DNA from: Filimonas lacunae
GTDB taxonomy: Bacteria > Bacteroidota > Bacteroidia > Chitinophagales > Chitinophagaceae
NCBI RefSeq assembly: GCF_002355595.1
Contig: NZ_AP017422.1
Location: 5,584,823 to 5,648,822, forward strand
Reading direction: 5' to 3'
Length of the DNA stretch: 64,000 bases
Part shown: positions 1 to 64,000 of the stretch, piece by piece
How positions within the stretch are numbered: position 1 is the stretch's first letter
Layout: each line of letters begins with the position of its first letter
Notes under the pieces: model-generated
Told to the model about the DNA's origin: nothing
Seen by the model: only the letters and a program-made list of their open reading frames with translations
The model's database searches: none
Translations under genes and position numbers: made by a program

Positions 1-298
1 CAAACACATTATCCAGCTGCACACAGTAAGCATCTGCAAACTCCAGCACCTGGTGTGTGCCCGTGCTGCTGTTCACTTCATAAAAGCGGATAACACCGCT
101 TCTCTTTTCATCCGGGGTAAGCATCCACTGTATAATCTCTTTAGGAGCGGGCGCTTCCAGGGTTACCGTAATTTCCCCCGCCAGAATCTGCGCATGTGGC
201 GATCCGTCGGGTTTTATATTCTGCCGGTAATTGAACGAACAATGTCTTATTTCATAATTGCTCCCTTCAATTTGTAAAGCTGCTTTATACGAACTCAT
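1..298 (-). CDS. Type VI secretion tube protein TssD (Hcp-like), partial
   Basis: The reading frame starts at the ATG at 298 and runs off the left window edge, so only about 99 residues are visible. The protein begins MSSYKAALQIEG and continues as a small beta-rich protein containing FNYRQN and LEAPAPKEIIQWML. This matches the Bacteroidota TssD family, the Hcp equivalent of the T6SS subtype iii, which stacks as hexameric rings to form the secreted inner tube. It lies 131 bp after a second, different TssD gene on the same strand, so the two may be co-transcribed. No other T6SS component is in the window. The family assignment rests on the N-terminal pattern and on the neighbour; the C-terminus is not available. 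Confidence 0.7.
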   Translation of the reverse strand, partial: MSSYKAALQIEGSNYEIRHCSFNYRQNIKPDGSPHAQILAGEITVTLEAPAPKEIIQWMLTPDEKRSGVIRFYEVNSSTGTHQVLEFADAYCVQLDNVF

Positions 299-359
299 GG
301 CAATAGTTTAGTAACTGCCCTTACAGGCAATAGGATGATACAATACCAACACGTATATA

Positions 360-398
360 ACTCCTTTCCGCAAAACGAACAATGTTGCAGGAAGGAGT
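360..398. other. Intercistronic hairpin between two TssD genes
   Basis: Bases 360-373 pair with 385-398 (ACTCCTT, CC, GCAA against TTGC, GG, AAGGAGT), with a one-base bulge on each arm and an 11-base loop. That gives 13 base pairs. There is no T-run on either side, so a simple intrinsic terminator is not supported. It could stabilise or partly terminate the transcript between the two hcp-like genes. Confidence 0.5.
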
Positions 399-429
399 AT
401 TGATCATTTACTCACCACACTTGTTTTGC

Positions 430-825
430 TTAAGAAGGCCACCTGCCACAATACTGCGAGTTGCCGTACTTGATGGTTTCAGCGCTTACTACAAAGCTTA
501 CAAACATGCTTTTAGCGTTAACGGAATCGAATTTTACTTCGTGCCAGATAACATAACCGTTTTCCCACCCCAGTTCAATCAGCTTACCTTCTTCATTTGA
601 CTTGTTGAAAGTAATATCACCTTTGGTAGGCTTGAACTTAGCATTCAGCATGCTTTCGAGAATATCGCTTTTCTCGGTAGCTTCAATAGTAACCTTTACA
701 GTAGCATTGGAAGGATCGGAGGCAACACGACCGGAGGGGTCGTTAGTGCGGGCTACGCTGTAGCTAACATCCAGCACTTTAAAGTCGTTACCACCATTAA
801 ATTTCAGAGTTGCGTTGTACGCCAT
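430..825 (-). CDS. Type VI secretion tube protein TssD (Hcp-like)
   Basis: A complete 131-residue protein without signal peptide that starts MAYNATLKFNGG. It has the features of Bacteroidota TssD: a KFNG start, a VLDVSYSVAR strand, a DPSGRVASDP segment that typically introduces the long extended loop, and ITFNKSNEEGKLIELGWENGY in the middle. TssD subunits are cytoplasmic until they are assembled into, and expelled with, the T6SS inner tube. The protein is clearly different from the TssD encoded just downstream on the same strand, so these are not a recent tandem duplicate. Length agrees with the family. No TssB, TssC, TssF or Vgr-like gene is visible. Confidence 0.85.
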   Translation of the reverse strand: MAYNATLKFNGGNDFKVLDVSYSVARTNDPSGRVASDPSNATVKVTIEATEKSDILESMLNAKFKPTKGDITFNKSNEEGKLIELGWENGYVIWHEVKFDSVNAKSMFVSFVVSAETIKYGNSQYCGRWPS

Positions 826-1061
826 AAAAGAAAATTTAAAAGTTAATAATAAACAAGTTTAATAGTATTAATTGTAAAATCAAAACATTTGCGCCAAGTG
901 TAGTATTTATACGACTGCCTGATTATTAATATTTTCAAACATAAACGCCTGTGCCGCATCTATTTACCTGCCATGCGCCCCCAACAGCTATAACAGATTA
1001 TTGGCCCTTTTTGCTGCCCGCGTAATGTATATTTACCGTAACTGAAAACCCAGGATTGATT

Positions 1062-3122
1062 ATGTCTTCTCAACCCGTAGCAGTATCGGCACGTTTTAAA
1101 AAGAAAGCCACATCGGCCATCTTGTCTATTTTCCTTTTTGTGGTGGTATACCTTTTACTGATAGCCTTTTCCATAGGTCTTACGCTGACATTGGGCTACA
1201 TAGGTATCCAGATCATTATAGCAAAGCCCATGTTACTTACCCTGGTGCTGGGTATAGGCCTTGCCAGTGTGGGCGTTTTAATACTGATATTCCTGGTTAA
1301 GTTCCTTACCCAAAAGCATATTGATAAGCCTTCCGGGTTAATGGAAATTACACCGGAACAAGAACCTGAACTATTTGAGTTTATCAACAACATTGCCCGG
1401 GAAGTAAATACCAGTTTACCTAAAAAAGTGTACCTGTCGCCCGAAGTAAATGCAGCCGTTTTTTACAACTCTACTTTCTGGAGCATGTTCCTGCCGGTGA
1501 AAAAAAATCTGCTCATCGGGTTAGGCCTAATTAATACTGTTTCCCGGAGTGAATGCAAAGCAATATTGGCACATGAATTCGGTCACTTCTCTCAAAGTAC
1601 AATGAAAGTGGGCAGCTATGTATATACCGTTAACAAGATCATATACAATATGCTGTACGATAACGACGGCTATATTTCACTGGCCAACAGCTGGGCCAGC
1701 TCCAGCAGCTATATGGCTTTTTTTGTGCGATTGGCCGTAAAAATTAACCAGGGCATTCAATGGATATTACAGCAGGTATATAAAGTAGTGAATCTTAGCC
1801 ACAGCGGCTTAATGCGCGAAATGGAATTTCATGCAGATGCAGTAGCCGCCAGTGTTACAGGAGCCGATCCGCTTATTACTTCCCTATCCCGCATGGAACT
1901 GGCCGACAGATCTTACACCATACTGCTCAACTATTACAGTAATAGAATTGAGGAAGCCATCAGCACCCAAAACATCTACCCACAGCAACAATACCTGCTG
2001 CGCTTTATTGCAGAAGAAGACGGCCTGCCGTTTGAACATGGCTTGCCTGTGGTGAACAAAGCAGACGCTAACCGCTACAATAAATCACGCCTGGTTATTA
2101 CCAATCAGTGGGCCTCCCACCCCGAAACCAAAGACCGGATTGCCGCTCTGCTTCAATTAAACCTTCCACAACAGCAACCTGACCACTCGCCTGCCGCTAC
2201 CCTGTTTCAACACCTTTCGCAATGGGAAGCAGCTGTTACCGCCAGCCTGTTTGCCAATGTGCAATACCCGGCAACTCCTACCCTACAGGATAAAGAAGCT
2301 TTTGCAGAAGCCTTCACCCGGCACTACCAGGAACATTCATTTGGCAAACTGTTCAATGGCTATTACGATAAAAACAATCCAACCGAAATAGACATTGACA
2401 ACTATGTTCCCCTGCCCCAAACAGCCAATTCTATCCACGAGCTGTATGGAGATCAGGCACTTGACCTGATATATACCCAACAAGGATTGGAAAGCGATAT
2501 AGCCACTTTAGAACGCATAGCTAGAGAAGAGTTACAGATACAAACATTTGATTACAATGGTAACAGGTATCAGAAAGCAGATATAGAACAGCTATTGCCT
2601 TCATTGCAACAGGAGTTAAAAAGTGTAGAAGCCAGCCTTCAACAGAATGACAAAGCCATTTATCAATATTTTCTCTCCCTGGCACAAAAACAGGACAAGG
2701 TGGATGTTCTTAACACACAATATCAACTATTCAATCACACACATACCACTTATCGCAGCAGGCAGCAGGTATCTGTTCAGGTAGGCGAAGCATGCAATTT
2801 TATTAATGTAGACAGGGCTATTGAGATAGTGGAAAAGAACATACGCATTCTTACTACAGAAGAACGCCCTTTTAAACAGCAGGTAACTGAAATATTAACC
2901 TCCCCTTCTTATCAATCACTTTTAACACCCGCTATCAAAGAGGTATTAGAAAAGTACGTGCAAAAAGATTGGGTTTATTTCTCCCGGCCTTCCTACAACA
3001 ACGAAGCCCTGGAAACGCTCTTCACTAGCATACAGTACATGCAGTACCTGATATCCAAACATTACTTTGTAGTAAAGAAAGACCTGCTACAAACCTTTGA
3101 AGCACTGCAGAAACAAGCATAG
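1062..3122 (+). CDS. Membrane-bound M48 family zinc metallopeptidase
   Basis: A 686-residue protein. I use the ATG at 1062; a TTG two codons upstream is also possible. Two hydrophobic membrane segments occupy roughly residues 18-45 and 50-80. The zinc motif HEFGH is at residues 171-175, and the third ligand region REMEFHAD is at about residues 252-259 (Glu255). Together these are the M48 (HtpX/Ste24) catalytic signature. The second half is a Gln- and Leu-rich helical domain without a recognised motif, which makes the protein much longer than HtpX. Members of this group degrade misfolded membrane or secreted proteins. The active-site side is probably reached from the cytoplasm or membrane interface; this is family knowledge, not seen here. 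It converges on a lactonase gene, with a shared terminator between. Confidence 0.88.
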   Translation: MSSQPVAVSARFKKKATSAILSIFLFVVVYLLLIAFSIGLTLTLGYIGIQIIIAKPMLLTLVLGIGLASVGVLILIFLVKFLTQKHIDKPSGLMEITPEQEPELFEFINNIAREVNTSLPKKVYLSPEVNAAVFYNSTFWSMFLPVKKNLLIGLGLINTVSRSECKAILAHEFGHFSQSTMKVGSYVYTVNKIIYNMLYDNDGYISLANSWASSSSYMAFFVRLAVKINQGIQWILQQVYKVVNLSHSGLMREMEFHADAVAASVTGADPLITSLSRMELADRSYTILLNYYSNRIEEAISTQNIYPQQQYLLRFIAEEDGLPFEHGLPVVNKADANRYNKSRLVITNQWASHPETKDRIAALLQLNLPQQQPDHSPAATLFQHLSQWEAAVTASLFANVQYPATPTLQDKEAFAEAFTRHYQEHSFGKLFNGYYDKNNPTEIDIDNYVPLPQTANSIHELYGDQALDLIYTQQGLESDIATLERIAREELQIQTFDYNGNRYQKADIEQLLPSLQQELKSVEASLQQNDKAIYQYFLSLAQKQDKVDVLNTQYQLFNHTHTTYRSRQQVSVQVGEACNFINVDRAIEIVEKNIRILTTEERPFKQQVTEILTSPSYQSLLTPAIKEVLEKYVQKDWVYFSRPSYNNEALETLFTSIQYMQYLISKHYFVVKKDLLQTFEALQKQA

Positions 3123-3186
3123 TATTATAGGCACAGGCATTATTTCCCATAAGAGACCATGCCCAATAGCCACAGTCATCACCAAT

Positions 3187-3231
3187 AAAAAAGCCTTCTT
3201 CATCAGGCCATTTGATGAAGAAGGCTTTTTT
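3187..3231. terminator. Bidirectional intrinsic terminator
   Basis: A perfect 19-bp stem (3187-3205 with 3213-3231) and a 7-base loop, flanked by A-runs on the left and T-runs on the right. It lies between the convergent ends of the M48 peptidase (stop 3122) and the lactonase gene (stop 3253), so it can serve both. Confidence 0.9.
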
Positions 3232-3252
3232 ATATAGTAATCAGTTTAATAA

Positions 3253-4377
3253 CTATTTCACCGGTACCATTTTCAGACACACAGGCTTGTTTACCTGGAT
3301 AGTAGTATGTGTATCTTCCAGTAAGCCATAGTTTTTATTGATAATGAATATCTGTACGTTATTACTGTCGCGGTTGGCTACCAGTAAAAAACGACCGGTA
3401 GGATCAATCATAAAGTTACGTGGATGTAAGCCTACGGGCTGATGTCCTACTTCCAGTAATTTACCATCGGTGTTTACTTTATAAATCACAATTTCATTTG
3501 CCTTGCCACGGATAGAAACATACAGGAATTTACCGTTAGGGGTAATATGAATGTCCGCACCACCCATATCGTTTTTATCACCCACTTTCGCGGTTGGCAG
3601 TGATTGAATTTCTGTAAACTGGCCGTCTTTGTTTTCATACACTAACAGCTTGCTGGATAATTCAGTCATTACATAGGCATATTTTCCGTCTGCTGAAAAA
3701 GTGATGTGACGAGGGCCATAACCATCTTCCAGGGTATAATATTGCGGGTCGCCATCCGTTAAAGGAGTTGTAGCGTCAGTAGCATTGAACTTGTATTTAT
3801 ATACCCTGTCGTTGCCCAGGTTGGGGGCAAACAGGAATTTTTCATCAGGTGTAAATACCACGCTGTGCACATGGGGCATTTCCTGGCGCTGAACGTTCAC
3901 GCCGTAACCCTCATGCCCAATAGTTTGTAAAGCGGGCTGTAATGAGCCGTCAGCCCCTGTTTTAAACAAACTCAGGTTACCGCCGTTATAGTTGGCTACC
4001 ACTACGTTTTTGCCAGTAGAATCTACTGATACATAACAAGGGGATGCTCCTGCGGTGGTTTGCTTGTTCAGCAGGGTTAATTGCCCCTTAGGCTTATCCA
4101 GGGCAAAGGCGCTTACATCGCCATCATTGCTGCCAGGATATTCATTTACAGCATACACATACTTCTGATCGTGAGAAACTGCCAGGTAGGTGGGATAACC
4201 CGTTTCGGTATGACTTACCAGGGTAGCTTCGCCTTTGTTGGGATTAAAACGATACACAAATATGCCGCCGTCCTTACCATCGGCATTAGTACCAATCAGC
4301 AAATATTGAAAAGGATTCTGGGCAAAAGATATGGCACTGGTGCATATCAGTGCCAAAGCAACTATAATTCTACGCAT
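3253..4377 (-). CDS. Secreted lactonase family beta-propeller (6-phosphogluconolactonase-like)
   Basis: A 374-residue protein with a clear signal peptide (MRRIIVALALICTSAISFAQ). The mature part has repeated blades with phrases such as YVYAVNEYPG, VVVANYNGGNLSLF, HVHSVVFTPDEKFLFAPNLG, GPRHITFSADGKYAYV and LHPRNFMIDPTGRFLLVANRDSN. These are characteristic of the seven-bladed lactonase family (PF10282), which contains YbhE/Pgl-type 6-phosphogluconolactonases and muconate-cycloisomerase-like propellers. The exported location means the substrate may be a lactone other than 6-phosphogluconolactone, so I leave the substrate open. It is monocistronic, downstream of rpoB but separated from it by the rpoB terminator. 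Confidence 0.88.
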   Translation of the reverse strand: MRRIIVALALICTSAISFAQNPFQYLLIGTNADGKDGGIFVYRFNPNKGEATLVSHTETGYPTYLAVSHDQKYVYAVNEYPGSNDGDVSAFALDKPKGQLTLLNKQTTAGASPCYVSVDSTGKNVVVANYNGGNLSLFKTGADGSLQPALQTIGHEGYGVNVQRQEMPHVHSVVFTPDEKFLFAPNLGNDRVYKYKFNATDATTPLTDGDPQYYTLEDGYGPRHITFSADGKYAYVMTELSSKLLVYENKDGQFTEIQSLPTAKVGDKNDMGGADIHITPNGKFLYVSIRGKANEIVIYKVNTDGKLLEVGHQPVGLHPRNFMIDPTGRFLLVANRDSNNVQIFIINKNYGLLEDTHTTIQVNKPVCLKMVPVK

Positions 4378-4440
4378 ATGGTGAGATATTAATGTTGCAA
4401 TTTAACAAAGTAGCAGCCGCAATGGTTAAGTAAATAGTTA

Positions 4441-4475
4441 AAAAAAAGCGGCCACTCTTTGCAGAGCAGCCGCTT
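4441..4475 (-). terminator. rpoB terminator
   Basis: Arms AAGCGGC (4446-4452) and GCCGCTT (4469-4475), with an inner CTCT/AGAG stem, form a hairpin. On the minus strand it is followed by a run of at least seven T. It lies 44 bp past the rpoB stop codon and shows that the rpoB transcript ends here rather than continuing into an rpoC gene. Confidence 0.88.
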
Positions 4476-4518
4476 CTTATTGTACAATCTCCGGTTCAAT
4501 TACATGAAAAAGAGACGC

Positions 4519-7500
4519 TTATTCGAATTTCAGATCCAGACCTAAACCTCTCAATTCGTGTACTAATACGTTGAAAGATTCTGGTATACCGGCTCTTGGA
4601 ATGTTATCACCTTTCACGATAGACTCGTAAGTCTTCGCACGACCGATGATATCATCAGATTTAAGTGTTAACAGTTCCTGCAGGATGTTGGCCGCACCGT
4701 ATGCTTCCAGTGCCCACACTTCCATCTCACCAAAACGCTGACCACCAAACTGTGCTTTACCACCCAGCGGTTGTTGTGTGATAAGACTGTATGGTCCGAT
4801 TGAACGGGCGTGCATCTTATCATCCACCATGTGGTGCAGTTTAATCATGTAGATAACACCCACGGTTGCTTTCTGGTGGAAGCGGTCGCCCGTTTCACCA
4901 TCGTACAGGTAAGTGTGACCCATCATTGGTATCTCAGCCTTTGTACAATGCTCTTCAATTTCTGTTGGAGTAGCACCGTCAAAGATTGGAGTAGCGAACT
5001 TAACACCCAGTTTTTTACCACACCATCCCAGGATGGTTTCGTAAATCTGCCCCAGGTTCATCCTTGAAGGTACACCCAGTGGGTTCAGAACGATATCTAC
5101 CGGAGTACCATCTTCCAGGAATGGCATGTCTTCTGCACGCACAATCTTGGCTACGATACCTTTGTTACCGTGACGACCCGCCATTTTATCACCCACTTTC
5201 AGCTTACGCTTAACAGCCAGGTAAACTTTAGCGAGTTTCAATACACCTGCTGGTAATTCATCACCAATAGAGATATTGAATTTTTCGCGCTTGTAACGGC
5301 CCAGTTCTTCGTTGTACTTGATGTTGTAGTTGTGTAACAGAATATTAATCTGATCATCAATTACTGCATCAGCAGTCCAACCCAGCGGGTTAACGTTCTG
5401 GTAGTCAATGCTGCTCAGGTTCTTAACGTTGAACTTAGCACCTTTACCAATCAGCATTTCGCCAAAGTTGTTTGCCACACCTGTAGAAGCTTTATCTCTC
5501 AATAAAGTCTGCAGTTTGCTCAGCAATAACTCTTTCAGAGATTCTGCATTTTGCTCGTGTTGCTTTTCAACTTTTTCCAGTTGCGCTTTTTCGCGAACTT
5601 TTGCGTTCTTATCTTTTTTAGCGCGCTGGAACAGTTTTTTATCAATTACTACACCTTCTGTACCGTTAGGAGCTTTCAGAGAAGCATCTTTTGCATCACC
5701 GGCTTTATCACCGAAGATGGCACGTAACAGTTTTTCTTCCGGAGTAGGATCGCTTTCCCCTTTAGGAGTGATTTTACCAATCAGGATATCGCCTTCGCGG
5801 ATATGGGCACCGATACGGATGATACCGTTCTCGTCCAGATCTTTGGTAGCTTCTTCTGATACGTTTGGAATGTCCGGAGTCAGTTCTTCTTCACCCAGTT
5901 TAGTGTCACGAACTTCCAGCTCGTACTCTTCAATGTGGATAGAAGTGAACAGGTCTTCACGAACTACTTTCTCGTTAATTACGATCGCATCTTCAAAGTT
6001 GTACCCTTTCCATGGCATGAAGGCCACTTGCAGGTTACGACCTAACGCCAATTCACCATCTTTAGTAGCGTAGCCTTCTGTTAAGAAGTCGCCTTTTACT
6101 ACCTTTTGGCCTTTTCTTACGGCAGGACGCAGGTTGATGTTGGTTGACTGGTTGGTTTTGATAAATTTGGTTAAGCGGTAAACGATCAGATCGTCTTCAA
6201 AGCTTACCAAACGATCATTGTCGTTTCTGTTATAGCGAACGTGAATTTCTTTTGCATCCACAAACTCTACTACGCCTTCGCCTTCTGCATGTATCTGAAT
6301 ACGTGCGTCACGGGCAGCTTTACCTTCCAGACCAGTACCTACGATAGGAGACTGTGGCAGGATTAACGGTACAGCCTGACGTTGCATGTTTGATCCCATC
6401 AATGCACGGTTGGCATCATCATGTTCCAGGAACGGAATCAGGGAAGCACTCAAACCAACAATCTGGTTAGGAGCAACGTCCATATATTCTACTTCTGTTC
6501 TCTGTAACAGTGGGAAGTCACCTGTTTCGTGACAAAGGATTCTGTCTTGCACAAAATCACCGTTGGCATCCAGCTCAGCGCTCGATTGGGCAATTTTAGC
6601 AGTATCTTCTTCCTCAGCACTTAAGAATTTAATCTTGGCCAGGTTTACGTTACCGTTTTCTACGCGATGGTATGGAGTTTCGATGAAGCCCATATCATTG
6701 ATCTTTGCGTGTACGCAAAGGGTAGAAATCAGACCGATGTTTGGTCCTTCCGGAGTTTCAATAGTACACAGACGGCCGTAGTGGCTATAGTGTACGTCAC
6801 GCACCTCAAAACCTGCCCTTTCACGGCTTAACCCCCCGGGGCCTAACGCGGAAATACGACGCTTGTGCGTGATTTCACTTAACGGGTTGGTTTGGTCAAG
6901 GAATTGTGATAACTGGGAAGTACCGAAGAAAGAGTTGATTACGGAAGAAAGCGTTCTGGCGTTAATCAGATCTACCGGAGTAAATACCTCGTTGTCACGC
7001 ACGTTCATACGTTCGCGGATGGTACGGGCCATACGGGCCAAACCAACACCGAACTGAGCATATAATTGCTCACCCACGGTACGTACACGACGGTTGCTCA
7101 GGTGATCAATATCATCAATTTCAGCCTTACCGTTGGTTAAACGAACCAGGTATTTGATGATTTCGATGATGTCTTCTTTCGTTAATACTTTATTTTCCAG
7201 CTTCTGGTTTACGCTCAGTTTGCGGTTGATCTTGTAACGACCAACTTCACCCAGGTCATAACGCTTATCGCTGAAGAATAATTTATCGATAATACCACGT
7301 GCAGTTTCGTTATCCGGAGCGTCAGCACCACGTAATTGACGGTAGATGTGCTGTACCGCTTCCAGTTCACTGTTAGAGGTATCTTTGTTTAAAGTATTGT
7401 AGATGATAGCGTAGTCACCGCCAACGTCTTCACGTTGAACGAACACGCTTTTCACATCCAGATCAGAAATAGTATCGATTGCATCTTCATCCAGGATGGT

Positions 7501-8322
7501 ATCGCGCTCCATAACAATTTCGTTACGCTCGATAGAAACTACCTCACCGGTATCTTCATCCACGAAATCTTCTACCCATGTACGCAGTACACGTGCAGCT
7601 AATTTCTTACCCAGATGCTTTTGCAGGGATTTTTTGTCGGCAGCCACTTCTGTAGCCATACCGAATAATTCCAGGATGTCTTTATCAGTTTCAAAACCAA
7701 TTGAACGCAACAGGGTAGTTACAGGGAACTTCTTCTTACGGTCAATGTACGCGTACATTACGTTGTTAATGTCGGTAGCGAATTCCATCCACGCACCTTT
7801 GAACGGAATTACCCTTGCAGAGTAAATCTTGGTTCCGTTAGGGTGAACTGACTGTCCGAAGAATACACCAGGTGAACGGTGCAGCTGTGATACAACTACG
7901 CGTTCAGCGCCATTGATCACAAACGTACCACGGGGGGTCATGTAAGGAATGTTACCTAAAAACACATCCTGCACAATGGTCTGGAAATCTACGTGCTCCT
8001 CATCATTACAGCTCAAACGTAATTTGGCTTTCAAAGGCACAGCATAGGTCAGACCACGCTCCATACACTCTTCAATAGTATAACGTGGCGGGTCAATGAA
8101 ATAATCCAGGAACTCCAATACGAAAATGTTACGCGTGTCGGTAATAGGAAAGTTTTCCTTAAACACACGGAACAACCCTTCATTGTTACGCTTGTCGGGT
8201 GTAGTTTCTAATTGGAAAAATTCACGGAAAGATTCTAACTGAATGTCGAGCAGGTCAGGCTGTTCAGCAAGGTGTTTAGTTTTACCGAAGCTGACCCTGG
8301 TTTGAACTTTAGTTGATGACAT
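4519..8322 (-). CDS. rpoB: DNA-directed RNA polymerase subunit beta
   Basis: A full-length 1267-residue RpoB, the usual size for Bacteroidota. The rifampicin region reads [20 protein letters not shown] and then [10 protein letters not shown], with the Asp, His and Ser positions that commonly mutate to resistance all in wild-type form. [21 protein letters not shown] and the C-terminal [20 protein letters not shown] are conserved RpoB blocks. RpoB forms the catalytic cleft of the polymerase together with RpoC. The context is unusual. Normally rplJ-rplL-rpoB-rpoC are one operon. Here the upstream neighbour is a divergent amylase gene and the downstream one is a lactonase behind a terminator. rpoB is therefore transcribed alone from a promoter within 8323-8589. 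Confidence 0.98.
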
Positions 8323-8589
8323 ATCTGTAATTAACCGGTTTTTGCAAAATAAATTCCGGGGAGTTTTTATACTCTAAATATTGAAAATTAATAAGTTATA
8401 GACTAAATGGCCATGCCTGTAACCACAATTAACAATAAGCCCAAAATAAAGGATGGCAAAATTAAGAAATACACGGCATTTTTTCAAATCAAATTTTATA
8501 CCGGATTATGCACGAGTTATCCCCATAATTCTGGCATGTTTTTCCTAATACATTGGTCACGTTGCCTTTGCAATGAATATACGTAAAAT

Positions 8590-10068
8590 ATGAAAAACGG
8601 CACCCTTCTCCAGTTTTTTCACTGGTATTACCCTGCAGATGAATCATTGTGGAAAAAGCTTAGAAAAGATATTCCTTTTCTCAACTCAATAGGCATAACT
8701 GCAGTCTGGCTTCCCCCCGCTTACAAAGGAATACATGGTAATCAATCTATTGGATATGATACTTATGACTTATTCGATCTGGGTGAGTTTGATCAGAAAG
8801 GATCTGTACACACCAAATATGGTTCGCGCCGTGACTATTTAACGGCTATTACTGCCGCACAAAAAGCGGGCATAATGGTATATGTTGATATTGTATTGAA
8901 CCATAAAGGCGGTGCGGATGAAAAAGAACGCGTGAAAGTGTGGCGCGTAAACCCCGAAAACAGAACGGAAGTCCAAGGCGAAGAGTTTGAAATAGATGCT
9001 TTTACCAAATTCTACTTTCCCGGACGCAACGGCAAGTATTCCAAATTCGTATGGGACTATCACAGCTTCACAGGCGTGGATTATGCCGACGATCTACACG
9101 AAGATGGTATTTTCAAAATAGCTAATGAATATGGCTCCAGCTGGGAAGATGGCGTTTCCGATGAATTTGGAAACTACGACTACCTGATGCATGCCGATAT
9201 AGAATTCCGTAACCCCAACGTAAAAGAGGAGCTGAAATACTGGATCAACTGGTATCATAAAACAGCCCATTTTAATGGTCTGCGCCTGGATGCGGTGAAA
9301 CATATTCCTACCTACTTTTTTAATGAATGGCTGGATCATATCAAAGCCACTATTCATGAAGAGCTGTTTGTAGTGGGTGAGTATTGGGAAACAGGCGATG
9401 TAGGGCTTTTACATAGGTATATAGACGAAACAGGCGGCAGGATACAGCTATTTGATGCTATCCTTCAAAACCGCTTCCATACCGCCTCTAAATGCGGAAA
9501 AGAGTTTGATATGTCCACCATCTTTAACGATACGCTGGTGGCCACCAAACCTGAGTTTGCCGTAACCATTGTAGCCAACCACGACACACAGCCACTACAA
9601 TCGCTGGAAGCACCAGTAGAGCCCTGGTTTAAACCATTAGCCTATGCACTGATATTGATGCGTAAAGATGGATACCCCTGCGTATTCTATCCCGATTTAT
9701 ATGGCGCAGGTTACAAAGACAAAGGACGGGATGGCAACGAATATGAGATATTTATGCCCGAGGTAGATAAGCTTCAACTGCTATTACAAGCCCGCCAGCA
9801 ATTTGCCTACGGCGATCAGCAGGACTTCCTGGATCATGCCAACTGCATTGGCTGGGTAAGGCATGGAGATAATGAACATCCTGGCTGTGTGGTACTAATG
9901 TCGAATGGAGACGAAGGCTTTAAAGATATCAATCTGGGAGAAGATAAAAAAGGCTGGATATACCGTGATTTCCTGGGTAATCACGAAGCGGAGATTACGC
10001 TGGATGAACATGGTAACGGCCGGTTTCTTGCAAAGGGGGGATGTGTGAGTGTGTGGGTGAAGAAGTAG
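8590..10068 (+). CDS. Cytoplasmic alpha-amylase (GH13)
   Basis: A 492-residue GH13 enzyme close in length and layout to E. coli AmyA and Bacillus liquefying amylases. The conserved regions are DIVLNHK (about residues 100-106), GLRLDAVKH with the nucleophile Asp234, VVGEYW with the acid/base Glu264, and ANHDTQ with Asp332. The N-terminus (NGTLLQFFHWYYPADESLW) is that of the AmyA/AmyS subfamily. There is no signal peptide, so it acts inside the cell on maltodextrin or glycogen, cutting alpha-1,4 bonds. It is divergent from rpoB and appears monocistronic, followed by its own terminator. A weak Bacteroidota-type -7 box (TGCCTTTG, 8563-8570) precedes it. Confidence 0.93.
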   Translation: MKNGTLLQFFHWYYPADESLWKKLRKDIPFLNSIGITAVWLPPAYKGIHGNQSIGYDTYDLFDLGEFDQKGSVHTKYGSRRDYLTAITAAQKAGIMVYVDIVLNHKGGADEKERVKVWRVNPENRTEVQGEEFEIDAFTKFYFPGRNGKYSKFVWDYHSFTGVDYADDLHEDGIFKIANEYGSSWEDGVSDEFGNYDYLMHADIEFRNPNVKEELKYWINWYHKTAHFNGLRLDAVKHIPTYFFNEWLDHIKATIHEELFVVGEYWETGDVGLLHRYIDETGGRIQLFDAILQNRFHTASKCGKEFDMSTIFNDTLVATKPEFAVTIVANHDTQPLQSLEAPVEPWFKPLAYALILMRKDGYPCVFYPDLYGAGYKDKGRDGNEYEIFMPEVDKLQLLLQARQQFAYGDQQDFLDHANCIGWVRHGDNEHPGCVVLMSNGDEGFKDINLGEDKKGWIYRDFLGNHEAEITLDEHGNGRFLAKGGCVSVWVKK

Positions 10069-10095
10069 TGAATGGTTAATTATATTTGTATAAAG

Positions 10096-10136
10096 CACAA
10101 ACGTCTCTACTTTCTCCAAGGAGACGTTTGTGTTTT
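10096..10136 (+). terminator. Terminator of the alpha-amylase gene
   Basis: A 12-bp perfect stem (CACAAACGTCTC at 10096-10107 with its complement at 10121-10132) is followed by TTTT, 28 bp after the amylase stop. Confidence 0.85.
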
Positions 10137-10152
10137 AAATATCATTACACGC

Positions 10153-10329
10153 CTATCCTTCCAGCTGCTTTTTTAGCTCCCGTAGCTTAGACATTTCAAG
10201 GCTGGTAATTCTTTGAATTAAAGGAAGGTTTAAGCCTTCTTTTAGTATTTTAGTGGGAACACAGTCAAGTAAGCAGGATATATTGGGGTGACCCCAGTCA
10301 AGATGGGATATATACAAAACAAAAGCGCC
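10153..10329 (-). pseudogene. Relic of a protein-coding gene (about 58 codons, no start)
   Basis: On the minus strand the frame is open from just after a TGA at 10332 to the TAG at 10153-10155, but it has no ATG. The end reads ILKEGLNLPLIQRITSLEMS followed by a Lys-rich tail. This resembles the helical C-terminal tail (LLKEGLxxxxIxxITGLSxEE) seen in Rpn-type PD-(D/E)XK nucleases, which is a guess from pattern only. A GGGGTGACCCC palindrome lies at about 10286-10296 inside it. The piece sits between the rRNA terminator and the amylase terminator, a typical place for insertion debris. It could also be an intergenic frame with no history. Confidence 0.3.
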
Positions 10330-10355
10330 TCAACTGTTTCCAGTGAGGCGCTTTT
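10321..10355 (-). terminator. rRNA operon terminator
   Basis: AAAAGCGCCTCA (10321-10332) pairs perfectly with 10344-10355 around an 11-base loop. On the minus strand the stem ends in TTTT. It lies directly after the 5S rRNA gene and is the expected end of the rRNA transcript. Confidence 0.88.
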
Positions 10356-10363
10356 AATAAATA

Positions 10364-10472
10364 TGGCAACTACCTACTCTCCCGCATTTCTTTGCAGTAC
10401 CATCGGCCATGAGGGGCTTAACTTCTCTGTTCGGTAAGGGAAGAGGTGAACACCCTCGGCATAATCACCATA
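10364..10472 (-). rRNA. 5S ribosomal RNA
   Basis: About 109 nt. On the minus strand it begins with a TATGGTGATTATGCCGAGGG type start and contains the conserved CCGAACAGAGAAGTTAAGCC segment. The ends can pair to form the terminal helix. It is the last gene of the rRNA operon. The end positions are estimated from this helix and may be off by a few bases. Confidence 0.93.
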
Positions 10473-10631
10473 AGATCTTAAATTGTTAGTTCGTAGTCGT
10501 TTCTTATCAGTTACTCTATTCACTGACTTGCACTACAATCTCTCAACCGTAATAAGATACATATTGGGAAGCTCAACTAAAGAGTTTTAATATCTACTTA
10601 CTCTCCATTGCTTTTGAGCGATATTAAAAAA

Positions 10632-13428
<2,797 letters not shown>

Positions 13429-13675
13429 AAAACTTACATGTTTTTATTCAGCATTTGTTCATCCTAAAATGAACTCCACTATATAAAATCTCTCTTTAGT
13501 AATTTTGCTTTCCCAATATGTCAAAGAACTTCAATTACTTTCAGCATCCTAAGATACTTCCGGTAAAATCTTGTAGATAGTAAGGTTATGAACCTTTAGG
13601 CCTTAAAGCCATATCTCATTAATTTCAAAAGAACTTGTGTTTTGCTGTTTGCCATCCTGCTTACAGCTTTTAAAG

Positions 13676-13749
13676 TGGAGGATATCGGAGTCGAACCGAT
13701 GACCCTCTGCGTGCAAGGCAGATGCTCTAGCCAACTGAGCTAACCCCCC
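13676..13749 (-). tRNA. tRNA-Ala (anticodon TGC)
   Basis: A 74-nt cloverleaf on the minus strand with acceptor GGGGGGT/ATCCTCC, D-arm GCTCAGTTGGCTAGAGC, anticodon loop CTTGCAC (TGC) and T-loop GGTTCGACTCC. CCA is not encoded. It lies in the 16S-23S spacer and is released during rRNA processing. Confidence 0.95.
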
Positions 13750-13767
13750 AGTAAAACCTTTTATTAG

Positions 13768-13841
13768 TAGACCCGACCAGAGTTGAACTGGTGACCTCTA
13801 CATTATCAGTGTAGCGCTCTAACCAACTGAGCTACGGGTCT
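13768..13841 (-). tRNA. tRNA-Ile (anticodon GAT)
   Basis: A 74-nt cloverleaf on the minus strand with acceptor AGACCCG/CGGGTCT, anticodon loop CTGATAA (GAT) and T-loop AGTTCAACTCT. CCA is not encoded. It is the first tRNA of the 16S-23S spacer, in the common Ile-Ala order. Confidence 0.95.
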
Positions 13842-13968
13842 GTACGAGTCATACTATTCAGTATCTGAAAGATCTTATTTTTTAATATCTATTTTTTACA
13901 TATCCGTTAGGACAAATAAAAATTGAAAGAAGAAGGAAACAACAATTAAAAAGTGAGCGTCGCTCTAA

Positions 13969-15497
<1,529 letters not shown>

Positions 15498-15737
15498 AAA
15501 TGAGTTTTGATCACTAACTTAATTTCTCTCGAAATTGCGTCTGTGAATTTTAATTTTGTTACGTTGCTTACACTTACCTACTATTTAAAGTAGTACTGTT
15601 GCTTCCATTCTTTCAAAGAACTTAAAAATTGTTGATGGTCAGGTTTCGATCCCGTAGGCCTTAGAGCCGGTCATCATTTTCAAAGTAGAAGAGCTTTTTT
15701 TGCGTTTCCGTCCGTCACTTTCGTTTCATTCGGGTTG

Positions 15738-15770
15738 CAAAGGTAGCAGTTTTTATTTCAAATTAGCAAA
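15738..15770 (-). promoter_or_regulatory. rRNA operon promoter P2 (proximal)
   Basis: On the minus strand there is a TTTG -33 box (15767-15770), 21 bp of spacer and a perfect TACCTTTG -7 box (15738-15745), as expected for the Bacteroidota primary sigma factor. AT-rich sequence lies upstream. About 240 bp of leader follow before 16S. Confidence 0.75.
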
Positions 15771-15850
15771 TTTATTTTTGAATTATTTTTAAAGTTAATT
15801 CTTTATAAACCGCTGATTTTCAATGAACTGTTCCCGTTTTATTGGGAGTG

Positions 15851-15881
15851 CAAAGGTAACAGTTTCGAAACATTTACCAAA
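15851..15881 (-). promoter_or_regulatory. rRNA operon promoter P1 (distal)
   Basis: A second TTTG (15878-15881), 19 bp spacer and TACCTTTG (15851-15858) on the minus strand, about 113 bp upstream of the proximal promoter. Both carry a similar AATAAATTT upstream stretch and a CTTTGCA start region, so the two look like a duplicated promoter. Confidence 0.75.
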
Positions 15882-16266
15882 TTTATTTTTAGTTATTTCT
15901 CAACCTTTTTGCTGCCTTGAAACTCTTTAAAGAACTGTCCGCTATTCGTTTAACGGGCGGCGAAGATAAGCGTATTTTCTTTCCTGCCAAATCTTTCTCC
16001 TAAAAGTTGCGTATTTTCTTTTTAAAGCCTGTTTTTACTGCAAACAGCGTGGTTTAATACATCTACCATACAGTATCCATACATCATCCATACGGAAAGC
16101 ATGCTTAAGCCATACAGCATGATAGCAGTAAACTTGCTACAAACTGCTACATTATGTTATATAGTGCAACACCCCTTTGCGCAAATTCCAGGCGAATCAG
16201 ATAAAATAGAGCCAACACTTCATTCAGCAGAAGACAATATAATAATACAAGTATCCCCCTCAACGA
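15882..16266. other. Intergenic region upstream of the rRNA promoters
   Basis: About 385 bp without a credible gene. AT-rich sequence near the promoters could act as an UP element. Between about 16055 and 16130 the words CCATAC and AGCATG recur irregularly, without a fixed period. I see no RNA gene or coding frame here. Confidence 0.5.
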
Positions 16267-16307
16267 AAAAGAGGTAGAACGGATAATTTACCAGTTCTAC
16301 CTCTTTT
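16267..16307 (-). terminator. Terminator of the DUF4397 lipoprotein gene
   Basis: AAAAGAGGTAGAAC (16267-16280) pairs perfectly with 16294-16307 around a 13-base loop, 23 bp after the stop codon at 16330. On the minus strand the stem ends in a run of T. Confidence 0.88.
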
Positions 16308-16329
16308 CTTTATTAGCCTAACCTGGAAA

Positions 16330-17031
16330 TTAATATTCCAGCACGTTCAAACCAAAAGGGTTAATTATAGTATTACCTACCAGGCCCTGTGCAACCAATG
16401 TATAATTTTTGCCGGAAGCCAGGTTAATAACACTGCTGGTGTAAGCATTGGTGCCGTCGCCACTGTTGTTTAACTTAATAGTGTAACTACCGCCTGGCAC
16501 TTCAATGAAATCGGTAGCCGTTTTATAAGCACGGCTGGAAACCCACAGGCTATCGTTACCCAATACATTAACAGTAGGAGCGTCTGGTGAAACATGCACA
16601 AATCTCACTCTTGCCTTACCAGAGGTGGGCGTTTGCAAATCATCTTCAACCAACAGTGTGGTTAATGAATTGTCGCTGGCAATACCCGTAGCAAACAGGG
16701 AATAGTTGCCACCATCAAAATCAATAGGCACAGATAATACAGTGTTGTTATCCAGTGCTGTTTTAAACTCCGCTGTTTTTTCGCCATTAGAGGTGGCGAT
16801 ATACCCTGTGGCTTCCCCAAAGTTGATAGCTGCTGAATTTTGCTTGGTACTGTTCAGGTAAAAATCTACTGCCCCTGTACCTGGAATAGTGTGAATCACT
16901 TTTACAGAAGCTTCGGCACCTACCACCGGATCATCATCTTTAGAACAAGATACCAGACCTAAAGTGGTCAAACCGAAGAGGACCACTGCCCATGTCATTT
17001 TTCTGCCTGCGCGGAAGAGTTGTGTTTTCAT
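16330..17031 (-). CDS. DUF4397 domain lipoprotein
   Basis: A 233-residue protein when started at the ATG at 17031. The frame is open 28 codons further upstream, but only this start puts the signal peptide at the N-terminus. The segment VVLFGLTTLGLVSC ends in a lipobox Cys followed by SKDDD, so it is an exported lipoprotein, and the Asp-rich start of the mature chain is compatible with surface display. The mature part holds beta-sandwich repeats with VKVIHTIPGTGAVDFYL and VRFVHVSPDAPTVNVL, the hallmark (HxSPDAPxV) of DUF4397. The molecular function is unknown for this family. It is followed by its own terminator. Confidence 0.85.
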   Translation of the reverse strand: MKTQLFRAGRKMTWAVVLFGLTTLGLVSCSKDDDPVVGAEASVKVIHTIPGTGAVDFYLNSTKQNSAAINFGEATGYIATSNGEKTAEFKTALDNNTVLSVPIDFDGGNYSLFATGIASDNSLTTLLVEDDLQTPTSGKARVRFVHVSPDAPTVNVLGNDSLWVSSRAYKTATDFIEVPGGSYTIKLNNSGDGTNAYTSSVINLASGKNYTLVAQGLVGNTIINPFGLNVLEY

Positions 17032-17141
17032 AGCGTAACTGATTTGATTTAATTTCAACCGAAGGGTTAAAAAATCATGCCATCCGCGTTTCATCGGGCA
17101 ATAATCAGTTGACAAGCATAAGAAAAGTGAGGATTTGTAGA

Positions 17142-17636
17142 TTATTTTTTACTTCTTTTACCTCTTCTCATTGTATAGTTTTTTTCATCAGTGATTGCTT
17201 TTCCGGACTCTTCACCCATTGCGCTGTTTTCCTTACTTTGTAATTCGTTAATAATTATCTCATAACGTGTGTTCCTCTCTTTTAACTCTTCATTCTCCTT
17301 TACTAATCTCTTGTTATAATCCATTATCATATCCGATTTCTTATTTTCATTCTCACTTTTCGTCAATGCCTTTTGATATTCCTCCAGTTGCCTTTTCATC
17401 GTGTTCCATTGGCTTCCTTCAATCCCTTTTAATTCTTCCAATTCAAAATAAGGCTCCAATAAGTTGAAATTAAGCAATGGTGACATGTTGATGAGATGCC
17501 CTATACGCACTTCTTCCTTATTGTATATTTTATATAGGTAAGACTCTACCGTATTTATGCAACTGGCAATTTTATTCCGGGGTATGTTTTTCTCTTCCAC
17601 TAACTTCCGGATAATTTCTCCCATATGTACTTTCAT
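17142..17636 (-). CDS. Small HTH-like protein with C-terminal coiled coil
   Basis: I place the start at the ATG at 17636 (164 residues); an ATG at 17672 would add 12 residues. The first 60-65 residues (MGEIIRKLVEEKNIPRNKIA, then a helix with SYLYKIYNKEE) match the Cro/C1-like helix-turn-helix arrangement that many Bacteroidota put in short regulators. Residues from about 85 to 140 are Glu/Lys-rich with long-range heptads and form a likely coiled coil. The tail is basic (MRRGKRSKK). It is probably a DNA-binding oligomer, but the target is unknown. A perfect palindrome stands 47 bp upstream of the start, and the gene is divergent from the TnpB-like gene. Confidence 0.6.
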   Translation of the reverse strand: MKVHMGEIIRKLVEEKNIPRNKIASCINTVESYLYKIYNKEEVRIGHLINMSPLLNFNLLEPYFELEELKGIEGSQWNTMKRQLEEYQKALTKSENENKKSDMIMDYNKRLVKENEELKERNTRYEIIINELQSKENSAMGEESGKAITDEKNYTMRRGKRSKK

Positions 17637-17682
17637 AGTTTGTAAAGCTTGAGAAATAATCTTTCTTATCACACACCAACAG

Positions 17683-17699
17683 CTACCCTTTTAGGGTAG
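17683..17699. promoter_or_regulatory. Perfect palindrome in the divergent HTH/TnpB-like promoter region
   Basis: CTACCCT (17683-17689), three bases, AGGGTAG (17693-17699). It lies in the 5' region of the HTH gene and is a plausible operator for that protein, or a small hairpin. A second, looser inverted repeat GTTCTT/AAGAAC follows at about 17704-17729. A TATATTTG (-7-like) stands at about 17738-17746 on the plus strand, pointing at the TnpB-like gene. Confidence 0.4.
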
Positions 17700-17823
17700 T
17701 TTTGTTCTTTTTTAAGACCTTTTAAGAACACTTTTCGTATATTTGTCTACGCAAGTTTTTATTACTTCGGATGGATGAAATAATAAACACAAGTTTTCTA
17801 TTTCATTCCTGCGCCATACTCCC

Positions 17824-17872
17824 CTCCTATTGTAGCCAGCTTTAGCAATAAAGTGCTGGCCTGTTATAGGAG
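17824..17872 (+). ncRNA. Long structured hairpin upstream of the TnpB-like gene
   Basis: CTCCTAT (17824-17830) pairs with ATAGGAG (17866-17872). GCCAGC (17835-17840) pairs with GCTGGC (17855-17860). TTTA/TAAA pairs around a GCAA tetraloop, with small internal loops between the stems. It ends 45 bp before the start codon and downstream of the best -7 box, so it should be in the 5' leader. It may be a leader regulatory element, part of a guide-type RNA, or the subterminal palindrome of an old IS200/IS605 left end. The structure is seen; the role is inference. Confidence 0.45.
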
Positions 17873-17917
17873 TGTACAGAGGTAAATAAGAGACCTTTTT
17901 TTTATTTAAAACTGTAT

Positions 17918-19006
17918 ATGAAAAGAGTTGTACTAACTAGAAAAATACAATTACTGGTCAATTCAGAGGACGCGCAAATCCGGAGAGAAGTATACAAAAC
18001 CTTATGTCAGTGGCAGCACATTTGTTTTAAAGCAGCAAACTACATCTGCACACATTCTTTTTTACAGGAACGGATTAAAGATATGATCTATCTGGCCGAG
18101 GGGGTAAAAGTAAAGTTATCGCATATTGAAAAAGATGCAGATGGTATATTGGCTACTTCCAAAAAGAATACAACTTACCAGGTATTGTCTGCCAATTATA
18201 AAGGGCAGCTACCTACCCGGATTTTAAGTTGTTTAAATAACCAGATAACCGCCCTGTTTCAAAAAGAGAAGGCGGATTACTTTGATGGCACCCGCTCTAT
18301 GCGCAATTACAAAAAGGATTTACCTATTCCTTTCAGTAATGCGGATATCAGGCACCTGGAAGTGATGGATAATGGGGATTATAGCTTTAGTTTCTTTAGT
18401 CTTCCCCTGCGTACTTACCTGGGCAGTGATACGACTGATAAAAAACAATTGCTGTATCAGCTCAGTCAAAATCACCTGACGGTGCGTAACAGTAGCATTC
18501 AGTTGCTCAATGGCAAAATATTTATGTTATTAACCATTGAGCAGCCACAGGAACAGCATCAGCTGGAAACGGGCATTATAGCTACCGCCAGTTTAGCAAC
18601 AGATGCACCTATTACGGTAAGCATAAGCGCGGATCAATATGCTATTGGCTCTAAAGAAGAGTTCTTATACAGGAAACAAGCTATTTCCACTGCTATTACC
18701 CGTATGAAAAAGGGAGCCAGTTTTAACCGAAGTGGCCATGGCATAAAAAGGATCTTAAAAAACGTAACGCATTTGCAAAAAGCCGAGCAACGATACATTC
18801 AGCAGAAGCTGCATGTGTATAGCGGCCGGCTGATACAAATATGTATAAAGCATAAAGCGGGTATACTGGTGTTGGGAAAAGAGCCGGATAACAGCACTAA
18901 TGAGCTTTTGTTACGTAACTGGGGCTATGGTAGCCTGAAAGACAAAATAGCGTATAAAGCACATAAGGCCGGTATTCAACTGATTATAGCCACAACGAAT
19001 GAATAA
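17918..19006 (+). CDS. TnpB/Cas12-like protein, catalytic residues lost, C-terminally truncated
   Basis: A 362-residue basic protein. The order of elements is that of TnpB/Cas12 effectors. There is an N-terminal strand-plus-helix start (MKRVVLTRKIQLL) and a helical region to about residue 130. A beta segment (NSSIQLLNGKIFMLLTIEQP, 191-210) precedes the position of RuvC-I. An Arg/Lys-rich stretch with GHGIKR (273-278) and QRYIQQKLHVYSGRLIQI follows. The last block is AGILVLGKE (314-322), then LLRNWGYGSLKDKIAYKAHK and AGI, the RuvC-II region. In active members RuvC-I reads like GIDLG and RuvC-II like VVEDL. Here they read GIIATASL (219-226) and LVLGKE, so the Asp and Glu are missing. The chain stops before the zinc finger and RuvC-III Asp. 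No TnpA, cas1/cas2 or CRISPR array is nearby. It is most likely a nuclease-dead RNA-guided binder or a domesticated or decayed transposon gene. The homology is read by eye. Confidence 0.6.
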   Translation: MKRVVLTRKIQLLVNSEDAQIRREVYKTLCQWQHICFKAANYICTHSFLQERIKDMIYLAEGVKVKLSHIEKDADGILATSKKNTTYQVLSANYKGQLPTRILSCLNNQITALFQKEKADYFDGTRSMRNYKKDLPIPFSNADIRHLEVMDNGDYSFSFFSLPLRTYLGSDTTDKKQLLYQLSQNHLTVRNSSIQLLNGKIFMLLTIEQPQEQHQLETGIIATASLATDAPITVSISADQYAIGSKEEFLYRKQAISTAITRMKKGASFNRSGHGIKRILKNVTHLQKAEQRYIQQKLHVYSGRLIQICIKHKAGILVLGKEPDNSTNELLLRNWGYGSLKDKIAYKAHKAGIQLIIATTNE

Positions 19007-19157
19007 CAGGTGGATGGATTATTAAGGTTGCCGGCACCGCTGAAAGTATATTTCCAGGACCAACAAAACGAGGCTGCTTGTACAGTCGCAGGGTGAGATA
19101 ACAGCATATACTCACTAAATGTTTTCATACAATATGGTGAAGGCATATACAACTAAA
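19007..19157 (+). other. Noncoding stretch after the TnpB-like gene (possible guide RNA region)
   Basis: About 150 bp with no coding frame between the TnpB-like stop and the terminator of the convergent symporter gene. TnpB guide RNAs usually cover the 3' end of the gene and the region after it, so this is where a scaffold and guide would be expected. The only local structure I can point to is an 8-bp palindrome TGCCGGCA near 19029. The assignment is positional only. Confidence 0.2.
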
Positions 19158-19187
19158 TAAAAAAATTAAAGCCTGTATAAAACAGGC
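19158..19187 (-). terminator. Terminator of the symporter operon
   Basis: GCCTGT (19171-19176) pairs with ACAGGC (19182-19187). On the minus strand the stem is followed by TTTAA and a run of seven T. It lies directly after the symporter stop codon at 19195. Confidence 0.75.
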
Positions 19188-19194
19188 AGTGCAC

Positions 19195-20937
19195 TTACAC
19201 AGTTTTAGCAGGCAATAAGGCATGTATCAGCCAGCCCAGCATCACTACCAGTAAAGCACCAATTACGTTAAACCATAAAAACCCAATGCCGATAATGTTA
19301 TAACGGTCTAAAACAAACAACAATATCACCACAACCTGAGCCAGTAAAGCGCCGGTAAATACAGCAGTACTTTTCATGCTTTTACAATAAAACGCCACCA
19401 GGAATATGCCCAGGATCACGCCATAAAATAAGGAGCCCAGGATATTTACGGCTTCTATAAGGCTGCCCATGCGATTGGCAAATCCTGCCACTGCAATACT
19501 GAAAAGCCCCCAGACCATGGTTATCCATTTGGACGACTGATATTGTTTTAACCGGTCTTCGGCACCACATTCGTTGATCTCTTTGCGCGACTTCCGGCAA
19601 ACAAAATCTATCATGGTACAGGATGCCAATGAGTTGAGAGCGGCGGCTATAGAGCCCCAGGCAGCCAGGAAGATAACAGCAATCAACAATCCTACCAGCC
19701 CTTTGGGCAGATAATCCACCACAAACTTTAGAAAAATATAATTAGTGTCGTTGACATCAATAGAACTATCGGCCTTTTGTAAATACTGTTTGTATTGCTG
19801 CTTTAACGTATTGCCCTGGGCAAGGGATTGTTGAATTTGCCCTTTGTATTGTGCAGCCTGCTCGGCATTACCCGCCTTATCGGCCTGTAGCCATTGCACT
19901 ACCTGTTGCTGCTGGCGCTGCATCACTATGGAATAAGTCGCTTCCGTTTTTTTCAAAGAATCGGCATAAGCGGTCTTGTACACCCGGCTGTTTACCGCGT
20001 TGTTAAAGAATAATGGCTGCGGGTTAAACTGGTAAAATGCAAACAACAGTACACCTATCAACAGAACAAAAAATTGCATAGGCACTTTCACCAGGCCATT
20101 TAACAAAAGCCCCAGCTTGCTTTCTGTATCGTTTTTAGCGGTAAGATATCTGCCCACCTGGCTTTGATCAGTGCCAAAGTAAGACAATGCCAGGAAGAAG
20201 CCCCCTATTAAACCACTGATAATATTATACCTGTCTTTCCAGTTAAAATGCCCGTCACTGGTAATGCCTGAGGTAATTACATTCATCTTACCAGCCATTC
20301 CTCCTACTTTTAATGCATCCACCACGCCTACATTTTCGGGCAGGTAATGCACCAGCATATAAGCTGCTACAAACATTCCCAGAAAAATAACCAGCATTTG
20401 CAGTTGTTGGGTATAGGCCACCGCCTTAGCGCCGCCACTTACGGTATATATAATCAGCATGCCCCCCATAGCAATATTGGTCCAGTAGATGTTCCAGCCC
20501 AGTAATGATGATAAGATGATAGAAGGTGCATAGATGCTGATACCGGTAGACAGGCCCCGGGAAAGTAAAAAGAGTGCAGAAGTAAAATACCGTGTTTTTT
20601 TATCAAAGCGCTGTTCCAGAAATTCGTAGGCGGTAAACACACGCAGCTTGCTAAAGGCAGGCACAAAGGTGATACAGAGTATAATCATGGCCAGTGGAAG
20701 ACCAAAGTAATATTGTACAAAACGCATCCCGTCTGTAAACGCCTGCCCGGGAGCCGATAAAAAAGTGATGGCGCTTGCCTGGGTGCCCATGATACTAAGC
20801 AGTACCATATACCAGGGCATACTGTTATTGGATAAAAAATACCCCTCCAGGTTTTTGTCGGTGCGGCTTTTATATAAGCCATACACCACAATACCCGCCA
20901 ATGCAACCGTCAATACTATCCAATCCGCAACACTCAT
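19195..20937 (-). CDS. Sodium:solute symporter (SSS family)
   Basis: A 580-residue polytopic membrane protein. The N-terminal half has the SSS pattern: an early helix (MSVADWIVLTVALAGIVVYG), RTDKNLEGYFLSNNSMPWY, GTQASAITFLSAPGQAF, and AYEFLEQRF before a Gly/Ser-rich helix. An extra hydrophilic stretch of about 80 residues rich in Gln and Lys (roughly residues 315-395) is inserted in a loop. Substrate cannot be told from sequence; Bacteroidota members often take up sugars or sialic acid. Its ATG overlaps the stop of a 36-residue membrane peptide gene, so the two are translationally coupled. It is the last gene of an apparent operon with a PIG-L deacetylase, suggesting import of a product related to N-acetylated sugars. 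That substrate is inference. Confidence 0.9.
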   Translation of the reverse strand: MSVADWIVLTVALAGIVVYGLYKSRTDKNLEGYFLSNNSMPWYMVLLSIMGTQASAITFLSAPGQAFTDGMRFVQYYFGLPLAMIILCITFVPAFSKLRVFTAYEFLEQRFDKKTRYFTSALFLLSRGLSTGISIYAPSIILSSLLGWNIYWTNIAMGGMLIIYTVSGGAKAVAYTQQLQMLVIFLGMFVAAYMLVHYLPENVGVVDALKVGGMAGKMNVITSGITSDGHFNWKDRYNIISGLIGGFFLALSYFGTDQSQVGRYLTAKNDTESKLGLLLNGLVKVPMQFFVLLIGVLLFAFYQFNPQPLFFNNAVNSRVYKTAYADSLKKTEATYSIVMQRQQQQVVQWLQADKAGNAEQAAQYKGQIQQSLAQGNTLKQQYKQYLQKADSSIDVNDTNYIFLKFVVDYLPKGLVGLLIAVIFLAAWGSIAAALNSLASCTMIDFVCRKSRKEINECGAEDRLKQYQSSKWITMVWGLFSIAVAGFANRMGSLIEAVNILGSLFYGVILGIFLVAFYCKSMKSTAVFTGALLAQVVVILLFVLDRYNIIGIGFLWFNVIGALLVVMLGWLIHALLPAKTV

Positions 20938-21044
20938 GAAAAATAATTAGTAAGCCAGGTAAAGAAGGCAATTAACACCACCAGCACCACTGCCACTGTC
21001 ACATACCAACCTCGCCAGCTTTTAAAAAAAGGGATATTACTCAT
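20934..21044 (-). CDS. Small membrane protein (36 aa) coupled to the symporter
   Basis: A 36-codon frame starting MSNIPFFKSWRGWY, with one strongly hydrophobic helix (about residues 14-31) and ending LTNYFS. Its TGA overlaps the symporter ATG (ATGA), and it begins 6 bp after the stop of another small gene. Overlap, hydrophobic design and conserved-looking basic/aromatic N-terminus make it a real small gene rather than chance. A role as accessory subunit or assembly partner of the symporter is inference. Confidence 0.65.
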   Translation of the reverse strand: MSNIPFFKSWRGWYVTVAVVLVVLIAFFTWLTNYFS

Positions 21045-21050
21045 TGGTTG

Positions 21051-21212
21051 TTATTTTTTACCACCTGCCAGGCTTCCTGCCAGCAGTCCAATAACTAATC
21101 CTATCAGCAATCCTGCACGAACACTTTTTATCAGAATGCCAATTACTACGCCTATTACCACCAAAAGCCCTATGCTTACCTGCCTTCTGTCTTTTGCATA
21201 TTTATTACTCAT
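21051..21212 (-). CDS. Small membrane protein (53 aa)
   Basis: A 53-codon frame beginning MSNKYAKDRRQ, with a Gly-rich hydrophobic part (IGLLVVIGVVIGILIK, then AGLLIGLVIGLLAGSLAGG) that can form two short helices with glycine-zipper spacing. It starts 6 bp after the PIG-L stop and ends 6 bp before the next small gene, so it is in the same operon. I do not recognise the family. Confidence 0.65.
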   Translation of the reverse strand: MSNKYAKDRRQVSIGLLVVIGVVIGILIKSVRAGLLIGLVIGLLAGSLAGGKK

Positions 21213-21218
21213 CAATTG

Positions 21219-23741
21219 TTAGTGTTTAGGCAGTGCAATTAAGTTGGCCATTAAACGAAAAGCACCTGGCACAGCGGCTGGCAATTCTCTGAAAAACACA
21301 ATGCCGGTGTACACAAAATTTCCTTTTCCGTAGGGGGCAATTACCAGGCTACCATTGGTTTCCGGCTCGTTTTTATCGGCCATAGCAAACAAGGTTTCGT
21401 AGTGTACATCTAACTGATCGGCATGGTAAATACTTCTTTCCTGTATCCATCCTTCAAAATCGGCCGCTGTTATTTTATTGGGGTAGTTTAATGCCGGATG
21501 CTGCGGCAGCAATATTTTTACTGCTGCATTTTCGTCTGTTACGCGCTTATTGGTTATTTGTAAAGGATAAGGTGCCATTTTAGCTTTTACCGGGCCAATG
21601 CCTGTGTTGGTGCAATATTGAACAATCAGGTTGCCACCTTCCTGTATATACTGCATCAGGGTCGCGTACTTATATTCCAGAAAGTCGTTTACATTATACG
21701 CTCTTATACCGGTAATCACCGCATCAAACTGTTTTAAGTTAGCAGGTGTTATATCAGCTTCGTTTAGCAGGGTTACCGCGTATCCCATTTGCTCTAAGGC
21801 CGGGGGTACTTTATCTCCTGCCCCAGGGATATAACCTATTTTTTTGCCTACCGTTTTAATTTCCGGGGAAACCACTTTCATGGTGCTTTCGCTGAAATAG
21901 TTTACATCGGGTATGTGATCGTAGGCAATATGCCGGAGGTATTGTGTGTAGGTATAGGTTTTACCTTGTTGCACCACAACAATGGCGGCATGTATGCCGG
22001 ATACCTGCTGGTATTCGCTTACATCTTTCAGCGCTACAGGAATAGTATAGGTATTACCTGCTGCCACACTTATAGCAGAATCTTTGGAATACAACACTTT
22101 ATCCTGCTGCAACAACTGAATTTTTACGGGCAGCTTCTCTGCCGTTACATAGCTTTTGAATTGTACCTCCACCACCGGCTGCGCAGTTTTTTCATTACCA
22201 GGCTGCACATTTAATAAAGTTGCAGCAGGTGCTACTGACACCGTAATGGGCTCGATAACCGTAACAGGTTCATATATCTCCCCTTTCACCGCATCTGTAA
22301 ACTTATACCGAAGCGGGCGGGCCACTTTTATTTCAAGATCTTTTATCTGTATGGTAAACACTGCCGAATAGGCCGGAGCATTTTCGGGCTGCGCCAGATT
22401 TTGCTGATTGCCTATTTCAAAGCTGCCTTTATTCATAGGCTTTGCCAGCCAGTAAGGCTGAGATACCGATTCTGTCACCGGCACCTGCAAGGTATAAGGA
22501 AAACTGAAGTTTAAGTTTTTAGCCAGTGAACTGTTTAGTACCGTATCCCATTCATTGTTAAGACTTACCTGCTTCAACACCACTGGTATCTCATTTCTTT
22601 TGTTGGCGGTGATGGTTATTTTCAATGGCTGGCCTTTTACGGCATAGCCGGTACCTGTAACTGCTTCGGCAAACAAACCACTACAATCCACTATCAGCTT
22701 TTCTACCTCATCCAGTTTTTGTTTCCTGTAAGGGGTGGTTGCCGGTAACGCACTAATAGTTTTGTGCAAGGCAATCAGCTGGTTAATGGAATTTTCCGGG
22801 CGTTCAAAACTGTACTCTTTTACCAGTTTGGTTACCTGCGGCAAAATTTTCTCCCCCCCTTTTATGCGGCTCCAGGTAGTATTTACCTCATCCAGTAATT
22901 CTTTGGAAGGCGCTTTGCCCCCGGTAGTAGTGAAGTATTCAAACGACTGTCCACGCTGTTTGGCAACGCCAAAACCCTGGCTTTTATGCTGACTACGGCT
23001 TTCACTGGCTATTTCGCCATAGCCTTCGCCCAGCATAGGGTTGTATACTCCCACATCTATTTTCAGCTGGTCTTCACTGGTAGTGTTGTTGCCACCAAAG
23101 TTGAATGTGTTCCACAGTATTCTTTTGGCCTGCCATATAGTAAGGCCATTTTTCAACTGTTCCGGAAAACGGGTGCTGTCTGCTGCTGCGGTAAACGCTT
23201 CGTTAGCGAGGATAGCACTGGCCGCATGATGCCCGTGACCGGCACGTGCATCGCCGGGAAAACGGGTAATAATTACATCAGGTTGGTAATATCTGATAAT
23301 CCACACCGCATCGCTCAATATTTTATCATGATTCCAGATGCTTAATGCTTCTTCTGAATTTTTAGAAAAACCAAAGTCGTAGGCACTACTAAACATTTGC
23401 TCGGCACCATCTATGCGACGGGCCGCCAGCAACTCCTGGGTTCTTATTAAACCCAGCTCTACACCTTGTTCATTTCCAATCAGGTTTTGCCCCCCATCAC
23501 CACGGGTAAGGCTCAGGTAGCCTGTTTTGTATTGCTTTTCTTTAGCCAGGTAGGCCAGCAACTTTGTATTCTCATCGTCGGGATGCGCTGCAAAATATAG
23601 TACCGTGCCCAGCACTTCCAGCTTCTGCATTTTCCGGTAAATATCTGTGCTGTTGGTGGCAACCGGGGCCTGCGCCTGTGCCGTAGCAGCTATCATTCCT
23701 CCTATCCATACACCCAGTAAACCCGAAGTCAATTTGTTCAT
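21219..23741 (-). CDS. Secreted PIG-L (LmbE-like) deacetylase with C-terminal extension
   Basis: An 840-residue protein with signal peptide (cleavage near AQAQA, residue 25). The PIG-L domain spans about residues 45-290. The zinc motif AAHPDDE is at residues 52-58 (His53, Asp55, Asp56), and GDARAGHGHH supplies the distal His. PIG-L enzymes remove N-acetyl groups from GlcNAc-like substrates. A beta-rich middle is followed by a C-terminal part (about residues 630-840) with AVITGIRAYNVNDF and YIQEGGNLIVQY, which resembles the glutaminase-like fold found at the end of many Bacteroidota secreted enzymes. It probably acts in the periplasm on an amino-sugar-containing compound; the actual substrate is unknown. 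It is followed by two small membrane genes and the symporter. Confidence 0.9.
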   Translation of the reverse strand: MNKLTSGLLGVWIGGMIAATAQAQAPVATNSTDIYRKMQKLEVLGTVLYFAAHPDDENTKLLAYLAKEKQYKTGYLSLTRGDGGQNLIGNEQGVELGLIRTQELLAARRIDGAEQMFSSAYDFGFSKNSEEALSIWNHDKILSDAVWIIRYYQPDVIITRFPGDARAGHGHHAASAILANEAFTAAADSTRFPEQLKNGLTIWQAKRILWNTFNFGGNNTTSEDQLKIDVGVYNPMLGEGYGEIASESRSQHKSQGFGVAKQRGQSFEYFTTTGGKAPSKELLDEVNTTWSRIKGGEKILPQVTKLVKEYSFERPENSINQLIALHKTISALPATTPYRKQKLDEVEKLIVDCSGLFAEAVTGTGYAVKGQPLKITITANKRNEIPVVLKQVSLNNEWDTVLNSSLAKNLNFSFPYTLQVPVTESVSQPYWLAKPMNKGSFEIGNQQNLAQPENAPAYSAVFTIQIKDLEIKVARPLRYKFTDAVKGEIYEPVTVIEPITVSVAPAATLLNVQPGNEKTAQPVVEVQFKSYVTAEKLPVKIQLLQQDKVLYSKDSAISVAAGNTYTIPVALKDVSEYQQVSGIHAAIVVVQQGKTYTYTQYLRHIAYDHIPDVNYFSESTMKVVSPEIKTVGKKIGYIPGAGDKVPPALEQMGYAVTLLNEADITPANLKQFDAVITGIRAYNVNDFLEYKYATLMQYIQEGGNLIVQYCTNTGIGPVKAKMAPYPLQITNKRVTDENAAVKILLPQHPALNYPNKITAADFEGWIQERSIYHADQLDVHYETLFAMADKNEPETNGSLVIAPYGKGNFVYTGIVFFRELPAAVPGAFRLMANLIALPKH

Positions 23742-23773
23742 TCGCCGTATCTATTGAATAAAACGAAGGTAAG

Positions 23774-24886
23774 TTATTCTGGCCTGGGGGTATCTTCTTC
23801 TATTTCCGTTGCGGGTGTTTTTAACGGACTTTTCTCAGGTTGTTCTTCTCCAAACAACACGCCCCACTGGCGGAACATTTCAGTTCGGTCGAAAATAATT
23901 TTCAGGATGGCGATAATAGGGAGCGACAAAAACATGCCTGAAATACCCGCCAGCTTACCTCCTAAAAACACAGCGATAATACTAACCAGTGCATTTATCT
24001 TCACTTTGGAGCCTACAATCCTGGGCATCAGGATATTATTATCTAAAAATTGTACTACTGCAATTATTATCAACACAGTGAGCACAGGCCCCATTTCCTG
24101 TGAGGAGGATATGGTAAGCAGAATCCCTATTACATTTCCTATTAATGCTCCGATATAAGGTATCAGATTTAGAAAAGCGAAAATGATAGCAATAAGCAAG
24201 GCATGCTTAATACCAAAAATGGTGAGCGCTATTCCCAGCAAAAAGCTCATGTAGGTTATTTGTATCAGCAACCCTCCTATGTAACTTTTGATAATAGCTT
24301 CTGTTTCGTGTACCACTTCCTGCACTTTAGCATGATGATCGCGTTTAAACCAGAGAAACACAAAGTTCAGCAGGAGGTTTTTATAATATAACAGGAAGAA
24401 TATATAAATAGGTATTAAACCAAAAAACAATAGAACAGAGGTGGCAGAAGTAGCTACCCCGCCCAATACTCCGCCGGCATAATTAAGGAGTTTATTGCTT
24501 TGCTCATTGATCATTTTTGTTTGCTGTTGGGTAGAGAAATGACCTTTTTTGTCTACCCACTCACTCAAATGATTCACATGTTGCGTCATATTGGCCTTGA
24601 TGGTGGGGAAATCAATAATCAACTTATTGATCTGCATAAAGAATAGCCAGCCAAAGAAACCTACCACAATCACCAATAAAATAATGGCCAGTACAATGCT
24701 GATGGCCCGGGGAACTTTCAAGCGATCTAAAAAACGGCAAACCGGTAGCAGCACCAGCGCCAGGAAAAACGAAAGAATAATAGGCATGATCACATCACTG
24801 GCTAACATTACCAGGGCGCCTACCAGAAAAAGTCCTAACATTTCAATAGACCGCCTAACAGTAAGAGGGAGGGTAGAATTATTCAT
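23774..24886 (-). CDS. AI-2E family transporter (permease)
   Basis: A 370-residue membrane protein with the AI-2E (UPF0118/PerM) layout: an N-terminal helix pair (SIEMLGLFLVGALVMLASDV), a long soluble helix region around residues 85-150 (KGHFSTQQQTKMINEQSNK), then several C-terminal membrane helices including FLNLIPYIGALIGNVIGIL, the conserved PYxG motif. Some relatives export small molecules or exchange ions. The name does not prove autoinducer transport. It starts the apparent operon, with PIG-L only 32 bp downstream. The charged C-terminal tail (EEDTPRPE) is cytoplasmic. Confidence 0.9.
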   Translation of the reverse strand: MNNSTLPLTVRRSIEMLGLFLVGALVMLASDVIMPIILSFFLALVLLPVCRFLDRLKVPRAISIVLAIILLVIVVGFFGWLFFMQINKLIIDFPTIKANMTQHVNHLSEWVDKKGHFSTQQQTKMINEQSNKLLNYAGGVLGGVATSATSVLLFFGLIPIYIFFLLYYKNLLLNFVFLWFKRDHHAKVQEVVHETEAIIKSYIGGLLIQITYMSFLLGIALTIFGIKHALLIAIIFAFLNLIPYIGALIGNVIGILLTISSSQEMGPVLTVLIIIAVVQFLDNNILMPRIVGSKVKINALVSIIAVFLGGKLAGISGMFLSLPIIAILKIIFDRTEMFRQWGVLFGEEQPEKSPLKTPATEIEEDTPRPE

Positions 24887-24972
24887 TGGTTATCAGTATT
24901 TTAAATTAATCTATGCTATAGCAATTCAATAAACAGGCCATAAATGGTATCCCTTCCGGCAGATTGTCTACT

Positions 24973-25004
24973 GAAATATACTCTTATCACTAAAGAGATT
25001 TAAA
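24973..25004 (-). promoter_or_regulatory. Predicted promoter of the AI-2E/PIG-L/symporter operon
   Basis: On the minus strand there is TTTA (25001-25004), a 20-bp spacer and TATATTTC (24973-24980). This is one mismatch per box from the Bacteroidota TTTG / TAnnTTTG pattern. About 85 bp of leader would follow to the ATG at 24886. The palindrome array begins 21 bp further upstream. Confidence 0.45.
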
Positions 25005-25024
25005 CGGTTTTTCCCAACCTGATG

Positions 25025-25276
25025 GTGAGCAATCCTCAACCAGTTGTGAGCGCTTTTCCGTTATTCGCGAGCGCTCAACATCGTTTTATGAGTACTCCCA
25101 TCCAGTTCGTGAGTGCTCACGGTTGGCATAAAAGCACTCCCCGAGCGACGAGTAGCAGTTACAAAGTCACCGTGAGGGCTCACGGAATGGTTGTGAATAC
25201 TCCTGAAAACGCCGTGAGCCCTCACCTTTTGATGGAGAGGGCTCACAATTATGTAATTAGTCTCCGGGAATTGCTC
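25025..25276. repeat. Array of 12 palindromic GTGAGNNCTCAC units, exact 21-bp period
   Basis: Twelve units start at 25025, 25046, 25067, 25088, 25109, 25130, 25151, 25172, 25193, 25214, 25235 and 25256, with no slip in register. The first 12 bases of each unit follow the palindrome GTGAGNNCTCAC. Position 4 is A in 12 of 12, position 5 is G in 11, position 9 is T in 11 and position 10 is C in 10. Units 5, 8 and 10 are perfect. Positions 13-21 differ in every unit. Because 21 is a multiple of three and stops are few, open frames exist on both strands (about 90 and 75 codons, with VSxH repeats), but I do not consider them genes. Twenty-one bp is two turns of B-DNA, so all palindromes face the same side. 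It lies 31 bp from the stop at 25307 and upstream of the operon starting at 24886. Confidence 0.85.
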
Positions 25277-25306
25277 CACAGACACTTATAAGAAGATAGC
25301 GTACTA

Positions 25307-25843
25307 CTAAACTGCTAACGGCACCAATTTTATATCTCCCAGGTCTTTATCTGTAGAAGGTTTGACTTTAACAGGTGGTTGGTAGGGCTTGGTTGTATCC
25401 TGCTTTTGCTGTTCAAAAGGCACATGCTTCTCGTTTTTCTTGGGGATGAAACGAATATCCTGTTCCCAGCGCTTATATCCTTCTGCCATGATGGTTAATT
25501 TGTATTCATGGTAGAAAGGCAGGGAAGAAAAGGTGAACTTGCCATTCTTCTTGGTAGTCTGCTCTTTAAAATAGGGGTCTTCTGCTTTGTCATCAGGCTG
25601 GGCCATAGGATTAGGCTCATTATCCTGTTGCTGCAGAATAATGCTTACCTCTTTTACAGGTGTACCTGTACTATCCACAATTCTACCTGAAATGCGGCAG
25701 ATGTTAACGTAAGAACGAGAGTCGTTACCGCCAGACGGGCCCATACCACCGCCACCGCCCATGCCACCACCGCCCATACCCATTTGGGCATTGATAGTAA
25801 GCGGAGCTAACAACAAAAGGAAAATCCAGATTTTTACAGACAT
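25307..25843 (-). CDS. Secreted carboxypeptidase-regulatory-like protein, Gly/Met-rich
   Basis: A 178-residue protein. The signal peptide (MSVKIWIFLLLLAPLTINAQ) is followed directly by a low-complexity Gly/Met stretch (residues 21-39), then a single CarboxypepD_reg-like beta domain (about residues 48-125). The domain contains ISGRIVDSTGTPVKEVSIIL and GKFTFSSLPFYHEYKLTIMA, the fold also found at the front of TonB receptors. The C-terminus is Lys/Pro-rich. The function is unknown; an envelope role is likely. It follows an Oar-like receptor gene on the same strand, but a terminator stands between them, so joint expression is uncertain. Confidence 0.75.
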   Translation of the reverse strand: MSVKIWIFLLLLAPLTINAQMGMGGGGMGGGGGMGPSGGNDSRSYVNICRISGRIVDSTGTPVKEVSIILQQQDNEPNPMAQPDDKAEDPYFKEQTTKKNGKFTFSSLPFYHEYKLTIMAEGYKRWEQDIRFIPKKNEKHVPFEQQKQDTTKPYQPPVKVKPSTDKDLGDIKLVPLAV

Positions 25844-25946
25844 AACTGCATTTATTTATACGTGGGTAAATATAAAAAGGGTTTTGTGAATATCTATTTA
25901 AAAACGACTTAACGGGGAAATTATGCGGCATTATCAGCCTAAAAAG

Positions 25947-25976
25947 AAAAGAGGCTGCTAAATAGCAGCCTCTTTT
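25947..25976. terminator. Terminator after the TonB receptor gene
   Basis: AAAAGAGGCTGCTA (25947-25960) pairs perfectly with 25963-25976 around two bases, giving a 14-bp palindrome with A/T flanks. It is 26 bp after the receptor stop at 26002. Confidence 0.88.
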
Positions 25977-26001
25977 CAAATTATTCAGATCTAGGATAGA
26001 A

Positions 26002-29000
26002 TTAGAAAGAATAACGGATACCAATTTGTGAGTTCCAACGAGAGTTGAAATCAGATACATCGTAAATTCTTCTTGTACCTTTTATTTTTCTGAAGCTGGC
26101 AGCGTTAAACTGCAAACCTGGATTTGCTGCTGTAGGAGTAATAGCAGCACCATCCTGCGTTTGAGCGCCAGAGTTAATTACAGTAAATAAAGTTTTAGAA
26201 GAGGTAAATAAACCATCACCACTGGTGCTTGTTACATAAGACCAACCCCAATCTTTATTGATCAGGTTGGTGATATTAAACACATCCACAAACAGTTGAA
26301 TTTTATGAGAACCTTTAATATAAAAATCCTGTGCTAACCTTAAGTCGAAATGGCTTTCAAAAGGCATTTTATCAGCGTTACGCTTGGTAACCTCACCCAG
26401 GTGTGATTTCAGATAGCTATTGTTAGATACAAAGCTTTGGAAGTCAGCCCACTGCTGTGTTGCTGTAGCCCCCCCTTTGATATCAACGAAATTAGCTTCT
26501 GCCTGTGTTTTTGGTAAATATACCAGGGTAGTTGCAGCAGAAGGAGATGATGGATCATCACCTAAGATGTTGCTACCGTATAAGTAGGACAGACGCTGAC
26601 CAGATTGACCAGTGTAGATCAGGGTGATAGTAGTACCGAAATGCTTGGCATATTTAAACTCTTTAGACACATAAGCCACTATACGTGAACCCAGGTTAAA
26701 GTTAGAGGTAGCTACATCAGGATGGTTTAAACCATTCGCTACCAGTGTACCACGCCAGTTACTTGTGGCAACAGAAGATGTCATATCAGACAGTGAGGTT
26801 GAATGACCATAAGTATAGGCAATAGAACCAGACCAGCCTCTGCTCAGTGGTTTTTGAATTTGAGCAGTCAGGTTATAAGCATAACCTTTACTGGTATTGT
26901 TTAACTTCATAACATCACCATAAGTAGTATTCGCTCTTGTAGTCCACAAAGGCCTTTTGGTAGGACCTAATGTTACAGTGCCTTCACCGTTTTCACTTAA
27001 GTTCAGGTTGCTTACATAAGCATTGTTCACTGTTTTGGTGTATACAGCTTCTAAAGTACCTATTAAACCCCAAATGTTTAATTTGTGATCTACAGCAAGG
27101 TTACCACGTAATACCTGAGGGAATTTGAATTTTTTATCAGTAACGTTAATGAGGTTAGACGGGGTACCTGCTGCTGGCAGGTAAGCACCTTTGTGTGCAT
27201 CATTAGCTACATAATTGAACTTAATGTTTGCCGCTGTAATAGCTGCTGCGTTAGGATTGTAAGCAGAGCTGGCTACACCTGTGTTAGTATATTGGTTAGA
27301 TACCCACACAAAAGGAACACGGCCTGTAAATAAACCTACACCACCTCTTAATTGAGTAGTTGCATCACCTTTTACATCCCAGTTAAAACCAACACGGGGA
27401 GAGTAAAGTAATTGTGCGCTAGGCTTTTGGTTTGTTTGCACACCATAAGATGCAAAAGCAGTATTAAAAGCAGTGTTTTCAGCAGGGCTGGTAAAGAACA
27501 TTGGTAAATCTAAACGAATACCATAAGTAAACCTTAACCTGTCGTTCACAGTAAACAAATCCTGCGCGTACACACTAAACTGGCCGGTGCTTAATTTAGC
27601 GTTTGCTTTGTCGTTTTTATCAGTACTGTTAGAGAAACCTACCTGATAAGTAGTAGGGTTGGCACCATTTACAAAGTTGGCTACGTTAGGATTGGCATAA
27701 GTGCCGGTAGAACCAAATGTGTAGTTACCAAAGAAGTTTTGCAAGAAGATGTTATCACTTTTGAAAAACTCGTTGTTGGTACCAAAAGTTAAGGTGTGTT
27801 TACCTTTATACAGCGTAAAGTTATCTGTAATAGTAATTACATCCTGCTTCAGACCGTTTGCATGGAAACTATTGCTGGTTCCAATGTTGTAAAGAATGTT
27901 TTGCTTATTATCCTGGTTTGTTTGATAAATAGAGATAGTAGGGAATGGATTTTTGCTTCCGTTGTTATCTCTGATAGCACTGTACGTTATACGTAAAACG
28001 TTGGACGCATTTGAATTGAATGAGCTGTTTAACTCCGCTACAAATGAGTTTGTTTTGTTTCTATATATATAACCACCATTAGAGAATACAGCTGAGGTAG
28101 GGCCTCTGGAAATGTTATCGTTAGAACCATCAACGTGGTTATAACGGAAAGCAAGTTTATGCTTGCTGTTAATATTCCAGTCGATACGTGCAAAAACAGA
28201 AGTAGATTGGTTTTCTAGGCTGATAGCTCCGTAAGTACCAGGATCATATCCCCACTTATCCATTAAGTAGGTTTTCAGAGAATCCATCACTTTTGTGTTT
28301 ATCAATGAACCTGAACCAGCTACTGTAGGATCGTAAGCCAGTGGAGTAGTTTTTTTGAATCTTTCCACGTTAGCGTAGAAGAACAATTTATTTTTAATGA
28401 TTGGGCCACCTAAGCTGGCTCCGTAAGTAGAATTCTTAAAACTTGGCAATTGAATTCTGGCAATACCAGAATCATAACCGGGGCTTTTACCAATAAAATT
28501 CTGGTTTTGATATTGACCATAAGCAGATCCATGGAAAGTGTTGGTACCGCTTTTGGTTACTGCGTTAATACCACCACCGGTAAAACCTCCCTGGGTTACA
28601 TCGTATGGAGACATTACTATTTGTACTTCCTGGATAGTTTCCACAGAAATCGGGTTCAGGTTTGCCTGTCCACCGTTTGCACCAGTAGAGCTTAAACCAA
28701 AACCGTCATTGGCATTGGCGCCATCTACTGAAAACTGGTTGTAACGGTTACCCTGGCCACCGATAGAGATACCTGCACCGTTGCCGCTGGTAGAGTTACT
28801 TCCTACTTTTGCCTGAGGGGCTAAACGTGCAAAATCCTGAATACTTCTGGAAATAGTAGGCGCAGCCTGCATCATTCTGGAAGAGATGTAAGTAGCTGCT
28901 CCTGTTCTTTGAGAACTGATAGGGCTTTTACCTGAATTGGCAGTTACTTTAACGTCATTCAATGTATTGGCAGCATCCTGCAATACTGAATTGATAACCA

Positions 29001-29301
29001 ATGGAGTACCTAAAGTAACGTAAACATCATTGATCACCTCGTCTTTTAATCCAATGAATTTGAATGTAATAGTATACGGACCACCTACCAACAGGTTAGG
29101 TAACGTATAACGTCCATTGTCGCGTGAAGTGCTTGTGTAAACAGAACCTGTAGACTGCAGTGTAGCTGTAATAGTAGCTCCTGCAACAGGCTTTCCTTCC
29201 GTTACTTTTACGGATCCTGATATGGTACCGGTAGTGACCTGCGCCATAAGCATGCAGAAAGGCGCTAATAGCAGAGACGCTAGTAATGCAATTTTCCTCA
29301 T
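26002..29301 (-). CDS. Oar-like TonB-dependent outer-membrane receptor
   Basis: A 1099-residue protein. Signal peptide (residues 1-20), then a carboxypeptidase-regulatory-like domain (GTISGSVKVTEGKPVAGATI, about residues 24-110), a plug domain (about 115-250, including SVDGANANDGFG and GGINAVTKSGTN), and a long beta-barrel ending in Phe (QIGIRYSF). The order and the GG.NAVTKSGTN motif fit the OmpA-related/Oar group of TonB receptors rather than SusC. There is no SusD partner next to it. The ligand is unknown; Oar relatives move large molecules such as proteins or act as adhesins. It is transcribed away from ribBA. Confidence 0.88.
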   Translation of the reverse strand: MRKIALLASLLLAPFCMLMAQVTTGTISGSVKVTEGKPVAGATITATLQSTGSVYTSTSRDNGRYTLPNLLVGGPYTITFKFIGLKDEVINDVYVTLGTPLVINSVLQDAANTLNDVKVTANSGKSPISSQRTGAATYISSRMMQAAPTISRSIQDFARLAPQAKVGSNSTSGNGAGISIGGQGNRYNQFSVDGANANDGFGLSSTGANGGQANLNPISVETIQEVQIVMSPYDVTQGGFTGGGINAVTKSGTNTFHGSAYGQYQNQNFIGKSPGYDSGIARIQLPSFKNSTYGASLGGPIIKNKLFFYANVERFKKTTPLAYDPTVAGSGSLINTKVMDSLKTYLMDKWGYDPGTYGAISLENQSTSVFARIDWNINSKHKLAFRYNHVDGSNDNISRGPTSAVFSNGGYIYRNKTNSFVAELNSSFNSNASNVLRITYSAIRDNNGSKNPFPTISIYQTNQDNKQNILYNIGTSNSFHANGLKQDVITITDNFTLYKGKHTLTFGTNNEFFKSDNIFLQNFFGNYTFGSTGTYANPNVANFVNGANPTTYQVGFSNSTDKNDKANAKLSTGQFSVYAQDLFTVNDRLRFTYGIRLDLPMFFTSPAENTAFNTAFASYGVQTNQKPSAQLLYSPRVGFNWDVKGDATTQLRGGVGLFTGRVPFVWVSNQYTNTGVASSAYNPNAAAITAANIKFNYVANDAHKGAYLPAAGTPSNLINVTDKKFKFPQVLRGNLAVDHKLNIWGLIGTLEAVYTKTVNNAYVSNLNLSENGEGTVTLGPTKRPLWTTRANTTYGDVMKLNNTSKGYAYNLTAQIQKPLSRGWSGSIAYTYGHSTSLSDMTSSVATSNWRGTLVANGLNHPDVATSNFNLGSRIVAYVSKEFKYAKHFGTTITLIYTGQSGQRLSYLYGSNILGDDPSSPSAATTLVYLPKTQAEANFVDIKGGATATQQWADFQSFVSNNSYLKSHLGEVTKRNADKMPFESHFDLRLAQDFYIKGSHKIQLFVDVFNITNLINKDWGWSYVTSTSGDGLFTSSKTLFTVINSGAQTQDGAAITPTAANPGLQFNAASFRKIKGTRRIYDVSDFNSRWNSQIGIRYSF

Positions 29302-29464
29302 TGTGTAGATAATTTGTGTGTGTTAATTTTCAGTATGCAAAGAAAAAGAATAAAGCGTTGCAGATTTCAACATAATGTTAACACTGTATTACGTATTTCG
29401 TAACAATTTTAGACTTTTCTTGTATAAATGCTAATTTCTGTCAATCCATTTCCCTATTCCGTAA

Positions 29465-29495
29465 TTCGTGGTACCGTTACTTAAGCGTATTTTTG
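29465..29495 (+). promoter_or_regulatory. Promoter of ribBA
   Basis: TTCG (29465-29468), a 19-bp spacer and TATTTTTG (29488-29495) fit the Bacteroidota promoter with one mismatch in the -33 box. The ATG is 17 bp after the -7 box, leaving a leader of only about 10 nt. There is no room for an FMN riboswitch. Confidence 0.55.
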
Positions 29496-29512
29496 CATCT
29501 TAATCGCAGATT

Positions 29513-30718
29513 ATGCTGGACAGTATAGAAAGTGCAATAGAAGACATCAAAAATGGTAAGCTGGTTATAGTAGTGGACGATGAAGACCGTGAAAATGAGG
29601 GTGATTTTGTCACCGCCGCCCGCAACGTTACCCCTGAAATTATCAATTTTATGAGCAAAGAAGGCCGTGGCCTTATCTGCGCTCCCATTACTTCGGAAAG
29701 AGCTGACGAGTTACAGCTGGATTTAATGGTAAACAACAATACGGCTTTACACGCCACTCCTTTCACCGTTAGTATAGACCTTTTAGGTCACGGTTGCACC
29801 ACCGGAATCAGTGCGCATGACCGTTCAAAAACAGTACAGGCGTTAATTGACCCCAACACTACACCTGAAGATTTAGGCCGTCCGGGCCATATTTTCCCAC
29901 TCCGCGCCCGCGCTGGCGGTGTACTCAGGCGTAGCGGTCATACCGAAGCTACGGTAGACCTGGCCCGTTTGGCTGGTTTTGAGCCTGCAGGAGTGCTGAT
30001 TGAAATTATGAACGAAGATGGCACCATGGCCCGTTTGCCGGAGCTGAAGGAAATTGCCATCAAATTTGATTTGAAGATCATTTCTATAAAAGACCTGATT
30101 GAATACCGCCTGAAACAGGATTCGCTGATTGAGGAAGTGGTAAGGGTAGATATGCCTACCCAGTTCGGTTTTTTTAAACTGGTGGCTTTTAAAGAAAAAA
30201 ACACACAAAACGAACACCTGGCCTTGATTAAAGGGGAATGGGAACCAGGTGAACCGGTGCTTACCCGTGTACACAGTAGCTGTTTTACCGGCGACATTCT
30301 GGGTAGTTTCCGGTGCGACTGTGGCGAGCAGCTGCATAAGGCTATGCGCATGGTAGAAGCAGAAGGCAAGGGCATTATATTATATATGAACCAGGAAGGA
30401 CGTGGTATTGGGCTGATGAATAAACTGAAAGCCTATAAGCTGCAGGAAGGCGGCATGGACACTGTAGAAGCCAACCAACACCTGGGCTTTGATATGGATT
30501 TGCGCGACTATGGTGTAGGAGCACAGATTTTGCGTCATTTGAACGCTACCCGCTTAAAGCTGATGAGCAACAACCCGCGTAAACGTGCAGGCCTGCATGG
30601 CTATGGCATTGAAATTGTAGACGTAGTTCCTATTGAAGTTACTCCCAATCCTTATAATGAAAAGTATTTACAGACCAAGAGAGATAAGCTGGGGCACAAT
30701 ATCCTTTCTAATAAATAA
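29513..30718 (+). CDS. ribBA: Bifunctional DHBP synthase / GTP cyclohydrolase II
   Basis: A 401-residue fusion that makes both branches of the riboflavin precursor supply. The N-terminal RibB domain (about 1-205) converts ribulose 5-phosphate to 3,4-dihydroxy-2-butanone 4-phosphate and shows [12 protein letters not shown], with the acidic Mg-binding residues, and [12 protein letters not shown]. The C-terminal RibA domain (about 206-401) opens GTP. It has the zinc site [18 protein letters not shown] (three Cys), then NQEGRGIGL and the SNNPRKR segment. Both active sites look intact. It stands alone, with no other rib gene in the window. Confidence 0.97.
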
Positions 30719-30765
30719 TCAACATTATCGTTTTAAACGAACATATTAAAAACAAACCCAGTACA

Positions 30766-31626
30766 ATGCCAACCGATCTGTCTAAGATTCTTAGAAAAAA
30801 AAGAAACGATATTCTTGAGTTATGGATGAAGCAGCAATTGCAGGATGAGGGATTAAGGGAAGATTTGATAAGCAATGTTGAACTTCGTGAACAATCGGAA
30901 GAATTACTGGATGTTCTTTTAAAAACATTAACGGCTGAAAACCTGACACATGCTCATTCTGATGATTTTGAGCCTGTTATAGAAATTTTATCGGGTATTT
31001 CCATCAGCCGGGCCAAGCAGGGTTTTAGCCCACGCGAAACCGGTGTATATATTTTTAGTCTTAAAGATGCTTTATTGAGCATTTTACAGGCTGAATTAAA
31101 AGATAACTTCCAGGATTTATTTCAGCTTACACTGGGTTTAAACAAACTGATAGACCATTTTAGTGTTAACACGTTTGAAACTTTTATAAAGGGCAGGGAA
31201 GAAGTTATTTTACGTCAAACCGATGAAATAGCTGAAATCTCCACTCCGGTTATACGGGTATGGGATAATATCCTGGCTTTACCTATTATAGGCACCCTGG
31301 ATAGCTCACGCACACAAGTGGTAATGGAAAACCTTTTGCAGGAAATTGTAGACACAGGTAGCAGCATAGCTATTCTGGATATTTCGGGGGTACCCGCGGT
31401 AGATTCACTTGTTGCCCAGCACCTTATAAAAACAGTAAGTGCAACCCGCCTGATGGGAGCAGAATGTATTATCAGCGGAATTCGTCCTGAAATTGCACAA
31501 ACAGTTGTACATCTAGGCATTGATCTTTCCAACATTGTTACCAAAGCCACCTTATCCAGTGCATTGCGTCATGCATTTACTATGCTTCAGCTGGAAGTAA
31601 AAAAAGTGACATTCAAAGAAAAATAA
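30766..31626 (+). CDS. Stressosome scaffold RsbR-type protein (RsbRD-like N-domain + STAS)
   Basis: A 286-residue protein. Residues 1-150 form a helical sensor domain beginning KKRNDILELWMKQQ, like the RsbRD_N family. The STAS domain (about 158-275) is close to B. subtilis RsbR: LPIIGTLDSSRTQVVMENLL, then DISGVPAVDSLVAQHLI and GIRPEIAQTVVHLGIDLS. Ser214 in VDSLVAQH occupies the position of the phosphorylated Thr205 of B. subtilis RsbR. Such proteins build the stressosome with RsbS and hold RsbT until stress. It is the first gene of a cluster encoding the full RsbR-S-T set, 13 bp ahead of rsbS. Confidence 0.9.
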   Translation: MPTDLSKILRKKRNDILELWMKQQLQDEGLREDLISNVELREQSEELLDVLLKTLTAENLTHAHSDDFEPVIEILSGISISRAKQGFSPRETGVYIFSLKDALLSILQAELKDNFQDLFQLTLGLNKLIDHFSVNTFETFIKGREEVILRQTDEIAEISTPVIRVWDNILALPIIGTLDSSRTQVVMENLLQEIVDTGSSIAILDISGVPAVDSLVAQHLIKTVSATRLMGAECIISGIRPEIAQTVVHLGIDLSNIVTKATLSSALRHAFTMLQLEVKKVTFKEK

Positions 31627-31639
31627 CAAGGTTACAAAG

Positions 31640-32026
31640 ATGGATAGAATTCCTATTCTACGGATGGGACCCTTTTTGCTGGTTACCATTCAAACGGATT
31701 TATATGACAGGCTAGCGCTTAGCCTGGAGGCCGACCTTGTTCAAATGGTAAGCAAAACGGGTGCAAGGGGTGTTTTGATAGACATCTCTGCCCAAAGCAT
31801 TGTGGATTCATTTATGGGGAGAATTATCGGCAATATTGCAAGTATGTGTAAAATTCTGGATGCCGAAACGGTAGTGGTGGGCATGCAACCTGCTGTTGCT
31901 ATTACGTTGATAGAATTAGGATTAGAATTAAAAGGTGTGTATACTGCCCTGAATGTAGAAAGGGGAATGGAGTTGCTGCAATCAAAAATTACTTTACCGA
32001 CCGAAGATACTGAGGAGGAAGAATGA
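31640..32026 (+). CDS. rsbS: Stressosome STAS protein RsbS
   Basis: A 128-residue single STAS domain. The core phrase DISAQSIVDSFMGRII is nearly identical to that of B. subtilis RsbS, with Ser57 as the likely site that RsbT phosphorylates. It ends in an acidic tail (TEDTEEEE). RsbS and RsbR form the shell that traps RsbT. The stop overlaps the start of the next gene (ATGA), so translation is coupled. Confidence 0.93.
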   Translation: MDRIPILRMGPFLLVTIQTDLYDRLALSLEADLVQMVSKTGARGVLIDISAQSIVDSFMGRIIGNIASMCKILDAETVVVGMQPAVAITLIELGLELKGVYTALNVERGMELLQSKITLPTEDTEEEE

Positions 32027-32436
32027 TCATTTCCCTTAGTAAAGAAACCGTAGAAGTAATTAAAGAACAGGATACCATTTTCCTGCGCAACCGCATTAAA
32101 GAATGTGCAACGAAGGCAGGAATGGGCCTTGTAAACCAAACTAAATTAATAACAGCTGCCAGTGAACTGGCCCGTAACATGCTCAGGTATGGCGGAGGTG
32201 GTTCTGTTCAGGTAGAAATTGTGAGTAAAGGCAAAGAAAATGGAATTCGCCTTGCTTTTATCGATAAAGGTCCGGGTATAGCCGATATCCCTTTAGCTAT
32301 GAAAGATGGTTACTCAACCGGTAAAAGTTTAGGCCTGGGGCTTCCAGGTGCCAAAAGACTGGTAAGTGAATTTGATATCAAAAGCAAAGTGGGAGAAGGT
32401 ACAGTAATCACTATTTTAAAATGGAAAAATGGCTGA
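32023..32436 (+). CDS. rsbT: Stressosome switch kinase RsbT
   Basis: A 137-residue GHKL Ser/Thr kinase. N-box ASELARNMLRYG, G1 box DKGPGI, and GLGLPGAKRL are all present. RsbT phosphorylates RsbS and RsbR and, when freed, activates the downstream partner. Overlaps rsbS by 4 bp and the next gene by 8 bp. Confidence 0.93.
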   Translation: MIISLSKETVEVIKEQDTIFLRNRIKECATKAGMGLVNQTKLITAASELARNMLRYGGGGSVQVEIVSKGKENGIRLAFIDKGPGIADIPLAMKDGYSTGKSLGLGLPGAKRLVSEFDIKSKVGEGTVITILKWKNG

Positions 32437-33442
32437 TAACCATCATACGTGCTTTAATGTTGTTGATAGAAGTTATTTAGCCTTAATCAAGAAAGACATT
32501 CATAATCTCGCCCTTGAAAAACAATTTGAAGCTCAGCGTTTAGCGGAAGTAGATATTGTAGTGGCAGAGCTAACCTCTAATCTTATTAAATATAGCCGTG
32601 AAGGCCAGTTGCTGGTAAAAACGCTTTCCGACGGAGAAAAATCATGTATTGAAATTATAAGCCTGGACAAGGGCCCGGGCATGTCTGATGTAGGAAGAAT
32701 GATGGAAGACGGCGTTTCTACCAGTAAAACCCTGGGACATGGACTAGGCGCTATTAAACGACTGGCAGATGAATTTGAAATATATACCGTAAAAGGCTGG
32801 GGAACGATTTTAGTAGTAAGAATATGGACTAAAGCCAGCAATAGAACGCGAAAGTATACAGCTGAGGTAAAAAGTGTACTGGTGCCTAAGCCTGGTGAAA
32901 CAGTTTGTGGCGATGCTTTTGGCATTAAACAAACTCCACAAAGGTTAAGCTTATTCCTGGGTGATGGTTTGGGGCATGGCCATGAGGCAGCAAAAGCAGC
33001 ATTGGCTGCTGTAGCGGCTTTTCATGAGTGTACAGCAACAACTCCTTCCGACACCTTACGCTTTATACATCAGGCTGTGCGCAAAACACGTGGCTTAGTA
33101 GGAACGGCTGCTTTCTTCGATTACCAACTGCAAAAATGGAGTATTTGTGGAGTGGGTAACATTCTTTGCAGGATAGGCACACCGGATCATTCGAAAAATT
33201 ATTTGCCTTATAATGGCATATTGGGCATGAACATTCCTTCCTCGCTTAATGATCAGGAAATAATGTATACACCTGATCAACTGATGATACTTTGTTCAGA
33301 CGGTATAAAGTCTAAATTGGAATTGTACAGAAACCAGGGTATTTATAAACAGGACTTATCTGTTTTGGCAACTGCTTTATATAAAGACTTTGCACGTCAA
33401 ACAGATGACATGTCGGTAGTGGTAGGTAAACTTAACATATAA
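32429..33442 (+). CDS. Fusion of RsbT/RsbW-like ATPase and RsbX-type phosphatase
   Basis: A 337-residue two-domain protein. Residues 1-130 are a second GHKL ATPase (VAELTSNLIKYS as N-box, DKGPGM, GHGLGAIKRL). Residues about 140-337 are a small PP2C/SpoIIE-like phosphatase (GETVCGDAF, GDGLGHGHEAA, LCSDGI, RQTDDMSVVV, with the metal-binding Asp residues). In B. subtilis RsbX removes the phosphates that RsbT adds to RsbR and RsbS. Having the phosphatase fused to a kinase-like domain in one chain makes a self-contained reset unit. It overlaps rsbT by 8 bp and is 1 bp from the histidine kinase gene. Confidence 0.9.
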   Translation: MADNHHTCFNVVDRSYLALIKKDIHNLALEKQFEAQRLAEVDIVVAELTSNLIKYSREGQLLVKTLSDGEKSCIEIISLDKGPGMSDVGRMMEDGVSTSKTLGHGLGAIKRLADEFEIYTVKGWGTILVVRIWTKASNRTRKYTAEVKSVLVPKPGETVCGDAFGIKQTPQRLSLFLGDGLGHGHEAAKAALAAVAAFHECTATTPSDTLRFIHQAVRKTRGLVGTAAFFDYQLQKWSICGVGNILCRIGTPDHSKNYLPYNGILGMNIPSSLNDQEIMYTPDQLMILCSDGIKSKLELYRNQGIYKQDLSVLATALYKDFARQTDDMSVVVGKLNI

Positions 33443-33443
33443 G

Positions 33444-35108
33444 ATGAAAGAAATTGCAAAGGTGTCGTTACAGAATGAGATGGACCTGATATTATCGCAC
33501 CGCAGGTCTATGAAACTTGCAGAGCTTGCGGGCCTTTCTCTTTCTGCTCAAACAACTTTTGCAACAGCTGTATCTGAGGTGGCGCGGGAAATTATTGAAA
33601 ACGGTACAGATGGCTACCTGGTGCTGGGAATTTTTATGAACAGCCCGCAAAAAAGCATAGCTGCTTTTATTTACGACAAACGGACAACCCTCTCTTTACA
33701 GGAACCTGCCTTACAAAATGCGCGTAAACTGGTAAATAAGTTTCAGTTTACCAGCACCCCTGATTCATCCTGTATTGAAATGTATTACCACTTGCCCGCC
33801 GCTGTAAAGCAGTTGGATAAAAAAATTATAGAGTGGAGCAGTCAGTTTAATCAGGATCCGCCTATCTCTCCCTACGAAGAAATAAAAAGAAAAAACGAAC
33901 AGTTGCAGGAATTGGCCGACAAACTAAAAGCCAGCGAAAATCAATACCGTGTACTTACCAACGCGCTGCCAATGATTATTTTTACCCTTAACAGCAGCGG
34001 GGATATTGTATATGCCAACGAATGGATGAATTCTTTTACAGGCTTTAGTACCGAGCAAATCAACACCGGCAAATGGCAGCAGGTAATTCATGCAGAGGAT
34101 TATGAAGCCTTTTTGTCGCTATTTACAGACATCATTACTTTACAGGCAGGAACTATTAAGGTACAATGCCGGTTGAAAGAAGCGCAAACAGGTAGTTATG
34201 CCTGGCACCTGATATGTATTTCGCCCCTGGAAGAAGGGCATAGGCCCGGTGATTATTTTATTGGCTATATCGTTGACATTCATGCACAAAAAGAATTTGA
34301 ACAAACGCTGCAGGATAATAACGAGCTAAAAAAGGCACAGCAACAGCTTAAAGAGAACGAACAAAGCTTGCAAAACAGCATTTTTCAACTGAACCGGAGC
34401 AATACCGACCTGGAGCAGTTTGCTTATATAGCCAGCCACGATTTACAGGAGCCGGTAAGGAAAATGATTTTTTACAGCGACTATTTTAATAAACGCTATG
34501 CCGCATTAATAGATGACAAGGGTACCACCTACCTGCAATATATGTTACAGGCAAGTAACCGTATGCGCAACCTGATCAATGACCTTTTATCGTATTCAAA
34601 AATCAGGAAAGAAGCTACCGCTTACGAACAGGTGAATTTGAACGATATACTTCATAACTGTCTGCTGGATCTGGAACTCACGATTAAAGAAAAAAAGGCC
34701 GTTGTTACTGTTGAACCGTTGCCTGTTTTGGAAGGCGACTCCAGCCAGATGATGCAGCTTTTCCAGAATATTATTTCCAATGCTTTAAAATACAGCCGGG
34801 AAAACGTGCAACTACAGTTGTACGTATATGCTACCGTTATTAAAAACGGAATCACTGAACTTCATTTTAAGGATAACGGTATTGGCTTTGATGTAAAATA
34901 CCTGCCTAAAATGTTTGCACTGTTCCAGCGATTGCACGGCAAAGACGAGTATGAAGGCACGGGATTTGGGCTGGCTATATGCAAAAAAATAGTTGATTTG
35001 CATAATGGCACTATACATGCCGTTAGTGAACCCGGTAAAGGAGCTGATTTTATTGTCACCTTGCCTATTACACAAAACAAAAACATGATTGATGGCGCCA
35101 ACGATTAA
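33444..35108 (+). CDS. Hybrid-input sensor histidine kinase (degenerate ATPase, PAS, HisKA, HATPase)
   Basis: A 554-residue soluble kinase. Residues 1-125 look like another, degenerate RsbT-type domain (SHRRSMKLAELAGLSLSAQT, then ATAVSEVAREIIENGTDG), without clear G boxes. Residues about 150-290 contain a coiled segment and a PAS domain (NALPMIIFTLNSSGDIVYAN). The HisKA domain has FAYIASHDLQEPVRK, with the phosphorylated His. The catalytic domain has NIISNALKYS, DNGIGFD and GTGFGLAICKKIVDLH. There are no membrane helices, so the signal is internal, most likely from the stressosome proteins encoded directly upstream. The degenerate N-terminal domain could be the docking site; that is inference. 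Confidence 0.9.
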   Translation: MKEIAKVSLQNEMDLILSHRRSMKLAELAGLSLSAQTTFATAVSEVAREIIENGTDGYLVLGIFMNSPQKSIAAFIYDKRTTLSLQEPALQNARKLVNKFQFTSTPDSSCIEMYYHLPAAVKQLDKKIIEWSSQFNQDPPISPYEEIKRKNEQLQELADKLKASENQYRVLTNALPMIIFTLNSSGDIVYANEWMNSFTGFSTEQINTGKWQQVIHAEDYEAFLSLFTDIITLQAGTIKVQCRLKEAQTGSYAWHLICISPLEEGHRPGDYFIGYIVDIHAQKEFEQTLQDNNELKKAQQQLKENEQSLQNSIFQLNRSNTDLEQFAYIASHDLQEPVRKMIFYSDYFNKRYAALIDDKGTTYLQYMLQASNRMRNLINDLLSYSKIRKEATAYEQVNLNDILHNCLLDLELTIKEKKAVVTVEPLPVLEGDSSQMMQLFQNIISNALKYSRENVQLQLYVYATVIKNGITELHFKDNGIGFDVKYLPKMFALFQRLHGKDEYEGTGFGLAICKKIVDLHNGTIHAVSEPGKGADFIVTLPITQNKNMIDGAND

Positions 35109-35496
35109 GATACTGCTGGCAGATGACGATAAAGAGGATCAACTGATTTTATCTGATGCTTTTGAACAGATTGGTATTACCAATGTGGTGCATTTTGTGG
35201 ATAACGGCGAACATGCACTGGTGCAACTGGAAAAATGTTTTGAGGACGATGTGCTACCCCGGCTTATTATATTAGACCTGAACATGCCACGCATGAATGG
35301 TACCCAAACATTACGGCTGGTAAAACAGGATGACCGCTTTAAGCACATTCCCATTATTATCTATTCCACTTCGCTGAACAACATTGAAAAAGATGAATGC
35401 ATTCGCCTGGGTGCGCATTCTTACATCATTAAGCCCCTCACCTTTAGTGAGTATGTAAAATCGGCCGAATTTTTTTATAACCTATGCCTGGAATAA
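35092..35496 (+). CDS. Single-domain response regulator
   Basis: 134 residues from the ATG at 35092 (a TTG one codon upstream is less likely). The receiver domain is complete: acidic pair in LLADDDKEDQ, phosphorylated Asp in LIILDLNMPRMNG, and Lys in HSYIIKP. It is of the Rcp1-like type that follows phytochrome-like or PAS kinases, with no output domain. It overlaps the kinase gene by 17 bp. It would act by protein contact; the partner is not in the window. Confidence 0.92.
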   Translation: MAPTIKILLADDDKEDQLILSDAFEQIGITNVVHFVDNGEHALVQLEKCFEDDVLPRLIILDLNMPRMNGTQTLRLVKQDDRFKHIPIIIYSTSLNNIEKDECIRLGAHSYIIKPLTFSEYVKSAEFFYNLCLE

Positions 35497-35506
35497 GGCA
35501 AAAGAA

Positions 35507-35534
35507 AATGGTCATTATTTGCATAATGACCATT
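35507..35534. terminator. Terminator between convergent genes
   Basis: A 12-bp inverted repeat (35507-35518 with 35523-35534) between the convergent response regulator and M14 genes. The stem is AT-rich and the T-run weak, so termination is probable but not strong. Confidence 0.5.
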
Positions 35535-35559
35535 CACTTACGAAAAAACTTCTATTCTT

Positions 35560-38064
35560 TTATTGACCAACGAGGAATACAGCGTTGGTAAACAACAATT
35601 TTCCACCATCCCAGAAATGACGAAACAAAGGATCATCGGCGAGGTATACTACCGAGCCCCGTCCCATTTCCTGTGCACCAAACACCAACCCATCTTTTAG
35701 TTTAGGTTTTAGTTTACTACCCACAAAGCCGGCTACATAACTATCTTTCTTAAGCACCCCCACATTCCAGCCGTCTTTTAAAAAGCTGTACACAGCAGGA
35801 TCTTGCTTTAATGTATAATAATCATTTCCATAACCATAAGCCAACGGATGAGTATCGTCCATTTCTACTTTAAAAATAGCGCCGGGAATAGCGCCTGTTA
35901 CTTCATCTCTCTCACGGCTGCTGAATTTGTGCAGGCTGGCATATTCATCTTTCTTATCATTGTCATCATCGTCATTCTTGCTTTTAATACCCCAGTCCGC
36001 ATCTGCCAGTTTAGATACGGCGCGTTCCATAGCAATGAGCTTCCCTCCTTCTTTTACAAAGGTTTTTAGCCTGGCGTTTACGTCTTTATCGTTTAACACG
36101 CGGTAATAACCATCGGGAAGAATAAGCACATCCACATTTTTCAGATTCAGATATTCAATATCAGTTGCGTTTAACAACGTAATAGGATAATCCAGTACCT
36201 GGTCGAAAAAACTCCATACTTCACCGGCACCCAGCGAAGAGGTTTGTTCGCCCGTTAACATAGCCACACGTGGCGCCTGTATAAAACCGATATCGGAAGA
36301 ACCAAAGTCGGCTCCCTTATCTACAAAGCCTGTTTCTACCACTTCGGGCTGTAAATTAAACTTGCGGCATACCTCGTTGGTTACGTTGTTCCAGTCCGCT
36401 TTATTACCACTTTTCAGCACTATTAAAGTACCACGGGCATACTCATGCCCCTTATAAGTAAAGGGCAGTCTGCTAAAGCGCACTTTAATTTTCCTATTTA
36501 ACAATCCTGCCAGTACCTGGGCGCTGGTCATAGAATTATAAGGAATTAACAGTCCATACGCCGAAGCCACGGAATTATAGACAGAATCGTTGGCGGGAAT
36601 GGTATTTTCTATCGCCAGCTTTTCTTTAACAGCATAACCTTTTATGTTGTATACGTAGGGCAACGACCAGGCTGTGATATCGTAGGTAACAGAGTCGGTT
36701 AATACACTGGTAGGTTCAAACAACACACGCACCATATTTCCCTGTGGCTGGTAAGCAGATATAGCCAGATGAACACCTTCGTCTTTAAAGCTTTCCTCTT
36801 TACCGCTGAAATAGTTAAAGCCCTTAAACGTTTTGTTGTTTAGCACACCATACTTAATGTTATTAGCCTGCAACACCCGTTTAATGCTTGCCAGCTGGTT
36901 GGCATTTTTAGCAGTAAGCACATAAGTTTTATACGTACTGCCTTTGGCTGCCGCATTTTCGTCGAAGAATTTCTTAAACTCTTTCAACAGTTTATTGTGC
37001 TGTGTGGCGGCCACTTCAATGGTAGAAAGACCAGTGGTGTAATGATGGGCCACCCTGTCAACCAGTGTAAGGGTATCTCCATCGGCCTTCACCACGGCGA
37101 GTCCTCCCCTGCTGTGCCCGCCCTGTTCAAAGGTCATACCTATAGATCCGTTGTACATAGGATAGGTATCGCCATAAGAAGGATAAAACAGATCAAACCG
37201 TTCGCGGGTAAAATACAACCAGCCTTCCTTGTCAAAATAGCTGGCATTGTTACGACCAATTAACACCTGGAAATCGCGCTGCCAGGGTGTAATAGCATCA
37301 TGAAAAGGTTCTGCTGCCGGTGCAAAATAATAAGGGTTGTTATATCCCTGCTCGTGAAAATCAACATGCACCTGTGGCAACCAGGTATTGTATTTCTGTA
37401 AACGGAATTTAGTTTCCTGCTGTGTTTGCCAGGCCCAATCCCTGTTTAAATCAAAATTATAGTGGTTACTTCTGCCACCCGGCCAGGGCTCGTCATGCTC
37501 GCGCGATTCGGGGTTGGCATTATAATGCCTGCCCACCATGCTGTTGTACCAGTTTACATAGCGGTCGCGCCCATCAGGATTTAAGCAAGGGTCTATAATT
37601 ACCACGGTATTTTGTAACCACTGTTTGGTTTGCTGGTTGGCAGGATTTACCAAAGCATATAATGTTTGCATAGCCGCTTCGGAAGAGGAAGGTTCATTGC
37701 CATGCACATTATAACTTAGCCACACTACAGATGGCATGTTTACCGTATCTGCGGCCTTGTCTTTTAACACACCTGCCATACGCAGGTTGTTTAAACGTAC
37801 TTCTTCCAGGTTAGGCAGCTGATTGGGCAAGGCTATATAAGCCAGCATCAGCGGACGATGTTCGTATGTTTCGCCATACTGTTCCGTTTTTACCATATCC
37901 GGTTTAGCAGCGGCTACTGCTTTAAAGTAGTTCACCAACTGATAGTGAGGTGTAAAACGGGTTCCTAACGGGTAGCCCAAAAACTGTTCGGGCGAAGCTA
38001 TATTCTGGGCATACCCACCTGTAACGGTAAGTAGTATGCCCAGAAAAAGGATCATTTTTCTCAT
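35560..38064 (-). CDS. Secreted M14 family zinc carboxypeptidase
   Basis: An 834-residue protein with signal peptide (MRKMILFLGILLTVTGGYAQ). The M14 domain spans about residues 30-340. The zinc ligands are in NVHGNEPSSSEA (His121, Glu124) and near VDFHEQG (His237). RDRYVNWYNS and the Arg/Asn region DLNRDW also fit. The C-terminal half includes a glutaminase-like part (about residues 600-700, with NLKNVDVLILPDGYYR and KEGGKLIAME), as in many large Bacteroidota M14 proteins. It removes C-terminal residues from peptides in the periplasm or outside. It follows the SusC/SusD pair on the same strand with a 24-bp gap and is likely in their operon, as a peptide-processing partner. Confidence 0.9.
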   Translation of the reverse strand: MRKMILFLGILLTVTGGYAQNIASPEQFLGYPLGTRFTPHYQLVNYFKAVAAAKPDMVKTEQYGETYEHRPLMLAYIALPNQLPNLEEVRLNNLRMAGVLKDKAADTVNMPSVVWLSYNVHGNEPSSSEAAMQTLYALVNPANQQTKQWLQNTVVIIDPCLNPDGRDRYVNWYNSMVGRHYNANPESREHDEPWPGGRSNHYNFDLNRDWAWQTQQETKFRLQKYNTWLPQVHVDFHEQGYNNPYYFAPAAEPFHDAITPWQRDFQVLIGRNNASYFDKEGWLYFTRERFDLFYPSYGDTYPMYNGSIGMTFEQGGHSRGGLAVVKADGDTLTLVDRVAHHYTTGLSTIEVAATQHNKLLKEFKKFFDENAAAKGSTYKTYVLTAKNANQLASIKRVLQANNIKYGVLNNKTFKGFNYFSGKEESFKDEGVHLAISAYQPQGNMVRVLFEPTSVLTDSVTYDITAWSLPYVYNIKGYAVKEKLAIENTIPANDSVYNSVASAYGLLIPYNSMTSAQVLAGLLNRKIKVRFSRLPFTYKGHEYARGTLIVLKSGNKADWNNVTNEVCRKFNLQPEVVETGFVDKGADFGSSDIGFIQAPRVAMLTGEQTSSLGAGEVWSFFDQVLDYPITLLNATDIEYLNLKNVDVLILPDGYYRVLNDKDVNARLKTFVKEGGKLIAMERAVSKLADADWGIKSKNDDDDNDKKDEYASLHKFSSRERDEVTGAIPGAIFKVEMDDTHPLAYGYGNDYYTLKQDPAVYSFLKDGWNVGVLKKDSYVAGFVGSKLKPKLKDGLVFGAQEMGRGSVVYLADDPLFRHFWDGGKLLFTNAVFLVGQ

Positions 38065-38088
38065 GATACGAATATAACGATGCGTGTT

Positions 38089-39456
38089 TTAATTATAACC
38101 ATCATTTTGGATGAGCTTTGTGTTTACTTTTATCTCTCTTGACGGAATAGGAAACACCAGCGCATTAGCATTCCACGGCAGTAAACCTACATTCCCCTCC
38201 AAACGCTTGATATCATGTAGCTTAAACCCTTCAAATGCCAGCTCCAGATAACGCTCAGAAAGTATTTTATCTAATGTCACATCTGCTTCATCATAGCTTT
38301 CGAGGTTAACCCTGTTACGAATGGTATTAATGTCGGTAACCGGCGCCGCTCCTATTGTTGTACCTTCTCTGAAATTGCCTTCTGCCCGTATCAAATACAT
38401 TTCGGCCAACCGTATGATGTGTACATTGCCATACATGTTATCAAACTTACCTGTATACACGGAACCGCCCGATGAATAAAACATATTTAAACGGTCATCG
38501 TTCGCTTCATACAAATTCAGATGCGCATCTTCTATCTGAATATCACCGCGGCTTAGTGGGGAGTAAAAAGTGTTAAAGTTGTTTACGCCAGAACTGGTGG
38601 TTACCTGCATGGCAAATACATCTTCTGTTGTATTAGCTACAGCAGAAGCGGTTTCGTTAGGAAAAGGAAAAGCATCAGCATACGATGAAGTAAGACTGTA
38701 TTTACCGCTGGCTATTACTCTATCAGCTTCTTCAACCGCACTGGCATAGTCACCTTGTTGCAGGTACACTCTTGCCAGCATAGCAGAAGCTGTAAGGCTA
38801 CCTGCATAAAAACCATTAGTAGCAGGTAATAAATTTTTAGCATCGGTTAAATCGGATATCACCTGCATATACACTTCGAAAACCGTGTTGCGGGCTACTT
38901 TGCTGGAATCGGTAATAAGCGTGGTGGGTGTTAACACCAGGGGAACACCCCAGTTTTCGTCAGGATTGCCATCATTCCATGCTTTGGCATAAATACGCAC
39001 CAGGTCGAAATAAGCCGATCCGCGTATAAACTTAGCCTGCCCCTCTACACTTGCATTGGCATCAGCGTCTGTGATCTTATCCAGATTTGCCAATACATTA
39101 TTGACAGAATTAATGGCTTTATAAGCAGCCAGCCAGGTATTGGCCACATACGAGTTATTGGTGGGCAAATCTTTATTCACCATCTGCGTCATTCCGCCAA
39201 AAGTGCCCGACCAGTTGATTTCAGTAGTAGCCCCCAATAAATCGGGATATAGAAAAGCGCCGCCGCCATAAAAGTAGGTGCTGCCCAAATCGGTATAAGC
39301 GCCCACCAATGCCTTTTTCACCGCATTGGAATTGGTAAGGGCTTCATCTGAATACACAGTTTCAGTTGGCGTTCTATCCAGTTGTTTACTACAGGAGTAT
39401 GTGAGCGTAAGTGTAGTAAAAGCGAAAAGTATATATATATTCTTAACGTATTTCAT
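38089..39456 (-). CDS. SusD/RagB family nutrient-binding lipoprotein
   Basis: A 455-residue protein from the ATG at 39456; an in-frame ATG at 39486 overlaps the SusC stop and lies outside the signal peptide. The signal peptide ends in LTLTYSC, a lipobox-like Cys (residue 22 or so), followed by SKQLDRTPTE. Typical SusD blocks are present: GSAYFDLVRIYAKAWN, LARVYLQQGDYASAVEEADR, and the C-terminal LSERYLELAFEGFKLHDIKR. SusD sits on top of the SusC barrel and hands over ligands. The partner SusC is directly upstream. With an M14 peptidase behind it, the ligand may be peptide rather than glycan, by analogy with RagAB. Confidence 0.93.
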   Translation of the reverse strand: MKYVKNIYILFAFTTLTLTYSCSKQLDRTPTETVYSDEALTNSNAVKKALVGAYTDLGSTYFYGGGAFLYPDLLGATTEINWSGTFGGMTQMVNKDLPTNNSYVANTWLAAYKAINSVNNVLANLDKITDADANASVEGQAKFIRGSAYFDLVRIYAKAWNDGNPDENWGVPLVLTPTTLITDSSKVARNTVFEVYMQVISDLTDAKNLLPATNGFYAGSLTASAMLARVYLQQGDYASAVEEADRVIASGKYSLTSSYADAFPFPNETASAVANTTEDVFAMQVTTSSGVNNFNTFYSPLSRGDIQIEDAHLNLYEANDDRLNMFYSSGGSVYTGKFDNMYGNVHIIRLAEMYLIRAEGNFREGTTIGAAPVTDINTIRNRVNLESYDEADVTLDKILSERYLELAFEGFKLHDIKRLEGNVGLLPWNANALVFPIPSREIKVNTKLIQNDGYN

Positions 39457-39485
39457 GTTACTTTCTTTAGGTTTTACCAATAGCA

Positions 39486-42400
39486 TTACAAGCCTATGTT
39501 AATGCCAAACACAATTGTTTTAGCCTGTGGTGCAGAATAAAAGTCTACTCCCTGGTTAATGTTTGTAGCCTGATAATCGGAGTTTACTTCCGGATCCCAG
39601 CCTTTGTATTTGGTAATGGTAAACAGGTTTTGTGCACGGGCATACACACGTATTCTTTCTATACCTATTTTATTCAACGCAGCTTTAGGCACATTAAAAC
39701 CCAGTGTTACTGCCTTTACACGCAGGTAAGCGCCGGAAGAAATGTATCTGCTCGATGGGTCTGTTCCATTGGCATAAAACAACCTGGCTTCGGGCACCAT
39801 AGTCACATCTCCTTCTTTTTTCCATGCAGCCAGCTGATCTACTGTTTGGTTATCAAAACCATTGCTGCCACTGGCACTCATATATTGGCCACCTCCATTG
39901 TATATTTTATTACCATGCACCCCCTGTAGTAACACATCCAGATCAAAGCCTTTGTAACTAAAGTTGTTACCAAAACCATAGATAAAATTGGGGTTAGGGT
40001 TACCTATCACCACTTCGGTAGCTGCGTTGTAACTATTGGTTAATGTTTTATCACGTGTACCGTCGCTTTTTACTGTATTTAACACATATAGTGCATCTCC
40101 ATTGGCGGGATCGGCTCCGGCAAACTCTTTGGCTACAAATACACCCAGGGGCTGGCCTTCCCTGGCACGGTTAACATTAGATGTACCCAGCTCTTGCCCC
40201 CCCAGGTTGGTTACCTTGTTTTTATTGGCAGAGAAATTAATGGTAGAGGTCCACTTAAAGTCACGTGTGATAACATTGGTAGTGTTCAGGGTTATTTCAA
40301 TACCCTTGTTGTTTAAGTTACCTACGTTTTTATACTGACTGGAAAAACCGGAAGTACCTGGTACTTCCACACTCAATATCAGGTCTTTTGTTTTGCGCTG
40401 GTATACCTCAATTTCAAAGCCAATGCGGTTTTTCAGAATACTACCTTCTATCCCCAGATCGGCCCCTGTAGATGTTTCCCATTTTAAACTGGGGTTAGCC
40501 AACTGGTAGGTAGTTTGGCCAGGCTGTCCACCATAAGCCGCATCACCTGTGTATAAACCCTTAGAAGCAAAATCGCTGATATTATCATTTCCGGTAACAC
40601 CATAGCTGGCTTTCAGTTTCAGGAAATTAATCCAGTTGGCTCCTTTTAAGAAAGTTTCGTCGCTCATGATCCAACCAGCCGACACGGCAGGAAAGAAGCC
40701 ATAGCGGTTATTGGTTCCAAAACGGGACGAACCATCAATTCTGCCACTTACGCCTAACAGGTATTTATTGTTGAACTTATAGTTGGCGCGTAGAAAATAA
40801 GATAACAAAGTGTTGCTGGTAGAACCGCCGCTGGCATCTGTTTTAGAAGCTGCGCCGGACAATGTTTTATAAGCATCGCCCGGAAACTGTTCGCCCGAAG
40901 CAGTGCTATATACCTGGTTCCTGTTCTGATAGCTCATACCAAATGTGGCATCTATGGCATGCACTCCATTAAAGGTTTTGTTATAAGCGAAATAACTGTT
41001 GGTGTTAATATTGATCATTTGTGTGGTGGAATAAGTACCAGAACCATTAGCGGCGCCTGTGTTACGGGCAGTAAGGCGTCCGTAGTAACTGTCTTCTGTC
41101 TGGTTTAACTGATCCATACCCAGCTCGGTGCGAAAGGTAAGCCCACTTAATACATTCACATTTAAAAAGGCATTACCAATGGTTCTGTTCACCAGTGTAT
41201 GATAGTAAGCATTCTCTACATCCAGTAAAGGATTATAATACACCGGGTAGTTGGTGTTAGGCGCATCGGCATCTAAATCCAGCGCACCACTGGTAAGCCC
41301 AGTGCGCGGATCAATTACCGGGGTGATAGGAGATAACGCGATAATCTGCAAAGGAGTAGAAAACGCATTATCGTTAGATACCCGGTAGTTTAACGAACGG
41401 GCAAAACTCATATTAATACCCGTAGTAAGCCAGTCTTTTACTTTGTGTTCAATATTCAGCCTGGCACCGTATCTCTTGTAACTGTTGGCTATTAAGATGC
41501 CTTTCTGATCAAGATACTGACCTGAAAAATAGATCTTGGTTTTGTCTGTGCCACCTGTAACACTAAAATCGTATTGCGACATAGGTGCAGTACGAAGCAC
41601 CTGGTCTTGCCAGTTTGTATTGATTTTACCGGTTTCCCAATCATCAGTACCTGCCGAGTAACGTGTCATGCGCGATGCTACATAACTGTCATAATCATCC
41701 AGCGCATCCTGCAGCGTGTTGTAATAACCTGCTGCATAATCCTGTTTAGCAGCACCTATGCCCGCCTGCTTAAAGTATTCCACATATTGTGTGGCATTCA
41801 TAAACTCTCTGCGGTGAGTAGGTTTTTGAAAACCAGAGAAATAACCCAGCTCCACCTTGGAGGTTCCTGCCTTTCCTTTTTTGGTAGTGATAATTACCAC
41901 GCCATTTGAACCTCTTGAACCATAGATAGCAGCTGCCGATGCATCTTTTAATATTTCGATAGACTCAATATCATTCATATTGATATCAGCAAGGGCATTG
42001 GTAGAAGCGCTGGTGCTGGACATATCATCTGTAGTAATAGGAATACCATCTACTACATACAGCGGCTCGTTACCCGCTGTTACTGAGCTGGCGCCGCGTA
42101 TACGAATATTAATGCCCTGGCCCAGTTTACCGTTTTGCTGGCTTACCTGCACACCTGCCGCGCGGCCCTGTAAGGCGCTTTCAAAACTGGTGGCCGGCGT
42201 GTTGGCAATGTCTTTACTGGCTACTTTAGCCACAGAGCCCGTAACATCACGTTTAGCCTTAGTACCATAACCTACTACCACTATTTCGCTCAGCGATTCG
42301 CCGGATGGCTCCAGCGCCACGTTGATAGTTTCCTGTGCACCAATAGTAATAGTTTGTGTTGCATACCCCACATACAGCACCTGCAATTGTTTGGTTTTGG

Positions 42401-42608
42401 CATCTACCAGGATGGAAAAGGAACCATCCGCAGCAGAAATAGCAGAAGCACTGCTGTTTTTGGCATGAATAGTAGCTCCCGATATGGGGGCGCCATCTTT
42501 TACATCCGTAATTTTTCCTTTGATTGCTTTAGTTTGGGCCGAAGCGGTAAAAGCTGTAAGCAACAGCAATGCACAAAGCCCCATCAGACTTGAAAACTGT
42601 TTTCTCAT
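39486..42608 (-). CDS. SusC/RagA family TonB-linked outer-membrane protein
   Basis: A 1040-residue protein from the ATG at 42608 (MRKQFSSLMGLCALLLLTAF, a signal peptide; another ATG lies two codons upstream). After the signal comes the carboxypeptidase-like domain (KGKITDVKDGAPISGATIHA), then the SusC signature SEIVVVGYGTKAKRDVTGSV, a plug with GASSVTAGNEPLYVVDGIPI, ASAAAIYGSRGSNGVV and the barrel. It takes up ligand passed by SusD, driven by TonB. No ECF sigma/anti-sigma pair is nearby, so its regulator must be elsewhere. Confidence 0.95.
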   Translation of the reverse strand: MRKQFSSLMGLCALLLLTAFTASAQTKAIKGKITDVKDGAPISGATIHAKNSSASAISAADGSFSILVDAKTKQLQVLYVGYATQTITIGAQETINVALEPSGESLSEIVVVGYGTKAKRDVTGSVAKVASKDIANTPATSFESALQGRAAGVQVSQQNGKLGQGINIRIRGASSVTAGNEPLYVVDGIPITTDDMSSTSASTNALADINMNDIESIEILKDASAAAIYGSRGSNGVVIITTKKGKAGTSKVELGYFSGFQKPTHRREFMNATQYVEYFKQAGIGAAKQDYAAGYYNTLQDALDDYDSYVASRMTRYSAGTDDWETGKINTNWQDQVLRTAPMSQYDFSVTGGTDKTKIYFSGQYLDQKGILIANSYKRYGARLNIEHKVKDWLTTGINMSFARSLNYRVSNDNAFSTPLQIIALSPITPVIDPRTGLTSGALDLDADAPNTNYPVYYNPLLDVENAYYHTLVNRTIGNAFLNVNVLSGLTFRTELGMDQLNQTEDSYYGRLTARNTGAANGSGTYSTTQMININTNSYFAYNKTFNGVHAIDATFGMSYQNRNQVYSTASGEQFPGDAYKTLSGAASKTDASGGSTSNTLLSYFLRANYKFNNKYLLGVSGRIDGSSRFGTNNRYGFFPAVSAGWIMSDETFLKGANWINFLKLKASYGVTGNDNISDFASKGLYTGDAAYGGQPGQTTYQLANPSLKWETSTGADLGIEGSILKNRIGFEIEVYQRKTKDLILSVEVPGTSGFSSQYKNVGNLNNKGIEITLNTTNVITRDFKWTSTINFSANKNKVTNLGGQELGTSNVNRAREGQPLGVFVAKEFAGADPANGDALYVLNTVKSDGTRDKTLTNSYNAATEVVIGNPNPNFIYGFGNNFSYKGFDLDVLLQGVHGNKIYNGGGQYMSASGSNGFDNQTVDQLAAWKKEGDVTMVPEARLFYANGTDPSSRYISSGAYLRVKAVTLGFNVPKAALNKIGIERIRVYARAQNLFTITKYKGWDPEVNSDYQATNINQGVDFYSAPQAKTIVFGINIGL

Positions 42609-43061
42609 TTGCATTAGATTTTAATAAACAATACAGAACCAATAGACAGGCAGTCGGTTATATAAGGGGAAGGGACAACAACTTTATTGAACAGGCTATA
42701 TTATTTACTTACTGTGCATACGCTGGAATTTGTTCTGTAGGAACAAGGAACGTTGTGCTACTCGCGCTGCTTCTTAACGGCAGGTAATAAAATGTGGTAA
42801 AAACAGGATACGGATTTCTCATGTGCATGTGCTTGGTAAAATAAACCCAGATGATAAAGCAGTACTTTAATACCTGGTATGTGCGTTAGTGTTAAGGGAA
42901 AGTTAAGCAATATAATTCAAAAGGAAGCAATGCAAATAGATAAAACGGTAAAAAACAACGACAAAACAAGCACAATAAGAGAATTAAAATAATTTTAATG
43001 TTACCAAACAGCAATTTTACACTTCAACCATACCCGAAAACAACACATTAAATAAATTACA
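42609..43061. other. Intergenic region between divergent susC and ggt
   Basis: About 450 bp without gene. It holds an inverted repeat TTGTTC-N5-GAACAA (42730-42746) some 120 bp before susC, possibly a regulator site. The 150 bp before ggt are AT-rich. I see no clear TAnnTTTG box in either direction. Confidence 0.4.
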
Positions 43062-44777
43062 ATGAGAAAATTATCCTGCCTTTTTATCCTATTTACCTGG
43101 CTATTTCTCCCGGCATATTCTCAGTCTAAAAACAAAACCACCCTAACATCAATTGATGCCTATCACTACCAGGTGAAAAAAGAGAGTGTTTATACAAAAG
43201 CAGCCGTTGCCTGCGCTCACCCCCTTGCCAGTGAAGTGGGTGCTTATGTAATGCAAAAAGGTGGTAACGCGTTTGACGCAGCCATTGCTACCCAGCTGGC
43301 GCTGGCAGTAGTGTACCCTGGAGCAGGCAATATAGGCGGTGGTGGCTTTTTAATAGCCCGTAAAAAAGATGGCAAACTGCTGGGACTGGACTACCGTGAG
43401 CAAGCCCCTGCCAAAGCCAGCCGCGACATGTACCTGGATGGTGCAGGTAATGCGCAAACCCAACTATCGCAAAACGGGCGGCTGGCAGCCGGTGTACCAG
43501 GCACGGTGGCGGGTTTATTTGCCACTCTCCCTTATGCCAAACTATCCTTTACGCAACTGATACAACCTGCTATTCAACTGGCAGAAAACGGTTTCGTTAT
43601 TACCGAAAAAGAAGCCACCAACTTAAATAAAAGCCAGGAAGCTTTTATACAATATAATAGTGTAATACCTGTTTTTGTAAAAAGTGTACCCTGGAAAGCC
43701 GGAGATACCCTGGTACAAAAAGAGCTGGCCAACACGCTAAAAAGGATACAAGCCAATGGCGCTAAAGGATTTTATGAAGGAGAAACAGCCGATTTGATAG
43801 TAGCAGAAATGAAAAAGGCCAACGGCATTATCACTAAAGAAGACCTGGCAGCTTATACAGTAAAAAAGCGCATTCCCCTGGAATTTGATTACCGGGGCTA
43901 TCATATTGCAGGATTCCCCCCTCCCAGCAGTGGCGGTATTATTTTATGGCAGGTGATGAAAATGATAGAAAGTTATCCTATGAGCAGTTATGGTTTTCAA
44001 AGCACGCAGGCTACGCAGTTAATGGTGGAAGCAGAACGCAGGGCGTATGCAGATAGAGCTAAACACATGGGTGATCCTGATTTTTTTAAGGTACCGGTAG
44101 ACTCCCTGGTAAGTAAGTATTACATCGCTCAACGTATGCACACTTTTACCCCCGGCAAAGCTACCCCCAGCAGCAATATTCCGAAAAGCAGTTTTCCGGA
44201 AAGCGAAGAAACCACCCACATCAGCATTTATGATAAGGAAGGCAACATGGTAAGTATTACCACTACTTTAAACGGCAGCTACGGCAGCAAAACGGTAGTA
44301 GGTGGTGCCGGCTTTTTACTGAATAATGAAATGGACGATTTTAGCATTAAACCAGGTGTGCCCAATATGTATGGCGCAGTGGGTGGAGAAGCCAATGCCA
44401 TTGCACCCGGCAAGCGAATGTTAAGCAGTATGTGCCCGGTGCTGGTTACTAAAAATAATAAGCCTTACCTGGTAGCAGGAACACCGGGTGGCACTACCAT
44501 TCCTACTTCCGTTTTTCAAACGCTGGTAAACATGATAGACTTTACAATGACACCAGCCGATGCGGTGAATAAACCTAAATTCCATCACCAATGGCTACCG
44601 GACGAAGTCTATATAGAAAAAGGATTTCCGGAAACCACTAAACAGGAAATGATAAAAATGGGTTATCACTTTACAGACAGGGCTGCTATAGGCAGAACTG
44701 AAGTAATTTGCACACAGGGTAACCGGATATCTGTTGCTGCTGATATCCGTGGCGATGATAGTGTAGCCGGTTTTTAA
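43062..44777 (+). CDS. ggt: Gamma-glutamyltransferase
   Basis: A 571-residue preprotein with signal peptide (cleavage near AYSQ, residue 21). The nucleophile is Thr384 in EETTHISIYD, where the chain cuts itself into large and small subunits. GGNAFDAAIATQLAL, YPGAGNIGGGGF, GFPPPSSGGI and SSMCPVL are conserved. It transfers or hydrolyses the gamma-glutamyl group of glutathione in the periplasm. The next two genes follow on the same strand at 19 and 15 bp, forming a small operon. Confidence 0.95.
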   Translation: MRKLSCLFILFTWLFLPAYSQSKNKTTLTSIDAYHYQVKKESVYTKAAVACAHPLASEVGAYVMQKGGNAFDAAIATQLALAVVYPGAGNIGGGGFLIARKKDGKLLGLDYREQAPAKASRDMYLDGAGNAQTQLSQNGRLAAGVPGTVAGLFATLPYAKLSFTQLIQPAIQLAENGFVITEKEATNLNKSQEAFIQYNSVIPVFVKSVPWKAGDTLVQKELANTLKRIQANGAKGFYEGETADLIVAEMKKANGIITKEDLAAYTVKKRIPLEFDYRGYHIAGFPPPSSGGIILWQVMKMIESYPMSSYGFQSTQATQLMVEAERRAYADRAKHMGDPDFFKVPVDSLVSKYYIAQRMHTFTPGKATPSSNIPKSSFPESEETTHISIYDKEGNMVSITTTLNGSYGSKTVVGGAGFLLNNEMDDFSIKPGVPNMYGAVGGEANAIAPGKRMLSSMCPVLVTKNNKPYLVAGTPGGTTIPTSVFQTLVNMIDFTMTPADAVNKPKFHHQWLPDEVYIEKGFPETTKQEMIKMGYHFTDRAAIGRTEVICTQGNRISVAADIRGDDSVAGF

Positions 44778-44796
44778 CCCTTCTAAAAAACAACAT

Positions 44797-45318
44797 ATGG
44801 AAGCAACTTTTTTAAAGGACGTGATTAAACGGTTTAAGAACTACAAAGAGTTGGGCGATAAAACGCTGGCTCAACTGAATGATAAAGACCTGTTTTTTCG
44901 CCCCTCGCCTGCCAGCAATAGCATTGCTTTGATTATACAGCATATGTATGGCAATATGATGAGCCGCTGGACCAACTTTTTAACCGAAGATGGAGAAAAA
45001 CACTGGCGCAGCCGGGATAAGGAATTTGAAGAAATGACCGACAGCAAAGCAGATGTTATTGCGTTCTGGAATGGAGGATGGGAATGCCTGATCACGACAC
45101 TGGAATCGCTGCAGCCGGAAGATCTGGACAAAACCATTTACATACGCACAGAACCTTTAACGGCTTATGATGCTATATTAAGGCAACTGGCACACTACCC
45201 TTACCATGTAGGCCAGATTATCACTATTGCCCGCATGCTGAGAGATGATAACTGGCAAAGCCTGAGCATAGCCAAAGGCGAAAGTGATGCATTTAATAAA
45301 AACATGGGCATGCAATAA
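44797..45318 (+). CDS. DinB-like (DUF1572) protein
   Basis: A 173-residue protein of the DinB/DUF1572 four-helix fold. The three metal-binding His are likely His49 (IQHMYG) and His133/His137 (LAHYPYHVGQ). Members are thiol-transferase-like or of unknown activity. It has no signal peptide, so it is cytoplasmic. It is 19 bp after ggt; whether the two share thiol chemistry is speculation. Confidence 0.85.
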   Translation: MEATFLKDVIKRFKNYKELGDKTLAQLNDKDLFFRPSPASNSIALIIQHMYGNMMSRWTNFLTEDGEKHWRSRDKEFEEMTDSKADVIAFWNGGWECLITTLESLQPEDLDKTIYIRTEPLTAYDAILRQLAHYPYHVGQIITIARMLRDDNWQSLSIAKGESDAFNKNMGMQ

Positions 45319-45333
45319 CCATAAACATCACCT

Positions 45334-46341
45334 ATGCTACAAACAACAGGTACACCCACACGCACTATATATGTCAATGGCAGGGAGTACCTGTTTTTTT
45401 CGGGCTATGCCTACCTTGGCATGCACCAGGTACCCGCTTTTACCGAGCTGGTAAAAGAAGGAATAGATAGATACGGGCTCAGCTTTCCTTCTTCCCGCAT
45501 ATCCAACACCAGGCTGGATTTATTTGCACAAATGGAGCAACTTTTATCTGTTATCACAGGTAAAGAAGATACTGTATGTATGGCTTCGGGTTTCAGTGCC
45601 GGTACACTGGCGGGGAGCCTGCTAACCGAACCGGTGCTGGCAGCCCCCGGCACACATCCTGCCGTGTACAAGCTTACCCCTTCCGGTTTGCCTTATGCTA
45701 TCTGGACGCAAGCGGTACAGGCACAACATGCTGCGGTGTCTATAGTAGCAGATGCGATAGACATCTTTACTCCTGCATTACACAGTTTCGACTTTTTGCA
45801 TCATCATCCCTGGTTAACCGTGCTGGTAGATGATTCGCATGGCATTGGCATTACAGGAGAACATGGTGAAGGAGTAAGCAGCCGTTTACCGGCAAAAGTG
45901 CCGGCTGTTATTACTTACAGTTTATCCAAAGCTTTTAATTTGATTGGTGGCGCTATCAGTTGCAGTAAAGAACAGGCCGCACAGTTAAGGCAGCAACCCG
46001 CCTACACTGCTTCTACTTCTTTATCACCTGCCTTTATGTATGCTTTCATACAGGGACAGGACTTGTATGCCGCGCAGCGAAATCAACTGCATAAAAACAT
46101 AGCTTTGTTTATAGAGCTGATTCAATCACTGCCCGGCATTCATTATCACCAACAGCTACCCATGTTTGTGTTGCCCGATACGGTGCACGAACAACAGTTG
46201 TTGGATCGGGGCATTGTAATCTCTTCTTTCGCCTACCCCAATGCTACAGGTAAAAAAATACAAAGGGTTGTTATCAACGCCCTGCATACCGAAGCCGATT
46301 TGCACAACCTGGCAGGGGTACTGCAAAAAATACTGGCTTAA
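45334..46341 (+). CDS. PLP-dependent acyltransferase/aminotransferase (AONS-like)
   Basis: A 335-residue fold-type I PLP enzyme of the alpha-oxoamine synthase group (8-amino-7-oxononanoate synthase, serine palmitoyltransferase, KBL). Motifs are VDDSHGIGITGEHGEG (about 165-180) and SLSKAFNLIGGA, with the Schiff-base Lys199. It is shorter than BioF (about 385), mainly in the N-terminal part. No other biotin gene is near, so I do not call it BioF. The actual acyl-CoA and amino acid are unknown. Confidence 0.75.
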   Translation: MLQTTGTPTRTIYVNGREYLFFSGYAYLGMHQVPAFTELVKEGIDRYGLSFPSSRISNTRLDLFAQMEQLLSVITGKEDTVCMASGFSAGTLAGSLLTEPVLAAPGTHPAVYKLTPSGLPYAIWTQAVQAQHAAVSIVADAIDIFTPALHSFDFLHHHPWLTVLVDDSHGIGITGEHGEGVSSRLPAKVPAVITYSLSKAFNLIGGAISCSKEQAAQLRQQPAYTASTSLSPAFMYAFIQGQDLYAAQRNQLHKNIALFIELIQSLPGIHYHQQLPMFVLPDTVHEQQLLDRGIVISSFAYPNATGKKIQRVVINALHTEADLHNLAGVLQKILA

Positions 46342-46342
46342 T

Positions 46343-47404
46343 TTAGTTAATGTAAATGTCTATAGCGGTTTCACCACTCGCTTTAATATATCCACGATAC
46401 ATGCCTTTGGTATTAAACGGCATGGCTATGTTGCCTTGTTTGTCTACTGCAATTAAACCGCCATCGCCCCCTAAGGCACTCAGTTGTTTCATAATCATTT
46501 CGTTGGTGGCCTGCTGTAAAGTTTCTCCTGCCAGCTCTATACGGTCGCTCACACTTTTGGCCATTACCAACCGTATAAAAAACTCGCCCCAGCCGGTGCA
46601 ACTGATAGCACAGGTTTTATTATTAGCATAAGTGCCAGCTCCTATAATAGGAGCATCCCCTATTCTTCCATATTTTTTATTGGTCATGCCCCCCGTGCTG
46701 GTGGCGGCTGCCAGGTTGCCCTTTGTGTCCAGGGCCACTGCGCCTACCGTGCCATATTTGTAATCCCGGTTGCCTGGTTGCTTTAACAGGACATGAACAC
46801 TGTCGTGATCTAAACGGGTCTTTGCAGAGTCCAGTTGTCTGGCGCGTTGCAATCCTTTCCAGCGTTCTTCGGTATAGAAATAAGAAGTGGGCACTATGGA
46901 GCAACCGCTTTTAGCGGCAAATTGTTCGGCCCCTTTGCCCGTCATCATTACATGTTCACTTTTTTCCATGACGGCCCGGGCGGCAGTAATGGGATTTTTG
47001 ATGGTGGTTACTCCTGCTACTGAACCGGCCTGCAGGTTACTGCCATTCATAATAGCGGCATCCATCTCGTTCTTGCCTTCATTCGTAAACACAGCTCCTT
47101 TGCCTGCGTTGAATAAGGGATTGTCTTCCATCACCTTTACGGCCGCTTCTACAGCATCCAGGGCATTGCCGCCTTTTTTCAAAATGGCATTGCCGGCAGC
47201 CAAAGCATCCTGCAAGCCCTTACGGTAGGCTTTTTCCTTTTCAGGCGTCATCTGTTCTTTTACAATAGTTCCGGCTCCGCCATGTATCACCAGCACATAA
47301 CGGGTGCTGTCACCTCCCTGCCAGGCAAAAGCAGGCATGCCCCATAGCATTATTACAACTGCTATAACCCCACTCATCACTATTGAAAGGCTGTTTTTTC
47401 TCAT
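46343..47404 (-). CDS. Isoaspartyl peptidase / L-asparaginase (Ntn hydrolase)
   Basis: A 353-residue protein with signal peptide (to about residue 28). VIHGGAGTI near the start and NAGKGAVF fit plant-type asparaginase/isoaspartyl peptidase. The nucleophile is Thr219 in YKYGTVGAVALD, where autocleavage makes two subunits; STGGMTNKKYGRIGDAPIIG follows. It hydrolyses isoaspartyl dipeptides and asparagine, here probably in the periplasm. It ends 1 bp from the stop of the PLP enzyme on the other strand, a tight convergent pair. Confidence 0.93.
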   Translation of the reverse strand: MRKNSLSIVMSGVIAVVIMLWGMPAFAWQGGDSTRYVLVIHGGAGTIVKEQMTPEKEKAYRKGLQDALAAGNAILKKGGNALDAVEAAVKVMEDNPLFNAGKGAVFTNEGKNEMDAAIMNGSNLQAGSVAGVTTIKNPITAARAVMEKSEHVMMTGKGAEQFAAKSGCSIVPTSYFYTEERWKGLQRARQLDSAKTRLDHDSVHVLLKQPGNRDYKYGTVGAVALDTKGNLAAATSTGGMTNKKYGRIGDAPIIGAGTYANNKTCAISCTGWGEFFIRLVMAKSVSDRIELAGETLQQATNEMIMKQLSALGGDGGLIAVDKQGNIAMPFNTKGMYRGYIKASGETAIDIYIN

Positions 47405-47490
47405 ACAAAAATCTTTTATAAAATTTTATCGTTGTTAACTGTTCACATCACTCGCCTATCTGCCCGCTTATCACTATTTTTATCGTTCAA

Positions 47491-50400
47491 ATTACGCAGC
47501 TTCTGAAGAAATTTCTGAAAATAACGGGTCGAACCTTTCTTACACTACTGGCAATTCTATTGCTGGCCTGGTTGTTAATTCAGACCGAAACTGTACAAAA
47601 CTTCATCATACGCAAGGTTACCACCCGGTTGTCGAAAGATTTGAATACCGAAGTGCGTATTGACCATGTAAGCCTTACTTTCTTTAATAAGATGAACCTG
47701 GAAGGTACTCTTATCAAAGATTTGAATAAAGACACTTTGCTGTATGCCGGCAAACTGAAAATACGGATTACAGATTGGTTTTTCTGGAAAACAAAGGCAG
47801 ATTTGAAATATGTAGGGTTAGAAGACGCGGTTATCCATACCTCCCGTAAGGACAATATCTGGAATTACCAGTTTATCATTGATCACTTTGCATCTACCGA
47901 CACCCTGCCTAAAAAGGAAAAGAAAAGCACACTGGACCTGAACCTGAAAAAGGTGGATTTAAAAAATGTGGATTATATCAGCAACGACCTGTGGGTGGGT
48001 GAAAGAATGCAGGTAAAGCTGGGTAGCCTGTTACTGGATGCGGATAAGATTGATTTTTCTAAAAAGATATTCCAGGTAAATGATGTTACTATTGACAAGC
48101 CCTACTTTACCATACAGGACTTCGATGGTTTGCGTCCTCCCAAAAAATCTACGGGTCAGCCAGTAAAAGATACCGGCATGTATTTTAACGGGGCCGACAT
48201 ACTGGTGCAGGCGGGGCATATTAAAATTACCAACGGCTTTTTTTCCATAGGCAAGCAGGTGCCCAACTCCGATCCCGGATGGTTTGACGGGTCAAATATT
48301 GTGTTCTCGAATATCAACACCCTGATTACGGGCTACACGTTTATTAAAGACACCATGCGGGCCAATATTAATATAGCTGCTAAAGAGCGTTCGGGCCTGG
48401 ATGTAAAACAGCTGAAAGCCCAGTTCAGGTTTACGCCCCAGATTATGGAGTTTAACAAGCTGGACCTGCGCACCAACAAATCGCACCTGCATAATTACTA
48501 TGCTATGAAGTATCGTGACTTTAACGATGACATGGGCGAGTATATTGACAATGTAGTGATGGAAGCACGCTTTAACAGCTCGGATGTACACTCTGATGAC
48601 ATTGCGTATTTTGCTCCGGAGCTGCGCACCTGGCATAAGCAGGTTACCATGAGTGGCCGTTTTAACGGTACCGTGGCCGACTTTAACGTGAAAGACATGT
48701 TTATGCGAGGCGGGGACGCCACCTACCTTAGCGGCGATTTTGGCATGAAGGGGTTACCTGATATTGATAAAACCAATATTACTTTAACCAAAGGGGTTGC
48801 CCAAACCAACTATGCCAATGCCACGGCGTGGTTGCCGCCTATAAAAGGAGTGACCAATCCAAACCTGGCAGCTTTAGGCAATGTGCAGTTTCGTGGCGAC
48901 TTTAAGGGCACTATCCATAGTTTTACCACCACCGGTAATATCAGCACTGCTTTAGGCGGTTGCTATACCAACACCACGTTACGCCTACCTGTGAAAGGTG
49001 AACCCACTTACGAGGGTAACATAACCACTCAACAGTTTAACCTGGGTAAGTTTATAGATGTGCCTTCTATTGGACGCGTAAGCTTTAATGGTAAAATAGC
49101 CGGCAGCAGCTTTGACCTGGATAAGATTAAAACCTCCCTGGATGGTTCGTTTAACCAGTTTGAGTTTAACGACTATAGTTACACCAACCTTATTTTCAAC
49201 GGCAACATACAAAAGAAAAATTTTGACGGGGAGTTTAAAGCCAACGACCCTAACTTTAGTTTTACCAGTAACATCCAGATTGATTTAAAAGACTCTGTTC
49301 CGCATGTAAACATACTGGGCGACCTTGCACAATCTAATTTGCAGGCGTTGCATTTTACCAATACCGATTTTCGTTTAACAGGATTATTTGACCTTGACTT
49401 CTATGGCCTGAACATTGACCAGTTTATGGGGTCGGCCAAATTACTGAACGCCGGGTTAATACACGACAGCACACGTTTAAGCTTTGACTCGTTAACTATT
49501 ACGGCTAATTACGATACCGCCAACAGGCGTGTGCTTGCGGTAACCAGTAATGAATTTGACGTATTGATCCGGGGCAGATATACCTTGCTGGATTTGCCTA
49601 ACAGCTTTCAGTTGTTCCTGAATAAATACTTTCCATCGTATTTTAAAGCGCCTGCCCAAACACCCAAAGACCAGCGCTTTATGGTTACACTGAAAACGCG
49701 GAATTTTGAAAGTTATACCCGTGTGTTAGACCCTAAGCTTTCCGGGCTGAACAATGCCACGTTAATGGGAGCTATTAACACCCAGGATTCGGGCACTTTT
49801 TTCCTGCGTACAAACATCCCTTATGTAAAATATGATAGTTATATGCTGGAAAACGCCCGCCTGCAAGGTCGTGGCGATTCCATTAAGCTAAAGCTATCGG
49901 GTGATGTGGGTAAGGTGTATGTAGGCGACAGTTTGTTTTTTCCTAATACCACGCTGAACATACAATCAGAGAAAGATCACTCTGACATTAAGATAAAAAC
50001 CAGTGCCAACACCACGCTAAACAATGCCGAGCTGAATGCAGATGTGTATACGCTGGAAGATGGTGTGCGCATTAACTTTCAGCCCTCTTCGTTTGTAGTG
50101 AATGATAAAAACTGGATGCTGGAAAAAGAAGGCGAACTGATAATACGTCAGAATTTTGCATCCGCCAGCAACGTACGCTTTACACAAGGTTTCCAGGAAA
50201 TGACCGTGGAAACCGAAGAGGATGAAGGTACCAACAACAGCACCCTGGTGCTGAAACTGAAAGATGTGAACCTGGGCGACTTTACGCCCCTGTTTACGAA
50301 AAAGCCGCGTATGGAAGGTATTGCCAACGGCAACATTCACATGCACGATTTCTTTGGCAAATTTAAGCTGGATGGTGATTTACGTGCCGACCAGTTTCGT

Positions 50401-52263
50401 TTAAACGATGATTCGGTAGGTGTGGTGTTACTAAAAGGCGATTATAACAGCGTTACCGGCAAGGCAGGCTTTAACATGACCTCGGATAATGCATCGTACC
50501 GCCTGAATGCCAAAGGCAGCTACAATGTAAAAGACAGCACCGGCAACCCGCTGGAAATAGAAACCGATTTGAAAGAAGTGAAGGTGACTATTTTAAACCA
50601 GTTGCTGGAAGGCCTGTTCAGCAATATTACGGGCATAGCCTCGGGCAACCTGAAGGTAAGCGGCGATCCGAATGCACCAGAGTTGCTGGGCAAGCTTACG
50701 TTAAGAAACAGCGGACTGAAAGTAGACTACACACAGGTTTATTACTATATAGACTCAGCAGTGATACGCTTTGAAGAAGACGGTATCAACTTTGGCCAGT
50801 TTGGCATCCGGGACATACGCAATAACAAAGGCACGGTGAAGGGCAAGCTGTATGAAAAAGGGTTTAGCAACATGAGGTTTGATTTTGACATGAGCACCCC
50901 GCAATTGCTGCTGCTGGATACTAAAGCCAAAGATAATCAGCAGTTTTATGGTCATGCAGTTGGTAAAGCCACCCTTGCTTTAAAAGGGCCGCTGGAAAAT
51001 ATGCGTATGAGCATTGCTGGTGAGGTAACAGATACCACACATATTTTCATCCCCAGCTCGGTAAGCAAGGAAACTGCTGAGGCCGACTTTATTGTATTTA
51101 AAAAATATGGTACCGAAATACAGCAGGAAGTAAACTCCAGCACTGCACGCCTGAGCATGGACCTGGATCTTACCGCTAACAACCAGGCTACTATTGATGT
51201 GATACTGGACGAGCTAACAGGTGACGTGATCACTGCAACTGGTAATGGCCGTTTGCAGATTAATGTGCCTGCCACCGGTGCAATGACTATGAAGGGCCGC
51301 TATAACATTGAAAGCGGACGTTATAATTTCAACTTTCAATCGTTTATACGAAAGCCGTTTATCCTGATGCAGAATGCAGGCAGCTTTATTGAATGGAACG
51401 GCAACCCTTACGACGCCATTTTAAATATTGATGCCCAGTATATAGCTGAAAGGGTTACCCTGAACGAACTGCTCAGTAACCAGGCGTTGAACCTGAGTAA
51501 CTCTAAAGGTTCGCTGATGGGCTATCGCGGCCAGGTGTATGTAATAGCGGAATTACGTGGTAAGCTGAGCAGACCGGATATCGGGTTTAAAATTGATTTC
51601 CCTCCTAACAGCGTGGTGAAAAACGATAACGATTTACAATTGCTGCTCACCCGAATTGAAAACGAGCCGAATGAAATGTTGAAGCAGGTAACTTACCTGA
51701 TCGTATTCAATTCGTTTGCCCCCTACGGCGAAGCACGTACGGGAGCCAATGCCGGTGCTATTGGTTTTAACACCATTTCGGCCGTGCTCACCTCTGAGCT
51801 GAACAAACTGGTTTCTAACTTCCTGTATAAGATCACAGGTGATAAAAGCCTGAATTTTGACGTGGGCACCAGCTTTTACAGCAGTGCCAGCCTGTTTGGC
51901 AACACGGAAACCGGTAACAGTAAGCTGGACCGGCAGAATATTACCCTGAAAGTAAACAAAAGCCTGCTGGATGGTAAGTTGATTGTAACCTTTGGCAGCG
52001 ACCTGGATTTTAACCTCAGTAACACCCAGGCGGCGCAATCCGGTAATTTTCAATGGCTTCCGGATATTCGTGTGGAAATTGTGCTATCACGCGACCGTAA
52101 GCTGCGGGCGGTGGTTTTTAATAAAAGCAGCATGGACGTAGGCGCTGGCTCTACCACAGGTATAGGCCGCCGTAACCGCCAGGGTGTGAGTATTTCGTAT
52201 ACCCGCGACTTTGAAAAAATCTTTGGCGATAAGCCAAAACCACAGAAAGTGCCCAAGCCCTAA
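47491..52263 (+). CDS. TamB-like translocation/assembly module protein
   Basis: A protein of about 1590 residues. The N-terminal membrane anchor (LLKKFLKITG, then FLTLLAILLLAWLLIQTE) is needed for this family but lies upstream of the first TTG in frame (47560). No ATG, GTG or TTG exists between the stop at 47419 and that TTG. I place the start provisionally at an ATT at 47491; a CTG is also possible. The long middle is repetitive beta-structure that bridges the periplasm. The C-terminal DUF490 region (about the last 350 residues) contains GRYNIESGRYNFNFQSF, TYLIVFNSF and LNFDVGTSFY. TamB-like proteins move lipid between membranes and assist outer-membrane protein insertion. Confidence 0.9.
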   Translation: MTQLLKKFLKITGRTFLTLLAILLLAWLLIQTETVQNFIIRKVTTRLSKDLNTEVRIDHVSLTFFNKMNLEGTLIKDLNKDTLLYAGKLKIRITDWFFWKTKADLKYVGLEDAVIHTSRKDNIWNYQFIIDHFASTDTLPKKEKKSTLDLNLKKVDLKNVDYISNDLWVGERMQVKLGSLLLDADKIDFSKKIFQVNDVTIDKPYFTIQDFDGLRPPKKSTGQPVKDTGMYFNGADILVQAGHIKITNGFFSIGKQVPNSDPGWFDGSNIVFSNINTLITGYTFIKDTMRANINIAAKERSGLDVKQLKAQFRFTPQIMEFNKLDLRTNKSHLHNYYAMKYRDFNDDMGEYIDNVVMEARFNSSDVHSDDIAYFAPELRTWHKQVTMSGRFNGTVADFNVKDMFMRGGDATYLSGDFGMKGLPDIDKTNITLTKGVAQTNYANATAWLPPIKGVTNPNLAALGNVQFRGDFKGTIHSFTTTGNISTALGGCYTNTTLRLPVKGEPTYEGNITTQQFNLGKFIDVPSIGRVSFNGKIAGSSFDLDKIKTSLDGSFNQFEFNDYSYTNLIFNGNIQKKNFDGEFKANDPNFSFTSNIQIDLKDSVPHVNILGDLAQSNLQALHFTNTDFRLTGLFDLDFYGLNIDQFMGSAKLLNAGLIHDSTRLSFDSLTITANYDTANRRVLAVTSNEFDVLIRGRYTLLDLPNSFQLFLNKYFPSYFKAPAQTPKDQRFMVTLKTRNFESYTRVLDPKLSGLNNATLMGAINTQDSGTFFLRTNIPYVKYDSYMLENARLQGRGDSIKLKLSGDVGKVYVGDSLFFPNTTLNIQSEKDHSDIKIKTSANTTLNNAELNADVYTLEDGVRINFQPSSFVVNDKNWMLEKEGELIIRQNFASASNVRFTQGFQEMTVETEEDEGTNNSTLVLKLKDVNLGDFTPLFTKKPRMEGIANGNIHMHDFFGKFKLDGDLRADQFRLNDDSVGVVLLKGDYNSVTGKAGFNMTSDNASYRLNAKGSYNVKDSTGNPLEIETDLKEVKVTILNQLLEGLFSNITGIASGNLKVSGDPNAPELLGKLTLRNSGLKVDYTQVYYYIDSAVIRFEEDGINFGQFGIRDIRNNKGTVKGKLYEKGFSNMRFDFDMSTPQLLLLDTKAKDNQQFYGHAVGKATLALKGPLENMRMSIAGEVTDTTHIFIPSSVSKETAEADFIVFKKYGTEIQQEVNSSTARLSMDLDLTANNQATIDVILDELTGDVITATGNGRLQINVPATGAMTMKGRYNIESGRYNFNFQSFIRKPFILMQNAGSFIEWNGNPYDAILNIDAQYIAERVTLNELLSNQALNLSNSKGSLMGYRGQVYVIAELRGKLSRPDIGFKIDFPPNSVVKNDNDLQLLLTRIENEPNEMLKQVTYLIVFNSFAPYGEARTGANAGAIGFNTISAVLTSELNKLVSNFLYKITGDKSLNFDVGTSFYSSASLFGNTETGNSKLDRQNITLKVNKSLLDGKLIVTFGSDLDFNLSNTQAAQSGNFQWLPDIRVEIVLSRDRKLRAVVFNKSSMDVGAGSTTGIGRRNRQGVSISYTRDFEKIFGDKPKPQKVPKP

Positions 52264-52443
52264 GTTTTTAAATTCAGCAATACCAGCTTGAATATTTTCT
52301 TACACAATCGTTAAAAAGCCATATATTTTTCAATTTACCTACATAACAAAAGGCATTTGTTAGATATCTTCTAATTTAGAAGGGTCTCAAAAAACAAACA
52401 ACCGTAAGTTTTTCACTTACTTTGTTTGTCTAAACAAGTTTCT

Positions 52444-54051
52444 ATGTCTTCGATTATCACGATTGCCGCTCCTGCTGTTCCGCTAACCGAAATGGGTATA
52501 TCCTGTCCTGTGATCCATTATCAGCTATCTCCCTACGAACTGGTTGATCAGGCCTTACAAAACCACGAAGGTGTATTAAATGATACCGGTGCGCTTTGCA
52601 TCAACACTGGTGAGTTTACAGGTCGTAGTCCTAAGGATAAGTTTATAGTAAAAGATGCGCTCACTGCCGAAACGGTAAACTGGAACAATTTTAACCAGCC
52701 TATTAGTGCTGCTTCTTTTTTACAGTTGAAAAAAGAAATGCTGATTTACCTGAATAAAAAGCAGGAAGTGTGGGTAAGAGATTGCTATGCCTGCGCCACG
52801 CCTGCCTTTCGCTTAAGCCTGCGTGTGGTTACAGAAACCGCCAGTGCCAACCTGTTTGCCTATAATATGTTTTTACGTCCCGAAGAGGAAGACATTGACT
52901 TTTTTAAACCAGAATGGCAGATCATACATGCACCAGGCTTTACCGCCACTGCTGCTGTACACGGCACCAACCAACACAACTTTGCCATTATTTCTTTTAC
53001 CGATAAAACCATTCTGATAGGTGGCACGGGCTACACAGGAGAAATGAAAAAAGGCGTGTTTACGGTATTAAACTATCTGCTGCCACAAAACAAACACACG
53101 TTAAGCATGCACTGCAGCGCCAATGTAGGCAAAGCCGGTGATGTTGCGTTGTTCTTTGGCCTGAGTGGTACCGGTAAAACCACTTTGAGCGCCGACCCTT
53201 CCCGTAGCCTGATAGGTGATGACGAACATGGCTGGAACCATAACCATGTGTTTAACTTTGAAGGGGGCTGTTATGCCAAGTGTATTGACCTGGATGTGGA
53301 AAAAGAACCCGATATTTTTCACGCCATCAGAAACGGTGCATTGCTGGAAAACATTGTATTTAAACCAGGTAGCCAACAGGTAAATTTTGCCGATAAAACC
53401 ATCACCGAAAATACAAGGGTAAGCTATCCCCTGCATTATATACCCGGCTCGGTAGAGCCCAGTATTGGAACCATTCCTAAAAACATCTTCTTTTTAACCT
53501 GCGATGCCTATGGGGTATTACCGCCTATCAGCCGGTTAACACCCGAGCAGGCCATGTATCAATACATTAGTGGTTATACCGCCCGTGTTGCCGGTACGGA
53601 AGCCGGGGTTACCGAACCTAAATCTACATTTAGCGCCTGTTTTGGTGCTCCGTTTATCCCGTTGCACCCTGCTCAATACGCTGCTATGCTGGGACAAAAA
53701 TTAAAAGACCACAAAGTAAATGTATGGCTAATCAATACCGGCTGGACCGGCGGGCCTTATGGCGTAGGTAAGCGCATGCAGCTGAAATATACGCGTGCTA
53801 TGATCACCGCTGCGTTAAAAGGTGATTTAGACAGAGTTACGTTTGAAAAGCATCCCATTTTTGGCATAGCCATTCCTTCCAGTTGCCCGGGAGTGCCAAC
53901 AGAATTATTAAACCCACGCAGCACCTGGCCGGATGTTGCTGCCTACGATGCTGCAGCACAAAAACTGGCCATTGCTTTTAATGATAATTTCAAGCAGTAT
54001 GCGGACAGGGTTTCACCAGAAATTTTAGCTGCTGCGCCTTTGGCTTTTTAG
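52444..54051 (+). CDS. pckA: Phosphoenolpyruvate carboxykinase (ATP)
   Basis: 535 residues from the ATG at 52444; a TTG six codons upstream overlaps the likely promoter. Active-site parts are intact: NTGEFTGRSPKDKFIV, the P-loop GLSGTGKTTLS (about 239-249; Lys245), DDEHGW and the C-terminal NTGWTGG. It converts oxaloacetate and ATP to PEP and CO2, the entry step of gluconeogenesis. It is transcribed alone and ends in a strong terminator. A TTACTTTG (-7-like) box lies at about 52417-52424. Confidence 0.97.
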   Translation: MSSIITIAAPAVPLTEMGISCPVIHYQLSPYELVDQALQNHEGVLNDTGALCINTGEFTGRSPKDKFIVKDALTAETVNWNNFNQPISAASFLQLKKEMLIYLNKKQEVWVRDCYACATPAFRLSLRVVTETASANLFAYNMFLRPEEEDIDFFKPEWQIIHAPGFTATAAVHGTNQHNFAIISFTDKTILIGGTGYTGEMKKGVFTVLNYLLPQNKHTLSMHCSANVGKAGDVALFFGLSGTGKTTLSADPSRSLIGDDEHGWNHNHVFNFEGGCYAKCIDLDVEKEPDIFHAIRNGALLENIVFKPGSQQVNFADKTITENTRVSYPLHYIPGSVEPSIGTIPKNIFFLTCDAYGVLPPISRLTPEQAMYQYISGYTARVAGTEAGVTEPKSTFSACFGAPFIPLHPAQYAAMLGQKLKDHKVNVWLINTGWTGGPYGVGKRMQLKYTRAMITAALKGDLDRVTFEKHPIFGIAIPSSCPGVPTELLNPRSTWPDVAAYDAAAQKLAIAFNDNFKQYADRVSPEILAAAPLAF

Positions 54052-54134
54052 TTTTTTTAACTACATTTAACAACTCATATTTTCAAAAACTTTTGAAAAT
54101 TACGTTAGGGCCTCTTCGATTGCTTCGACATAAT

Positions 54135-54162
54135 AAAACTCCACCGATGACGGTGGAGTTTT
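54135..54162 (+). terminator. pckA terminator
   Basis: A 12-bp perfect stem (AAAACTCCACCG at 54135-54146 with 54151-54162) with a 4-base loop and T-run, 84 bp after the pckA stop. Confidence 0.9.
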
Positions 54163-54495
54163 TATTTCTAGCATGGCAATGCTATTAAGGAAAGCGACCC
54201 GGTAGACACCGCGCCGCTATTGTCCATATCAACCCTATTAAAAAACAGCACAAAAAAAACAGACTTGTTTTCTTCTGAAATATATTGGTAAGCCACATCT
54301 ACACTGCAACAGGTGTAATGTGGCAGGCAAGAAAGTTAGTTTTTGGTTTAATATAATTTTTCCAAATCTATATGTTCATTACCTTACTTAAGCTGAGCGT
54401 TTCTACTCAATTTGGAATAGATATATATAGTCATTTATAGTTATTTTTGGGGAACCGGTACAACTAACTGACTAATTGAATATATTCCTATATCA
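54163..54495. other. Intergenic region with a stem-loop before the TPR kinase gene
   Basis: About 330 bp without gene. A stem-loop at 54293-54323 has CCACAT/ATGTGG and TACAC/GTGTA stems with one bulged base and an 8-base loop, but no T-run. A TATTTTTG (-7-like) box lies at 54442-54449, about 47 bp before the kinase ATG; a matching -33 box is not clear. The stem-loop is upstream of this promoter and may be a regulator site. Confidence 0.35.
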
Positions 54496-56514
54496 ATGAA
54501 CGGATTTCAAAGACTTCCTCATACGCTACTGTATAAACTATTGTTGCTTATACTCTTACATGCAATTAATTTCAATTCACCTGTTCAGGCCCAAAAATAT
54601 ACTGCAACGGATAGCGCATCTATTACTACATTATTGCAGGAAGCTGCCCTTATAACAGATAACAGTCCCAAACAAGCTTATGAAATACTACAGAAAGCAT
54701 TAAATCAAAGTGAAAAAGTTCGCTTTTACCGGGGACGAATAAAAGCACTCACTCGCCTGGGTAACTGGTATTTTGGCAATGATGTAAACACTGCTATTGT
54801 GTATGGCAACCGGGCCATGTATTTGTACGATTCCAGCAACCTGAACGACATTAATGTAAAAGCGCCTATTGATGTATTGCTGGCAGAAGCCTACGATGAA
54901 AAGGGCAAGCAAGATTCATCGGCTTATTTCTTTTACCGTTTAAGTGATGAAATTGAAAGTGGGCATATTAAAGATGCCAACCTGGAAATAAATGTATACA
55001 TCAAGCTTACTGTATTCTGGCTACATCTTGATTACGACAGCACCACTATTAAAAATACTATTGGCAAATATGTGCAAACAGCTACCGCAATTGCTGCTTC
55101 TTTACCCGAAAACGATCAAAACCGTTACAACAGTTATTTTTTAAAAGGGTTGTACTTTACGGCCACTCTCCAGTACGATTCATCCCGGTATTACTTTGAA
55201 CAATACCTGCTGAAGCACAAAGGAATAAACCTGCCACGTAGAATATCCACGCTGCTAAATACAGCCGATTGTTATTTGCTGTCGAACAGGCCCGCTAAAG
55301 CATTGCCTTATATTGAACAGGTACGACAATTGGGAAATAACCCACAATACAAGACTTCCCTGGCTTTTTTTTTAAGTATTGCCGATTTAATGCGTGATAA
55401 GGTTTTATTCCAGGAAAAGAAATATGCCGAAGTAACCCCACTATTGGAAGAATATATTTCGGGCACCAAGCGCAGCGGCAATTTGCTGCGCCACGATGTG
55501 GTAGATGCACATCAAATGCTGGCTGAATGTTATGAGCATGCCGGCAATTACCAGAAAGCACTGGAAGAAAACAAAGCCCATCTTCGCTTGCGCGATCAAA
55601 TGGTACGCAAAGACAAGCTGGATATGGTAAACCGGTTAGAGGTACGTTTTAGGATAGCACAGAAAGACAAGGAACTGGCCGTGCAAAAACTGGCTATTAC
55701 CGAGGCGCAAAACAAAATGCGCCGAAAAAACTTCTGGATAGGAATTATTACGTTAATAGCCCTGGGACTTACCGCCATTTTTGTGTTACTGCACCGCAAC
55801 AGTTTACATAAACAAGGTTTACAACAGGAAAAGATCAACGGCTTTCAAAAGCAAATGGAAATTATACGCCTGAACGCCACCATTACCGGCGAAGAAAAAG
55901 AAAGAAAACGCCTGGCCCGTGAACTGCACGATGGTATTGGTGGTATACTGGCTGCCGCTAAAATAAACTTTGAACTGGCAGGTAAAACCGAAGCCATACG
56001 TGAAGAAGCTGATTTTAAAGACGGTTTAAAGTTGCTGGAAGAAGCGGCAACCGAACTACGCCAGACAGCACATAACATGCTTCCCGATGTACTGGAAAGT
56101 AAAGGGCTACTACAGGCCCTGCGCTTGTTTTGCGTAAAAATGGGCAATAACAGTGAAACAGAACTTATTTTTCAGCACTATGGTATTGAGAAAAAATTCA
56201 ATACTATTTTTGAGCTGAGTATTTACAGGATTGTGCAGGAACTAGTGCATAATGTGGTAAAACATGCCAAAGCTAAACATGCTATTATTCAAATGGAATA
56301 TACCGGAAACGGCTTATCCATTACCATTGAAGATGACGGCGTAGGAATGCCGGAGAACATTACAGAACAAACGCGCGGCATTGGCCTTACCAATATTTAT
56401 GACAGGGTGCAGCATGCAGGTGGTATCATAGATATTCACAGCAGCCCCGACAGCGGCACCAGCATTTACCTGGAATTTGAAAAGAAGCCGGATATAACTA
56501 ACGAAAATGATTAA
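54496..56514 (+). CDS. TPR-containing sensor histidine kinase (NarX/HisKA_3 type)
   Basis: A 672-residue kinase. Signal/anchor (residues 10-33), TPR-like helical repeats (about 40-390) facing the periplasm, then one membrane helix (about 413-435: FWIGIITLIALGLTAIFVLL). A coiled linker and the HisKA_3 domain follow, with RELHDGIGGILAAAK and His478. The HATPase has VQELVHNVVKHA, DDGVGMP and TRGIGLTNIYDRV. Kinases of this form with TPR inputs are common in Bacteroidota. The partner regulator overlaps its 3' end by 8 bp. Confidence 0.93.
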   Translation: MNGFQRLPHTLLYKLLLLILLHAINFNSPVQAQKYTATDSASITTLLQEAALITDNSPKQAYEILQKALNQSEKVRFYRGRIKALTRLGNWYFGNDVNTAIVYGNRAMYLYDSSNLNDINVKAPIDVLLAEAYDEKGKQDSSAYFFYRLSDEIESGHIKDANLEINVYIKLTVFWLHLDYDSTTIKNTIGKYVQTATAIAASLPENDQNRYNSYFLKGLYFTATLQYDSSRYYFEQYLLKHKGINLPRRISTLLNTADCYLLSNRPAKALPYIEQVRQLGNNPQYKTSLAFFLSIADLMRDKVLFQEKKYAEVTPLLEEYISGTKRSGNLLRHDVVDAHQMLAECYEHAGNYQKALEENKAHLRLRDQMVRKDKLDMVNRLEVRFRIAQKDKELAVQKLAITEAQNKMRRKNFWIGIITLIALGLTAIFVLLHRNSLHKQGLQQEKINGFQKQMEIIRLNATITGEEKERKRLARELHDGIGGILAAAKINFELAGKTEAIREEADFKDGLKLLEEAATELRQTAHNMLPDVLESKGLLQALRLFCVKMGNNSETELIFQHYGIEKKFNTIFELSIYRIVQELVHNVVKHAKAKHAIIQMEYTGNGLSITIEDDGVGMPENITEQTRGIGLTNIYDRVQHAGGIIDIHSSPDSGTSIYLEFEKKPDITNEND

Positions 56515-57124
56515 AGTTGCGATTACTGATGACCAGGCCATTGTGCGTTATGGCGTAAGCCGGATACTGGAAAACGAACCGGATATTACCATTAGCGGTG
56601 TTTATGCAGGCGGCGAAAGCCTGTTAACCGGCATTGCCCAAACATTGCCTGATGTGGTGTTGCTGGATATACAAATGCCCGGTAAAAACGGGGTTGAACT
56701 GGCAGGTATTATTACCAAACTATACCCTACCATCCACATTATTGCGCTTACCAATAACGATTCGCCTGAGCAAGCACGGGACATGTTAAAGCAAGGTTGC
56801 CTGGGCTACCTGCTAAAAGATACAGAACCACGCATTCTGATAGAAGCCATTAAAGCCGTAAACAAAGGCGACCAATACATTTACGACGATTTGAAAAAGC
56901 AGCTGTTAAGCATGCTTTCGCAAACCCAGGACAATGTAATTACCCGCCGCGAAAAAGAGATATTACACTATATAGTGGATGGCTTAACCAACCAACAGAT
57001 AGCCAATCAACTGTTTTTAAGCTTACGCACCGTAGAGAATCATCGCAACCGTTTGCTGCAAAAGCTGGGAGTGAAAAATACGGCGGCATTGGTGAAGCTG
57101 GCGATGCAAAAGAAGCTGGTGTGA
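56507..57124 (+). CDS. NarL/LuxR-type response regulator
   Basis: A 205-residue regulator. Receiver domain with phosphorylated Asp54 (VVLLDIQMPGKNG) and Lys in YLLKDTEP. The C-terminal LuxR-type HTH (about 142-200) has ITRREKEILHYIVDGLTNQQ, then IANQLFLSLRTVENHR. Translation is coupled to the kinase. It binds DNA when phosphorylated; targets are not identifiable here. Confidence 0.95.
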   Translation: MIKVAITDDQAIVRYGVSRILENEPDITISGVYAGGESLLTGIAQTLPDVVLLDIQMPGKNGVELAGIITKLYPTIHIIALTNNDSPEQARDMLKQGCLGYLLKDTEPRILIEAIKAVNKGDQYIYDDLKKQLLSMLSQTQDNVITRREKEILHYIVDGLTNQQIANQLFLSLRTVENHRNRLLQKLGVKNTAALVKLAMQKKLV

Positions 57125-57130
57125 TAAAAC

Positions 57131-57160
57131 AAAAAGCCGGGAAGTGTTTCCCGGCTTTTT
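57131..57160. terminator. Bidirectional terminator
   Basis: AAAAAGCCGGGAA (57131-57143) pairs perfectly with 57148-57160 around a 4-base loop, with A/T flanks. It separates the convergent regulator and deoxynucleoside kinase genes. Confidence 0.92.
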
Positions 57161-57175
57161 TGCAATATGATTTGT

Positions 57176-57811
57176 TTAGAACAATCCGAATAACATACCA
57201 TCCACTTTACTGATGATCTCACCCAGATCTTCTTCCTTCTCCACAAACTTATTCTTATCTACGTCGATAATCAGCACAGGACCTTCTGTATAGCTGTCGA
57301 TCCATTTATTATAAAGCTCGTTTAGCTTTTTCAGGTAATCCAGGCGGATGTTTTCTTCGTATTCGCGACCGCGTTTCTGAATCTGTCCCACCAGGGTAGG
57401 AACAGAAGCTTTCAGATAAATTAATAAATCGGGCGGCTGCACCATCGATTTCAGCGTTTGAAAAAACTGGTAATAGTTTTCAAAATCGCGCTTGCTCATC
57501 AACCCCATTTCGTGCAGGTTGGGAGCGAATATATTGGCATCTTCATAAATGGTGCGATCCTGTATTACAGTTTCGGTACCTCTATGAATTTCCAGTAATT
57601 GATTTAAGCGGCTATTCAGGAAGAAGATTTGCAGGTTAAAACTCCACCTCGGCATGTCTTCATAAAAGTCCATCAGGTAGGGGTTGTGATCTACATCTTC
57701 AAACTGCGGAATCCAGCGGTAATGCTTACTGAGTATTTCGGTAAGCGTGGTTTTACCTGCACCTATGTTACCGGCTACGGCAACATGCTTGGGTTTGTTG
57801 GTTTTAACCAT
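57176..57811 (-). CDS. Deoxynucleoside kinase
   Basis: A 211-residue kinase of the dNK/dGK family. P-loop VAVAGNIGAGKTTLTE (residues 11-26), DRTIYEDANIFA (the ERS/DRS region) and an Arg-rich lid (QIQKRGREYEENI). It phosphorylates deoxynucleosides for nucleotide salvage; base preference cannot be read safely. The trpS gene lies 71 bp upstream on the same strand, so they may be co-transcribed. Confidence 0.92.
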   Translation of the reverse strand: MVKTNKPKHVAVAGNIGAGKTTLTEILSKHYRWIPQFEDVDHNPYLMDFYEDMPRWSFNLQIFFLNSRLNQLLEIHRGTETVIQDRTIYEDANIFAPNLHEMGLMSKRDFENYYQFFQTLKSMVQPPDLLIYLKASVPTLVGQIQKRGREYEENIRLDYLKKLNELYNKWIDSYTEGPVLIIDVDKNKFVEKEEDLGEIISKVDGMLFGLF

Positions 57812-57882
57812 TCAGGGAATGATTTACTGTTTAGAGAAGTGGTTCAAAAATTTGTAACACGCTTAGCAAAATCCGGGCCGGG

Positions 57883-58881
57883 TTACAGGTATTGCATACC
57901 TACCGCCTTGCGAACTTCTGCTAAGGTTTTGCTGGCACTCGCCCGCGCTTTTTCTGCTCCGCTTGCCATAATTTTTGCCAGATACTCTTTATCATTCTGA
58001 ATAGCAGCTGCCTTTTCCCGTATAGGGCTCATGAATTTTACCATGTCTTCGGCCAGCTGTTTTTTCATATCGCCATATCTAATAGAACAACCGTTAAACG
58101 CAGCTTCAAATTGTTGCACAACATCGTCGGTGCTTACCAGCTTCATCAAGGTAAACAGGTTTTCTATATAATCAGGCTTTTCAGAATTGTGCTCGGTAGG
58201 GCCGCTATCTGTTTTCGCCTTCATTATTTTTTTACGGATCGAATCATCGTCATCAGCCAGGTATAAAGTAGCCATCTGATTTTCGCTCTTGCTCATTTTA
58301 CCTACACCATCCAGGCTCATAATTTTTACCAGTTTGGTGCTGTAGTTAAAGGCATGCGGTGCAGGGAACACATCCCCATAACGGTGGTTGAAACGTTCGG
58401 CAAAATTGCGGGCCATTTCAATGTGCTGTTCCTGGTCTTTACCTACCGGAACTTTTACGGCACGGTGCACCAGAATATCAGCCGCCATCAGCACCGGGTA
58501 GGTTAATAAACCCGCGTTTACATTTCCAGGGTTTAAACGCACCTTGTCCTTAAAAGTGGTGGTTCTTTCCAGTTCGCCAGTGTAAGCCAGCATATTTAAA
58601 TACAGGTATAATTCAGCTATCTCGCGCACATCGCTTTGTACGTATAAGGCCACTTTTTCCGGATCAAGCCCACAGGCAATATTTTCAGCAATAACGCGTA
58701 GTACGCTACTTCTCAGTTCTTTCGTATCAGGGTGTGTGGTTAAACTATGCCAATCGGCCACAAAAAAATAGCATTCAAACTCTTCCTGCATGCGAACAAA
58801 GTTGCGCATAGCACCAAAATAGTTCCCCAGGTGTAAAAAACCTGTGGGACGTATACCGCTTAATACTACTTCTTTACTCAT
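57883..58881 (-). CDS. trpS: Tryptophanyl-tRNA synthetase
   Basis: A 332-residue class I synthetase of normal length. HIGH-type motif in PTGFLHLGNYFGA (residues 12-24), the substrate region GKDQEQHIEMARN, and KMSKS in GVGKMSKSENQ. It charges tRNA-Trp in the cytoplasm. No trp biosynthesis gene or regulatory RNA is adjacent. Confidence 0.97.
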   Translation of the reverse strand: MSKEVVLSGIRPTGFLHLGNYFGAMRNFVRMQEEFECYFFVADWHSLTTHPDTKELRSSVLRVIAENIACGLDPEKVALYVQSDVREIAELYLYLNMLAYTGELERTTTFKDKVRLNPGNVNAGLLTYPVLMAADILVHRAVKVPVGKDQEQHIEMARNFAERFNHRYGDVFPAPHAFNYSTKLVKIMSLDGVGKMSKSENQMATLYLADDDDSIRKKIMKAKTDSGPTEHNSEKPDYIENLFTLMKLVSTDDVVQQFEAAFNGCSIRYGDMKKQLAEDMVKFMSPIREKAAAIQNDKEYLAKIMASGAEKARASASKTLAEVRKAVGMQYL

Positions 58882-58974
58882 AGGGCGCGAAGATAAAGCG
58901 ATAATTGGATTTCTGATTTACCCGAACAGCTTGTATGGGTTTTTAATTTTCACTGTTTCCCTTTACCTTCAGGT

Positions 58975-59484
58975 ATGGTTCGTTTTACAGCTACGATACA
59001 TCAATTTGAGCAGCAGGGCGAGAAAACCGGGTGGACTTACATTGAGATTCCGACCGATCTTACGGAAGAACTGAAACCTGGTAATAAAAAGTCGTTCCGG
59101 GTAAAAGGCAAGTTGGATAGCTATGCTTTTTCGGGTGTGAGTTTGTTGCCTATGGGCGGCGGTAGTTTTATTATGCCCCTGAACGCTGAAATAAGAAAAG
59201 GCATTCACAAAAAGAAAGGCGCCATGGTAGAAGTACAGATGGCAGAAGATAAAAAATTTGCCATAGTAATGCCTGACGATCTGGCTGCCTGCCTGGAAGA
59301 TGAACCTAAAGCCAAAGCAGGTTTTGAAAAACTGGCTCCCAGCCACCGTAACTATTACATTAAATGGATAGATAGCGCCAAAACAGAACCTACCCGCACC
59401 AAAAGAATTGCCGCAACTATTAACGCCATGTTAAACAACCTATCGTACGGTGAAATGATACGTTCCGAGCGTGAAAAGCAATAG
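58975..59484 (+). CDS. YdeI/DUF1905 family protein
   Basis: A 169-residue protein. Residues 1-90 form a DUF1905 beta-barrel (VRFTATIHQFEQQGEKTGWT, KGKLDSYAFSGVSLLPMGGG). Residues about 95-160 form the YdeI/OmpD-associated helical part (SHRNYYIKWIDSAKTEPTR, AATINAMLNN). Both halves are usual in this family, sometimes linked to bacteriocin tolerance; the biochemical role is not established. No signal peptide. Confidence 0.85.
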   Translation: MVRFTATIHQFEQQGEKTGWTYIEIPTDLTEELKPGNKKSFRVKGKLDSYAFSGVSLLPMGGGSFIMPLNAEIRKGIHKKKGAMVEVQMAEDKKFAIVMPDDLAACLEDEPKAKAGFEKLAPSHRNYYIKWIDSAKTEPTRTKRIAATINAMLNNLSYGEMIRSEREKQ

Positions 59485-59546
59485 CCATAAAAGCGGAAAC
59501 ACCGATATTTGCATCTATTTAGTCACTATTATATTCTGAGAAGTCC

Positions 59547-61658
59547 ATTAATCCCTCTGCAACCATACTCGATTCACCTATTGAATACCTGAAAGGGGTT
59601 GGCCCGTTACGGGGAGATATGTTGCGTAAAGAACTAAACATCTTTACGTTTCGCGACCTGCTGGAACATTTTCCTTTACGCCACCTGGATAAAACGCAGG
59701 TAAGTCTCATTAACGAAATCGACCCCACCAGTGATTTTGTACAAATTGCCGGAAGAATTACCGATGTAACGGTAATGGGCGAAAAAAGAGGTAAGCGACT
59801 GGTGGCCCGTATTAAGGATAAAAGTGGTACACTGGAACTTACCTGGTTTCAGGGCATTACCTGGGTACAAAAAAGTTTGTTTCCGGGACAGGATTACCTG
59901 GTATTTGGCCGCTGTGGATTTTTTAACGGACGGCCGCAGATAACACATCCGGAGATGGAATTGTTATCGAGCGTAAACAAAACCGGGCAGGCTTTCCTGG
60001 AACCGATTTATCCTTCTACAGAAAAACTCAAGGCCCGGGCCTTAAACGGCAGGCAAATAGGTAAACTCACCGCTGTATTAATGCCACAGCTTGCCGAGCG
60101 GGATATACCGGAAAACATACCCGCCACTTTATTAGAACAATTAAAACTACCTGGCCGATTCCAGGCTTATCAAAATATTCACTTCCCTAAATCGGCACAG
60201 GCTTATGAAAACGCTTTAAGGCGTTTGAAATTTGAAGAGTTGCTGATTGCCCAGGTAAGGCTGGCATTAGTGAAATTAAACCGTCATCGCTATAGCAGGG
60301 GTGTGGTATTTGAAAAAGTGGGCGACATCTTCAATCATTTTTACAATAACGTGCTCCCCTTTCAGCTCACCGGCGCGCAAAAACGTGTGTTTAAAGAAAT
60401 ACGTCAGGATACAGCACGCGGCAAACAAATGAACCGTTTGTTACAGGGTGATGTGGGCAGTGGTAAAACCATAGTGGCTTTGTTATGTATGTTGCTGGCA
60501 GCAGACAACGGCTTTCAGAGCTGTTTGATGGCGCCTACCGAAATTCTTTCCCAGCAACATTTTCAGGGTTTGTCTTCGCTGTTGAAAGATATGCCTGTGA
60601 ACATACGCATACTTACCGGTAGCACTAAAACCGCCGAGCGCCGGAAAGTGCTGGCAGGGCTGGCAGATGGCAGTATTCAAATGGTGGTGGGCACGCACGC
60701 GGTAATTGAAGATGCAGTACAATTTGCCAACCTGGGTTTGGTAGTGATTGATGAACAGCACCGTTTTGGTGTGGCACAACGTGCCAGGCTGTGGCAAAAA
60801 GCCACTATTCCGCCGCACGTGCTGGTAATGACAGCCACCCCTATTCCCCGTACACTGGCTATGACCGCCTATGGCGATCTGGATTATAGTGTAATGGACG
60901 AACTGCCACCCGGCAGGCAACCCATTACCACCGTTCACCGCAACGAGATGCAGCGGGGCGGGGTAATGGATTTTATACGCAGTGAAATTGAAAAAGGCCG
61001 TCAGGCTTATATCATATACCCCTTAATTGAAGAAAGCGAAAAGCTGAGTTACGAAGACCTGATGCAGGGTTACGAGCAGGTGAAAAGCTGGTTTCCCGAA
61101 CCCAAATACCGCATTAGCATGGTACATGGCCGCCAGCCACCGGAACAGAAAGAAACCAACATGCAACGATTTGTTACCGGCGATACTCATATCATGGTCA
61201 GCACCACGGTTATTGAAGTGGGCGTAAACGTACCCAATGCATCGGTAATGGTTATTGAAAGCACAGAGAAATTTGGATTATCACAACTTCACCAGTTACG
61301 GGGCCGCGTTGGCCGGGGTAGCGAAAAAAGCTTTTGCATTCTTTTAACAGGGGAGCGGGTAAGCAATGATGCCCGCGAACGTATCAAGATAATGTGCGCA
61401 ACCAACGACGGGTTTAAAATTGCGGAAAAGGATCTGGAATTAAGAGGACCAGGAGATATTGAAGGAACCAGGCAAAGCGGGATGTTGAATTTTAAACTGG
61501 CCAACATAGTGAATGACAAGGCTATTCTGGAAAGTGCCAAGTTTTATGCTCAACATTTATTGGATAACGATCCCGAACTAAGTTCGGCCGATAATTTGCC
61601 ACTTAAAAACTATCTTTTGGTGAAAGAAGGAAAAACTGCGTGGAGCAAGATATCCTGA
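59547..61658 (+). CDS. recG: ATP-dependent DNA helicase RecG
   Basis: About 703 residues. The first ATG is at 59619, but the conserved RecG start (SPIEYLKGVGPLRGD) lies upstream of it. That upstream part is open from a TAG near 59519 and contains no ATG, GTG or TTG. I place the start at the ATT at 59547. The wedge/OB domain occupies about the first 260 residues. Helicase motifs include GDVGSGKTIVAL (Walker A), DEQHRFGVAQRAR (DEAH-type box), MTATPIPRTLA and HQLRGRVGRG. RecG remodels stalled forks and Holliday junctions. Confidence 0.95.
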   Translation: MNPSATILDSPIEYLKGVGPLRGDMLRKELNIFTFRDLLEHFPLRHLDKTQVSLINEIDPTSDFVQIAGRITDVTVMGEKRGKRLVARIKDKSGTLELTWFQGITWVQKSLFPGQDYLVFGRCGFFNGRPQITHPEMELLSSVNKTGQAFLEPIYPSTEKLKARALNGRQIGKLTAVLMPQLAERDIPENIPATLLEQLKLPGRFQAYQNIHFPKSAQAYENALRRLKFEELLIAQVRLALVKLNRHRYSRGVVFEKVGDIFNHFYNNVLPFQLTGAQKRVFKEIRQDTARGKQMNRLLQGDVGSGKTIVALLCMLLAADNGFQSCLMAPTEILSQQHFQGLSSLLKDMPVNIRILTGSTKTAERRKVLAGLADGSIQMVVGTHAVIEDAVQFANLGLVVIDEQHRFGVAQRARLWQKATIPPHVLVMTATPIPRTLAMTAYGDLDYSVMDELPPGRQPITTVHRNEMQRGGVMDFIRSEIEKGRQAYIIYPLIEESEKLSYEDLMQGYEQVKSWFPEPKYRISMVHGRQPPEQKETNMQRFVTGDTHIMVSTTVIEVGVNVPNASVMVIESTEKFGLSQLHQLRGRVGRGSEKSFCILLTGERVSNDARERIKIMCATNDGFKIAEKDLELRGPGDIEGTRQSGMLNFKLANIVNDKAILESAKFYAQHLLDNDPELSSADNLPLKNYLLVKEGKTAWSKIS

Positions 61659-61720
61659 CAACATTTTAACACTTTTTGTCGTTATTATTAATAAATATCT
61701 TATATAAAAACTGTTTCAGC

Positions 61721-64000
61721 TTGAAAACCTTTACACATGCACTGCAACTGCTGGTACTGCTTATGGTGCTGCAACAGGCAGCCACTGCGCAGGATTATGA
61801 ATTTGTGGAGAACAAAGGGCAGTGGGATAGCAAAGTAAAATTCAAAGGCAGCCTTGCCAATGGTGCTTTTTTCCTTCAGGGAAATGGCTATAAGATACTT
61901 TTGAATAATCCTGACGACTGGCAAAAAGTAAACACCTTTTTTGGCGGGCACAGCCACGCTCAAACAGGGAATAATCCTACACCGGACGGCACTACCGGCC
62001 ACGGTGGCGGTGTTCTGGTGGGCACAGGTAGTGGTAATCCTTCCAATGCAGCTGCCCGTACTGCCAGCAGCTCTGTCTCCCCCACTCCTGCCAGCGTGTT
62101 GTTACATTCACATGCTTATGAAGTAAGCTTTGTAGGAGCTTCTGCTAACCCGCAAATTATTCCTGACAAACAGGTAGAGGGCGGCTATAACTTCTTTATA
62201 GGAAAAGATTCCAGCAAATGGGCAAGTGATTGTAAAGTGTATCAGGCCGTTTTATACAAAAACGTATACCCCAATATTGATGTACGCTACTATACTGATA
62301 ATGGCAACCTTAAATACGACATTATTGTAAACCCTGGAGGTAATGCAGACGATATTGCCCTCCAATTTACCGGGGTGGATAAGCTGGATATACAAAAAGG
62401 CAACTTACGCATCCGCACGTCAGTAGGTGATGTGAATGAGCAAAAGCCTTACAGCTATGAAATAGCCACAACAGGCCGTAACGAAGTAGCCGCATCCTAT
62501 ACCGTAAAAGGAAATATTGTACGTTTTTCGTTAGGAGAACATTCTGCCAGTAGCATGCTGGTAATTGATCCCACCCTTATCTTTTCTACTTTCAGCGGAA
62601 GCTCGTCCGATAACTGGGGCTTTACAGCAACTTACGACGGCGCCGGCAACCTTTATGCCGGCGGTATTGTTTTTGGCAACGGCTATCCGGTAAGTACAGG
62701 CGCTATGCAAACGTCTTTTGGCGGTGGTAACACATCTGATAACACAGCACCCTGCGATATAGCCATTACCAAATTCAACAGCACCGGCCGCAACCGTTTA
62801 TATGCTACTTTAATTGGCGGTAATGGAAACGAGCAGCCACATAGTATGATAGTGGATAATGCCGGCAACCTAATAATAGCAGGCAGAACCAACTCTACCA
62901 ATTTTCCTACCACCACCACCACTTACGGACCCGGTGGCGGTGATTTTGATATTTTCATTTGTAAGCTCAACAACACCGGTACCACTTTGATGGCAGGCCG
63001 ACTTTTTGGCGGCTCTGGCAGTGATGGGGTAAACATCTTACCTAAATATTCCGGTGGCAGATCGCAATCGCTTCGCAGAAACTATGGAGATGATGCCCGT
63101 AGCGAAGTAATTGTAGATGCAGCTAACAATATCTATTTCACTTCTCAAACCAGCTCTTCTGATTTCCGCACTACTACCGGTGCGTTTCAAACATCTTTGG
63201 GCGGCAAACAGGATGGCGTGATTATCAAGACCAGCACTGATCTGAATAACGTTTTATTCAGCTCCTACTTAGGCGGCACTGACGATGACGCTGGTTTTGT
63301 ACTGGCACTTCATCCCACTAATGGCAACATTTACGTGGCAGGTGCTACAGCCAGCCAAAACTTTCCCGGCACTGGCAATGGTGCTGTTATATCCAGCACT
63401 TACGGTGGCGGTGCAGCAGATGGCTTTGTAAGCATTATCAATAACACCGGTACTACGCTTATTAAATCGTCTTATTTCAACACAGACGTACAAAGCAACG
63501 ATATCATATTTGGTATTCAGTTCGATAAATTCAATTACCCCTATATCATGGGCACCACTACCGGTAGCTGGAAAGTGGTAAACGCTGCTTTTTCCGAAGC
63601 AGGTGGTAAACAGTTTATATCCAAACTGAAAGAGGATTTAAGCGATTATGTATACTCTACCGTGTTTGGCCCTAACCGTGCCTTACCTGCCATCTCTCCT
63701 ACTGCCTTCCTGGTAGACCGTTGTGAGAATGTGTATGTATCGGGCTGGGGCGGCGGTATAGATATAGCTGATGGTTATGAAAATAGTGGAACCCTGGGGC
63801 TTACCACTACTTCTGACGCTCTGTTTCCTAACAGCAGTGGAAGGGATGGCGCCGATTTCTACTTTTTTGTATTGAAGAAAGATGCCGCTGCACAACTGTA
63901 TGGAACCATGTTCGGGCAAATAGGTGGATTAGGTGACCACGTAGATGGCGGTACCAGCCGGTTTGATAAACAAGGGGTAATATATCAAAGCATTTGCGCC
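61721..64000 (+). CDS. Large secreted SBBP-repeat/DUF7948-type protein, partial
   Basis: The frame starts with TTG at 61721 (signal peptide KTFTHALQLLVLLMVLQQ, then AATAQDY); an ATG at about 61757 would leave only ten residues before the cleavage site. It is open to the window end (about 760 residues). The mature start FVENKGQWDSKVKFKG and the downstream GGYNFFIGKDSSKWASDCKV, followed by VYPNIDVRYY, mark the DUF7948 domain. Then come beta-propeller-like SBBP repeats (IFSTFSGSSSDNWGF, TYDGAGNLYAGG, AMQTSFGGG). Relatives end in a gliding-motility-type or T9SS C-terminal signal, not visible here. Likely a secreted or surface adhesin-like protein. Confidence 0.85.
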   Translation, partial: MKTFTHALQLLVLLMVLQQAATAQDYEFVENKGQWDSKVKFKGSLANGAFFLQGNGYKILLNNPDDWQKVNTFFGGHSHAQTGNNPTPDGTTGHGGGVLVGTGSGNPSNAAARTASSSVSPTPASVLLHSHAYEVSFVGASANPQIIPDKQVEGGYNFFIGKDSSKWASDCKVYQAVLYKNVYPNIDVRYYTDNGNLKYDIIVNPGGNADDIALQFTGVDKLDIQKGNLRIRTSVGDVNEQKPYSYEIATTGRNEVAASYTVKGNIVRFSLGEHSASSMLVIDPTLIFSTFSGSSSDNWGFTATYDGAGNLYAGGIVFGNGYPVSTGAMQTSFGGGNTSDNTAPCDIAITKFNSTGRNRLYATLIGGNGNEQPHSMIVDNAGNLIIAGRTNSTNFPTTTTTYGPGGGDFDIFICKLNNTGTTLMAGRLFGGSGSDGVNILPKYSGGRSQSLRRNYGDDARSEVIVDAANNIYFTSQTSSSDFRTTTGAFQTSLGGKQDGVIIKTSTDLNNVLFSSYLGGTDDDAGFVLALHPTNGNIYVAGATASQNFPGTGNGAVISSTYGGGAADGFVSIINNTGTTLIKSSYFNTDVQSNDIIFGIQFDKFNYPYIMGTTTGSWKVVNAAFSEAGGKQFISKLKEDLSDYVYSTVFGPNRALPAISPTAFLVDRCENVYVSGWGGGIDIADGYENSGTLGLTTTSDALFPNSSGRDGADFYFFVLKKDAAAQLYGTMFGQIGGLGDHVDGGTSRFDKQGVIYQSICA

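What the first reader, a model, noticed from the sequence alone, without database searches (positions are those of the whole stretch)
25025..25276. Twelve GTGAGNNCTCAC palindromes in perfect 21-bp register with unique 9-bp spacers
The period never slips over 252 bp. The palindrome is preserved (A4 12/12, T9 11/12) while the spacers are all different. Ordinary tandem duplication would keep spacers alike, so the palindromes seem selected. Twenty-one bp equals two helical turns, which puts every dyad on one face of the DNA. This looks like a cooperative binding platform for a dimeric protein, or a mini-repeat element not in standard lists. I know no named family with this design.
Basis: seen in the sequence. 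Interest (0 to 1): 0.85.

Follow-up and report, generated by a model that had tools for sequence, protein, structure and literature searches.

The report
Orphan palindrome array with matching gene
The window holds a stray copy of a 21-bp palindrome array whose relatives sit just upstream of an unnamed, many-copy gene family in two bacterial phyla, which points to an undescribed pairing of a protein gene with its own DNA address array.

Summary
The array is real: 11 clear units plus one weak, exactly 21 bp apart, in a Filimonas chromosome. Its motif sum is 91 of 120 against at most 54 in 200 resamples. Dyad arms are conserved, spacers are at chance identity. It shows no coding signal.

The larger finding lies outside the window. 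An array of the same motif stands upstream of one gene in this genome and of its orthologue in F. zeae. That gene belongs to an unnamed family (helical N-terminus, FnIII-like C-terminus) with 17 copies plus a fragment here, 18 in F. zeae and none found in a third congener. Lag-21 arrays lie upstream of 50 of 70 such genes and downstream of 3 of 69. In two MAGs, one titled Verrucomicrobia, they lie upstream of 15 of 15. Dyads are significant in 35 of 53 arrays, with differing sequences. The window array is an orphan.

Best reading: a cooperative docking array for a dimeric protein of the cognate module. Linkage is shown; binding is inferred.

The parts
25025..25246 (.). Eleven 12-bp degenerate dyads (GTGAG-NN-CTCAC core) at an exact 21-bp step with non-alike 9-bp spacers
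25256..25276 (.). Weak twelfth unit (ATTAGTCTCCGG + spacer), 4 of 10 motif positions
   Evidence: not in the chain
25307..25843 (-). 178-aa CarboxypepD_reg gene; its stop codon ends 30 bp from the array
   Evidence: F. zeae counterpart (73% identical) beside the AI-2E gene with no array between
23774..24886 (-). AI-2E family transporter gene, on the far side of the array in the same orientation
25022..25291 (+). 89-aa ORF through the array; judged spurious (period is a multiple of 3, no codon-position signal)

Best explanation
The window array is an orphan, gene-free copy of a dyad array. The linked copy of the same motif lies upstream of a 204-aa gene at 5.794 Mb of the same chromosome (L021/L163), about 185 kb away, and upstream of that gene's orthologue in Filimonas zeae (L023/L162). 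More widely, genes of this unnamed family (helical N-terminus plus FnIII-like C-terminus, many paralogues per genome) are often preceded by a 21-bp-period array whose dyad differs between classes. Most likely mechanism: a dimeric DNA-binding protein, either the family protein itself or a product of the same module, binds each 12-bp dyad. The 21-bp step (two B-DNA turns) places neighbouring dimers on one face so that they can touch and load cooperatively. At the gene this would give autoregulation; at orphan arrays the same protein would nucleate a local nucleoprotein patch. Shown: array, register, dyad conservation, lack of coding signal, gene-array linkage, motif shared by orphan and linked arrays. 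Inferred: which protein binds, dimeric and cooperative binding, any effect on expression.
For: Own genome: three arrays of this motif. The window units fit GTGAG..CTCAC best (7.58 of 10) and GTAAG, GTTAG and GTCAG forms less well (6.25, 6.33, 6.00). Among upstream regions of 17 own-genome family genes (1.2 kb each) a matrix made from the window array scores highest at L163 (103.7; next 44.4, median 12.8); among 18 in F. zeae at its orthologue L162 (214.2; next L164 131.9). Same locus and motif in both species although spacers differ. Eight of 15 arrays queried match a gene-linked upstream region by blastn: L020 to L163, L022 and L024 to L162, L072 and L074 to L164, L075 to L175, L076 to L171, L125 to L187. 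Linkage: arrays of period about 21 or a multiple upstream of 41 of 71 genes, downstream of 2 of 71; lag-21 above the null upstream in 50 of 70, downstream in 3 of 69. In the MAGs of L035 and L033, 15 of 15 upstream stretches have lag-21 identity of 0.55-0.82 (one of them is the L035 gene already). L035 was fetched by array pattern alone and a family gene starts 14-76 bp beyond its array, depending on where the array is taken to end. Dyads: 35 of 53 linked arrays at p < 0.05, KS p = 9e-27; window p = 0.003. Genomes: R2 array hits in 7 of 394, of which 6 are among the 26 with the gene; Fisher p = 3e-7, or 5e-5 without this genus.
Against: The window array itself has no blastn match to any linked array, nor do L068-L071, L109 and L135 (7 of 15). 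The window matrix does not separate classes well: it scores GTAAG, GTTAG and GTCAG arrays 94.5-164.9, and the own-genome GTAAG array L070, about 1.7 kb upstream of a family gene with a 395-aa ORF between, lay outside the 1.2 kb scanned. No DNA-binding domain is recognised in the family protein; its C-terminal fold is FnIII-like, and the model is weak (pLDDT 64.9, pTM 0.43, two-row alignment; Foldseek best E 1.9e-3, none below 0.001). 18 of 53 linked arrays lack significant dyads, and a stricter test was positive in 9 of 41. 10 of 35 Filimonas genes show no array by TRF or lag. Motif similarity follows protein similarity only weakly (Mantel p 0.051 and 0.017, 12 arrays). G001 has no family gene found yet has a 22-bp array (L151). 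Outside Filimonas the genome-level association rests on one genus (four genomes of g69). F. zeae lacks the window array. Genes and arrays here are paralogues and relatives, so p-values are indicative.
Confidence: 0.5

Rival explanations
1. REP/RAYT-like selfish system: the gene-array module is a mobile unit and orphan arrays are non-autonomous copies dispersed by it; the array is a recognition platform for mobilisation, not regulation.
For: Many paralogues per genome and orphan arrays matching linked ones. Two own-genome modules 209 kb apart share 2082 bp at 99.5% identity with sharp ends, covering part or all of the kept 3' part of an upstream ORF, the array and the gene; one copy is 5'-truncated in that ORF. 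F. zeae lacks the window array at the same locus.
Against: No transposase or recombinase family reached its cut-off. One family member had a sub-threshold Pfam hit to DDE_2, Mu transposase (E 0.023, 14.9 bits against a cut-off of 23). No His is invariant or nearly invariant in the 30-row alignment, though one Tyr (Y181) is. No gene remnant was noticed beside the window array. One clear module duplication was seen.
Confidence: 0.3
2. Ordinary operators of a host regulator (LacI- or SlmA-like motif) that happen to be amplified in tandem.
For: GTGAGTACTCAC is given as the E. coli SlmA consensus (passages of PMC3116907). GTGAGCGCTCAC occurs in 34 papers, several of the 20 listed being on LacI (listing only); that it is the core of the ideal lac operator is recalled.
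Against: Arrays with other dyads share the architecture beside the same gene family. Neighbours of the GTNAG arrays are of mixed kind and orientation (ORF lists). SlmA sites are described as 50 places along the E. coli genome, mainly in coding regions.
Confidence: 0.1
3. Neutral minisatellite: tandem duplication followed by decay, with palindromes kept by hairpin-templated mutation.
For: Homogeneous arrays in F. zeae and higher-order repeats show growth by duplication.
Against: Register kept although spacers are at chance identity. Linkage to one gene family, upstream and rarely downstream, with lag 21 in all 50 upstream cases above the null. The same motif at one locus in two species.
Confidence: 0.07
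4. Coding heptapeptide repeat.
For: The period is a multiple of 3 and an 89-aa ORF crosses the window array.
Against: No codon-position signal (window p = 0.89; 1 of 53 linked arrays p < 0.05); 11 of 53 arrays have no open frame; some arrays have periods of 22, 43 or 65 bp.
Confidence: 0.02

Closest known systems
REP sequences with TnpA_REP/RAYT (REPtrons)
   Same: Extragenic palindromes near one gene and also dispersed, with a matching palindrome class per gene
   Different: Protein matches no HuH transposase in the searches made; no conserved GTAG beside the dyads; regular 21-bp tandem arrays
SlmA binding sites / ideal lac operator core (the latter recalled)
   Same: Near-identical 12-bp palindrome (GTGAGTACTCAC; GTGAGCGCTCAC)
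   Different: Here tandem arrays at a fixed step, with other dyads in other classes
Iterons and centromere-like arrays (recalled, no call)
   Same: Regularly spaced repeats beside a gene, suited to cooperative protein binding
   Different: On a chromosome, many paralogous copies, no replication or partition gene recognised above cut-off
CRISPR arrays (recalled, no call)
   Same: Regular repeats with unlike spacers
   Different: 12-bp degenerate dyads and 9-bp spacers; cas genes were not searched for

Membership tests
REP/RAYT (REPtron) | Associated HuH tyrosine transposase | tested here: not met
   No such match in Pfam and PHROGs (30 members), NCBIfam (4 members) or PDB sequences; no invariant His. 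A sub-threshold DDE_2 hit in one member is not HuH.
REP/RAYT (REPtron) | Conserved tetranucleotide, most often GTAG, before the palindrome | tested here: not met
   Spacer columns 13-21 carry at most 0.42 bit over 27 units of three arrays; definition from passages of PMC8266576
REP/RAYT (REPtron) | Extragenic palindromes, gene-linked and dispersed, matching the linked gene's class | tested here: met
   7 of 15 arrays queried, the window's among them, had no blastn match to a linked array
REP/RAYT (REPtron) | Great numbers per genome | tested here: inconclusive
   Three arrays of this motif in the own genome; arrays of all classes were not counted genome-wide
SlmA sites | Bound by SlmA (TetR family) | not tested
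   SlmA was not searched for; binding cannot be tested here
LacI-family operators | Bound by a LacI-family protein | not testable with these tools
   Motif resemblance only (listing; rest recalled)
Coding tandem repeat | Codon-position pattern of change | tested here: not met
CRISPR | cas genes and near-identical repeats of usual length | not tested
   cas genes not searched; the repeats are 12 bp and degenerate

The most novel reading that the evidence does not exclude
A previously undescribed, multi-copy class of paired genetic units in Bacteroidota and Verrucomicrobiota: a helical-FnIII protein gene preceded by its own 21-bp dyad array, each class with its own dyad code so that paralogues in one cell address different arrays, and each seeding orphan arrays such as the one in this window.
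Probability: 0.45. Interest if true: 0.92.

Novelty: categorically new. Interest (0 to 1): 0.82.

Why it matters
A gene family without a name in the libraries searched and an array architecture not found in the papers searched are tied together in genomes of two phyla, with up to about 18 copies per genome. If each paralogue recognises its own dyad, this is a natural set of orthogonal protein-DNA address pairs and a new kind of repeat-gene partnership beside REP/RAYT. It also makes a direct test possible: which module protein binds which array.

Tried and rejected
Coding heptad reading: not supported. Rfam: no match at gathering threshold in 9 loci; the window itself was not given to that search. 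Viral origin: no relative of the family in viral contigs from 69 pattern matches; Foldseek against viral models gave FnIII and tail proteins with E of 1.6e-3 or worse, so a phage tie is not excluded. PADLOC: none for 7 proteins. Dyad test on TRF consensus units was weak (9 of 41 at p < 0.05); the profile test on 53 arrays came after it, and both are told. The window matrix proved not class-specific. 'RteC-like' for the upstream ORF1 is my impression only; Pfam and PHROGs give nothing above cut-off. Conserved DNA between array and gene in part of the loci was seen but not resolved. Set aside as two- or three-unit matches: L025/L027 (G120), L032, L083 (G227). L033 has an array but no family gene within its 8 kb; L032's surroundings were not examined for the gene. 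L172 and L174 are near-identical copies and both are in the counts. 'Filimonas lacunae' for the window genome is an inference from size, single contig and genus; no call names it. Gene names such as SecA or PurH in my notes are by eye.

Papers: ten searches; nothing listed by them describes such arrays with this gene family, as far as titles and abstract starts show. Seen more closely: passages of PMC3116907 and PMC8266576.

Full report
What is in the window. Between a CarboxypepD_reg gene and an AI-2E transporter gene, both on the minus strand, lie eleven clear and one weak 12-bp dyads with an exact 21-bp step. Exact GTGAGNNCTCAC occurs in 3 of 12 units; the rest are degenerate. The register makes it significant: 91 of 120 matched positions against at most 54 in 200 resamples; the sum is the same whether the twelfth unit is taken at 25256 or at 25004. 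TRF and a dyad-only scan do not see the array.

Selection on arms. Three arrays of this motif were found in the own genome. Over their 27 units the ten arm columns carry 1.01 bit on average and the nine spacer columns 0.15 bit (p = 2.6e-4); spacer identity within the window array is 0.28, about chance. The two central bases are a pyrimidine-purine step in 20 of 27 units (counted).

Relatives. Among 394 family genomes the two-unit pattern (up to 2 mismatches) matched in 4: own, F. zeae, G120 and G269. The genus comes: G002, same genus, carries the arrays of the record titled Filimonas zeae. F. zeae has three arrays of this motif with alike spacers. One lies at the same locus as an own array, between counterparts of the same 204/205-aa and response-regulator genes with further shared neighbours. 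F. zeae has no array at the window locus. Model R1 found further arrays with GTAAG, GTTAG and GTCAG dyads at 21-22 bp in the two species, and model R2 arrays in four genomes of one other genus plus a weak two-unit hit.

The gene family. The 204/205-aa gene and a 218-aa gene beside another array proved to be related. Searching with them gave 18 matches in the own genome, one of them a weak fragment, 18 in F. zeae and none in G001. None lies in the window; the nearest is about 60 kb from the array. Of 30 members scanned, single members have weak Pfam or PHROG hits (best E 5e-4); NCBIfam (4 members) and PDB sequences (best E 0.026) give nothing convincing. An earlier scan gave a sub-threshold DDE_2 hit in one member (E 0.023). 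The structure model is weak overall (pLDDT 64.9), but ten-residue blocks from residue 121 on score 65-86 and resemble FnIII domains (best Foldseek E 1.9e-3). The family was found in 26 of 394 family genomes, 14 of 101 genera (at most seven candidates were scored per genome, so copy numbers there are lower bounds).

Linkage. I tested 71 genes: 35 Filimonas paralogues, 35 from other genera of the family and one from L035. Five more Filimonas-sized details apply: L172 and L174 are near-identical copies, and a few stretches were cut by contig ends. TRF finds arrays of about 21 bp or a multiple within 1.5 kb upstream in 41 and downstream in 2. The lag test exceeds its null upstream in 50 of 70, each time with best lag 21, and downstream in 6 of 69, 3 of them at lag 21. 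In the MAGs of L035 (titled Verrucomicrobia) and L033 (titled Chitinophagales), 15 of 15 genes with enough upstream DNA have lag-21 identity of 0.55-0.82. No null was run there; with the 0.43 threshold, none of 14 downstream stretches exceeds it, one ties it at lag 15, and three have best lag 21 below it. Upstream was measured from the start of the match, which in a few cases is inside the gene. One of the 15 is the L035 gene itself. MAG binning is a caveat. Among Filimonas genes, 25 of 35 have an array by TRF or lag; 10 do not. Median distance from array end to gene is 128 bp over 53 arrays.

Dyads. A profile test against column permutation gives p < 0.05 in 35 of 53 linked arrays, 12 of 16 in Filimonas and 23 of 37 elsewhere; the window array gives 0.003, the floor of the test. 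The dyad sequences differ between classes. A stricter test on TRF consensus units was positive in only 9 of 41. The 53 are the arrays that passed a length and score filter among 85 genes.

Cognate pairing. By consensus the window units are of GTGAG class (7.58 of 10 against 6.00-6.33 for the other three forms). A matrix made from the window array scores highest at L163 among 17 own-genome genes and at its orthologue L162 among 18 in F. zeae. The matrix is not class-specific: it scores arrays of the other GTNAG forms 94.5-164.9, and one of these, L070, lay beyond the 1.2 kb scanned. Eight of 15 arrays queried match a linked upstream region by blastn; the window array, L068-L071, L109 and L135 do not. 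Motif similarity follows protein similarity weakly.

Mobility. Two own-genome modules share 2082 bp at 99.5% identity, and one is 5'-truncated in the upstream ORF, so duplication of such segments happens.

Mechanism. I commit to a docking array for a dimeric protein encoded by the cognate module, loaded cooperatively because the step is two helical turns. Linkage, register, dyads and lack of coding signal are shown; binder, cooperativity and effect are inferred. A REP/RAYT-like selfish reading is the main rival.

Noticed in passing
L073:3459-3866, L164:2622-2867 and similar loci: Downstream of several family genes lie a DUF5675 gene and a ~82-aa gene (APTPPFFKKLR motif) in the same order; the DUF5675 protein of L073 also matches phrog_1501, unknown function.
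   Followed up: partly
L192:7953-10034 and L193:7930-10011: 2082-bp duplicate module, 99.5% identical, one copy 5'-truncated in the upstream ORF.
   Followed up: partly
L109:16452-16778: Sixteen-unit array of GTTTG-type dyads with unlike spacers in the own genome, after a 112-aa ORF that looks HxlR-like by eye; same style, another sequence.
   Followed up: partly
L103:2101-2206 and 2611-2700: Two short 21-bp arrays of TTGAC-N5-GTCAA with A-tracts near a 107-aa ORF that looks HTH-like by eye.
   Followed up: no
L151:15212-15640: 22-bp array beside a lepA-like ORF (by eye) in G001, a congener in which no family gene was found.
   Followed up: no
L171-L188, between array and gene: Conserved stretches of roughly 80-400 bp upstream of the gene in many of the Filimonas loci; no Rfam match in the 9 loci searched.
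   Followed up: partly
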